From: a virus
Length of the DNA: 37,941 nt
Direction: 5' to 3' (one strand)
Virus record (IMG/VR): IMGVR_UViG_3300033571_029587
Coordinates: 1 to 37,941 of that record
Under the pieces are notes generated by a model that saw only the letters and a list, made by a program, of their open reading frames with translations, did not search any database and was not told the origin of the DNA. Position 1 is the stretch's first letter; the number at the start of each line of letters is the position of its first letter. The position numbers and the translations under genes are program-made. Of this stretch, positions 1 to 37,941 are shown piece after piece.

Positions 1-716
1 CTGTCCTCCTTGGCACAGTAGTGGCAGTCGTTCGTAACGATGATCTTCAGGCCGTACTTGCGGTAGGCACGGACGATGAACTCGTCGTATGGCTTCTGCT
101 TCTTAAAGTCGAGCAGCATGATCTCGAGGAAGAAGTGGTCCTTGCCGAACATCTCGATGTATCGCTCGATCATGTCGTTGGCAAGGTCGTCGCCGCCCTC
201 CTCGTAGGCACGGCCTATCTCGCTGTTGTAGCAGCAGGAGGTGAAGAACAGACCCTCCTTGTGCTTGAGGAGCTGCTCATGGTTGACCCTTGGCCTGCGG
301 TAGAAGCCGTTGGTCCAGCCCCAAGAGGATAGACGAACGAGATTCTTGTAACCCGTCTCGCTGTATGCGATGGCCAGAAGGTGTGCGCTGGCCCTGAACC
401 TCTTCTTCTGCTCCTCGTCCATCGAGTCGAGAAGGGGCTTCATGTCGTCTGGGTTGTCCGGCTGCATGCTGTTGCAGTACAGTTCGCATGCGAATATGGG
501 ACTGAGTGCGTCCTTGCCACGCTTGTCGCATATGCGCTCGCAGGCCCTCACCTGCCTCGGTATCACCCCGAGCATGCCGTGGTCACTTATGGTCAGGAAG
601 TTCTGATTGATGGTGGGCGCACGGAGGGCGTACTCCTCCGCCATGCCGAAGCCATCCAGGAGGCTCAGATCGGAGTGTAAATGCAAATGCTCGAAGCCGA
701 CAATCTTGGGTGCCAT
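1..716 (-). CDS. dnaE: DNA polymerase III alpha subunit (DnaE-like), N-terminal PHP domain, partial
   Basis: The gene runs off the left edge, so only about the first 238 residues are visible. They form a PHP (polymerase and histidinol phosphatase) domain, which in bacterial replicases precedes the palm. The opening motif HLHLHSDLSLLDG near residues 10-22 matches the family's HxHSxxSLLDG signature. The later PHP metal-site motifs are also present: SDHG, ACELY and NDCHY. All expected His and Asp ligands look intact, unlike the degenerate PHP of E. coli DnaE, so this domain could be an active metal-dependent proofreading nuclease (inference). The start is the ATG at 716 after an AGGGA-type ribosome site. 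It lies downstream of the prkA-spoVR block on the same strand. The palm and fingers lie outside the window, so full-length DnaE is inferred. Confidence 0.85.
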   Translation of the reverse strand, partial: MAPKIVGFEHLHLHSDLSLLDGFGMAEEYALRAPTINQNFLTISDHGMLGVIPRQVRACERICDKRGKDALSPIFACELYCNSMQPDNPDDMKPLLDSMDEEQKKRFRASAHLLAIAYSETGYKNLVRLSSWGWTNGFYRRPRVNHEQLLKHKEGLFFTSCCYNSEIGRAYEEGGDDLANDMIERYIEMFGKDHFFLEIMLLDFKKQKPYDEFIVRAYRKYGLKIIVTNDCHYCAKED

Positions 717-748
717 TCCCTAGGGATACACCAAGAGTGACAGTGAAG

Positions 749-1060
749 TCAATTCAAATCCAACGGCAAGGAATCGACGACGTCGTCGCCCTGTATGATG
801 CGAAAGTAAAGCTGCGGGATGTCTAGGCCAGCCGAGTAGAAGTCCCTCAGGAGGATGTTGGCCGCCCTTTTGACGAGATCAAAGTCGTTGAAGCACACCG
901 ACCCGTCGGAGTTCACGAAGTAGTCGCAGCCGTAGAACACGCCGTCCTCGAAGTCCGAGGACTCGACGTCACGGTGATGCTTGCCGTTCACCCTCATCTC
1001 GAGGACGAAGTACTCGCCGTCATCCAGCGGGGTTGGTTTTCTGCGTCTTTTCCCAGGCAT
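749..1060 (-). CDS. hypothetical protein
   Basis: I do not recognise this 103-residue product. It begins with a basic stretch (MPGKRRRK) and continues with an acidic, aromatic-rich body (LDDGEYFVLEMRV, FEDGVFYGCDYF). The chosen ATG at 1060 lies 40 bases inside the preceding gene in another frame, with GGATGAG upstream as a weak ribosome site. An ATG at 1069 in the same frame is also possible. The end is 32 bases before the dnaE start. The unusually long overlap leaves open a frameshifted single gene together with 1020-1235, although no classical slippery heptamer is obvious. Confidence 0.6.
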   Translation of the reverse strand: MPGKRRRKPTPLDDGEYFVLEMRVNGKHHRDVESSDFEDGVFYGCDYFVNSDGSVCFNDFDLVKRAANILLRDFYSAGLDIPQLYFRIIQGDDVVDSLPLDLN

Positions 1061-1235
1061 TGAACTCATCCGTAAGCGCCTTCGCTCGGGCCTCGATGTC
1101 ACGCATCTCGACCTGGAACTTGTCGTAAAGCACCTTGAACTCGGCCTTCTTCGCCTTCTTTTCCTCGTTGATTTCTTTGATCTTGAGGCTGTAGGCGACA
1201 AATTCGTCGCTCAGGACGTTGCTGGAGTCGATCAT
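1020..1235 (-). CDS. small predicted coiled-coil protein
   Basis: This 71-residue, highly charged protein has a long run of Lys, Glu and Ala (KIKEINEEKKAKKAEF and onward), predicted by eye to be one long helix or coiled coil over residues 15-60. Its ATG overlaps the stop of the upstream gene (ATGA), so translation is probably coupled. No enzymatic motif is visible. It could be a structural or adaptor protein. Function unknown. Confidence 0.65.
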   Translation of the reverse strand: MIDSSNVLSDEFVAYSLKIKEINEEKKAKKAEFKVLYDKFQVEMRDIEARAKALTDEFNAWEKTQKTNPAG

Positions 1236-1903
1236 GTCGTTTCACCTATGTTTATACGGAGGGTACTCTTCTTGTGCAAGCGGAACGGCTCCGAGCTGTT
1301 CGCCCTCTGGAACTGCACACAGTAATCTAGCGGTATGCGGTAAAAATCTTCTGGCTCACCGTCCTGTTTGTATCCCCTCTTGCACCTTTTGCGCACCCTG
1401 TGACACCCGTGCTCCGGCATCGTGAACCGGAAGCTGCTGGTGATGCCGCCTTGCCCCTTGAAGTTTTCGCCGCAGTGGTCCTGGGCCGCTTTCAGGCACT
1501 CCATGGGGATGAAGAGCATGTTGTTGCCTATTTCGACTCTGCTGCCCGAATCGTCCAGCTCGACATACTCGAACATGACCACGCACGCCGAGCAGCCCGC
1601 CCTGATGAACTGGCAGTACTTCCTCTTCCTCGTCTCCACGTCGACCCCGCCCTGCACATGCCACCAGAGGTCTGACCTCTTGACGGCAGCCTCGGCGTAG
1701 ATCGTTGCGTTGCCCTTCTTGAATATGAGGTCGGTGTTCGCCCAGTTGTGGACACCCTCCTCCATGTCGAACATCTCGCCCTTCCAGCCACGGCCTTCCC
1801 AGAATTCGTAAGCCGCCTTCTTGCCCAAGGCGTCAAACCTCCTGTGTCTTTCTGGGTTGAAGTGGTTGCTTACGTGGCCCTGAGAGTCGCAGTATGTGCT
1901 CAT
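1232..1903 (-). CDS. hypothetical protein, possibly nuclease-like
   Basis: This 223-residue protein starts with ATG overlapping the spoVR stop (ATGA). It is rich in aromatic residues and has several cysteines. One stretch, with NTDLIFKKGNATIYAEAAVK near residues 55-75, has a beta-strand/Asp then strand/Glu...Lys pattern reminiscent of the PD-(D/E)XK nuclease core. The Glu-Lys spacing is not canonical and I would not assign the family without a structure search. It sits immediately downstream of spoVR in what looks like one operon, so a role linked to the PrkA-YeaH-SpoVR module is possible but unproven. Confidence 0.65.
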   Translation of the reverse strand: MSTYCDSQGHVSNHFNPERHRRFDALGKKAAYEFWEGRGWKGEMFDMEEGVHNWANTDLIFKKGNATIYAEAAVKRSDLWWHVQGGVDVETRKRKYCQFIRAGCSACVVMFEYVELDDSGSRVEIGNNMLFIPMECLKAAQDHCGENFKGQGGITSSFRFTMPEHGCHRVRKRCKRGYKQDGEPEDFYRIPLDYCVQFQRANSSEPFRLHKKSTLRINIGETT

Positions 1904-3498
1904 GCCGTCATCGCCTCAAACTTCTTTCGGGTCATGACATCAACGGACTCGGGGCCGTCGCCGCTTGCGTAGTACATGACCTCATCGCCGTTGTCCCTTG
2001 CGGTCGAAAGCGCCACGTCCTTGCCCCAGATTGCACGCAGTGAGGAAAGAACGTCGGAGATGTAGGGTTCGTAGAGGGCACGACCGTCCGACTCGTGCTG
2101 GAGCATCATGATACCCCGACCTGCGTAGTTCGGCTCGGTAAGCTTTATGTCCGGCAGGCCGCCGTTGAGGTGACGCCTCATCAGGGACTCCTTGATCTTT
2201 CTGAAGTCACGGCTGTCGATGCGGTACTCGCCGTTGGGGTAGTGCTTCCAGTAGAAGTACTCCTGCTTCCTGCAGAACTCCTCTGTGAAGAACTCGTGGA
2301 TGAATGTGAGGTCGTCGTAGTACTTCCTGACCTCGAATATCTTCTCCTTGCCGAGATTGGTGGGTATCTCCCAGTTCTCCTTCTTGTGGAGGTCCTCGCA
2401 GTCCTCCCACTCCTGACCGAACCGGCCCTTGTCCCACCTCTCACGGATGTCCATAAGGAGGTAGTAGCCCAGCTTGTAGGGGTTCGTCGAGTACTTGCCG
2501 CCGAGCACGCCCATCTTGTGCTCACTGTACTCGACGATGCCACAGTCGTCTGAGGCCTGACCAAGAGAGATAAGGCCCTTCTCGCACATGATGACCGAGT
2601 CCGTCAGGCTAGCCCAGCCCTCGTTCAAAACCTTGGTCTGTCGCTGCGGGTAGAAGTACATCGCCTCCTCGTAGAGCATCGAGACAATGTCGGCCTGCCA
2701 TGGCTTGAGCGGAGCATTGTCCCTCACGAAGCCAAGTATGTTCTTGGTCGGGTTCTTGAAAATGCCGATCTCGTCGGCGACGTCACGGTCGTGCATCCTT
2801 TCGTTCTCCCTCATGCGGAATGATTCCGTGTTGAGGAAGGGCTCCATGTACATGCGCTGCTTGTCAACGACGAGACGTTTAGGAGTCCTATACTTCCTGA
2901 CGTCCCTAATGTTCTGCTCCTTGACGACACGCTCAGTCCATGCCTCAGCGCCGTCGATGAGGGTCTCGAGGCGCATCACATGGTCAAGGAACTCCGTGAC
3001 CCTCTCCTTGCCCCACCTCGCCATGTATTTCCTGATGCGGGTGCCGTGGTTCGCCATCTTGTTCAGCATGTTCGTGTCGGTCGCTGAAAAGTGGATGTTG
3101 TTCTTGAAGAAGTCGTTGTGACCCGTGGCGTGGGCAACTACCGTCAGGTGGTCCGTCAGGGTGTTAGAGGCGAGGTTATAAATATAGCAAGGGTTGCTGT
3201 TGATTACCATCTCATATATTTTGTGAGCACCAAACTCGTAACCACGCTGTAGCTCCTCGTACTCCATGCCGAACGACCAGTGCGGGAAGCGCACGGGGAA
3301 TCCACCGTAGGCTGCGATCTCGCTGATCTCGTCGTACGTGAGGAGCTGGACAACCGTGGGGTAGAAGTCGAGACCCCACTCCTTGCAGGCCTGAAGCACG
3401 ACGGGGATGTATTTCTTCAACTCCGGTGATAGCTGGACGCCCGGAACGGTGTTGTTGCCGAGCAGTATGCCGGAGCCGTGGAAGAACTTGCTGCTCAT
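1900..3498 (-). CDS. spoVR: SpoVR family protein
   Basis: This 532-residue protein is close to the usual length of SpoVR/YcgB proteins (about 500). Family features are visible: the FPHWSFG segment near residue 70, a NPCYIYNLASN segment followed by HATGHNDFF with conserved His, and the EGWA motif in the middle (about residue 291). SpoVR was named for a spore cortex defect in Bacillus; its homologue YcgB in enterobacteria is co-regulated with yeaGH under stress. The biochemical role is not established. The start is the ATG at 3498, overlapping the stop of the DUF444 gene as ATGA. A longer open frame extends upstream, but that part is the shadow of the DUF444 gene. Its order after prkA and yeaH copies the bacterial module. 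Confidence 0.93.
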   Translation of the reverse strand: MSSKFFHGSGILLGNNTVPGVQLSPELKKYIPVVLQACKEWGLDFYPTVVQLLTYDEISEIAAYGGFPVRFPHWSFGMEYEELQRGYEFGAHKIYEMVINSNPCYIYNLASNTLTDHLTVVAHATGHNDFFKNNIHFSATDTNMLNKMANHGTRIRKYMARWGKERVTEFLDHVMRLETLIDGAEAWTERVVKEQNIRDVRKYRTPKRLVVDKQRMYMEPFLNTESFRMRENERMHDRDVADEIGIFKNPTKNILGFVRDNAPLKPWQADIVSMLYEEAMYFYPQRQTKVLNEGWASLTDSVIMCEKGLISLGQASDDCGIVEYSEHKMGVLGGKYSTNPYKLGYYLLMDIRERWDKGRFGQEWEDCEDLHKKENWEIPTNLGKEKIFEVRKYYDDLTFIHEFFTEEFCRKQEYFYWKHYPNGEYRIDSRDFRKIKESLMRRHLNGGLPDIKLTEPNYAGRGIMMLQHESDGRALYEPYISDVLSSLRAIWGKDVALSTARDNGDEVMYYASGDGPESVDVMTRKKFEAMTA

Positions 3499-4700
3499 GA
3501 CCTGACCGCCTTTGCACCAAGCAGTTGCTTGATAGCCTCTATAATCTGCTCGTTCCTGTTGTCCTCTGTGAGCGGTGGCGTGGACCAGGACGGCGTGTTG
3601 TCGGGACTCCCGCCGACCGAGACCGTGCGGACGCAGTCGCCGTCGAGCCTGCCGCTCTTGATGGCCCCGTCCACGTGCTGCTTCACCGAGTCGGTGTAGG
3701 TAGACGCCATGATCTGGGTTATGCCCGTGAAGTTGACGACGTCGGGCTTGAAGTCCTCGGCGAGAGTCCTGATGAACTCCTCGTTGTCCTCGCCCCAGTT
3801 CTCGCCGTCCGTGAAGTAGAAGACGTATATGTTCCACTTCTCTGGGGGATACCTGTTCTCGAACTGCTGCTTGATGAACTTCAGGGCAGAGCTGCAGGTG
3901 GTGCCGCCGCCGAAGCGGTACTTGTAGAACTTGTCCTCGTCCACCTCCATGGCGGTCGAGTCGTGCCAGACGTATAGCCTGTCTACACGGTCGTAGAATC
4001 GCCTGACCCAGGTGTCGATCCACCACGCCATGTCGCTGACGACCTCGCACTTGGCCTGGTCCATCGAGCCCGATCCGTCCCTTGCGAAGACGATCAGGGC
4101 GTTGCTCGAGGGCAGCTTGATCTCGTTGAACTGCCGGTAGCGCTTGTCGTCGTTGATGGGTCGCAGAACCCTGACCGGGTCCTTCAGCCCCGGCACGTGC
4201 TCGAACTTGTCAAGGTTGCCCTCGGCGGCCTGCCTCCTGAGAGTCTGCATGAGAGTCCGCCGGTTGTGCCGCAGGGACTCCGGCCCGATGAGGGAGATCT
4301 TGTTGTACTTGATCTTCACCTCGTCGTAGATCTCGTTGGGCTTCCTCTTGAGGTTGGGAAGCTCAAGCTCGTCCTGCATGAACTTGAGGACGTCCTCGAG
4401 GCTGAGGTTGATGACGATGCCCTCGGACTCGCCTTGGCCGGCACCATTGCCCTTGCCCTTGCCCGGGTCCTTGCCGATTACATCGCCTTCCTTGCCAGGA
4501 CCACGGCCAGCCCCCTCGCCGCTACTGCCGTGGACGAGGTGAGGGATGTCGATCTTGGGGATGCTGATGCTGACCTTGCCGTTCTTGCCACGGTGTCGGA
4601 CGATCTGGCCGCTCTTGATGAACTTCTTGAGGGCCTTCCTGATTCGCCCGCTGACGACGTCACGGAAGTCCTTGTGATCCTCTTCTATACGGCGTGGCAC
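3495..4700 (-). CDS. yeaH: DUF444 / YeaH family von Willebrand A-domain protein
   Basis: This 401-residue protein matches YeaH/DUF444. It has a basic N-terminus (MPRRIEEDHKDF, typical of the family), a Gly/Lys-rich linker at about residues 75-115, and a C-terminal vWA fold with an intact MIDAS signature, DGSGS near residue 207, followed by a FTDGENWGED segment. vWA domains bind partners through a metal ion. The start is GTG at 4700, six bases after a GGAGG ribosome site. In bacteria the yeaH product is always found beside the PrkA kinase and SpoVR, and the same order is kept here, making a functional complex or pathway likely. How it acts is unknown in any organism. Confidence 0.93.
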   Translation of the reverse strand: MPRRIEEDHKDFRDVVSGRIRKALKKFIKSGQIVRHRGKNGKVSISIPKIDIPHLVHGSSGEGAGRGPGKEGDVIGKDPGKGKGNGAGQGESEGIVINLSLEDVLKFMQDELELPNLKRKPNEIYDEVKIKYNKISLIGPESLRHNRRTLMQTLRRQAAEGNLDKFEHVPGLKDPVRVLRPINDDKRYRQFNEIKLPSSNALIVFARDGSGSMDQAKCEVVSDMAWWIDTWVRRFYDRVDRLYVWHDSTAMEVDEDKFYKYRFGGGTTCSSALKFIKQQFENRYPPEKWNIYVFYFTDGENWGEDNEEFIRTLAEDFKPDVVNFTGITQIMASTYTDSVKQHVDGAIKSGRLDGDCVRTVSVGGSPDNTPSWSTPPLTEDNRNEQIIEAIKQLLGAKAVRS

Positions 4701-4759
4701 TACGCACCTCCGGTCGAAAATCCATCCTAATTATTCGGCCTGCCGCCTTTTTTCGGAGG

Positions 4760-4975
4760 CTACGGCTGCTTCAGCTCGAAGATGCAGGACATGTCCGACG
4801 GGTCGCTTGCGAAGTCCTTTATCTTCATGGCGAACATCAGGTCGGTCTGCTCGTCTGTGAGCGCAGCGAAGAAATCGCTGAGAGTCCCGTCCGAACCCCA
4901 GACGTCGAGGGCAATCCTGTCGATCTCCTCGAACATTTTCTTGTTTGCTGCGCTCCTGAGCCATGGGTTGTTCAT
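4760..4975 (-). CDS. small hypothetical protein between prkA and yeaH
   Basis: This 71-residue, mostly helical and acidic protein is preceded by a strong ribosome site (GGAGGTG, seven bases before the ATG) and lies 12 bases after prkA. The protein has no recognised motif. The C-terminal half is rich in Asp, Met and Phe. I know of no equivalent gene in the bacterial prkA-yeaH-spoVR cluster, so it may be a phage-specific modifier or substrate of the kinase. That suggestion rests on position only. Confidence 0.75.
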   Translation of the reverse strand: MNNPWLRSAANKKMFEEIDRIALDVWGSDGTLSDFFAALTDEQTDLMFAMKIKDFASDPSDMSCIFELKQP

Positions 4976-4987
4976 AGCTTCACCTCC

Positions 4988-7066
4988 TTACTCGTCTTCG
5001 GCCAAGTCGCCACGGGCGAAGATTCCGCCCACAAAGTCGAGCACATCGGTTGCGCTGCGCTCGTTGTAGCCAAACTCCTTGATGAGCCGTGTCTTGACCG
5101 CATCAATCTTCTCTTGGATGTCCTTGTCCACCACCGTGGCTCCGCTCACGTTCAGGGCGGACAGCTTGATGGTGTCCTTAACGTCCTCGAAGAGCTTGGC
5201 CTCGAGGGCCTTGCGCAGCTTCGGGTTGCTGTCCCACTGGAACGTCTTGCCCTCGTGGGCCAAGTGGCCGATGAACGAGGAGATCTGCCGACGGAAGTCG
5301 TCCGACCCAGTCTCGGGTATCTGAATCTTCTCCTCGATCGCACGCATCAGCCTCTCGTCCGGCTTGCGGTCTTGGCCGGTGATCGGGTCCTTGATCTTCG
5401 ACTTCGAGATGTACGCCATCACGTTGTCGATGTAGTTCGTGCAGAGTCGCTTGATGGCCTCCTTGTCGCCCACTAGAGCCTTCTGGACTTCGGTCTTGAG
5501 GATTTCAGTAAGCTTCTTGAGGGCGAGGTCGATGCAGGTGATGTACCGGCCGACCTGCTCCTTGTTGGTGAGAAGCGAGCTGTGGTCAAGCCCGTCACGT
5601 AGCTCGTTGAGAACCATGAACATGTTCACGTAGTCGTGGTTGTTCGACAGGCAGTTGCTGATCTTGTCCTGCAGGTAGCGCACGCTCACGCCGCCCTGCA
5701 TCCCCTCGTCGGGGTACTTGTCCTTCAGCTCCTTGACGGCGTCCTCTGTCCAACCCGGCAGCAGCTTTCCATCGTAGAGCTCGGCCTTCTCGACCAAGCT
5801 GAGCTTGCCGTCCTTGTCGTCGGCCAGACGTGTCAGGATGCTCCAGAGGGCCGCAATCTCGAGGGTGTGCGGTGCGATGTGCTGTCGAACTTTGCCGGGG
5901 CCGTAGTCCTTCTCGAGGATCTTTAGCTCCTCAGACCACCGCAGGGTGTAGGGCACGTCGATCTTGGTCGTTCGGTCACGGAAGGCCTCCATGTACTGGT
6001 TGCTCTTCAGCTTCTGGAACTCCGGGTCGTTCGTGTGGGCGATGATCGCCTCGTCGATGCTCACCTGGCTGAACTTCTTGGGCTTCACGCTCTGCTCCTG
6101 ACTTGCGCCGAGCAGGTCGTAGAGGAAAGCCGTGTCGAGCTTCAGGGCCTCGATGAACTCGATGATGCCACGGTTGCCGACGCAGAACTCACCGTCGAAG
6201 GAGAAAGCCCTCGGGTCTGAGTCGCTGCCGAAGTTGCCGATCTGCCGGAAGTTGATGTCTCCGGTGAGCTCGGTGCTGTCCTGGTTCTTCTCGTCCTTCG
6301 GCTGGAAGGTTGCGATGCCGCAGCGGTCGGCCTCGCTGAAGACCTTTCGCACGACACGGATGTGCTTCTCCAGCACCTTCTGCAGGTCGCCGTCGTATCG
6401 CTTCAGAAGCAGGGTCATGAACTTCTTGCAGAGCGGGTCGAGCTCGTCGTTGCACTTCAGCGTGTAGAGCTCGGGCCTCTTGTCGTCGGGCGTCTGCTCC
6501 TCGAGGATGCGGTTGAGGTCGGCGATCACCTCCTGTCGCTGCTCGACGGGGAGAAGCTTGAGGGGCTGCTCGTGCATCGGGCACTCGCACTCAGTGTCGT
6601 TGTAGATTCCGTCCGGGCCGGTCGGCAGGTCGATCCACTTGAAGGAGTACCATGCGCCGGCATCGGTATGGGAGTACTTCTCCATGTTCCTCTTGATGAG
6701 TCGGCACAGCGTCGACTTGGAGCTGCCAACGGGGCCGTGGAGGAGGAGTATGCGCTTCTCGGTGCCGAAGCCGCCTGCGGCGCCCTTGATAAACTTGACG
6801 ATTGCGTCCTTCATCGGGACGAGGCCGATGATCGGGTAGTCCGGGTCGTCGAAGAAGTTGTAGTTCTGGTATGTCTTCCTGTACTCCTCGACCGTCGTGC
6901 TGCCCTTCTCCATAATCATGTCGTACAGAGTCTGCCAAGAGTTGCGCAGCAGCTTGGGCTTCTCGTAGCAGAGCTCCAGGTACTCGGCGAAGCTCATCTC
7001 CGTGTGTATCTCACGGAACCTGTTGCGGTTGAAGCTGCCGACCACCTTGCTGAAGATATCGCTCAT
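4988..7066 (-). CDS. prkA: PrkA family serine protein kinase
   Basis: At 692 residues this is slightly longer than E. coli YeaG/Bacillus PrkA (about 630-645). The N-terminal AAA-like domain has the characteristic family Walker A, GPVGSSKST, at residues 111-119. The N-terminal stretch with FAEYLELCYEKPKLLRNSWQ is typical of PrkA, as is the C-terminal region with SGATVVDKDIQEKIDAVK. PrkA proteins are described as serine kinases with an AAA+ core that act in sporulation, nitrogen-starvation and stress responses. The ATG at 7066 follows an AGGAAT-type site. It is the first gene of a minus-strand operon continuing to yeaH and spoVR, with a TATAAT box about 40 bases upstream and a terminator isolating it from the previous unit. 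Confidence 0.94.
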   Translation of the reverse strand: MSDIFSKVVGSFNRNRFREIHTEMSFAEYLELCYEKPKLLRNSWQTLYDMIMEKGSTTVEEYRKTYQNYNFFDDPDYPIIGLVPMKDAIVKFIKGAAGGFGTEKRILLLHGPVGSSKSTLCRLIKRNMEKYSHTDAGAWYSFKWIDLPTGPDGIYNDTECECPMHEQPLKLLPVEQRQEVIADLNRILEEQTPDDKRPELYTLKCNDELDPLCKKFMTLLLKRYDGDLQKVLEKHIRVVRKVFSEADRCGIATFQPKDEKNQDSTELTGDINFRQIGNFGSDSDPRAFSFDGEFCVGNRGIIEFIEALKLDTAFLYDLLGASQEQSVKPKKFSQVSIDEAIIAHTNDPEFQKLKSNQYMEAFRDRTTKIDVPYTLRWSEELKILEKDYGPGKVRQHIAPHTLEIAALWSILTRLADDKDGKLSLVEKAELYDGKLLPGWTEDAVKELKDKYPDEGMQGGVSVRYLQDKISNCLSNNHDYVNMFMVLNELRDGLDHSSLLTNKEQVGRYITCIDLALKKLTEILKTEVQKALVGDKEAIKRLCTNYIDNVMAYISKSKIKDPITGQDRKPDERLMRAIEEKIQIPETGSDDFRRQISSFIGHLAHEGKTFQWDSNPKLRKALEAKLFEDVKDTIKLSALNVSGATVVDKDIQEKIDAVKTRLIKEFGYNERSATDVLDFVGGIFARGDLAEDE

Positions 7067-7106
7067 GAGTATTCCTCGTGACTATAACACGACAATCATG
7101 CGTCCC

Positions 7107-7112
7107 ATTATA
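7107..7112 (-). promoter_or_regulatory. -10 box of a probable promoter for the prkA operon
   Basis: On the minus strand a perfect TATAAT lies about 40 bases before the prkA ATG, just after the terminator of the preceding unit. No good -35 hexamer is seen at 16-18 bases: only the T-rich tail of the terminator lies there. It could be a -10-only phage promoter or use a host factor. Confidence 0.5.
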
Positions 7113-7128
7113 AGCGAGAAACGCAAAT

Positions 7129-7153
7129 AAAAAACCCGGCCATATAGGCCGGG
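7129..7153 (-). terminator. rho-independent terminator after the zinc-ribbon gene
   Basis: On the minus strand a perfect 7-bp stem (CCCGGCC/GGCCGGG, 7135-7141 with 7147-7153) with an ATATA loop is followed by six T. It sits 26 bases after the stop of the gene at 7179 and before the prkA promoter, separating the two transcription units. Confidence 0.9.
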
Positions 7154-7178
7154 CTCGTGAAAATTTATTCAAGGTTGT

Positions 7179-7514
7179 TCAGGTGACCTCTCCGAAGTTG
7201 GCGTCGTCGCCGAGGTCGTCGATATGGTTGTAGGGGTCAGCGCCACGGTGGGCAAGCTCTGCGTTCTTGCGTTCCTCGATCACCTGAGGCAACTTGTGCT
7301 TGAACCTGTAGTCGTGGCCGGCGGACTCGCTGTTCCACTTGTCCGTGCCCTCCGGCTGGGCGAATGCGAAGCTGCATGTCGTCATGAGCTTCGTCTTCGA
7401 CCTGCTTCCGCAATGCGGGCAGGACACGTCCTTGTACTTGCCCGTCGGATCAAATGGCACAAGATCGTTGTACCCAGCGTTGCATTTCTTGCATGAGAAA
7501 GAAAAAGTCGGCAA
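7179..7514 (-). CDS. FmdB-like zinc-ribbon protein
   Basis: This 111-residue protein opens with the FmdB/CxxC zinc-ribbon pattern: MPTFSFSCKKC followed about 20 residues later by CPHCGS, giving two CxxC knuckles that would bind one zinc. Small FmdB-type ribbons are common in phages and bacteria; their role is usually unknown or regulatory. The C-terminal half (about residues 60-111) is hydrophilic and resembles no family known to me. The likely start is TTG at 7514, just after a GGGGTG ribosome site. Confidence 0.75.
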   Translation of the reverse strand: MPTFSFSCKKCNAGYNDLVPFDPTGKYKDVSCPHCGSRSKTKLMTTCSFAFAQPEGTDKWNSESAGHDYRFKHKLPQVIEERKNAELAHRGADPYNHIDDLGDDANFGEVT

Positions 7515-7530
7515 GTGTCACCCCTGTAAT

Positions 7531-7806
7531 TTAGTCTTCAAGCCTCTTCAGCCTCTTGACGGCCTCGGTAACCATACGGAGCCGTGTGTTAAGAGAGTAG
7601 AAGGGCCAGAACCACGACCGCTCGCACAGCCTGATGGCCGTCCGGAACAGCCTGTTGTTGATCTCACGGTGCGCAATGTCGAGTTGCGCCTCCTGCAGCT
7701 CGATCTCCTCCTGGACGAGCTCGTCGTATCGACCCTTGTCCTCGTTGAAGAAGCGGTCCACGTCTTCGTGGAAGTCCTCGTTGTCGTCGTTCCCGAATCT
7801 GCGCAT
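7531..7806 (-). CDS. hypothetical helical phage protein
   Basis: This 91-residue protein has an acidic N-terminus, a central coiled-coil-like helix (EEIELQEAQLDIAHREINNR) and a basic C-terminus with a WFWPFYSLNTRLRM segment. I recall such aromatic C-terminal segments in small phage hypotheticals, but cannot name a function. The ATG follows a GGAGG site at six bases and comes right after the stop of the upstream gene, so the two are co-transcribed. Confidence 0.7.
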   Translation of the reverse strand: MRRFGNDDNEDFHEDVDRFFNEDKGRYDELVQEEIELQEAQLDIAHREINNRLFRTAIRLCERSWFWPFYSLNTRLRMVTEAVKRLKRLED

Positions 7807-7807
7807 G

Positions 7808-8404
7808 TCAACCTCCGCATAGTGTTTCGTACATTTTGGAGGCTGGCTTCCAAATCCTTGCCATCCTCAGCTCGTTTGCGCTCATCTCAACCGTGGCGTA
7901 GTTCTCATCGGTAAAGAGAGGGACGGCCAGCTTATTTATCCATGTCGTAGGCACAAAAGATCCCCACCCGCCGGAGTAATCGAGGAAAACGGATGGATTA
8001 TTCGTGCGGATTCCAGAGGACAGTCCAAACTCAGCCGAGGTTACGTCTATGTCCCCGCAGCCGAGCGCAGAGGTGTCGAATGATGCCTCGTCAAAGTCTC
8101 TGAGGCAGGCGAAGTGCGGCGGCATGAGCAGCATCGGGCCCTCAACGCCATACTTCTGCCGTGCGATACGGCTTTCCTCGTCTCTGCCCATTACCTTGTG
8201 CATGAAGAGCGTTGCGCCGGAGCGTCTTGGCCAATACATGATCGGCCCGAGCATCTCCTTCCTGTTGACGCCGACTATCACCTTGGCGTCTGGCAGGTAC
8301 TTCATGAGGGAATACCTGCTGAGGAAGCCCATCCAGTCATGGTGGAGAAGGTAGTCGCACTGGATCAGAACTGTGAGGCCGTCTCCGGTATATGTGATAG
8401 CCAT
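7808..8404 (-). CDS. hypothetical protein, possibly glycan-related
   Basis: This 198-residue protein has an N-terminus (LTVLIQCDYLLHHDWMGFL, then LPDAKVIVGVNR) with alternating strands and helices that could be the start of a GT-A-like nucleotide-sugar fold. There is no clear DxD motif, so the glycosyltransferase idea is weak. It is flanked by small unknown genes. No Shine-Dalgarno site is obvious before the ATG at 8404. Confidence 0.6.
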   Translation of the reverse strand: MAITYTGDGLTVLIQCDYLLHHDWMGFLSRYSLMKYLPDAKVIVGVNRKEMLGPIMYWPRRSGATLFMHKVMGRDEESRIARQKYGVEGPMLLMPPHFACLRDFDEASFDTSALGCGDIDVTSAEFGLSSGIRTNNPSVFLDYSGGWGSFVPTTWINKLAVPLFTDENYATVEMSANELRMARIWKPASKMYETLCGG

Positions 8405-8416
8405 GACATAGTGTAG

Positions 8417-8596
8417 TTATCCACGCATTTTAGCGACTGGATACACGCTCGCAACGGACAGCCCCGTGTACCTTGGGCGTGCCGGCCCAGCCGGTTTTGG
8501 GCATCCACGTGCAAGCAGCCTAGCGGGGCTGTTGGCCTTCGTGAAGGAGCCTGGCGGCTTTGCCTTCTCGTCCAGAAACTGCTGAAAGCTCATCAT
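8417..8596 (-). CDS. small basic protein with T4 capsid-targeting-like N-terminus
   Basis: This 59-residue protein starts at ATG 8596, overlapping the stop of the HNH gene (ATGA), or at the adjacent ATG 8593. It opens MMSFQQFLDEK, close to the capsid-targeting sequence of T4 internal proteins (MKTYQEFIAE), which is cut by the head protease after an LxE or IxE site; LDE fits. The remainder is basic and rich in Pro, Ala and Arg, as expected for a DNA-packaged internal protein. Packaging and cleavage are inference. Confidence 0.55.
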   Translation of the reverse strand: MMSFQQFLDEKAKPPGSFTKANSPARLLARGCPKPAGPARPRYTGLSVASVYPVAKMRG

Positions 8597-8874
8597 TCGT
8601 AACGCTCTTCCCCGTCTATCCAATAGTGAAGAACCAGCCTTCCAGATGCGGAAGGATACTTCCTGTCTATCGTTATATATCCAGCGTGTATTTTCCTGTG
8701 ACAGTTTGCGCAGCAAGTCACGGTGTTGTGTTCGGTGTACCTGCCCCCCTTGTGGCCCTCGTCTATCCGGTGCACATCCAGCAGCTCATAGGTGTCGCAC
8801 GGGCAGAACTGGCACTTGCCGTCAATTCTTTTCTTGACGGTTTTGTTGATCAGTTGCTTACGTCTTCTCGGCAT
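8593..8874 (-). CDS. HNH endonuclease
   Basis: This 93-residue protein has the HNH fold signature: a CQFCPC knuckle near residue 21, DVHRIDEGHKGG, then NTVTCCANCHRKIHAG, giving two zinc-binding Cys pairs around a catalytic His. Free-standing HNH nucleases of this size are common in phages as homing endonucleases or packaging-associated nickases. No nearby terminase gene is visible, so a homing role is more likely here. It is divergent from the Cys-rich gene at 8920 with only 45 bases between them. Confidence 0.85.
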   Translation of the reverse strand: MPRRRKQLINKTVKKRIDGKCQFCPCDTYELLDVHRIDEGHKGGRYTEHNTVTCCANCHRKIHAGYITIDRKYPSASGRLVLHYWIDGEERYE

Positions 8875-8919
8875 GCAGGATTATATATCTATATCGACAC
8901 AACAGGCAGGAAGGAAAAA

Positions 8920-9252
8920 ATGGCAGCTTTTCTTACGTCTATCCTTGCACCGTTCGCCGGCGCAATGCTCGGGGCTTTCATAGGGCTTGTCGCCGCAGCG
9001 GGGATCAAGGGAAAGAAGAACGTCCTTATTGAGAGGAGCTGTCTTCCATGCGACTGCGGCTGCGATTGCTGCGGCCAGGGATGCTTCTGCAGCAAGCTGG
9101 GCGCATGCTGCGAGGACTGCAAGGCCTGCAAGGGTTGCGGCCTCGCAAAGAGCTGCTGCAGATGTTACGTGGTACATGGCGAGCCATGCTCCTGCTGTCC
9201 CGATCACAAGTGCTGCGAGGGCTGCAAATGCGAAGCCTGCCTGCGATCCTGA
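8920..9252 (+). CDS. membrane-anchored, extremely cysteine-rich protein
   Basis: This 110-residue protein has a hydrophobic N-terminal segment at residues 3-27 (AFLTSILAPFAGAMLGAFIG and beyond), likely a transmembrane anchor or uncleaved signal. The remaining ~70 residues contain 24 cysteines, mostly as CxC, CC and CxxC with Lys and Gly between. This pattern is metallothionein-like, but I recognise no known family. The ATG at 8920 follows AAGGA. The next gene overlaps it by 25 bases and also begins with a membrane segment, suggesting paired envelope proteins. It might bind metal or form a disulphide network in the periplasm; both are inference. Confidence 0.7.
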   Translation: MAAFLTSILAPFAGAMLGAFIGLVAAAGIKGKKNVLIERSCLPCDCGCDCCGQGCFCSKLGACCEDCKACKGCGLAKSCCRCYVVHGEPCSCCPDHKCCEGCKCEACLRS

Positions 9253-9749
9253 TTACATTTTGGCTGGCCGGAGTCGTCGCCTGGGTCTGCCTGCGGAAAA
9301 CAGACCCATCGGACAGGCAGCCGACCACCTCGAAGATGATCGAGGTGAGAGATATAGAAAAGAAGCTTTCTGAAATCATGTCTTTCAGGACAGCCATAGA
9401 CGACGACTTCGCACAGGTCGTCGGCGTGGCCTCATTCACGACTACAACGAGGATTTACCCTCTACACCGCCACCAGAACGGCGACTTCTACGACAGCCGT
9501 GGGATTGATGACTTCGAGTTGGAGGCATTGGACTACGACATGTCGGTGGCCTGCCAGCCGTCCAACGACCAGAAATATCTTTTTACGATAGAGATTCTGG
9601 GACGCACAGAGCAGCGCACGTCACCGCAGCTAGTGCAAAATATGAAAAAGGCCATGATCAGAAGGCTGGCGCTCAACTTCGCCGACGAGCTGATCTTCAT
9701 TCAGCACTATAGCGACGTGCAAGTGAAGAGCGTGGAGGAATCGCCCTAG
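9228..9749 (+). CDS. hypothetical protein with N-terminal membrane segment
   Basis: The start at ATG 9228 gives a 173-residue protein with a hydrophobic helix at residues 4-23 (LPAILITFWLAGVVAWVCL), then a soluble domain of mixed strands and helices (VVGVASFTTTTRIYP, KYLFTIEILGRTEQ). It overlaps the end of the Cys-rich gene by 25 bases with GAGGG upstream, so translation is likely coupled. A longer open frame exists upstream, but that part is the Cys-rich gene in another frame. No family recognised. Its stop overlaps the convergent hldE stop. Confidence 0.65.
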   Translation: MRSLPAILITFWLAGVVAWVCLRKTDPSDRQPTTSKMIEVRDIEKKLSEIMSFRTAIDDDFAQVVGVASFTTTTRIYPLHRHQNGDFYDSRGIDDFELEALDYDMSVACQPSNDQKYLFTIEILGRTEQRTSPQLVQNMKKAMIRRLALNFADELIFIQHYSDVQVKSVEESP

Positions 9750-11140
9750 CGCATCCTGCGAATCCTGTCTAGAAGCCTCGTCGTGGAGTGCCCCGGCAGC
9801 ATGGGGATTCTGATTATCTCCGGCACTATCTCCCTGCCGACGATGGATGACTCGGCGTACTCGTCGCCCTTGGCCACCGCATCAGGCATTATCTGCCTAA
9901 TCACCTTCTCCGGGCTGTCCTCGTCGAATACTACAAGATAGTCAACATACTCGCAGGCCATGAGCATGGCCAGACGCTCGTCAAGGCTCTGCAGAGGTCT
10001 GCCAGGCTTTAGCCTCGATACGCTGCTGTCCGTGTTGACCGCAACGACCAGCTTGTCGCCGTGAGACCTCGCAACCTTCAGGGAATGCATATGTCCCGGG
10101 TGAAGGAAGTCGAAGCAGCCGTTGGTGAAGACAAGACGGTAGTCCCTGCCGGCGAAGAACTCACGCAGGTCACCTTCGACTAGCTTGCTTCCGCAGGGAT
10201 CGAGAGCCATGCGGATTGAAGATGTGGATAGCGGCTCGTTGTGCTTGTTCCTGACGTAAAGCGATCCGGCCTCGTAGGCGATGCCGACCGATGAGCAAAT
10301 ATCATGGCCCCTGCACAGAGCCATAGTCATGAAGGCAACGAAGCAGTCACCGGCACCAATGACGGACTCCACCTGGCCATTTCGTGATGGCCTGCCTAGG
10401 AACGCCTCCGGCTCATTGGGGCGGAAGACGCTGACGCCCTTTCCGGCACGTGTGACGACAACGTTGCAATCCAGCATGGAGACCAACGCTCTGCCCGCCT
10501 CGGAGACGGTCGGCTGCCCTGATAGACGCAGCGCCTCAGACTCGTTGGGCTTGAAGATGGTGCAGCCCCTCCACCTGCGTATGTCGCCAAGCTTCGGGTC
10601 AACTACGCTCACCGGAAAACGAGGCAGGCACTCGGTGCGGACCTCGCTAAGAAGTCCCTTGCCGTAATCAGAGAACACGACGGCATCGAATCTCTCGGTC
10701 TCGAGAGTCTCCCAGACCTCCTTAGACTTCAATGTCATGAGGTCTGATCCCATGCCGTAGTCTTGGGCCTCAACGTCAAATCGACAAAGCGGGAATCCAG
10801 AGCTGTAGAGCCTCTTCTTCCTCGGGTTTCTTCCGCCCATCAGCCGAGAAATCCCAGTGTCTACGCCGCACTGAGTGAGCAACCGCTTGGCGTCTAAGTC
10901 CAGCAGGGCGATCAGCCGTGCTTCATACGGAAATTTGCTGAACTGATAGGCAACATTGGCTGCGCCACCCGGCCTCTCGACAGGCATGTCCTCGTTGCAA
11001 GCCATGACCGGAATTGGGAACTCCGGAGACACACCCTTGACGCTGACATCGTAGTACTGGTCTATCATGGCGTCGCCCACGATACCGACGCAGTATCTCC
11101 TGTCAGGGCAAGAACTGACAAAATCTAGCAAGAGTGACAT
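9746..11140 (-). CDS. hldE: bifunctional heptose 7-phosphate kinase / heptose 1-phosphate adenylyltransferase
   Basis: This 464-residue product has both HldE (RfaE) domains. Residues 1 to about 320 are a PfkB/ribokinase kinase: an N-terminal GDAMIDQYY, PGGAANVA, and the catalytic GAGDCF. From about residue 335 there is a cytidylyltransferase-like domain with TNGCFDFLHPGHMHSL carrying the HxGH site. HldE phosphorylates heptose 7-phosphate and adds AMP to heptose 1-phosphate on the way to ADP-heptose, the donor for Gram-negative LPS core. The length equals that of the E. coli enzyme (477). The start is ATG 11140 after GGAGGTG. That ribosome site is buried in a hairpin. GmhA, GmhB and HldD are not in the window, so host enzymes must complete the pathway. 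Confidence 0.92.
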   Translation of the reverse strand: MSLLLDFVSSCPDRRYCVGIVGDAMIDQYYDVSVKGVSPEFPIPVMACNEDMPVERPGGAANVAYQFSKFPYEARLIALLDLDAKRLLTQCGVDTGISRLMGGRNPRKKRLYSSGFPLCRFDVEAQDYGMGSDLMTLKSKEVWETLETERFDAVVFSDYGKGLLSEVRTECLPRFPVSVVDPKLGDIRRWRGCTIFKPNESEALRLSGQPTVSEAGRALVSMLDCNVVVTRAGKGVSVFRPNEPEAFLGRPSRNGQVESVIGAGDCFVAFMTMALCRGHDICSSVGIAYEAGSLYVRNKHNEPLSTSSIRMALDPCGSKLVEGDLREFFAGRDYRLVFTNGCFDFLHPGHMHSLKVARSHGDKLVVAVNTDSSVSRLKPGRPLQSLDERLAMLMACEYVDYLVVFDEDSPEKVIRQIMPDAVAKGDEYAESSIVGREIVPEIIRIPMLPGHSTTRLLDRIRRMR

Positions 11141-11146
11141 TTTCAC

Positions 11147-11169
11147 CTCCGCCAAATTCTAAGGCGGAG
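11147..11169 (-). promoter_or_regulatory. hairpin that occludes the hldE ribosome binding site
   Basis: On the minus strand CTCCGCC pairs perfectly with GGCGGAG (11163-11169 with 11147-11153) across a 9-base AT-rich loop. The 3' arm contains the hldE Shine-Dalgarno GGAGG, four bases before the ATG. There is no T-tract, so it is not a terminator. It could hold hldE translation low unless melted by coupling, a protein or temperature. Confidence 0.6.
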
Positions 11170-11183
11170 AAATGACAGAACCG

Positions 11184-12059
11184 TCAGAGCTTCTCTCTGG
11201 GCATAATCACAACGTCTGTTCCATCCCAACACCGTTCATAGCGGATGTTCCTGAACAGGGATGGCATCTCAGCCTCCATAATTCTTGCTATCTGAACATA
11301 TATGTCACGTATGGCCGCTTCGGCGTGCTCATTTCCACGGAGAACTATGCAGTTCCAGATGGCACGAGCGTTTGCGCTCATCACCATGATCGCCTCCGTG
11401 GCGATCGGCAGGATGTCCCTCGCCGCTCCACGGGCAGCCTTGCGCAGCATCCTAGACTTCTCCCTATCGTCGTAAGCGGCGAGCGTTTGCATGAAGGCGC
11501 TGTTCTCACGGAGGTCCTCTTCGATCTTCTTCAATAGATCGCAGTAGGCCTGCTGGCTCTGCTTGAGCCTGTGCTCAAATGCCATGGCGGTGTTCTTGGT
11601 GAGCTGGGCCATCGGCGGGACGCAGAAGCCGGGATCCCAGGTCCCCTCCGACTCCTCCCTCTCGAAGTCGCAGTACCTCGTGCTAATCTGACTGTATGCC
11701 CAACCAGTGCGGTGCCTGACCTGCTCGTGGGAGAATCCCCTGCCCGCCCCCACCACAAGGAAGCTCCAGCAGGGATGCTCGACCACACTGCCGTGGGCTG
11801 GCCCCGACTTGAAGCTACCGTCCTCGTTGACGCCGAGCAGGTTCTGTATGTAGCGGAAGTTTGTCTTGCTGCCGGCCTTGTCGCCGAAGCTCATGTAGCA
11901 AACCCTGCCCGCAGCCTCCACGAGCCTCTCTGCGTCCTTGACGTTGTCAGTTGGGGTTGGCCAGCGCAACCCCTGCTCCGTCAAGAATGCCTCGAGACCC
12001 TCCTCGACAATCTGTGGCCTTGCGATCAAGTAAACCTTAGGCTTGAGAAGCGTTCTCAT
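11184..12059 (-). CDS. thyX: flavin-dependent thymidylate synthase
   Basis: ThyX makes dTMP from dUMP using methylene-tetrahydrofolate and FAD. This 291-residue protein has the ThyX signature RHRTGWAYSQISTRY at about residues 115-129, the SVVEH segment before it and C-terminal NARAIWN...EHAEAAIR helices. The spacing between RHR and the Ser is one residue longer than the textbook RHR-x7-S; I believe this occurs in a subset of ThyX proteins. It is longer than Thermotoga ThyX (about 220). The chosen start (ATG 12059) overlaps the upstream gene by 23 bases. With the dCMP deaminase and dNMP kinase it would supply dTTP for phage replication. Confidence 0.93.
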   Translation of the reverse strand: MRTLLKPKVYLIARPQIVEEGLEAFLTEQGLRWPTPTDNVKDAERLVEAAGRVCYMSFGDKAGSKTNFRYIQNLLGVNEDGSFKSGPAHGSVVEHPCWSFLVVGAGRGFSHEQVRHRTGWAYSQISTRYCDFEREESEGTWDPGFCVPPMAQLTKNTAMAFEHRLKQSQQAYCDLLKKIEEDLRENSAFMQTLAAYDDREKSRMLRKAARGAARDILPIATEAIMVMSANARAIWNCIVLRGNEHAEAAIRDIYVQIARIMEAEMPSLFRNIRYERCWDGTDVVIMPREKL

Positions 12060-12639
12060 GGCATGTCCCCAGGATATCGCCGAACCTCCGGATGCGCTCA
12101 CGCATGGGTGTGTCCGGCATATGGTACACTAGGCAGCCGCCGTAGTACTCCTCGGAGTTGAACTCGGTGGCCGGCAGCTCCATAATTAGTTCCTTCGGGA
12201 ACTTATCGTGGCCGATGATTGCGGTCAAGGCCGCCTGCTCCCACCAAGAGTGGTTAATCAGTTGCGTCTGATTCCAAGCCATTCTCAACAGAAGACGAAT
12301 TGGCATGCAGTCACGCATTATCATCACGCCACAGTTCATGCCTAGCCAGTTGTTGCTGTAGTAAAGCATCTTGTCTTCACGCAGCAACGACTCGATCTTT
12401 TTGTCCATGTTGACGATTATGGCGTCGGTGTCCACCCACATGACCGTGTCGAAGCCATCATTGAAGGCCTTCTGTATCTCCACGAGCTTGTACCAAGAGG
12501 CTGGCCTCTCCAGCTTGTCGTAGACGGAAATTCTTGCCTTGTATCCGTGCCTGTCGCAGTACCTCTTCACCGTCGTGGAAGTAAGCTTCTGCAGCTCAGC
12601 GTAATGTGGGTCGCAGGCTGTCGTGACTGCTATAGGCAT
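12037..12639 (-). CDS. GT-A glycosyltransferase, galactosyl/mannosyl-transferase-like (GT34-type)
   Basis: This 200-residue protein has a metal-binding DxD in WVDTDAII (Asp70, Asp72) after a FDTVMW strand, an upstream ASWYKL segment, and a WEQAAL segment after it. The order resembles the GMA12/MNN10 (GT34) family. Such enzymes transfer hexoses from UDP- or GDP-sugars. No membrane anchor is seen, so it acts in the cytosol. It lies next to hldE and thyX. The sugar and acceptor cannot be read from the sequence. Confidence 0.75.
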   Translation of the reverse strand: MPIAVTTACDPHYAELQKLTSTTVKRYCDRHGYKARISVYDKLERPASWYKLVEIQKAFNDGFDTVMWVDTDAIIVNMDKKIESLLREDKMLYYSNNWLGMNCGVMIMRDCMPIRLLLRMAWNQTQLINHSWWEQAALTAIIGHDKFPKELIMELPATEFNSEEYYGGCLVYHMPDTPMRERIRRFGDILGTCHENASQA

Positions 12640-12643
12640 GAAT

Positions 12644-12823
12644 TTATGGGAGAATCTTCTTGCGCTTTTTCTTACCCTTCTTGAAGAAGGGGTCTGTCTC
12701 GATGGTCACTGGCTCTGGGTACATCCTCGTGACGGCCGCACCTATCGGCATGGCGTAGTGCGCCACGGATGCGGTGCTGGTCATGGTTTCCCTTATTTTC
12801 AGCCATTCCCTGAAGCTTTTCAT
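12644..12823 (-). CDS. small basic protein with T4 capsid-targeting-like N-terminus
   Basis: This 59-residue protein begins MKSFREWLKIRE, similar to the T4 internal-protein capsid-targeting sequence; IRE would match the IxE cleavage rule of the T4 head protease. The tail is very basic (KKGKKKRKK), suiting a DNA-associated protein in the head. Its ATG overlaps the upstream stop (ATGA). No homologue is recognised. Internal-protein status is inference. Confidence 0.55.
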   Translation of the reverse strand: MKSFREWLKIRETMTSTASVAHYAMPIGAAVTRMYPEPVTIETDPFFKKGKKKRKKILP

Positions 12824-13287
12824 GCGGGCATACCTCCACCGGCAGCAGCCTGAACGGCCGGGGTCCAGCCCGTCGTCAGGAACTTTATCAACTCTGGCCT
12901 CGAAAGATGATACCTCTTGTTGTCCTGATAGTCGCCCTTGTAGAGCTTGTTGCCCTTCAGGTAGCTCCTCGTGCCACGGGTCGGCTTCAGCCTTATGTCT
13001 GCGCCGGCCGGGGTGAGAGTTCCACGCACTATCTCCCAGGGGCTCAGCTTGTACAGCATCTCCTTGTCGGGCGAACCCAAGCCAAAGTGTGCGGATATCC
13101 AAGGTTCGCCCGTGAAGACCTTCGCCAAGTCATCCCACGGGATGCCCTGCTCGTCACCGAGGGCGGCGAAGTAGTCCTCCTTGCCCTCGCTGCCCTCCGG
13201 CTCTCCGAGGGCTGTCTCCCGGTCCTTCTCGGCGCTCGGGTCCATCTCCTCGACGAACGACTTGAATCCGGCAAAAGTATTGACCAT
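12820..13287 (-). CDS. hypothetical protein
   Basis: This 155-residue protein begins MVNTFAGFKSFVEEMD, with a FKSFVEE segment again resembling a capsid-targeting sequence, then an acidic stretch (residues 20-45) and a basic, Tyr-rich second half. No catalytic motif is seen. The start at 13287 is divergent from the plus-strand gene at 13318; only 30 AT-rich bases separate them. It forms an overlapping pair with the next small basic protein. Confidence 0.65.
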   Translation of the reverse strand: MVNTFAGFKSFVEEMDPSAEKDRETALGEPEGSEGKEDYFAALGDEQGIPWDDLAKVFTGEPWISAHFGLGSPDKEMLYKLSPWEIVRGTLTPAGADIRLKPTRGTRSYLKGNKLYKGDYQDNKRYHLSRPELIKFLTTGWTPAVQAAAGGGMPA

Positions 13288-13317
13288 ACGAACTATATAT
13301 TTGACTTGAGGAAATAT

Positions 13318-13731
13318 ATGGGAATGTTTTCAGACGAATCGACATCTCCGGGTTTCAGCGAGTTCCGTGCCCTGATGGACAGGTGGGACTACGACCTTCA
13401 AATACTGGCAGAGCACGACAAGATCGAAAAAATCCTCGAGAAGCACGACCTGATCCTCTTCTTCAAGAAGGGCAAGGACATCTTCGGTGCGCCCGAGGAG
13501 AGCAGGCTCATATTCGCCAAGCTTAAGACGGACAAGGAAGACGACCCCATGCAGCCTGGCTTCCGTGAGGAGGCCAGGTTCCCGGCCGTCAACCTCCTCA
13601 AGTGCATGGAGGGCGAGGACGAGAACGGCATCGAGTCGGTGTTCGGCCTCAAGGACCTACCGAAAATCAAGGTCATCGACAGGGAAGAGGCCATCAAGCA
13701 GATGATGGCCTTCAAGAAGAGCAAAAAATGA
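13318..13731 (+). CDS. hypothetical protein
   Basis: This 137-residue protein starts at ATG 13318, seven bases after GAGG, and is rich in Lys, Asp and Glu. It looks alpha-helical (WDYDLQILAEHDKIEKILEKH) with short strands. Its stop overlaps the start of the nuclease gene (ATGA), so both are translated together. I do not recognise a family. It could be a partner of the nuclease. Confidence 0.65.
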   Translation: MGMFSDESTSPGFSEFRALMDRWDYDLQILAEHDKIEKILEKHDLILFFKKGKDIFGAPEESRLIFAKLKTDKEDDPMQPGFREEARFPAVNLLKCMEGEDENGIESVFGLKDLPKIKVIDREEAIKQMMAFKKSKK

Positions 13732-14405
13732 ACAACCTTCCCTTCGACAAGCCCTCCGGCAAGAGACGTTACCAGTGTTTCGTTTGCGGAAACCAATTCG
13801 AGGCTTACGAGGAGTACAAGGGCCACATCCTCGACAGCCACGAGGAGGGCCGTGAGTACGTGCTCTGCCCGCTGGACCGCTGCGGTGCGCCCGTGCGCTG
13901 CGTTCGCACGCACTTCAAGGCCAAGCACCCATACGACAGCATGCCGAAGTCGGGACAGATGAAGGCCATCATATGGAAGGACAAGACGGGCGGAGGCGGC
14001 CTCAAGGAGAGGCGGCCGCTTTTCAGGGAGGGCTACATGATCTCCACCAAGAATGGCGGGAAGGAGATGCACTACAGGTCAGGCATGGAGTGCGACGTGT
14101 ACGAGTGCCTCGAGGCGATGCCAGAGGTGATTGGCTACGAAGTCGAGCCATTTGCGGTGCAGTACACCTTCGAGGGCACTGTGCATGACTACAACCCAGA
14201 CCTGAAGGTGAGCTTCAGCGACGGCAGAATCGAGATATGGGAGATCAAGCCTTCCAGCCAAACGATGTTAGCGAGGAACAAAGCGAAATGGACAGCATGC
14301 GACCAGTACTGCCAAGCAAGAGGATTCGGATTCATGGTGTTGACAGAAATAGGCATGAGCAAATTAAAGCAGCAAATAAAGGACTTAAAAGCATCAAGGT
14401 ACTAG
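13728..14405 (+). CDS. TnsA-like / T4 gp4-like nuclease with N-terminal zinc fingers
   Basis: This 225-residue protein has two C2H2-type zinc knuckles at its N-terminus (Cys17, Cys20, His33, His38; then Cys47, Cys52, His62, His67). A restriction-like nuclease domain follows: YRSGMECDVYE with a helix Glu at 121, then NPDLKV (Asp158) and EIWEIKP (Glu172, Lys174), the PD-(D/E)XK triad. The same core occurs in TnsA and in T4 gp4, the head-completion nuclease. Given the phage context, a DNA-processing or head-completion role is the best guess. The zinc fingers are not part of T4 gp4. From about 14263 to the end, codon use shifts to A-ending codons unlike the rest. Confidence 0.72.
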   Translation: MNNLPFDKPSGKRRYQCFVCGNQFEAYEEYKGHILDSHEEGREYVLCPLDRCGAPVRCVRTHFKAKHPYDSMPKSGQMKAIIWKDKTGGGGLKERRPLFREGYMISTKNGGKEMHYRSGMECDVYECLEAMPEVIGYEVEPFAVQYTFEGTVHDYNPDLKVSFSDGRIEIWEIKPSSQTMLARNKAKWTACDQYCQARGFGFMVLTEIGMSKLKQQIKDLKASRY

Positions 14406-14542
14406 ACGAGCAGATAACCTTCCGAAATAGCGAGCAAGAAATGGGCATCAGGTGGATCGAAGGGTCACATCCGGAGCTCGGGCGTGTGATCAACGGCAGG
14501 AACGGCCTCGAGACGCTGCAGAAGTTCACCCGCTGCGTCTAG
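14288..14542 (+). CDS. candidate overlapping small gene, start uncertain
   Basis: In the frame one base before the nuclease frame, an open stretch encodes 84 residues if started at ATG 14288, overlapping the nuclease by 118 bases, or 33 residues if started at ATG 14441. The part after 14405 (ITFRNSEQEMGIRWIEG, then GRVINGRNGLETLQKF) uses codons typical of this genome and is not covered by another gene. It may be a separate protein or a C-terminal extension of the nuclease reached by frameshifting, though TTAAAAG is not a classical slip site. Confidence 0.4.
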   Translation: MDSMRPVLPSKRIRIHGVDRNRHEQIKAANKGLKSIKVLDEQITFRNSEQEMGIRWIEGSHPELGRVINGRNGLETLQKFTRCV

Positions 14543-15246
14543 GACACGAGGAAAGGCCTCTGGAGAAAGAACAAGGGGTTGTCAGCGAGTGGCGTTCCAC
14601 AGGCCGTGTCGCTGTTGTAGAAGCCGTCAACGCAATACCTCACACGCAGGCCCCTTGACAGGAAGTCGTCAAGCTTTTCGTGTGCGCAACGGGTGTCATA
14701 CTCCGTTGCCTTCTTAAATCTCCTGACGTTGTCTCTCAAGTTTTTGAGGAAGAAGAATGTGTCGCCTATCCTCGAGTGAGACCACTTCGCCTTCCAATCG
14801 ACATAATGCCATGCCTGCCAATCTTCGTTCATCTCTCGCCAAGGCACCACCAGGTCAAAGTCAGACTCCAGATTCATCCATGTAGATATTGGCTTCTTGT
14901 ATATCATGTCGAAACGAAGGACGAGTATTAGGCCGCCGTCGTTTTCTGGCAGCATGTCAAGAGATTTCGACACCACCTCAAACTGCCGGTATCCCGGCTC
15001 GCCAAGTAGCTCGGGATCAAGGAAAACAGCCTTGTGAACACCTAAATTTTCTATTTCATGGTCGCTGGGGCCGGAGTAGGTCATAACCCAGAGTTTAGTG
15101 CTGTGGCCACTAAGGCGAAGGTCATCTAGGACATTCGACTGGAAATTGTGCCTTATGTCCAGAAAATCTCTCTTGTATGAGCTACGCCCATGCCGAGTCG
15201 ACTTGTCGACATAGTACTGACCACGAAGCACTATGTGAATGTTCAT
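14539..15246 (-). CDS. hypothetical protein, probable glycan-related enzyme
   Basis: This 235-residue protein begins MNIHIVLRGQYYVD and alternates strands and helices (LILVLRFDMIYKKP near the middle, then DFDLVVPWREM). The pattern is that of some capsule and O-antigen glycosyltransferases, but no certain motif is seen. It overlaps the nucleotidyltransferase gene by four bases (ATGA), supporting a shared sugar pathway. Its end is convergent with the plus-strand frame ending at 14542. Confidence 0.6.
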   Translation of the reverse strand: MNIHIVLRGQYYVDKSTRHGRSSYKRDFLDIRHNFQSNVLDDLRLSGHSTKLWVMTYSGPSDHEIENLGVHKAVFLDPELLGEPGYRQFEVVSKSLDMLPENDGGLILVLRFDMIYKKPISTWMNLESDFDLVVPWREMNEDWQAWHYVDWKAKWSHSRIGDTFFFLKNLRDNVRRFKKATEYDTRCAHEKLDDFLSRGLRVRYCVDGFYNSDTACGTPLADNPLFFLQRPFLVS

Positions 15247-15950
15247 CTAGACAGGTATTCCCTTATTTTCTCATCCGTCCCCAAATCCCAAATATCCCTT
15301 ACCATCCGTGACCTAATTCTCCCTCCCTCCTCAATTGCCTCATTGTAAACCGGAGCAAGATAGAATTCGTTGCCCACTTTCCTGCCCTTCTCGATCATCT
15401 TCCTGCAGCACCTCACGAAGTAGGAGCCGTGCTGCCAGTAGTAGACGCCAGATGTCGCCTTATTGGATATGACCCTCTTCTCGACAACCCGGGTTACGTA
15501 GCCGGCAGACTCACCGACATAACTGTAACGTGGATCGTCAGACTCGAAGCAGAAAACCACGCCGTCGTCCCACGCCGACGCATCGGGCATGCTGCCTGAG
15601 CCCAAATCCACACCTAGGTCGTTGTGGGCGTCACAGACAGATATGAGCAGCGGTTCGTCGTTGTCGATCATACTTTCGGCAAGGAGGGCAGTGCATGCGG
15701 CGCCCTCCGTCAGACCGGAAACTCGAACAACCTCAAAGTCATCAACGAACCTACTGATGATATCTTTATAAGCAAACTGATCATCTTGATCTTCCCTCAC
15801 GACGAATATGTGCTTGCCTTTGACGCCAAGGGACTCCACGGCAACCTGTATCATCGGCTTGCCGCCGACATCAACAAGAGGCTTGGGCTTGCCATTTCCG
15901 GAGCCGACAACACGTGTTCCCGCCCCCGCCATCGGAATCAATACGTTCAT
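15243..15950 (-). CDS. sugar-phosphate nucleotidyltransferase
   Basis: This 235-residue protein opens with the NTP-transferase signature: MNVLIPMAGAGTR, then GKPKPLVDVGGKPMIQ with the catalytic Lys. A CDAHND segment lies where the metal-binding Asp is expected, and it ends with a WDLGTDEKIREY segment like other sugar nucleotidyltransferases. Enzymes of this family join a sugar 1-phosphate to NTP, making donors such as dTDP-glucose or CDP-sugars. Substrate is unknown. It is in a tight operon with the preceding dNMP kinase and the following probable glycan enzyme. Confidence 0.82.
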   Translation of the reverse strand: MNVLIPMAGAGTRVVGSGNGKPKPLVDVGGKPMIQVAVESLGVKGKHIFVVREDQDDQFAYKDIISRFVDDFEVVRVSGLTEGAACTALLAESMIDNDEPLLISVCDAHNDLGVDLGSGSMPDASAWDDGVVFCFESDDPRYSYVGESAGYVTRVVEKRVISNKATSGVYYWQHGSYFVRCCRKMIEKGRKVGNEFYLAPVYNEAIEEGGRIRSRMVRDIWDLGTDEKIREYLSR

Positions 15951-16579
15951 GTGAGCTCAAGCCTCTTCGCAACCCAAGGCAGCAGAACCTTCTCAATCTT
16001 GAGCTTGAAGTCATGCAGAGTGCCTTCGTTGACGAGAAAGAAGTCATAGAAGGCGAGATCAGTTGGGCCATTCACCTGCCTGATGATATCGTGCATAATC
16101 GGCCCGTCCGTGAAGTGCTGGGCTGCGAACTCGATCAGCGGCCTCAGTTGGGCCTCGGAGGGATTCTTGTCGTAGTTGATGAATCCAGGCCTGAACACCA
16201 GTATGTTCACGCCTCCAACCTCCCTGACGGCCTTAGCCTCGTTCACGTATCGGGAGTCGCTAATGACGAGGTTCGCATCACCCCTGAGGGCGATCTCGAT
16301 CCAAATCTTTTCCTTGATGTTGCGGAACCCATCGCCGATAAACTGCAAGGCCTGCCGTATGGGCATCAGAAATCCCTCCGGAGCCTCGTCCACCCTCTTC
16401 CACTTCTCGATGAAGGCCCTGTCCACGCCAAATGATTCGCAGAAAGTCTCCTTCACCTTGTCGGCAAAGGCTGAACGGCGCCACCTCTCGGCGTAAGACT
16501 CGTGAAGCAGCTCCACGAGGTAGTTGCAGAGTTCGTCTTTGCCGTTGTTTTGCTGAGCAGCAGCCGATATTACCTTCAT
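15947..16579 (-). CDS. deoxynucleoside monophosphate kinase
   Basis: This 210-residue protein resembles phage dNMP kinases (T4 gp1 type): an N-terminal nucleotide-binding NNGKDEL, then RQALQFIGDGFRNIKEKIW and LVISDSRYVNEA, the typical second half. These enzymes phosphorylate dNMPs to dNDPs. The P-loop is unusual: the usual G-x4-GK-(S/T) is AQQNNGKDE, with the leading Gly missing. The ATG at 16579 follows GGAG. With thyX and dCMP deaminase it belongs to the dNTP-supply set. Confidence 0.82.
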   Translation of the reverse strand: MKVISAAAQQNNGKDELCNYLVELLHESYAERWRRSAFADKVKETFCESFGVDRAFIEKWKRVDEAPEGFLMPIRQALQFIGDGFRNIKEKIWIEIALRGDANLVISDSRYVNEAKAVREVGGVNILVFRPGFINYDKNPSEAQLRPLIEFAAQHFTDGPIMHDIIRQVNGPTDLAFYDFFLVNEGTLHDFKLKIEKVLLPWVAKRLELT

Positions 16580-16624
16580 TTGTTTACTCCTTTAGATGAT
16601 TCTAAGCGACAGGAGGATATCAAG

Positions 16625-16894
16625 GTGGCACGCAAAAAGCCAGTCGAAGAGGTATGCGGCAACTGCCTGCTGTACAACCATGAAAAGCGTGAGTGCAGGG
16701 TCGCAATACTTGTCGAGGGCAAGGAGATGCACATGCCTGTTCTGCCGAAGGACAAATGCCACCTTGAGCAGCTAAATATACCGATTCAACAGGTTCGATG
16801 GTGGGTCGAAGACGATAACGGGAAACCGACAGACGGCAAGGGCACGGTCAAGATGGAATACCCAAAGGGTTTTTTCGGCGAAGAGAGGAGCTAG
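16625..16894 (+). CDS. small Cys-containing protein
   Basis: This 89-residue protein starts at GTG 16625, eight bases after AGGAGG. An upstream extension of the frame lies inside the divergent kinase gene and was rejected. It has CGNC near residue 11, then Cys at about 24 and 47, a possible zinc site. The rest is polar. Its stop is directly followed by the ATG of the next gene. Function unknown. Confidence 0.65.
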   Translation: MARKKPVEEVCGNCLLYNHEKRECRVAILVEGKEMHMPVLPKDKCHLEQLNIPIQQVRWWVEDDNGKPTDGKGTVKMEYPKGFFGEERS

Positions 16895-17458
16895 ATGGCA
16901 TGCAACCCACCCTACTGCAACGCAACCGGCGGTTGGTGCGGATGTAACTGCGGGTGCTGCCCGCCGTGCCCCTGCTACACATCATTCACGTGGACTACCA
17001 CGATACCACAGCTCATCAATCCCGGTTGCCCCGGTGGCGCTTCCATCGTGATTGTCAACACGCTGAGCATAGACGACTCGGCGGAGGGCGGATGCTGCCT
17101 GCAGCCCATACAGACTGATATAGGCAACGCCCAGTTTTATGTTGTCGGTTCGGCAAACGTGACTCTCACGAACAGCATAGTCAGCTACTCCTGCGGAAGC
17201 TTTCCGGTTTTTTGGAGAGCTGGACTAAACAGCACATACGCCGTCGGAAACGTCACCAAGTTCCTAAATGACTGCACAATAGCGACTGTGAACGGCGGCC
17301 CGACTGGAGCGCCATTCTGCTGCCCGTACACAAACGTGATGACCGTGAAGTCATGGGTCACGGCCTCGATCTGCCCCGACGCACCGCCGCCTGCTTTCAC
17401 TAGAAAGCAAATGATGCAGAGAGCAATCATTTCTAGGATGAGGAAGGTCAAGTACTAA
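16895..17458 (+). CDS. hypothetical protein with Cys/Pro-rich N-terminus
   Basis: This 187-residue protein starts directly after the upstream stop with GAGGAG ahead of the ATG. The first 28 residues are crowded with Cys, Gly and Pro (CGCNCGCCPPCPC). The following region is Thr, Val, Ser and Asn-rich (VVGSANVTLTNSIV), suggesting beta structure as in virion decoration or fibre proteins. The C-terminus is basic. No family recognised. Its stop overlaps the convergent helicase gene by 11 bases. Confidence 0.65.
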   Translation: MACNPPYCNATGGWCGCNCGCCPPCPCYTSFTWTTTIPQLINPGCPGGASIVIVNTLSIDDSAEGGCCLQPIQTDIGNAQFYVVGSANVTLTNSIVSYSCGSFPVFWRAGLNSTYAVGNVTKFLNDCTIATVNGGPTGAPFCCPYTNVMTVKSWVTASICPDAPPPAFTRKQMMQRAIISRMRKVKY

Positions 17459-19466
17459 CCTTGGAGAGGATTTCGGCGACCGCCTCGGCCTTCATGTTCA
17501 GTATCTTCGACAGCCTTTGCGGGTCGGTCGATGCGACGTCGGCGGATGTCTTGATGCCATTTTCATAAAGCTTCGAGGCCCTTGCCTTCCCGATGCCGGG
17601 CAGCCGGCAGAGGTCTAGCAGGTGAGCGGGAGCCCCCGTCGATATCCTGCTCTCAAGCTGGGAGAACCAGGACTGCCTGCTCCAGGCCGTGGAAAGGCTG
17701 CCGACCGTCTGGAGAATCTGCGAGAGACGGTTGAAGTCGCTCTGCAGGCCCCTCTGCGTGGACGAGCAAGCGCTCAGGTTGACCCCGTTCATGAGCGAGT
17801 GGTAGCAGTGACCGGCCTTGATCACGCCGTCCGGCAGGAACTGACCCCCGAGAATCGGCCTGATCTTGTTTGCGTACACATCCATCTCCTCCTTCTCGGC
17901 CTTGGAGACGATGCTAGACCAGTTCGAGTCGACGTTGGCCAGAGCGAGCGAGACACGCAAGTCGTCCCCCTCGAAGCCGCCCTCGAACAGGCGTCGGAAG
18001 TTGAAGTAAAGACTCGAAACATCGAATGGGCTTACATAGAACATGGCCGAAACACGGCCCACCGGCCTTGCGTAGAGCTTCCCGTCATCCTCGGCTATAG
18101 CCCCGCACTTGGTGAGCAGGTCAAGAGTCGAGTCCACCACGTTGTCGTCCAGCCTCTTGCTCTGGAAGAAGGCCAAGCTCCTCTGGAACCAGGTGTGCAC
18201 GTCATCCACCGTCTGGATGTCGCCTTGGAATATCTCGCTGACGAGGTGGAAGGCAAGAGTCTTGTGGTGGTTTCCGGCCTTGGACAGTAGCTGAGAGTCG
18301 ATCCTGCGGCTCTGGCTGTACTTCTGCTTGTACTCGTGGACCTTGCTCTCCGGCACGAGGATGTAGGCGTCCCCCATCGGGTCAATGCCGTATCTACCGC
18401 TCCTGCCGACCATCTGTATGATGTCGTGGGCCTCGACCTCCTCCATGCCACGGTGGACGCCAAGTATGATCACCCTCCTCGCAGGCATATTCATGCCCCA
18501 AGCGAGAGTAGAGGTTGCCACAATCACCCTGAACTTGGGGTCGTTCTTGAACTTGTCCTCCACCTTGACCCTGGCAGCGGAGTCAAGGTCGGCGTTGTGG
18601 AACTCGCAGTCTATGCCGACCGACCTCAGCTCCTTCTTCATCGCCTCGCCTGTCCTCTTGGTGTGTGCGAAGATCAGGAACTTGTCGTCCGGATAGTACT
18701 CAACTATATCCATAGCCTTGTTGATTTTCTCTTTCTCTACAAGGTCATATCTCCTGAGATCGTCGGCGTACGGCTCGTAGTGCGTCGTGAGGGGAACAGG
18801 CCTGTAGCTGGACCGCAGCACGAAGGTCTGTCGGCCGTTCAGGGAGTAGCTCACCCACTCGGCAATCTCCTCCACGTTCGGCATCGTCGCCGACAGCAGG
18901 ACAAGCCTCGCAGACTTGTTGATCTGCGTGAACTTCATCAGGCCGACCTCGAGGTGGTCACCCCTGCCTGGGACTGTCAAAAGGTGACTCTCGTCAACGA
19001 CGAGCGTTCCTACGTCCTTCAGGAAGGAACTCTGCTCGCTGGCGTGGCTCCGGCTCCTGTGACTCAGCATTTCGGAGGTCATGATGATGAGGTCGGCAGC
19101 GCCCAGCTCCGCCGTGCGCTCCTTGGTGAGCCTGTAGTCTCCAGTGCAGATGCTCACCTTCAGGTCATGGAAGTGGTGGGAGTCCGAGGTCCAGTCCTCG
19201 ACCTTCTCCCTCGCAAGGGCCCTAAGCGGGGCGAGGAACATTCCCTTGCCGCCACGCCTGCGGACCTCGTCGGCCAGAAACATCTCCGCCACGACTGTCT
19301 TTCCGGCGCTGGTGCTGGCCGCAACGAGGCCGTTGTTGTCCTTGTCGAAGAAGTCCATGACCCTGCTCTGCACGGGGTTGAACATCTCGAATTTCCAATT
19401 GGCATATGGGTACTGTGCGGTGGCCACGCACACGTTCTGGTCGGAAACCTTGTTGATCGGTGGCAT
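17448..19466 (-). CDS. superfamily 2 helicase, Ski2/Hel308-like
   Basis: This 672-residue protein has ordered SF2 motifs: FNPVQ (Q-motif), ASTSAGKT (Walker A, about residue 51), APLRALA (Ia), DESH (motif II, about residue 159), SATMPN (III), an ATSTLAWGMNMPA segment (V) and QMVGRSGR (VI). The C-terminus has a helix-hairpin-helix, LCRLPGIGKARASKLYENG, as in Hel308. The DESH box and long C-terminal part place it in the Ski2-like group, which unwinds branched DNA or RNA. T4 phages use UvsW and Dda instead, so this is an uncommon phage choice. The ATG at 19466 follows GAGGG. It could act in replication-fork repair with RecA and gp32. Confidence 0.87.
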   Translation of the reverse strand: MPPINKVSDQNVCVATAQYPYANWKFEMFNPVQSRVMDFFDKDNNGLVAASTSAGKTVVAEMFLADEVRRRGGKGMFLAPLRALAREKVEDWTSDSHHFHDLKVSICTGDYRLTKERTAELGAADLIIMTSEMLSHRSRSHASEQSSFLKDVGTLVVDESHLLTVPGRGDHLEVGLMKFTQINKSARLVLLSATMPNVEEIAEWVSYSLNGRQTFVLRSSYRPVPLTTHYEPYADDLRRYDLVEKEKINKAMDIVEYYPDDKFLIFAHTKRTGEAMKKELRSVGIDCEFHNADLDSAARVKVEDKFKNDPKFRVIVATSTLAWGMNMPARRVIILGVHRGMEEVEAHDIIQMVGRSGRYGIDPMGDAYILVPESKVHEYKQKYSQSRRIDSQLLSKAGNHHKTLAFHLVSEIFQGDIQTVDDVHTWFQRSLAFFQSKRLDDNVVDSTLDLLTKCGAIAEDDGKLYARPVGRVSAMFYVSPFDVSSLYFNFRRLFEGGFEGDDLRVSLALANVDSNWSSIVSKAEKEEMDVYANKIRPILGGQFLPDGVIKAGHCYHSLMNGVNLSACSSTQRGLQSDFNRLSQILQTVGSLSTAWSRQSWFSQLESRISTGAPAHLLDLCRLPGIGKARASKLYENGIKTSADVASTDPQRLSKILNMKAEAVAEILSKVST

Positions 19467-19511
19467 TTTGCCCTCCCTCGTAGATAATATCACGGCCACA
19501 AAACGATGAAA

Positions 19512-19531
19512 CCCCGACATCTCTGCCGGGG
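19512..19531 (-). terminator. probable terminator upstream of the helicase gene
   Basis: On the minus strand CCCCG pairs with CGGGG, with one mismatch and two further pairs, around a 4-base loop, followed by TTTC and TTTT. It lies 26 bases beyond the stop of the gene at 19557. The stem is short and the T-tract broken, so strength is uncertain. Confidence 0.55.
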
Positions 19532-19556
19532 CCTCATGGTTTACGCTACGTTTGCG

Positions 19557-19814
19557 TCAGTGGCAAGACATGCGCATGCGCCGCTCGTGCTCTCTCTCGA
19601 CCGCCGCATGGAGCTGGTCGATTGCGTCGTAGAACTCCTCGAAGTCCTCGGCGCCGGTCAGCCAGCGGTCGACGTCACGGAACTCCGACAGGAAGTCCAC
19701 CGCCTCCGCCAAATCCCCGCCAAGCCTCTGGGTGAGCCTGCCGTACAGGAATCTCACATTGTCGTCAGATAGTTTCTGGCAATAATCCTTAAGGAACGTT
19801 CCGTTCTTTCTCAT
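19557..19814 (-). CDS. hypothetical helical protein
   Basis: This 85-residue, acidic protein is mostly helical (LAEAVDFLSEFRDVDRWL). The ATG follows AGGT. It is divergent from the gene at 19835 with 20 bases between starts, so the two probably share control. No motif recognised. Confidence 0.65.
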   Translation of the reverse strand: MRKNGTFLKDYCQKLSDDNVRFLYGRLTQRLGGDLAEAVDFLSEFRDVDRWLTGAEDFEEFYDAIDQLHAAVEREHERRMRMSCH

Positions 19815-19834
19815 GTATACCTCGAGATCGTGTC

Positions 19835-20167
19835 ATGCCCAAATTGTTCGACGGAGACAAGCTGGAGAGCCTCCTGGTGGCAAACTGGACGCATTTCATG
19901 GACAGCAGGTCACTGCTATCCATGCTGACAAAAACCGTGTCGGAACGCACCAGCCAGCTCGCAATTATAAACGGATGCGATATGCAAAACAAAGGAAGCA
20001 AGCTCTCCGTATCAAGGTTCGTGCCCTCAGGCAATGGATACCTGATATGGTTCGAGCTTGGCGCATGCGTTGCTGGCGGATACGCCGAGGCCACGATCGA
20101 GGCCTCCGTCGACGAGTCCGGGACGCTGCATCCATGCAACATCGCAGGAATTCTTCACAAGCCCTAG
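19835..20167 (+). CDS. hypothetical protein
   Basis: This 110-residue protein has a helical first half with LESLLVANW and an NGYLIWFELGACVAGGYAEA segment. It lies on the plus strand between two minus-strand genes and its stop overlaps the convergent gene by four bases. Codon use matches the neighbours. No family recognised. Confidence 0.6.
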   Translation: MPKLFDGDKLESLLVANWTHFMDSRSLLSMLTKTVSERTSQLAIINGCDMQNKGSKLSVSRFVPSGNGYLIWFELGACVAGGYAEATIEASVDESGTLHPCNIAGILHKP

Positions 20168-20463
20168 ACTACGTCGAGCCTCCTGATGTTGTCGCCGTTG
20201 CTGTCGATGAACTCCTCCTCGAAAACAAGGCTCTTCTCGTCGGCCGAGAACCGGAGGCCCATGTTGTAGGCGTCCAGGTTGGTTGCTCTTCCTTCCCTGC
20301 TGGTGATAACCCAGCAGTAGTCGTCCCTCTTGACGATCCTTCCTTCTTTGCTTTCTTGCGTCATTCCGATCTCAAGCTTCACTCCGTCGGGCAGGAGAAT
20401 CTCCAGTTGCCCGTGCTTCATGAGGTGCTCGATCACCATGCTCTGTATCTTGTTCTTTTTCAT
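20164..20463 (-). CDS. hypothetical protein
   Basis: The likely start, ATG 20463, follows GAGGG and gives 99 residues; an ATG at 20478 in the same frame would add five. The sequence has a basic start (MKKNKIQ), strands with LEILLPDGVKLEIG, and a DDYCWVITSREGR segment. It may be a small beta-rich nucleic-acid-binding protein, but that is a guess. An AT-rich ATATATA element lies about 45 bases upstream and could be its promoter. Confidence 0.6.
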   Translation of the reverse strand: MKKNKIQSMVIEHLMKHGQLEILLPDGVKLEIGMTQESKEGRIVKRDDYCWVITSREGRATNLDAYNMGLRFSADEKSLVFEEEFIDSNGDNIRRLDVV

Positions 20464-20591
20464 GTTGAAAACCCTCATCAAGGTTCCAGCCTTGCGGCCT
20501 GACGAAGGTATATATTGATCCTTGCGACGGTTGCCAGCGTGTCTTCTGCGAAACGTACACGAAGCCCAAAATGTGAATTACGGTGAAAAAC

Positions 20592-21050
20592 TTACTCGGG
20601 CTGCTCATCCGGCTCTAGCCTGCAGAATTTCAGGCCGTCATACTCGCAAAGGACGGACTCTGAGTTGGGGACGACCACCGAATTGCCGTCCCTGCCCCTG
20701 CACAAAGACCAAACGTAAATCTTCTTGTAGTCCCTGATGAACTCGATAAGGGTCAGGTTTGCCGTCCCCAGAAAGCTGACGCCTATCTTCTTGACTAGGT
20801 CGAATGGAAGGAATGGAGCAGTACGACTCTGAATCTGAAGGGACTCGATGGTGTACAGGTTGTAGTCGGACTTCTGGTAGTGAAGGTACAGCATGAACCC
20901 ATCGACAACCACCGACCTTGATTTGAGAATCCCTATCGGATCTTCTGGGTCGAATGGCGCCTGCGGGAAGTTGTATGGCATGAGGACATCCCCGAGGGCC
21001 CTCATCTCGCTGACGATCTCGTCGAGTCTTGGTGGGGTGAATGCGCTCAT
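20592..21050 (-). CDS. hypothetical protein
   Basis: This 152-residue protein has alternating strands (VVVDGFMLYLHYQKS, KKIYVWSLCRG) and lies 11 bases downstream of the amidoligase gene, so the two are probably co-expressed. No catalytic motif is seen. The 128 bases between it and the next minus-strand gene hold no gene. Confidence 0.65.
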   Translation of the reverse strand: MSAFTPPRLDEIVSEMRALGDVLMPYNFPQAPFDPEDPIGILKSRSVVVDGFMLYLHYQKSDYNLYTIESLQIQSRTAPFLPFDLVKKIGVSFLGTANLTLIEFIRDYKKIYVWSLCRGRDGNSVVVPNSESVLCEYDGLKFCRLEPDEQPE

Positions 21051-21061
21051 TGTTCTTCCCG

Positions 21062-22069
21062 CTAAACACGGTGGAGTTCGTCAAATACATCCTCGCAGCA
21101 CTGTTCGCAGGGCATCTCTGCCTGCATCTCCTCGATCTGGGAGTGGGCCGGTGAACGAGCTCTCAGACCTATAACGCCGGAGTCTATTGTGTCCCAGCAG
21201 TTTGCGAAAAGCCTGTTCAGGAACCAGCTCTTGACGCCCGTGAGACCTGGCGACAGCGATTGGCCGCCCGTAAAGCCCAGCATGGAGAAGACATCCTTAG
21301 GGTCCAGCCAGCAGTAGCCTGTCCAAGGGTCGCCCTGACGGTACTGCTCCGGCATTCCAGCAGATATCGCACGCTCAACGAAGTAGAGCAGCAGCCTTAT
21401 CCAGTTCTTGGCTGCGTGTGCGTCGACGCAGCACTCGCTGTCCATGATCCTGAACTCTATCGTCTTCCGCTTGGCGTTGTGATAGTGATACGTGTTGATC
21501 GTGAAGTACTTGCATGAGCCAAGTCTTCTGATCAGCGATTCGCCACTCATGAAGTCGCCCTCTGCGCTGAATATGTCGCTCTGGGCGAGCAACTGGCAGT
21601 ACTGGTTGCGCTTCCTCGACATTGGTACCGAGTCCATGAAGACCGCCTCGCACTTCACCCACCAGGTGATGACGGTTGCGACCTCTTTCTCAGTTAAGTC
21701 TGACACGTCGACATGGACATGGAAGGAGCACCTGTCGTCGGCCACGACCCTGCCGTCCTCGTCGAAGCCATCGATGACACGGCAGACCTCCATGACGCCA
21801 AGCCAGCCCTTCAGGACGGGAGAGCACACCTCTATCCCGCAACTGCTGTCTGGCTTGACTATCCATGCAGTGTTGTTGTGGTCGTATGCCCACTTGTGTA
21901 TCCTGACCGGCTTCCTTGAGTGCCGGTTGACCAGCGCCGCCACACAGTGGCTGCCATCCGGCAGGTTGCCGTCTGACGGCCTGTTCCTGCCGTCGAATGC
22001 GTTGATCTCTATCTCGACGCCGAACCTTCTGTAGATGTTAAGGTCAAGGCTGCCTCCGATAAATTCCAT
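21062..22069 (-). CDS. amidoligase (glutamine synthetase-like fold)
   Basis: This 335-residue protein resembles the phage/bacterial amidoligase family (carboxylate-amine ligases with a glutamine-synthetase fold). Supporting features are FGVEIEIN near residue 18 (metal-binding Glu pair), CSFHVHVD near residue 125 (His pair), and FRIMDSE near residue 210 with Arg and Glu as expected. The family couples ATP to peptide or isopeptide bond formation. The start at 22069 is fixed by GGAGG six bases upstream. A longer frame upstream covers the divergent region and was dropped. No partner peptidase or GAT domain is beside it. The substrate could be a protein tail, peptide or small molecule. Confidence 0.72.
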   Translation of the reverse strand: MEFIGGSLDLNIYRRFGVEIEINAFDGRNRPSDGNLPDGSHCVAALVNRHSRKPVRIHKWAYDHNNTAWIVKPDSSCGIEVCSPVLKGWLGVMEVCRVIDGFDEDGRVVADDRCSFHVHVDVSDLTEKEVATVITWWVKCEAVFMDSVPMSRKRNQYCQLLAQSDIFSAEGDFMSGESLIRRLGSCKYFTINTYHYHNAKRKTIEFRIMDSECCVDAHAAKNWIRLLLYFVERAISAGMPEQYRQGDPWTGYCWLDPKDVFSMLGFTGGQSLSPGLTGVKSWFLNRLFANCWDTIDSGVIGLRARSPAHSQIEEMQAEMPCEQCCEDVFDELHRV

Positions 22070-22085
22070 CCCCAACCTCCGAGCA

Positions 22086-22126
22086 CAATTATATACGCCG
22101 CCACCTTTATGGCCGGGATATAATTG
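22086..22126. promoter_or_regulatory. face-to-face TATAAT promoters within a 9-bp inverted repeat
   Basis: In the intergenic region between the divergent amidoligase and the gene at 22146, CAATTATAT (22086-22094) and ATATAATTG (22118-22126) form a perfect 9-bp inverted repeat. Each arm contains TATAAT, reading left on the minus strand and right on the plus strand. No -35 hexamers are seen at 17 bases. They may be -10-only promoters for both genes, or a palindromic operator. Confidence 0.55.
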
Positions 22127-22145
22127 CAAAAAGCGGGGATTCAGC

Positions 22146-22580
22146 ATGAAATGCCTTCTGATCAGGACCGGCGACAAAAGAAAGTTCCTTACATCATGCA
22201 AAAACCTGAGCAGCCTTGGAGAGTTCTGCAGGAACCTCGGGGCGGACCTCCTTACGGTCGAGGTGACAGGCCGGCACAAGCTGCTTAGCCTTGAGGAGCT
22301 TGCAGAGCTGATATGCAACCCCCACCACAAGCCTGAAAAGTTCGACTACAAGGTGCTTCCCGCCGACAAGTCGAGCCGTGCTGCGGCGAGCGTGAAAAGG
22401 GACATGGCCACGGCTGCAGCAAGGAGGGCGCTGTCCACGGGTAAGCCCGTGAAGGTCAAGAGCCTGTCGCTCAGGACGGGGGTCAGCGAGCAGCAGGCAA
22501 GGGCCTGCATCAGGGCTGCAGCCAAGATGCTCCAGGCGAGCATTTCAATGACAGCTCCGGGCGAGTACAGGAGGTCCTGA
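22146..22580 (+). CDS. small basic protein with HTH-like segment
   Basis: This 144-residue, Lys/Arg-rich protein has a C-terminal segment (KSLSLRTGVSEQQARACIRA, residues about 107-126) with the spacing of a helix-turn-helix. It may bind DNA. The start at 22146 follows GGGGA weakly. The stop shares a base with the next ATG. It could regulate the palindromic promoters just upstream; that is inference. Confidence 0.6.
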   Translation: MKCLLIRTGDKRKFLTSCKNLSSLGEFCRNLGADLLTVEVTGRHKLLSLEELAELICNPHHKPEKFDYKVLPADKSSRAAASVKRDMATAAARRALSTGKPVKVKSLSLRTGVSEQQARACIRAAAKMLQASISMTAPGEYRRS

Positions 22581-23617
22581 TGTACGACTTTGAGATAGCG
22601 ATGCCTGTCGACACCGGCATCAAGAAGATCGGCCAGAGGCTCGATGACTTCAAGCGTCACGGACTGCACAACATAGGCGACCTGAAAGTCCGCCTTGTTC
22701 TCTTGGCCGCCAAGGGCAACGATCTCGATCAGATAAAGTCGGGATGGAGCGACAGGATCGACGTGTCCGTGGTTGAGACCCCGTACACCCATGTTGCCCA
22801 GAGGAACTACTACTACTACGCCAACGTCATCGAGCCGGAGACCGCCAGATGGTACATGCGGATCGACGAGGACACGGTGACGGACCTGGCCAGCCTCAAC
22901 GCAAACCTCGACGACTTCTTCGACTGGCAGATGCCCTGCCATGTCACCACGATTCTCAACTGGGACGTGTGCGGCACAGACAAGAGCATCCTAAGAAACC
23001 TCGGCTACGGGCATTGGTACAGGAATCATGTCCAGAAGCACATGGCCCTCACGCCGCCGCACGAGCAGGAGACAAGCGTAACCTCCATGCCTGCGATCTC
23101 CAAGGTCTTGGAGTTTCAGAAGGCAAGGAAGTACTTCAACCTTCGCAAGGAGTTTGCCCTCGGGTGGGGAGATCACGGACTTTGCCATTGCCTTAGGATG
23201 GTGAAGGTTCACCCCACGCCCATTTTTTTCCTGTCACACGAGCCCGACTTCCTGAACCTCTCGCTTTTCGGCGGCTACAGGAGCCACGTGCACTGGATAT
23301 GCCACGACAAGACGCCCGAATTCATCAAGTGGCTTGACCAATTCAACCCAGAGCCTTACCCGGATGTCGCAGGGAAGACCTTCCTCGTTGGCCCCAGCAT
23401 GGGCCAAAAGCGCCTCATCATGCTGAACGAAAAGAACGGGATACAGGCCTTCTACCAGAACGAGGATTGTGCAGGAGAGATGATAGGGCTCTGGTCCAAG
23501 AAGGGCGACGACATCCGTGTCCTGTTCAGCGATGGCGACACGAAATCAGGCGTCTTCGCCAAGACTGGCGAAGGCGCCTTCAGGATGGACTCGATCGAGA
23601 TGGAGCAGTTCTCCTAG
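22580..23617 (+). CDS. GT-A type glycosyltransferase
   Basis: This 345-residue protein has RIDEDT with a DxD metal site (Asp96, Asp98) after a hydrophobic strand, preceded by a region like other nucleotide-sugar enzymes. The later half has many Trp, His and Tyr (GYGHWYRNH) that could shape an acceptor site, and a C-terminal beta-rich tail. No transmembrane helix is seen. The start overlaps the upstream stop by one base. Donor and acceptor unknown. Confidence 0.65.
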   Translation: MYDFEIAMPVDTGIKKIGQRLDDFKRHGLHNIGDLKVRLVLLAAKGNDLDQIKSGWSDRIDVSVVETPYTHVAQRNYYYYANVIEPETARWYMRIDEDTVTDLASLNANLDDFFDWQMPCHVTTILNWDVCGTDKSILRNLGYGHWYRNHVQKHMALTPPHEQETSVTSMPAISKVLEFQKARKYFNLRKEFALGWGDHGLCHCLRMVKVHPTPIFFLSHEPDFLNLSLFGGYRSHVHWICHDKTPEFIKWLDQFNPEPYPDVAGKTFLVGPSMGQKRLIMLNEKNGIQAFYQNEDCAGEMIGLWSKKGDDIRVLFSDGDTKSGVFAKTGEGAFRMDSIEMEQFS

Positions 23618-24828
23618 CCCTCAAGCTCCTCGTCGATGCTGGCGTCCTCGCCGTCAGACACCGAGTTGAGCTCAACCTCAGAGTCATCCTCCGCACGGCC
23701 TTCGATGGCGGCCTTATATGGCTCGAGGTAGGCCTTGACCTCGTCGGCGGAAGATGCGTCTATCAGGGCAGGGCACTTAATCAGAACGTCGATAGGGACG
23801 TCATTCCTCTCCAGACTGGCCCTGAACTTGACCTCCTCGCCGCCGGTGAACTCTGGCTTGACCAAGAAGTTGCCGGCCTTCATGACCTCAACCCGCTCGG
23901 CGTCCAGCAGGCAGCTAAGAAGACCGCTGATTGGGTTGATGCCCTTGTCGAAGAGCAACTGCACGTTCTCGGACTCCACGAAGGGCCTGTGCGTCTTGTT
24001 CTTCTGGTTCTTCAGCTTGACGTTGATGCCAAGAATCTTCTTCTTGCTGCCGGATATCTTCTTCTCTATCTTCTGCATGGTCTTGGTCTCAAGCCTGCAG
24101 GAGGCGTAGAAGGGCAGGGCGTTTCCGCCGCCAGCCGTAGTCTTGGTCGGCACATACGTGCCGATCTTGTCACGGGTCTGGTTGAGGATCACGACGGTTG
24201 CGTTGTACCTCTCCATGACCGTATTGAGCTTCCTCAACTCACGGCTGCAAATCTTGGCCCGCTCGCCGGGTTGCTCGTGTGCGCCGACTATGGCCTTGAA
24301 CTCGGTCTTGGTGAAGTTCTCGGGAAGCTCAACCTCCCTCAGCTCCCTCGCCGATGGAGAAACTCCGATCGAGTCGTAGACGATCACAATCGGGACATCG
24401 TTGCTGGTCTTCTCCCTTGCCTTCTCGCAAACCTTGTACATCTTGGCAAACACGTCCTCGAGCGTCTCGGGTGTGTGCCTGACGATGCGCTTAAGGTTGC
24501 AGTGCGAGGCGGACTGTATGAACTCCTTGTTTGCGCTGTTCTCGCAGTCCATGAGGACGGGTATGCCCTTCATCTTCTGCGTCCCGAACAGTATGTTGGC
24601 GCCGATCAGCGACTTGCTGCTGCTGTTCGGGCCGTATATCTCGGTGAGCTTCCCGCCTGGTATACCGCCGGTAATGAACTTGCCGGAGCAAATGTAGTTG
24701 AGCGCCAGCGACCCTGTGTCGACGAAGTACTTGACACTGTCGATGCTGTCAAGAACGTCTCCTCCCGTCTCCTCGGCCAGGGACTCAAAGAAGCTGTCGT
24801 CCACGCCCTCGGGTTTTTTCTTAGCCAT
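23614..24828 (-). CDS. recA: RecA/UvsX family recombinase
   Basis: RecA-type proteins form filaments on single-stranded DNA and drive strand exchange. This 404-residue protein has the Walker A region GPNSSSKS (66-73), a VLMDCENS segment, VIVYDSIG (Walker B), VVILNQTRDKIG and GGNALPFYASCRLE, all RecA core landmarks. Walker A is unusual: the GK of GxxxxGK(S/T) is SK, although the Lys and Ser remain. The C-terminal tail is very acidic, as in RecA. It is downstream of ssb and a small gene on the same strand. With the gp32-like and UvsY-like proteins it completes a T4-style recombination set. Confidence 0.93.
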   Translation of the reverse strand: MAKKKPEGVDDSFFESLAEETGGDVLDSIDSVKYFVDTGSLALNYICSGKFITGGIPGGKLTEIYGPNSSSKSLIGANILFGTQKMKGIPVLMDCENSANKEFIQSASHCNLKRIVRHTPETLEDVFAKMYKVCEKAREKTSNDVPIVIVYDSIGVSPSARELREVELPENFTKTEFKAIVGAHEQPGERAKICSRELRKLNTVMERYNATVVILNQTRDKIGTYVPTKTTAGGGNALPFYASCRLETKTMQKIEKKISGSKKKILGINVKLKNQKNKTHRPFVESENVQLLFDKGINPISGLLSCLLDAERVEVMKAGNFLVKPEFTGGEEVKFRASLERNDVPIDVLIKCPALIDASSADEVKAYLEPYKAAIEGRAEDDSEVELNSVSDGEDASIDEELEG

Positions 24829-24862
24829 TTTCTCTCCTTATTGCCCATCACTAGGGCGTTGT

Positions 24863-25087
24863 TCAGTCGATGTATGCGATGCCGTTTTCTATGCGCACCG
24901 AGGACGCCTTGCCCGCCATCACGAAGACAGGCTGCGTCTTTCTCGTTCGTCCCGATGTCGGGACGTTGCAGACTATGTTGTCCACAAGGTGGCACTTGCC
25001 CCTGAAATGGAGCGAGATGACCGGCCTCCCAGCTTTCTGGGAGGCCGGTTTGTTCATGTGCAGGAAGAAAGACCTAGGTTTTTCCAT
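24863..25087 (-). CDS. small hypothetical protein between ssb and recA
   Basis: This 74-residue protein (from ATG 25087; ATG 25105 or 25057 are alternatives) has a basic first half and a SSVRIENGIAYI end. I have seen similar small proteins in T4-like cyanophages but cannot name a function. Its reading frame passes through a perfect 12-bp inverted repeat, which fixes part of its sequence to PASQKAGRP. It lies between ssb and recA in the recombination operon. Confidence 0.6.
   Translation of the reverse strand: MEKPRSFFLHMNKPASQKAGRPVISLHFRGKCHLVDNIVCNVPTSGRTRKTQPVFVMAGKASSVRIENGIAYID
25021..25048. repeat. perfect 12-bp hairpin inside a coding region
   Basis: CCGGCCTCCCAG and CTGGGAGGCCGG form a perfect 12-bp stem with a CTTT loop. 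On the plus strand it is followed by TTTGTT. It lies inside the small gene at 24863-25087. It could be a terminator for antisense transcripts, an mRNA stability element or a processing site. Confidence 0.75.
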
Positions 25088-25105
25088 GCTTGCGCTTCCA
25101 GACAT

Positions 25106-25137
25106 GAAGAGGGCCGGCTTGGAGGCCGGCCCTCTTC
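25106..25137. terminator. perfect 13-bp hairpin after ssb
   Basis: GAAGAGGGCCGGC pairs with GCCGGCCCTCTTC across a TTGGAG loop, directly after the ssb stop at 25141. The stem is very stable but lacks a T-tract on either strand, so it may slow or end transcription, or stabilise the 3' end of the abundant ssb message. This fits the idea that ssb is expressed well above recA. Confidence 0.6.
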
Positions 25138-25140
25138 GAT

Positions 25141-26157
25141 TCAGATTCCCTCGAGTTCCTTCATGAAGTCATCGTCGGCCATGCCATCGTCCGATGGCGA
25201 CTGCCGTGACTCCGATGCGGAGCTGGTGCTGACTGCGAGGTTCTCACGGATTCGCTCCGGCTTCGCCTCAGGAGCAGGCGCAGCGGCCTGTGTGGGCCTG
25301 CCGGCGTTCCTGAACTCGTCGAGGTCGGAGTTGTTCCCGCCGGCGTCCTCGACGACCATGCCAAGGTGGACACGGAGGGCGTGCTTCAGCTCGTCCGGCG
25401 TCTTAACGATGCGCAGCGACTGAAGGTCGTGCATGGTGTCGATCCACTTGCCGAACTCATCCGGGTTGCCGGCCGGCGAAGGATCCTCGAACTTGCTGTT
25501 GTCGTAGTTCGGGTACTCGGCGCCGCCGCCGCCCTTGACAACCTTCTTGACGACCTTGAAATCACGCCCCTCCTTGGGGTGGGTGATGTCGCCGAGCGGC
25601 TTCTCGCCGAGGCTGGCGTCGCCACGGATGGCACGGATGATCTTCTCGTGCACGGTCTTCCCGCACGAGTAGATCTTCGGGCCGACGTTCTTGTAGTTCT
25701 TGCCGTCCTTGCCCGTCTCCGAGCGGACGATCACGTTGTAGTAGTACCTCTCGACGGGCTTGATCGCCCTCGCCTGGTTTCGGAGGTCCTCCTGGGCCTT
25801 GCCGGAGGTCTGGTCGGACTTCTGCCAGAGGTCGTTGTAGTACTTGCAGATGATGCAGTCGCCCTGCCATTGCTCCTTGCCCTTGGCGTTCAGCCCGAGC
25901 TCCTTCGGGCAGTGGTAGGTGCGCCGCTGGTTGTTCCTGGGGTTGATGAGGGTGTGCACCCTCGTGACGCACCACGGGTTCTTGGTTCCACGCTTCCTCG
26001 GCAGTATGCGCAGAACGGTGAATCCGTCTTTCTCCGGAAGCTTGACGAACTTCTCAAGGTAGTCGTTGGAGCCAGCCCCGCTCGTGGACTCCTCGGTGAG
26101 GCGCTGAGCCTCCTTCTCGAGAGCGCCAAGATCAAGAGCCTCGTAGTCGTGTCCCAT
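25141..26157 (-). CDS. gp32-like single-stranded DNA-binding protein
   Basis: Phage gp32 coats single-stranded DNA at forks and recruits replication and recombination proteins. This 338-residue protein has FVKLPEKDGFTVLRILP near residues 37-53, and then a zinc site of the gp32 type: His82, Cys83, Cys101 and Cys104 (HC...GDCIIC). A long acidic, Ser/Ala-rich linker ends in DDDFMKELEGI, as expected for the protein-interaction tail. Length is near T4 gp32 (301). The ATG at 26157 follows GAGG. Its leader holds a stable hairpin. Confidence 0.88.
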   Translation of the reverse strand: MGHDYEALDLGALEKEAQRLTEESTSGAGSNDYLEKFVKLPEKDGFTVLRILPRKRGTKNPWCVTRVHTLINPRNNQRRTYHCPKELGLNAKGKEQWQGDCIICKYYNDLWQKSDQTSGKAQEDLRNQARAIKPVERYYYNVIVRSETGKDGKNYKNVGPKIYSCGKTVHEKIIRAIRGDASLGEKPLGDITHPKEGRDFKVVKKVVKGGGGAEYPNYDNSKFEDPSPAGNPDEFGKWIDTMHDLQSLRIVKTPDELKHALRVHLGMVVEDAGGNNSDLDEFRNAGRPTQAAAPAPEAKPERIRENLAVSTSSASESRQSPSDDGMADDDFMKELEGI

Positions 26158-26183
26158 AGTGAACCTCGTTGTGAGTAAGTGGT

Positions 26184-26228
26184 AAAAAGTGTCGGCGGGG
26201 TCAGCAGCATGCGCCACCAGCCCCACCG
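26184..26228 (-). promoter_or_regulatory. ssb leader hairpin with T-run (attenuator or autoregulatory element)
   Basis: The leader of the ssb gene (26158-26289) contains, on the minus strand, CGGTGGGG pairing with CCCCGCCG (26221-26228 with 26193-26200) with one G-T wobble and a 20-base loop. Four bases later there are five T at 26188-26184. The ssb ATG follows 27 bases on. In T4 the gene 32 leader has a pseudoknot for self-repression; a similar control is possible. It may instead be an ordinary terminator for the upstream gene. Confidence 0.5.
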
Positions 26229-26289
26229 AAGGAATAGTCTCAGCAACCGAGGTAAATTTTTAGGCCATTTTGGACAATTTATAAAATTC

Positions 26290-26799
26290 TTATTTTACAA
26301 CAGAATCTTCTTCTTGAGTCTTGTCTTCGACATGCTCACCGACATGCTCGACTGCATGTCCATCTTCCTGCATGCCATCGATTGCCGACGGGTCGGCGTT
26401 CTCAAGTGCGTACTTGTGCAGCTTCTGCTGGAGGGCATCCATCTTCTCCTTGATCGTCTTGAATCCCTCGCTCTCGAGCTGGGAGTTTACGCCCTGCCGG
26501 GATGACTGCTCCCTGTCGTACTCCTCCTCCAACTGCTTAAGCACCTCGAGGTTCTTCCTCAGCTTGTCGATGTTTTTCTGCTCACGCTCTGCGAGTCGCT
26601 TCTCCGCCAGCTCGCTGTTGCCAGGCAGCAGCTCTGGTATCTTCCCATGCTCGAGCTCATGCATGCTCCGCTCCTTCACGAGCTCCTCGTGGAGCTTCTT
26701 CCTCTCGGCCCTGATCTCCTCACGGCGCTCAAGGACACGCTTGCGGACCTCCTTCTGGCGGAGCTTCCTCTTGTGGGGGTTATTTCTTGCCTTGGACAT
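26290..26799 (-). CDS. coiled-coil protein upstream of ssb
   Basis: This 169-residue, highly charged protein starts at ATG 26799 after AGGTG. It begins with a basic region (NNPHKRKLRQKEVRKR) followed by a long helix rich in Glu, Lys and Leu to about residue 140, and an acidic end. It may bind DNA or organise partners. I recognise no family. A longer frame upstream is the shadow of the neighbouring gene. Confidence 0.65.
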   Translation of the reverse strand: MSKARNNPHKRKLRQKEVRKRVLERREEIRAERKKLHEELVKERSMHELEHGKIPELLPGNSELAEKRLAEREQKNIDKLRKNLEVLKQLEEEYDREQSSRQGVNSQLESEGFKTIKEKMDALQQKLHKYALENADPSAIDGMQEDGHAVEHVGEHVEDKTQEEDSVVK

Positions 26800-26839
26800 C
26801 TGGTCACCTTTCTTTGACTGACTAGAAGTTTTCGTCCGG

Positions 26840-27580
26840 CTACCTGCGGCCCCGCAGGTCGGGCATGCCCGGATCGACTGATGCGTTGTTGTACAGCAAC
26901 CTGCCCCCGTCCCTGTCCTGCGGCGACTCGCTGAAGCCAAGCTCCCTGTCTGCGACAAGGTTCACGTTTCCGGGCACGAAGTAAACGTCCGAGACAGTTT
27001 GCTCCCTGCCGGCGTCGTCCTCGAGCACATATATCTCGCCTATGCCAGTCGGGCTCATGGTCTTCTGGAACACGGGGTACTTGCGGTTTTCGGTGAATTT
27101 AAGGCCTTTCCTCTTGGCCTCGAACAACTGCTGCGGCTCCGGTGCGAACACAACGTAGTCAACCGGCCTGCGATGCCTCTGGGCAAGGTTTGCGTGTGGG
27201 TGGCTTGGCGTCGACGCCGCAGAAAGCGACTGCGGCATCGACTGGGACGGACCGGACAACTGCAGGGGCTGCTCCTGCATCTCCTGAACCGTGACCACCG
27301 TTGCGTCGCCGCTGTGGTCAAATAGGAACTTTTTGTTCTTGATGACGACGCCGCCCTTCGTCTCCTTAAAGCTGAGCTGCTTCTTGGAAATCTCGAAGAC
27401 TTCGACATCGACGATGAATATGTCACGCCTTGCGTACTGACCCATGATGGCAGCGGCCAGCTTTTCGAGGCTTACGTCCTCAAGGGGGTCGCCGATCTTG
27501 CGGGAGAAAGTCTTTACCTCCTCCCTGTTGTACTCGCCATCGACCTTGTCGTGGTAACTGAACCTGCACTCAAACCCCAC
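26840..27580 (-). CDS. hypothetical protein
   Basis: This 246-residue protein starts at GTG 27580, five bases after GGAGG. The N-terminal domain (GFECRFSYHDKVDGEYN) is beta-rich. A Gln/Pro/Ser-rich linker covers about residues 100-130. A C-terminal domain has PVDYVVFAPEPQQLFEAKRKGLKFT. It is upstream of ssb in the recombination operon and may be a virion or replication accessory. Function unknown. Confidence 0.65.
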   Translation of the reverse strand: MGFECRFSYHDKVDGEYNREEVKTFSRKIGDPLEDVSLEKLAAAIMGQYARRDIFIVDVEVFEISKKQLSFKETKGGVVIKNKKFLFDHSGDATVVTVQEMQEQPLQLSGPSQSMPQSLSAASTPSHPHANLAQRHRRPVDYVVFAPEPQQLFEAKRKGLKFTENRKYPVFQKTMSPTGIGEIYVLEDDAGREQTVSDVYFVPGNVNLVADRELGFSESPQDRDGGRLLYNNASVDPGMPDLRGRR

Positions 27581-27604
27581 GATGACCTCCCAGTTCGCCC
27601 GTTT

Positions 27605-28234
27605 TCATTTCTGCACAAGACCCGTGCCATACCTCGTGGGAAATATGTGCGCCTTCCTGTTCTTGCTCTGGCAGAAACTCAGGAATCCATCCTCAGAGTA
27701 GTTGTTTTTCCCAAGATTTTCGCACGCAATTATACCGTTGTCTGCTATATGAGGCCAAACGAAGTCAAGATATTCTAGCTGCCTCTCGCTGGACGACAGG
27801 TCGGAGACGAGGACGAAGTCCCAGGCGACGCCACGGATGCGCATGTCAAACTCGTCGTCGTACAGGCTGCCAACATAAAAGTCACGGTGGCCTTTCATAA
27901 CCTTTCGGACGTTGTAGCGGCCTATGCGAGGGGAGAAGTACTGCTCGCCACGCTCCCTGAAGCCAAGGAACTCTATGACCGTTTTGCAAGAAACCATCAA
28001 GGACCCCGATAGCAGACCGAGGTCAAAGTTCATTTCGAGAAGGCTTTCAGGGTCGATGCGCTTGCCGAGGTGGTAGTAGAAGCCGGAGTACCTGTCGTCC
28101 ATGTAGGCGGGCGATCTCCTCGAGTTCTCCTCGATCACGCAAAATCGGTCAAGTAGTATCTTACCGCTGATAGTTCCTGATAGCATGTCACGGCGGAGAT
28201 CGGACTCAAAATCTTCTATCTTGAAGGAAATCAT
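27605..28234 (-). CDS. methyltransferase-like protein
   Basis: This 209-residue protein has a WDFVLVSDLSSS strand-loop followed by QLEYLDFVWPHIADNGIIACEN. This resembles the second half of class I SAM methyltransferases (for example the family-24 type: strand, helix, then a strand reading GGxIxxxD). The glycine-rich SAM loop expected earlier is not obvious, so activity is doubtful. It is divergent from the glycosyltransferase at 28277. It may modify a sugar in the nearby glycan pathway, or be inactive. Confidence 0.5.
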   Translation of the reverse strand: MISFKIEDFESDLRRDMLSGTISGKILLDRFCVIEENSRRSPAYMDDRYSGFYYHLGKRIDPESLLEMNFDLGLLSGSLMVSCKTVIEFLGFRERGEQYFSPRIGRYNVRKVMKGHRDFYVGSLYDDEFDMRIRGVAWDFVLVSDLSSSERQLEYLDFVWPHIADNGIIACENLGKNNYSEDGFLSFCQSKNRKAHIFPTRYGTGLVQK

Positions 28235-28276
28235 TTAGGCCGGACTCCAGTATGCCACCGCACCAACAATGGAGTA

Positions 28277-29122
28277 ATGAGCAACCTACATATCTATTTC
28301 GAGACGGGTGCGGTCGGGGACACCTGCCTGAACCTCTGCCGGGCGCACGCTGCCATGAGGCACGGCGGCCACGACGGTGTCGTCGTGCACACGAGCCCTG
28401 TCTTCCGGTTTGGGAACCCGCCAAGGGCCATACCGAGCAGCCCTGACGTCAAGGAAATACTCCGAAGGTCGCACTTCATCAGGGATGTCGTCTACGAGAT
28501 CGACTACTCGGACGCCGAGAGCTTCAGGACAAGCAAGAAGTACGGCTGCCCGATCGAGCAGCCTATGGTTTTTCCTGCGGAAAACGACGTGAGGCTCTAC
28601 ACCGACCTTCGGGATTACACGCCAGACTACGACCCTTCCGCCAAGGTTGCGCTGCTGCAGCCCATAAGCCTGCGCTTCAAGCCACAGGAACGGATCGACG
28701 ACTACATCCCCGTGTGGGATCGCTGCGTCAGGGCACTGCGTGAGAAGGGCTACGATGTGGTCATCGTCGGTGGCCAAGAAGACCCAATCCAACTCACCAT
28801 GTCGCCTTCGTCGCTCAGGGAGTGCAGCATCAAGGTTGGTTCGTGGAGCATGCTGCAGTCCGTAGCCTTCTGCATCTACAGGGCCGACATAGTCGTCGCC
28901 TGCGACTCGTGGGCGGCAATATGGGGCCCGGCCGCCAAGGTCAAGACGGCTATCGCCTGGGGCTACAGGATGGAGAGCGACATAGACTTCTGGGTCACCG
29001 GCTTTTTGGGCAACAAAGACTTCTATAAGCATGGGTGGTCGTCCCAGAAGGACTACTGCGACGCCGCTCTTGCGGCATACATAAGCAAAACGATCAGGGA
29101 AAGACAAAATGGCCAAGTATGA
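28277..29122 (+). CDS. GT9-like glycosyltransferase (heptosyltransferase family)
   Basis: This 281-residue protein starts with IYFETGAVGDTCLNLCRA, the GDxLxxxP-like opening of ADP-heptose:LPS heptosyltransferases (GT9, GT-B fold). The C-terminal half has YDVVIVGGQEDP and DIVVACDSWAAIWGPAAKVKTA, corresponding to the D-S/T-G-xxH-xA-A site, although the usual His is replaced. It is shorter than WaaC/WaaF (about 320-350). The 14-base overlap with glf suggests joint expression. With hldE it might use ADP-heptose, but the donor may differ. Confidence 0.68.
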   Translation: MSNLHIYFETGAVGDTCLNLCRAHAAMRHGGHDGVVVHTSPVFRFGNPPRAIPSSPDVKEILRRSHFIRDVVYEIDYSDAESFRTSKKYGCPIEQPMVFPAENDVRLYTDLRDYTPDYDPSAKVALLQPISLRFKPQERIDDYIPVWDRCVRALREKGYDVVIVGGQEDPIQLTMSPSSLRECSIKVGSWSMLQSVAFCIYRADIVVACDSWAAIWGPAAKVKTAIAWGYRMESDIDFWVTGFLGNKDFYKHGWSSQKDYCDAALAAYISKTIRERQNGQV

Positions 29123-30242
29123 TTATCTGATAGTCGGCGCCGGATTCTTCGGATCTACCTTCGCAAGGAAGATGACCGACAACGGCAAGAGGTGTCTGGT
29201 CGTCGACAAGCTGAACCATGTCGCCGGAGCCGCATACGACAGGAAGTGGGACAACGGCGTCATCGTGGGCGACTACGGAGCGCACATATTCCACACGCAG
29301 TCAGAGGAGGTGTGGGACTTCATCAACCGATTCGCCGTGATGGACAGCTTCGTAAACAAGCCAAAAGTCCTCTCCAAGGGCAAGATTTACTCCTTCCCTA
29401 TCAACATGATGACATTCCACCAGCTATGGGGAGTCGTCACCCCGCAGGAGGCTTGGGAAAAGCTGCAGAGCGTTCGCATACCCTGCGATAGCCCGAGAAA
29501 CTTTGAGGAGTGGATCCTCGACAAGGTCGGACGTGAGCTGTACGAGCTCTTCTTCTATGGCTACACCAAGAAGCAATGGATGAAGGAGCCCTCAGAGCTT
29601 CCGGCCTCAATCATACAGAGGCTGCCTATAAGGCTGACCTATGAGGAGAACTACTTTACGACGAAGTACCAGGCGATGCCGAGGGAGGGGTACGGCCGCC
29701 TAGTTGAAAACATGCTTGACGGCATAGACGTGGAGCTTGGCACGGACTTCTTCGTCATGCACAGCGACTGGCGCAGGTACGCCAAGACTTTGGTCTACAC
29801 GGGTCCGGTTGACAAGTTCTACGGATACCAGCACGGCAGGCTGGAGTACAACACGCTCCGCTTCGAGCACAAGGTGTTCAAGGGTGACCAGCAGGGCAAC
29901 GCCGTGGTCAACCACGTCGACCTCGACGTCCCGCACATCAGGACGATCGAGTGCAAGCACTTCTACGACCGGCGTCTGGCGAAGCACTACGACAGCAAGG
30001 GCCCGGACGGCTCAGAGAGCGTAGTGACCTATGACATCCCGGTCTCGTTCGAGAGCCACCCAGAGCCCTACTACCCAATCCGTGACGAGCGAAACAGCGA
30101 GATTTACAACAAGTACATGGAGATCAAGGATGGCGAGCCGGACGTGATCTTCGGGGGCCGACTCGGCGAGTACAAGTACCTCGACATCGACCAGACGATG
30201 GGCTCGGCGATCACAAAAGCCAAGGCGTTGCTGGGCATATGA
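29109..30242 (+). CDS. glf: UDP-galactopyranose mutase
   Basis: Glf converts UDP-galactopyranose to UDP-galactofuranose using FAD. This 377-residue protein is full length (E. coli Glf 367). Landmarks: VGAGFFGSTFA (FAD Rossmann loop, residues 9-19), GDYGAHIFHT, FPINMMTFHQLWG, a YQAMPREGYGRLVENML segment and VYTGPVDKFYGY with LEYNTLRFE. All key regions appear intact. Galactofuranose occurs in bacterial O-antigens and capsules. It lies between two GT9-like genes on the plus strand, suggesting a galactofuranose-containing glycan. Confidence 0.94.
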   Translation: MAKYDYLIVGAGFFGSTFARKMTDNGKRCLVVDKLNHVAGAAYDRKWDNGVIVGDYGAHIFHTQSEEVWDFINRFAVMDSFVNKPKVLSKGKIYSFPINMMTFHQLWGVVTPQEAWEKLQSVRIPCDSPRNFEEWILDKVGRELYELFFYGYTKKQWMKEPSELPASIIQRLPIRLTYEENYFTTKYQAMPREGYGRLVENMLDGIDVELGTDFFVMHSDWRRYAKTLVYTGPVDKFYGYQHGRLEYNTLRFEHKVFKGDQQGNAVVNHVDLDVPHIRTIECKHFYDRRLAKHYDSKGPDGSESVVTYDIPVSFESHPEPYYPIRDERNSEIYNKYMEIKDGEPDVIFGGRLGEYKYLDIDQTMGSAITKAKALLGI

Positions 30243-30248
30243 TTGAAA

Positions 30249-30274
30249 GGGGGCCAAGGTTTCCCCTGGCCCCC
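30249..30274. terminator. probable terminator after glf
   Basis: A perfect 8-bp stem, GGGGGCCA/TGGCCCCC (30249-30256 with 30267-30274), starts six bases after the glf stop. No T-tract follows on the plus strand, so it may be an intrinsic pause or a processing hairpin. The rest of the gap up to 30447 holds no gene I can support; a small GGTTTTC/GAGAACC-type hairpin lies near 30350. Confidence 0.5.
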
Positions 30275-30447
30275 TGCCCCGGCGGAGTTCTTTTGCTCCT
30301 TTTGGGTCAACCACAGCCGCTGCCACAGGCATTCCGGCTCTGCATAAGGTTTTCCCGAGAACCAGCCAATGATCCGGCATCCACGCAGGCAGCCTGAACA
30401 ATGAAGGCTAGGGTCCAAGATGAGGGTTTACCAAGGGCAACCTATCT

Positions 30448-31458
30448 ATGTTCCGCCTGGTCAAAAAGAAGCAGACCGAACCTGTCACGCTGCGTGAGCA
30501 CAGCGAGAGACGAAACCGTGTCCTGCTGCGACGCCGTGCCGGCGGGGTCGGCGACATACTCATGCAGCGCATGATGATGGAAGACATGTCGCAGACATTC
30601 GACGGCCTGCGACTGTTCTTCACCTGCCCTGACACTTACCTGTTTTTCGCAGAGCGCAACCCATATGTCAGCACGGTGCGCCTAGCGGAGGTGATCGACC
30701 GTGACTACGGCATAATCTACGACATCACCACGGCATGCAGAGTCCACGAGTCAAGGCTTGGTGGCAGAAACAGAACTCACAGGAGCGACATCTGGGCCGC
30801 CTTCTGCGGGTGCACGCTGACGAATCACAGGATGCACCTGAGGGCCGACGACACAGAAGCCACCAAAATGCTCAAGGAAAGTCTGAAGTTAAGGAACCCA
30901 GAAGGTAAGCCGACAGTCTTGATAGCTCCGCACTCCCAGAACGACCTATTCGGGACGGCCAAGAGCCTAACCAACCTTCAGATCGCAGGACTGGTAAGGC
31001 ATCTCCACTCAACCGGGCACAAGGTAATTTCCGTGCACAACAGCCACATCGAGATCCTGTCGATGCTTGGCGTCGATCAGTACGTGAATGTTCCGAGCGA
31101 GACATGGCTCTACCTGACAGCCCTTTCGGACTACGTGGTGACCGTCGATACGGGCACTTTCCACATGGCCGGGGGCCTCGGAAAGCCGATGGTAGGGGTG
31201 TTCACATTCACCGACGGCAAGGTGTACGGCAAGTACTATGACTTCATCCTCGTGCAGAAGCACAGGGACGACGGGTGGGACTGCGGGCCATGCTTCGTGG
31301 TGACCAGTTGCCCCAAGTCGGATGAGCCGAGGAAGCCGTGCTGCACGGAGCTGCGCCCCGAAGAGATAGTCGCCGGATTCGAGTCAGCCAGACGCAGATG
31401 GCCCATGAGAGGGGATGACGACAAGCTCGACGCCGGCCTCAGTGAAGAGCTGGCGTGA
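30448..31458 (+). CDS. GT9 glycosyltransferase (heptosyltransferase family)
   Basis: This 336-residue protein has the GT9 opening RRAGGVGDILM and, near residue 232, VTVDTGTFHMAGGLGKPMVGVF, which matches the family's D(S/T)GxxHxAxxLGxPxVxLF signature with the nucleotide-binding His. Length matches LPS heptosyltransferases. It is not membrane-anchored. Its last 75 bases overlap, tail to tail, with the dCMP deaminase gene. No good ribosome site is seen before the ATG, so the first residues are uncertain. Donor may be ADP-heptose, given hldE in the same genome. Confidence 0.85.
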   Translation: MFRLVKKKQTEPVTLREHSERRNRVLLRRRAGGVGDILMQRMMMEDMSQTFDGLRLFFTCPDTYLFFAERNPYVSTVRLAEVIDRDYGIIYDITTACRVHESRLGGRNRTHRSDIWAAFCGCTLTNHRMHLRADDTEATKMLKESLKLRNPEGKPTVLIAPHSQNDLFGTAKSLTNLQIAGLVRHLHSTGHKVISVHNSHIEILSMLGVDQYVNVPSETWLYLTALSDYVVTVDTGTFHMAGGLGKPMVGVFTFTDGKVYGKYYDFILVQKHRDDGWDCGPCFVVTSCPKSDEPRKPCCTELRPEEIVAGFESARRRWPMRGDDDKLDAGLSEELA

Positions 31459-31830
31459 GAGGGAGAAGTCCTCGACCCACCTCGGGTTGTCGTTGACCGG
31501 CGACACCACCCTCGTTATGCCAGTCTGTATGATCATGGATGCGCATGCGCCGCACGGCATCATCGGCCAGACGTATATGCAGCAGCCCTTGAGCGACTGC
31601 TTGGCGAAGAGCAGGGCGTTGCGCTCTGCGTGAAGAATCAGCTTGTACTTGACCTCACGGTTGGCGAGCCTGTCCTCCGTGTCCTCGACGCCCCTCGGCA
31701 GGCCATTGTAGCCGGCGGAGACTATCCTCCTGTCCTGATCCACGACGACGGCCCCGACCTTTGTCGATGGGTCCTTGCTTGCGGTCGAGATGTACCTTGC
31801 CAGACCGAGGAACCACTCGTCCCAGTTCAT
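31384..31830 (-). CDS. dCMP deaminase
   Basis: This 148-residue enzyme converts dCMP to dUMP, feeding thymidylate synthase. It has the zinc site and catalytic Glu: HAERNALL (His67, Glu69) and PCGAC (Cys93, Cys96). The upstream DPSTKVGAVVVD segment is typical. The ATG at 31830 overlaps the upstream stop (ATGA). Its 3' end is antisense to the last 75 bases of the GT9 gene. Confidence 0.93.
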   Translation of the reverse strand: MNWDEWFLGLARYISTASKDPSTKVGAVVVDQDRRIVSAGYNGLPRGVEDTEDRLANREVKYKLILHAERNALLFAKQSLKGCCIYVWPMMPCGACASMIIQTGITRVVSPVNDNPRWVEDFSLSRQLFTEAGVELVVIPSHGPSASG

Positions 31831-32318
31831 TGCTTGGCCCCCAAGGCCCTCTCGAAGCTGGAGAGAGAATCCACGCTTCGAGAAAAGCGGTAGCCGTCGT
31901 GGTCTGGTCCGAAGTGGTGGTGCTTGACCTCTGTCGCCAGGAAACCGTTGTGCCTGAAGAAAAGGTGCGGTCCAAGCATCCTGTCGCTCACCGTGACATC
32001 TATGGAGCGGCACAGCGACGAAGGGGACCCTATTCGCCTGACCAGCGGAGCCAGCAGCCTCGAGCCAAGCCCCTTCCTCCTGTGGTCGGGGTGAACAACG
32101 ACGCTCACAAGGGTTATCCTGCCCCTTGCCGATATGAACATGACATGGCCAAGGACATTCCGGCCGTCATCGATCACCATGCCGTTGCTGTTCTTTGACC
32201 TGAGGCATATCTCGAAGTCCTCGTGCTCCCACGGGTCTGGCACGGATAGGCGCTCGTTCTCTACGCATGCGTCCACATCTCTCCTCAGGCACCAGCGAAC
32301 GCTCAGTTTATTTGGCAC
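31827..32318 (-). CDS. GNAT family N-acetyltransferase
   Basis: This 163-residue protein has VVHPDHRRKGLGSRLLAPL, the acetyl-CoA pyrophosphate loop (R/Q-x-x-G-x-G/A) of GNAT enzymes, after a VLGHVMFISARG strand pair. The overall layout resembles RimI. The frame is open further upstream, but a strong terminator lies at 32384-32415, so the start must be after it; GTG 32318 gives a typical length. The substrate could be a protein N-terminus, Lys or a small amine. It is co-transcribed with dCMP deaminase. Confidence 0.8.
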   Translation of the reverse strand: MPNKLSVRWCLRRDVDACVENERLSVPDPWEHEDFEICLRSKNSNGMVIDDGRNVLGHVMFISARGRITLVSVVVHPDHRRKGLGSRLLAPLVRRIGSPSSLCRSIDVTVSDRMLGPHLFFRHNGFLATEVKHHHFGPDHDGYRFSRSVDSLSSFERALGAKQ

Positions 32319-32383
32319 AACGGTATCTCTTGGGCATTTGCGGCCGGCGGCAGCCACGAGCTGAGAGGATAAACCATGTGCAC

Positions 32384-32415
32384 AAAAAAAATCAAGGGCG
32401 CCGTGCGCCCCTGAT
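32384..32415 (-). terminator. strong rho-independent terminator
   Basis: On the minus strand ATCAGGGGCGC pairs with GCGCCCTTGAT (one G-T wobble) around an ACG loop and is followed by at least seven T. It lies just after the stop of the UvsY-like gene at 32437 and ends the dnaB operon. Confidence 0.9.
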
Positions 32416-32436
32416 TCCACATGCGTCAGGACTCTT

Positions 32437-32919
32437 TCACCTTCCCGGTATGAAGTCCTCGGCAACCGCCGTCGTGTCGTATATGTCCCTGTTGAGGACC
32501 CTCATCTCGTGGCGCAGCGTGTGCCCACGGTTCTGCACGTTCTCATGGTTCTTGTCCCACGCCCTCAGGTGCGCCTTGATGAGCCCGACGACCTCCTTCC
32601 TGTCGGCAAGGTGCTTCCTTGCTGCGAGGACATCCACGTTTGCGGTGGCGTAGGCCTTGGCGTAGTTGTCCGAGTTGCCCTGGTCCTTGGACTCTATGAA
32701 CTTTCTGCTGTAGAGCGCCTCCGCCTCTGCGTCTGCGTGGAGCACCTCCTTCTGAGCGTGCTCCAACTGCTTGCCAAGGTAATCGACCCAGCCGTACTCC
32801 GTGCTGAAGTACTCTGCGATGTTGTTCTCCGTGTACTTCATCCGGTCTGGGTCAAGGAGTATCTCAACCCCGTTGACCGTGACCCTAGTTTTCTCGAGCG
32901 GAGGTGCTTCCCTTGCCAT
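32437..32919 (-). CDS. UvsY-like recombination mediator (tentative)
   Basis: This 160-residue, largely helical protein has a layout I recall from T4 UvsY (137 residues): a KYTENNIAEYFSTEYGW helix, a long Lys/Ala/Glu helix ending in ALYSRKF, a SDNYAKAYATANVDVL stretch and a final VQNRGHTLRHEMRVLN segment. UvsY loads UvsX onto gp32-coated DNA. The genome has both partner proteins, which supports the idea. Similarity was judged by eye only; a generic coiled coil is the alternative. Confidence 0.5.
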   Translation of the reverse strand: MAREAPPLEKTRVTVNGVEILLDPDRMKYTENNIAEYFSTEYGWVDYLGKQLEHAQKEVLHADAEAEALYSRKFIESKDQGNSDNYAKAYATANVDVLAARKHLADRKEVVGLIKAHLRAWDKNHENVQNRGHTLRHEMRVLNRDIYDTTAVAEDFIPGR

Positions 32920-32920
32920 T

Positions 32921-33100
32921 TCAGACTCCAGTCGTGTTGTCGTTGACTGCGGAGACGCTGATCGATGGGTTGGACGGGTAGACCATGCGAGCCTGTTTCA
33001 TGGCTTCCTGCTCGCTCTCGGCCTCGACCTCCATCAGGAGCGACTTGTGGTCGTGCCCGGTGTACTCGTTCAGCATCGTCTCGAAAACTCTGTATCTCAT
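32921..33100 (-). CDS. small hypothetical protein between dnaB and the UvsY-like gene
   Basis: This 59-residue gene has a good ribosome site (GAGG seven bases before ATG 33100) and fills the gap between dnaB and the UvsY-like gene with one base to spare. The protein (MRYRVFETMLNEYTG, then EVEAESEQEAMKQARMVYP) has the beta-strand/helix pattern of a small ferredoxin-like domain. Its beginning loosely resembles a capsid-targeting sequence, with LNE as a possible cleavage site. Function unknown. Confidence 0.7.
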   Translation of the reverse strand: MRYRVFETMLNEYTGHDHKSLLMEVEAESEQEAMKQARMVYPSNPSISVSAVNDNTTGV

Positions 33101-33102
33101 GT

Positions 33103-34638
33103 CTATGCCTCGTAGGTGTTGTCTTCAGGCTGTTCCGAAAAGCCTCGCTTGCTCCGCTGCTTCTTCTGCTGCTGTGGAGATGCGACATTGTCGACGGAGA
33201 CCTCCTCCGCCTTCTTCTCCTGGACCAGGTTCATCCTCTGCCTGTATGTATCCTGGCTGATCTCGAACATGTCGAGGGTTCCGAGCTTGTAGTCGAAGCC
33301 TATCTTAAGGGCGAACCTGCTGCGGCCGTTCCTGTGCTTGATGACGAAGACACGCCCGACCTCCGCCTCCTTCTCGAGCACCTGCTGGTTGATGCTCCAG
33401 AAGCAGTCGAGCGGCTTGAACTGGTCGAATGAAGTCCCGATGTTGCTCTCGTCAATGAACTGGCCGATCTCCAGCTTCGCTGCGCTGGAGTTCGGCTGGA
33501 CGCAAGTGAGGGTGCAGTGCTGCTTCTCGACGCCGAAGCCACGCAAGTCCCTGAGTATCCTGTATGCGCTCTCGTACTTCTTGACGTTCGGGTCGTCCTT
33601 CATCTCGCCGACATAGTCCACGATGATGAGGTCAGGCTTCCAGCCACGAAGCTCTAGCTGGTTGCAGTACGCCCTGATGCCGTTCACGTCGAGCTGGCCG
33701 CCCGGGAACTGCTTCACGTGCAGCAGGTTCGGATCCTCCTTGTCCTTCTTGAACTCCTCGACCGTCCGAATGATGTCCTCCCTGACGCCACGCAGGTTGT
33801 TGATGTCCTTCTTCGTGAAGATCGAGGTGAACCGCTGGGTTATGCCCAGCTCGTCCATCTCCATCGTCAGGTAGAGAACCTTGTGCCCGAGCAGCACGTT
33901 CTCGACGGCCGCCTTGACGAGCGCCAGCGACTTGCCCGTGCCGGGCAGGCCTATCCAGCTCCCGATCTGGCCTGCGTATAGGCCGCCGCCCGTTAGGTTG
34001 TTGTCAATGGACGGGAAGCCCGTGGTGAACCTGTCCGTGCCCTCGAAGACCTTCTCCATCCTCTTGAACATCTCCTCGATGTTCATGAAGTACTCGAGAC
34101 CGGGCTCGTAGCTGCGGTCGATCAACATCGCAGAGCGCATCTGCTCGTAGACGAAGCTCCATGTCTCCTCGGACTCCGGAGCGGCCATCATCTTCTCGTG
34201 GCTCTTGTGGAATGCGATCTTGATCGCTTGCACCTTTGCGAAGTAAGTGATCTTGTCGATCAGGTACTCACGGGTCGACACCCCTGGCACGAAGTAGTCG
34301 TATATCGCCTCCAGCTCGGCGAGGAAGTGGAGCCGCACGGTGCTGTCACGGTCCTTGGTTGCGTTCTGTATCTCCTGCGTCAGCACCCACCTCGTGGGCC
34401 TCGACTTGCGCTCGAGGAAGTACTTCATGAGGTGCTTGCATATGAGGACGTGCGCCTCGGAGCCGAAGTACTCCGGCTTTATCTTGTCCGCCGCCTGAAT
34501 AAGCATCGTGTCGTCGCAGAGCAGCATGCCAAGCAGGTTCCTCTGGAACGTGTCGTCCCAAGAGAACTTCGGCTTGACCACCTCCGGGTCGGTCATGGCC
34601 TCGATCTGGGCCTGCTCCTCCGGGGTAAGGTCTCGCAT
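33103..34638 (-). CDS. dnaB: replicative DNA helicase, DnaB family
   Basis: DnaB-type helicases unwind DNA at the fork 5' to 3' as hexamers. This 511-residue protein has an N-terminal helical domain (FQRNLLGMLLCDD), then a RecA-like motor with TTGFPSIDNNLTGGGL, Walker A GLPGTGKS near residue 230, a YLTMEMDE segment, and DLIIVDYVGEM (Walker B). The C-terminal end is Gln/Lys-rich and probably flexible. Length is that of DnaB (471) plus a tail. The ATG at 34638 follows GAGG. A TTGACA promoter lies just upstream. Confidence 0.93.
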   Translation of the reverse strand: MRDLTPEEQAQIEAMTDPEVVKPKFSWDDTFQRNLLGMLLCDDTMLIQAADKIKPEYFGSEAHVLICKHLMKYFLERKSRPTRWVLTQEIQNATKDRDSTVRLHFLAELEAIYDYFVPGVSTREYLIDKITYFAKVQAIKIAFHKSHEKMMAAPESEETWSFVYEQMRSAMLIDRSYEPGLEYFMNIEEMFKRMEKVFEGTDRFTTGFPSIDNNLTGGGLYAGQIGSWIGLPGTGKSLALVKAAVENVLLGHKVLYLTMEMDELGITQRFTSIFTKKDINNLRGVREDIIRTVEEFKKDKEDPNLLHVKQFPGGQLDVNGIRAYCNQLELRGWKPDLIIVDYVGEMKDDPNVKKYESAYRILRDLRGFGVEKQHCTLTCVQPNSSAAKLEIGQFIDESNIGTSFDQFKPLDCFWSINQQVLEKEAEVGRVFVIKHRNGRSRFALKIGFDYKLGTLDMFEISQDTYRQRMNLVQEKKAEEVSVDNVASPQQQKKQRSKRGFSEQPEDNTYEA

Positions 34639-34694
34639 CTAGATATGCCTCTTCGTTGCCGCTACGTGCTCTGTGCGCCTTTATGACACCATCT

Positions 34695-34723
34695 AACATA
34701 ATACGGCTTGGTCGCCGTGTCAA
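34695..34723 (-). promoter_or_regulatory. sigma70-like promoter for dnaB
   Basis: On the minus strand TTGACA (34718-34723, perfect -35) and TATGTT (34695-34700, 4 of 6) are 17 bases apart, ending 57 bases before the dnaB ATG. It overlaps the last bases of the phospholipase-like gene, suggesting dnaB can be transcribed separately by host RNA polymerase early in infection. Confidence 0.5.
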
Positions 34724-35076
34724 AGCTGGACCAGGCGGAACCATCGGGCCATGAGGCGGGAGAACCTCTCTGCACCCGGGGGCAGCTTTCCGGACTTCCT
34801 CAGCGACTTGATAGTCGAGATCAGCTTGCTGTCGGCATCCCTCGTCTCGGGCGTCCTTCGTGCGCTGAAGGGTATCGCCGACCTCCAGTCTGCTCCTGCC
34901 TTGCAGTATGCTATGTCATGATCCCTGCATGCGGAGTCGAGGCTGTCCTTCGGCGACGGCATTTCCTGACCGGCGGCGAGGCGGTCGCAGTCGGGGGCGT
35001 TCAGCTTCGGGCCGGGGCCACAATAAACGCCATAAAGGTTTTCGTCACGACGACTGAGCCACTCTGAGAACTGCAT
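34720..35076 (-). CDS. phospholipase A2-like protein
   Basis: This 118-residue protein has the core of small secreted and parvovirus-type phospholipase A2: a calcium loop YCGPG at residues 18-22 and, after a 24-residue loop, LDSACRDHDIAYC with the catalytic His53-Asp54 pair. Such enzymes hydrolyse the sn-2 ester of phospholipids in a calcium-dependent way. The first residues, MQFSEWLSRRDE, resemble the capsid-targeting starts of the small basic proteins in this window, so it may be packaged and injected, or act at lysis. No signal peptide is visible. The family call rests on two motifs. Confidence 0.72.
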   Translation of the reverse strand: MQFSEWLSRRDENLYGVYCGPGPKLNAPDCDRLAAGQEMPSPKDSLDSACRDHDIAYCKAGADWRSAIPFSARRTPETRDADSKLISTIKSLRKSGKLPPGAERFSRLMARWFRLVQL

Positions 35077-35189
35077 GAGTTTATGTATGAGTCAAAGGAC
35101 CAAAAAAACGAGCGGCAGACCGCAGGACCACACGCATCCCTATGACTAGATTCATGCTTAATATATATATTTTCTGCGTGCGGCGGCCA

Positions 35190-35218
35190 ACTATACCGCT
35201 CGAGATATGTAAGCGCAA
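35190..35218 (-). promoter_or_regulatory. sigma70-like promoter for the phospholipase-like gene
   Basis: On the minus strand TTGCGC (35213-35218) and TATAGT (35190-35195) are 17 bases apart, in an AT-rich gap. Downstream, a GCGG/CCGC hairpin with seven T at 35102-35123 could be a weak terminator or attenuator before the ATG at 35076. Confidence 0.4.
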
Positions 35219-35235
35219 AACCGTGAATTCCGTCG

Positions 35236-35796
35236 TCAGTCGCTTGACTGCAGGTAGTCGAACTCGCTGAGCGACACCATCCCGCTCCTCAGGGCCTTCT
35301 CACGGGTGATCTTCTTCCCCATGCTCTTCTGGCCGTTCCAGAGGATCGCCTTGCAGTAGACGGCGAACTTGGAGTCGATCTTGAGGGGTGCGTGCCGGTC
35401 TGGACGCTCCGACTTGGGCACGAGCTTGCGGACCAGCCTGTCGAGCATCCTCTCCTGAAACTTGCCGTACTTCTGCCTGTTGGCCCCGTGGCGGGTCTTG
35501 TTCGCCCAGAGGTGCTCAAGCTGCTCGATCACCTTGATCACGAACTTGTCACGGGCGTGCTTCTTCACGACCTCGAAGCACTTCTCGATGTAGACCTGCC
35601 TCTTGTAGTAGCTTCCGGCCCGCAGCATGGACATCTGGAGCTCCTGCTTGATGTCCTCTGCGTCCTCTATGAAGTTGTTGTTGCTGTTCTTGCGCTTGAG
35701 CTCGTGGGCTGCGTGCCAGCAGAGCTTGGAGAACTTCTCCTCCAGGTCGGTGAACTCGTTGCTGGTTATCGGGAAGTCACAGATTATCTGCTTCAC
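35236..35796 (-). CDS. possible phage sigma factor (sigma70 region 2-like)
   Basis: This 186-residue protein starts at GTG 35796, five bases after AGGAG; a longer version from ATG 35838 has no ribosome site. Residues 14-72 (LEEKFSKLCWHAA, then EDAEDIKQELQMSMLRAGSYYKR) have the helical layout of sigma region 2, in which the D-x-E-D-x-x-Q-E segment is typical of -10 recognition. The basic C-terminal half has no clear region 4. T4 gp55 is a comparable short late sigma factor of 185 residues. AT-rich TATAAT-type boxes without -35 elements elsewhere in the window could be its targets. The call is tentative. Confidence 0.5.
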   Translation of the reverse strand: MKQIICDFPITSNEFTDLEEKFSKLCWHAAHELKRKNSNNNFIEDAEDIKQELQMSMLRAGSYYKRQVYIEKCFEVVKKHARDKFVIKVIEQLEHLWANKTRHGANRQKYGKFQERMLDRLVRKLVPKSERPDRHAPLKIDSKFAVYCKAILWNGQKSMGKKITREKALRSGMVSLSEFDYLQSSD

Positions 35797-35874
35797 TTTG
35801 GCTCCTTTTGTCGTATCTCGAGATGAATTCGTCCACATTTTGCGACAGGAGCAGCGGCATCGCCTCCTGTATCT

Positions 35875-37197
35875 CTACCCCCTCGACCTGATAGCCTTCA
35901 GGCTGTTCAGGTTGCGCCCTCCCCTGCAAGAGACCTTAAGCCGCAGCCCCGGTTTCAGAGACGACTCAGCCGTAAGTATCTTGAGGGCCACCGAGTGGAC
36001 CTCACGCCAATCAGCCTTGTCCACATAGACGACATATCCATCGTGAACAGTATACGCAATTCGAGCCTTGTCTTTCAAAGCGAAATAAAGGTTTATCAGT
36101 TTCTCTGAGCATATAGTCGAGGCTGGCGCCTGCACCGCAAAGTTCCTTGCGAGGTAGTCCTTCCCCGGCGGGAATCCACGCCGCACCTTGCCGAAGTCGT
36201 CACGCACGAAGCCGGATGAGGCAAGCTGCCTCTCCCTGTCGATGACGTACTCGTTTGCGACTGCGAACTCCGACCTGATCCTGCCGACGACCTCATCGGC
36301 ATGGTGCTTCGGTATGGACATACGGGCAGCCACGGCGGTGGCCCCCTGACCGTATATAACCGGCAGGAAAACTTTTTTTGCGAATTCCCTGCCAGCCGAG
36401 TCCTCGCAAGGCCGGCCGGTTATGGCCTCGTAGATCCCGCAGTAGATGTCCTGTCCTAGGCAGAGCTGGACCAGCCTCGGGTCCCGGCTGAGGCTTGCGA
36501 GGACATACACCTCCATGCCCCTGAAATCGAAGGACATGAAAATGTCGTCGTAGGCAAGCGGCTTGAGGTTTTCCCGCACGGCCTCGCCCATCGTGTGGGG
36601 CACGAAGCCGTTCCTGTAGGCGTCGTGGCACTTTAGCCTGCCGTTCTCCTGCCCGTCAATCTCGTAGTAGGAATGTACCTTCAGCGATCGTGAGGAGTCC
36701 ACAATGCCGATCGCCTCCATCGACGGCAGCACAATCTTCATGAGCGGGAGATGGACGTTACGGTAGACGGCCTCTGCGAGCCGGTAGTCGCCGGACTCCA
36801 CAAGCCTCCTCAGCCTGCCCATGGCCTCGGAGAAGGTCTTGGGGGCCGATCCGCCACGGTTTCCCGTGTACGACTCTAGGACCTTAAGGTCTATCACGGA
36901 GCAGTCGACCTGCGGCACGTGGCCGGTCTTCGCAGCAACGAAGGTGCAGAACTGCTTGAAGTTCCAAGCAAGAAGCTTGCGGTCGCCTGAGAAGACCGTG
37001 AGCTTGAGAATGCTCACCACCAACGGCAGAGAACGTGAGTCCATCGAGACGGACAGAGTGGAGCCGTCCTGTGCGACTATCTCGAGGGTGTTGGACGAGT
37101 CCCTGTCCGTGAAGTCGAATATCTCGGGCAGCGACCGCACGTAGACGATCTTGCCGGAGCGACGCTCAAGGAAATCGACGAGTGTTTCGATGGACAT
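35875..37197 (-). CDS. polA: short family-A DNA polymerase
   Basis: This 440-residue protein has family-A polymerase motifs in order: SFDFRGMEVYVLA (motif A, about residue 224), REFAKKVFLPVIYGQG (motif B, about 275) and VHDGY (motif C, about 384). The catalytic Asp residues are present, but motif C reads HDG rather than the usual HDE. The N-terminal third has a LLAWNFKQF...DLKVLESY pattern like a decayed 3'-5' exonuclease (Exo II region) without its acidic residues. Ordinary phage Pol A proteins are 550-700 residues. It may lack proofreading and act in repair or as accessory to the DnaE-like polymerase. Start at ATG 37197. Confidence 0.83.
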   Translation of the reverse strand: MSIETLVDFLERRSGKIVYVRSLPEIFDFTDRDSSNTLEIVAQDGSTLSVSMDSRSLPLVVSILKLTVFSGDRKLLAWNFKQFCTFVAAKTGHVPQVDCSVIDLKVLESYTGNRGGSAPKTFSEAMGRLRRLVESGDYRLAEAVYRNVHLPLMKIVLPSMEAIGIVDSSRSLKVHSYYEIDGQENGRLKCHDAYRNGFVPHTMGEAVRENLKPLAYDDIFMSFDFRGMEVYVLASLSRDPRLVQLCLGQDIYCGIYEAITGRPCEDSAGREFAKKVFLPVIYGQGATAVAARMSIPKHHADEVVGRIRSEFAVANEYVIDRERQLASSGFVRDDFGKVRRGFPPGKDYLARNFAVQAPASTICSEKLINLYFALKDKARIAYTVHDGYVVYVDKADWREVHSVALKILTAESSLKPGLRLKVSCRGGRNLNSLKAIRSRG

Positions 37198-37311
37198 GCC
37201 GTTTCACGCAGTTTGGTCTTGGCTCTCACGGCACAGACTAGCATCCCGAAAGGGACAAAACAACAAGTAAAGTTTTTATGAAATTCTGTCTTAAAATTTC
37301 AGATTGGAACG

Positions 37312-37785
37312 AGGGGCTGACTTAAAGGTGCCCCTGCCCTTATCTAGGTAGGATACTACTACCTAAAGGAAGAAAGGGACGAACAAGCATACTGCTTTGG
37401 GCCTTGAAGCTTATTTGCGACATGCTTGCCTCCTTCCTTCCGACAGTCACCACTAAGTTGCTCTCTTCCGTGTGCTTTGCTGGTCAGCTTCCTAAATCCG
37501 GTCAGTCCATACGCTTGTCTGCTCGCATGGATTCAGCCTAGTGTCTGGCCGGAGGTTACCTGGCTGAGTGTGGGATCAACACCTCTCGTAGCGGTGTTCA
37601 CCTAAAAAGGTTACAAAGACTTACCCCGGCAGGGGCCCCAACAGGTTTTTACGAGCTTCCCTTTCCTGGCAGCACGATGCCTTGTCCGGGTCGCAAGTGG
37701 AGAGAGGGCTCCAGTCCCAGTTAGTTCGTTAGTCCACGACAATCTTGACCCAATTGTAGCGTCAGGCTGCCGCCCTGCCAAGATT
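37312..37785 (+). ncRNA. candidate large structured non-coding RNA (strand uncertain)
   Basis: The 611 bases from 37198 to 37808 carry no gene I can support and are less GC-rich than the surroundings. They hold a series of inverted repeats: 37312-37317/37330-37335 (AGGGGC); 37345-37351/37359-37365 (TAGGTAG); nested 37368-37377/37432-37441 (one mismatch) and 37384-37390/37422-37428 (CAAGCAT); 37498-37505/37545-37552 (CCGGTCAG, one wobble) stacked on 37506-37510/37527-37531; 37578-37583/37593-37598 (AACACC); 37698-37702/37709-37713; 37741-37747/37779-37785 (AATCTTG) around CAGG/CCTG. Such a chain suggests a structured RNA like the large RNAs of phages (GOLLD, ROOL). The wobble in one stem favours the plus strand, the mismatch in another the minus. 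Alternatively it is a replication origin or leader. Confidence 0.45.
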
Positions 37786-37808
37786 TCTTGGGCTAACTCC
37801 TTTAGCTC

Positions 37809-37941
37809 ATGGCTAGGACTAGGCTGATAGATTGCTTTATCTTCTACAACGAATCCCATATGCTTGACTTCAGGATCGAGTACCTGAAGTCTCATGTCGA
37901 TGATTTCGTATGCGTTGAGGCGACCGAAACCTTTACTGGCA
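37809..37941 (+). CDS. glycosyltransferase family 17-like protein, partial
   Basis: The gene runs off the right edge; 44 residues are visible. They read LIDCFIFYNESHMLDFRIEY, then VDDFVCVEATETFTG, the opening of GT17-type proteins (beta-1,4-N-acetylglucosaminyltransferase-like). It starts at ATG 37809 because a TAG lies just upstream in frame. No clear ribosome site is seen, so a later start is possible. Small GT17 proteins occur in many phages, with unknown targets. It adds to the sugar-modifying genes in this window. Confidence 0.75.
   Translation, partial: MARTRLIDCFIFYNESHMLDFRIEYLKSHVDDFVCVEATETFTG

Follow-up and report, generated by a model that had tools for sequence, protein, structure and literature searches.

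The poorly understood PrkA–YeaH–SpoVR triad is common across bacteria. In E. coli, YeaG and YeaH jointly quiet metabolism under nitrogen starvation and thus act as a metabolic brake (PMC10954441). Phosphorylation of AceA by YeaG has been reported in vitro in the presence of malate (PMC8055822), and the K426A mutation abolishes YeaG function (PMC4664914). The kinase and protease activities of B. anthracis PrkA, as reported, are negligible (PMC13001217). Among phages, Ralstonia phage RsoM2USA was reported to carry SpoVR and PrkA (PMC8504454), and our literature search found no paper discussing the triad in phages.

Gene content of the locus

The window analysed here is a whole IMG/VR record of 37,941 bases, a fragment whose record has no listed completeness. 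Its minus strand encodes PrkA, a 71-aa protein, YeaH and SpoVR at 1900–7066, all intact. The original prediction, made from the sequence alone, described the triad as present in order and full length with intact Walker A and MIDAS motifs, and the open reading frames, Pfam matches and residue alignments bear this out. The prkA gene (4988–7066) encodes an AAA+ protein of the PrkA/YeaG family (692 aa), in which an AAA_PrkA domain (PF08298, 3.9e-79, 266.7 bits) is followed by the PrkA C-terminal domain (PF06798, 8.2e-77, 258.8 bits), against a Pfam cut-off of 25; it matches 9xip_A, ‘Serine protein kinase’ (1.1e-207). The yeaH gene (3495–4700, with a GTG start at 4700) encodes a DUF444 vWA/MIDAS protein of 401 aa (PF04285, 2.6e-62, 211.7 bits against a Pfam cut-off of 27) and overlaps spoVR by 4 bases. 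The spoVR gene (1900–3498, ATG at 3498) encodes an intein-free SpoVR/YcgB-family protein of 532 aa that covers positions 6–404 of the 407-position profile PF04293 (1.1e-105, 354 bits). A PDB sequence search with SpoVR and YeaH returned no match for either. As predicted, the gap between prkA and yeaH holds a conserved phage gene for a 71-aa protein (4760–4975) with a strong ribosome site, AAGGAGGTG, upstream. All four genes are under purifying selection, with dN/dS of 0.075–0.092 against the nearest relative; the value for the small gene, which was studied in a 19-sequence alignment, is 0.092.

The neighbouring genes lie on the same strand. Upstream of prkA is an FmdB-type zinc ribbon gene (7179–7514, 111 aa; TIGR02605, 2.4e-8), and downstream of spoVR are a 223-aa ORF that overlaps the end of spoVR (1232–1903), a 71-aa ORF that looks coiled-coil-like by eye (1020–1235), and the 5' part of dnaE (3–716; DNA polymerase III alpha with a PHP domain, PF02811 4e-30, phrog_405 1.3e-50), which is cut by the window edge. 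All of these except the 223-aa ORF are conserved flanks. Of the three genes after spoVR that the original prediction called unknown, the third is DnaE; the 223-aa ORF matches no known family. The surroundings of the module in the window consist of replication, nucleotide and glycosylation genes without virion genes, and include a phage replication set of UvsX, gp32-like SSB, DnaB helicase, DNA polymerase and ThyX. The window carries two polymerases, the DnaE-type one at 3–716 and another at 35875–37197, which matches phrog_17. By eye, the stretch at 28277–31458 contains sugar-related genes, including a UDP-galactopyranose-mutase-like ORF (29109–30242) and possible glycosyltransferases. A further ORF at 13602–14405 has an N-terminal part that appears zinc-finger-like by eye, and its C-terminal part resembles head-closure and endonuclease families of PHROG. 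Scanning the whole window for Rfam families and tRNAs gave no matches.

Vertical inheritance in a huge-phage lineage

Scanning IMG/VR with the window PrkA yielded 136 related stretches, and we read the best 80 of them together with the 595-kb phage LR756511, giving 81 loci. In clade A, the phage clade of the window, prkA, yeaH and spoVR follow one another on one strand in all 74 loci with at least 3 kb downstream, usually with fmdB upstream and dnaE downstream. Among loci with room, the order is the same in 61/61 from a second phage group and in 45/63 from bacteria. LR756511 encodes a T4-type Gp23 capsid protein (5e-87) and a terminase (4.4e-6). We then compared the three proteins with bacterial copies in trees that took in 47 bacterial loci; these were the ones with a complete triad among the 80 bacterial loci nearest in PrkA, a set restricted by the search pattern. 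In these unrooted trees, phage PrkA, YeaH and SpoVR were each set apart by a single branch (SH-aLRT 96, 99 and 99, respectively), and the window paired with the same relative, L004, in all three. Pairwise distances correlated within the triad (r=0.78–0.90) and with dnaE (0.68–0.79). When loci were chosen by DnaE similarity alone, the triad or a visible part of it was found in every case with room, with the single exception of the relative L373. These results establish that the window holds the bacterial PrkA–YeaH–SpoVR stress operon in an intact phage version, which has passed down vertically among huge phages with T4-type capsids, purifying selection maintaining it as a single functional unit. 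Viral carriage, as predicted, and co-inheritance of the triad are thereby confirmed: the search of viral gene neighbourhoods found a resident operon, each protein forms one phage clade rather than scattering over unrelated lineages, long relatives carry capsid and terminase genes, and the flanks are not those of a bacterial chromosome.

Membership of the small gene, and of the genes after spoVR that the original prediction suggested might belong to the same system, found no such support. In the 81 loci read (the best 80 of 136 plus LR756511), the 71-aa gene at 4760–4975 was present in 29, always between prkA and yeaH, and was not found in the other 52, all with prkA; fmdB was the upstream neighbour in 78, the 1020–1235 gene was present in 46 and the 223-aa gene in only 4. 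The incomplete 103.6-kb contig of L373 lacks PrkA, SpoVR and DUF444 but still has fmdB and homologues of both the 71-aa protein (1.7e-7 with the first profile) and the 1020–1235 gene; the stretch where these neighbours remain and the triad is missing lies at 2889–3862 of that contig. DnaE places L373 inside the phage clade (97% branch), and the natural reading is a block loss of prkA, yeaH and spoVR, relocation to a part of the genome outside this contig being less likely. Since L373 lost exactly the triad and kept the 71-aa gene, neither that gene nor those after spoVR are probably module subunits. We accordingly rejected the 71-aa gene as a fourth subunit, and also the genes after spoVR as module members, being either rare (the 223-aa gene) or kept without the triad (1020–1235). 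The AlphaFold model of the 71-aa protein (pLDDT 84.5) consists of helices and a hairpin and had no significant PDB match. Among the genes further away, an HldE-like bifunctional heptose kinase/adenylyltransferase (9746–11155 in the window), which could feed sugar modification, lies near the module in 69 of the 81 loci (again the best 80 of 136 plus LR756511).

Active-site residues and inteins

The AAA+ residues of PrkA are strictly conserved. Its Walker A motif is GPVGSSKST with K117, and K117, E303, E306, N346 and R365 are invariant in 100 sequences that include phage, bacterial and E. coli copies. K117 is the Walker A lysine, and by the general pattern of AAA+ proteins we take E303, E306, N346 and R365 to fill the roles of Walker B glutamate, sensor asparagine and arginine finger. 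The putative catalytic lysine of YeaG, K426, aligns to D467 in the window PrkA. Of the 34 other clade-A copies, 33 also have Asp at this position, as do 46 of the 47 bacterial kin that were sampled. The replacement of this lysine in nearly all kin, together with the negligible kinase activity of B. anthracis PrkA (PMC13001217), weakens the original proposal of a kinase that phosphorylates phage targets and supports the view that protein phosphorylation is probably not the conserved activity of PrkA; we therefore treated PrkA as an AAA+ machine first. In YeaH the MIDAS motif (DxSxS, T, D) is complete, comprising D208, S210, S212, T267 and D298, and is identical in seven diverse homologues.

Phage and bacterial SpoVR share a set of invariant residues, among them E96, N100, H123, H127, N292, E293, G294 and A296. 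The HxxxH motif reads H123-A-T-G-H127, in which the position of the HExxH glutamate is Ala here and Val in the sampled bacteria, and the spacing in E. coli-type SpoVR is HxxxxH. NEGWA is kept, and the residue at +7 (position 300), the final His of NEGWAxxxH, is Asp in the window and in 73/73 clade-A phage copies (57 plain and 16 behind an intein), while it is His in 114 copies (63 phage-B and 51 bacterial), a distinction drawn from our own alignment and not from a curated family rule. As the family score is unambiguous despite the His-to-Asp change, we regard clade-A SpoVR as a variant still within the SpoVR family. An AlphaFold2 model of SpoVR (pLDDT 86.8) places H123/H127 and E293/D300 on two helices. 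Foldseek with this model gave no match at E<=0.001, and in VIA-align comparisons with the Foldseek top-ranked structures the best were mostly zinc peptidases of several families (3o0y Z 12.1, LTA4H Z 9.8, M32 Z 9.3), where helical models can reach Z near 12 by common arrangement. We therefore suggest only tentatively that SpoVR, with its HxxxH and NEGWA motifs, adopts a zincin-like fold. The NEGFA motif of M1 peptidases bears the third zinc ligand, and SpoVR NEGWA resembles it; profile comparison gave no homology. An M1 peptidase detectable by sequence was rejected, as SpoVR had no Pfam zinc-peptidase match and no hhalign link to PepN. The catalytic glutamate of HExxH in M1-like zincins is absent (Glu to Ala).

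In 22/76 clade-A loci, some of them near-duplicates, the SpoVR match is interrupted by in-frame inserts, either at one of two sites or at both. One site lies after YEMVVN and the other inside NEGWA|S. Sixteen of these loci were read through and contained no stops, and the inserts, extracted by a strict motif, are 403–440 aa long with Cys first and His-Asn last, features that identify them as probable inteins, presumably spliced. The intein-bearing phage loci include L005, L012, L014, L038, L040, L054 and L063, and the bacterial ones L185, L191, L196 and L209. The same NEGWA site holds an insert in four genomes of Chloroflexota, Chloroflexus islandicus and Oscillochloris among them. The Oscillochloris insert is 43% identical to the phage inteins, which suggests that inteins moved between the two or came from a shared origin. 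Inteins tend to occupy functional motifs, so both SpoVR motifs are likely important. A literature search found no paper linking SpoVR with inteins.

Possible function and relation to known systems

Taken together, we propose, at about even odds, that the phage operon is a vertically inherited AAA+/vWA machine that acts with SpoVR to set the metabolic state of the host, phosphorylation not being its conserved activity. PrkA would form an ATP-using AAA+ ring, with YeaH as its adaptor or co-chaperone through the MIDAS metal site, as in other AAA+/vWA pairs. SpoVR, with its zincin-like HxxxH/NEGWA site, would be the partner that PrkA/YeaH loads, remodels or delivers to a target. By supplying its own copy, an infecting phage might shift its host towards low metabolism and stress adaptation, conditions that would favour infections that are long or interrupted, as the E. 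coli YeaG/YeaH phenotype suggests. That a phage could set the starvation state of its host, as originally predicted, is plausible given the braking effect of YeaG/YeaH on E. coli metabolism, and a phage that brings such a brake seems the most economical idea. Against it, one relative, L373, does without the module. A bolder version is doubtful: SpoVR would be a zincin-like effector with a metal site loaded by PrkA/YeaH, large phages would have captured the machine on at least two or three occasions to control the dormancy of their hosts, and one huge-phage lineage would have fixed His-to-Asp at the metal-site motif, altering chemistry or specificity.

The main rival is that the operon serves assembly of the phage particle or of replication complexes, the AAA+/vWA chaperone and its metallopeptidase-like partner folding or processing phage proteins. 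Jumbo phages of another group carry a MoxR AAA+ protein and a vWA-metallopeptidase fusion, proposed to act in virion assembly (PMC7824862), so that the same three functions recur in unrelated proteins; the triad is also retained beside dnaE much like a core gene set. We nevertheless consider assembly unlikely and lean towards the host-state role, because the module sits among replication, nucleotide and glycosylation genes and is dispensable in L373; in addition, the bacterial homologues work in stress and sporulation without any phage. That PrkA is a true Ser/Thr kinase of host or phage proteins agrees with the family name, with AceA phosphorylation by YeaG and with the K426A phenotype (PMC8055822, PMC4664914), but is improbable given the Asp at the K426 position in the window and nearly all kin and the B. 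anthracis result.

Large phages often carry genes for superinfection exclusion or counter-defence, and loss of the triad as a block in L373 would suit an accessory operon that remodels or inactivates a defence protein. Such a role is quite improbable, however, in view of the near-universal retention of the triad in the lineage, and PADLOC models of known anti-phage systems gave only an incidental weak PRTase_III-A match to PrkA (E 0.0009). The triad is typically bacterial, which might point to a fragment of bacterial chromosome misclassified as a virus, but the chance of this is negligible, and we rejected such an artefact on the phage replication genes in the flanks, the separate phage clade in the trees and the capsid- and terminase-bearing 595-kb relative. 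With a triad inherited as a unit, natural loss of the module, a motif change and inteins, this huge-phage lineage makes a poorly understood machine easier to study, and directs attention to SpoVR H123, H127, E293 and D/H300 and to the AAA+/vWA/SpoVR complex. If phages indeed hold host metabolism down in this way, viruses would be carrying bacterial dormancy control.

Among the known systems closest to the phage operon, the bacterial prkA–yeaH–spoVR operon of Phycisphaerae, Calditrichota, Myxococcota, Chloroflexota and Bdellovibrionota has the same three families, order and strand, with PrkA 51–55% identical. The phage copies differ in forming their own clade, in having Asp instead of His at SpoVR position 300, and in the phage-specific small gene after prkA in some members. 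YeaG, YeaH and YcgB of E. coli belong to the same families at 27–28% identity, but YeaG has K426 where the phage PrkA has Asp, and ycgB lies elsewhere on the chromosome, not adjacent to yeaG/yeaH. In Enterobacter phage LAU1 (MN688132, 1–3308), YeaG and YeaH are 98% and 93% identical to those of E. coli; being near-identical and at the record end, they are probably the host flank of a prophage and not phage genes.

A phage-borne triad is not new, since versions of it occur in at least two further groups of phages, and phage carriage is already known in annotation from Thermus phages, 634–642-kb phages and RsoM2USA. The isolated Thermus phages phiYS40, TMA and MN1 have DUF444, SpoVR and PrkA together, as in the window; the annotation names SpoVR and PrkA, and we recognised the DUF444 protein by alignment. 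SpoVR of phiYS40 has Asp at +7, like clade A, whereas the gene order differs (yeaH-spoVR-(x)-prkA in phiYS40, yeaH-spoVR-prkA in MN1) and the proteins, at 20–33% identity, form a separate clade. The huge phages LR745206, LR756502 and LR756504 (634–642 kb) likewise carry PrkA and SpoVR, but their PrkA, unlike that of the window, is of the E. coli YeaG-like type (62–65% identical to YeaG), the SpoVR of related IMG/VR copies carries His at +7, and prkA and spoVR are far apart in LR756502. This E. coli-like version, that of the second phage group with its 61/61 loci in the shared gene order, also occurs in 79 IMG/VR loci, some on contigs of 200–415 kb, with a terminase in five of the six tested. 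The MoxR–vWA–metallopeptidase pair of group 2.2 jumbo phages (PMC7824862) likewise combines an AAA+ ATPase, a vWA protein and a metallopeptidase-type domain, but its AAA+ protein is of a different family and its peptidase is fused to the vWA protein, so that the likeness lies in the combination of functions and no homology is claimed.
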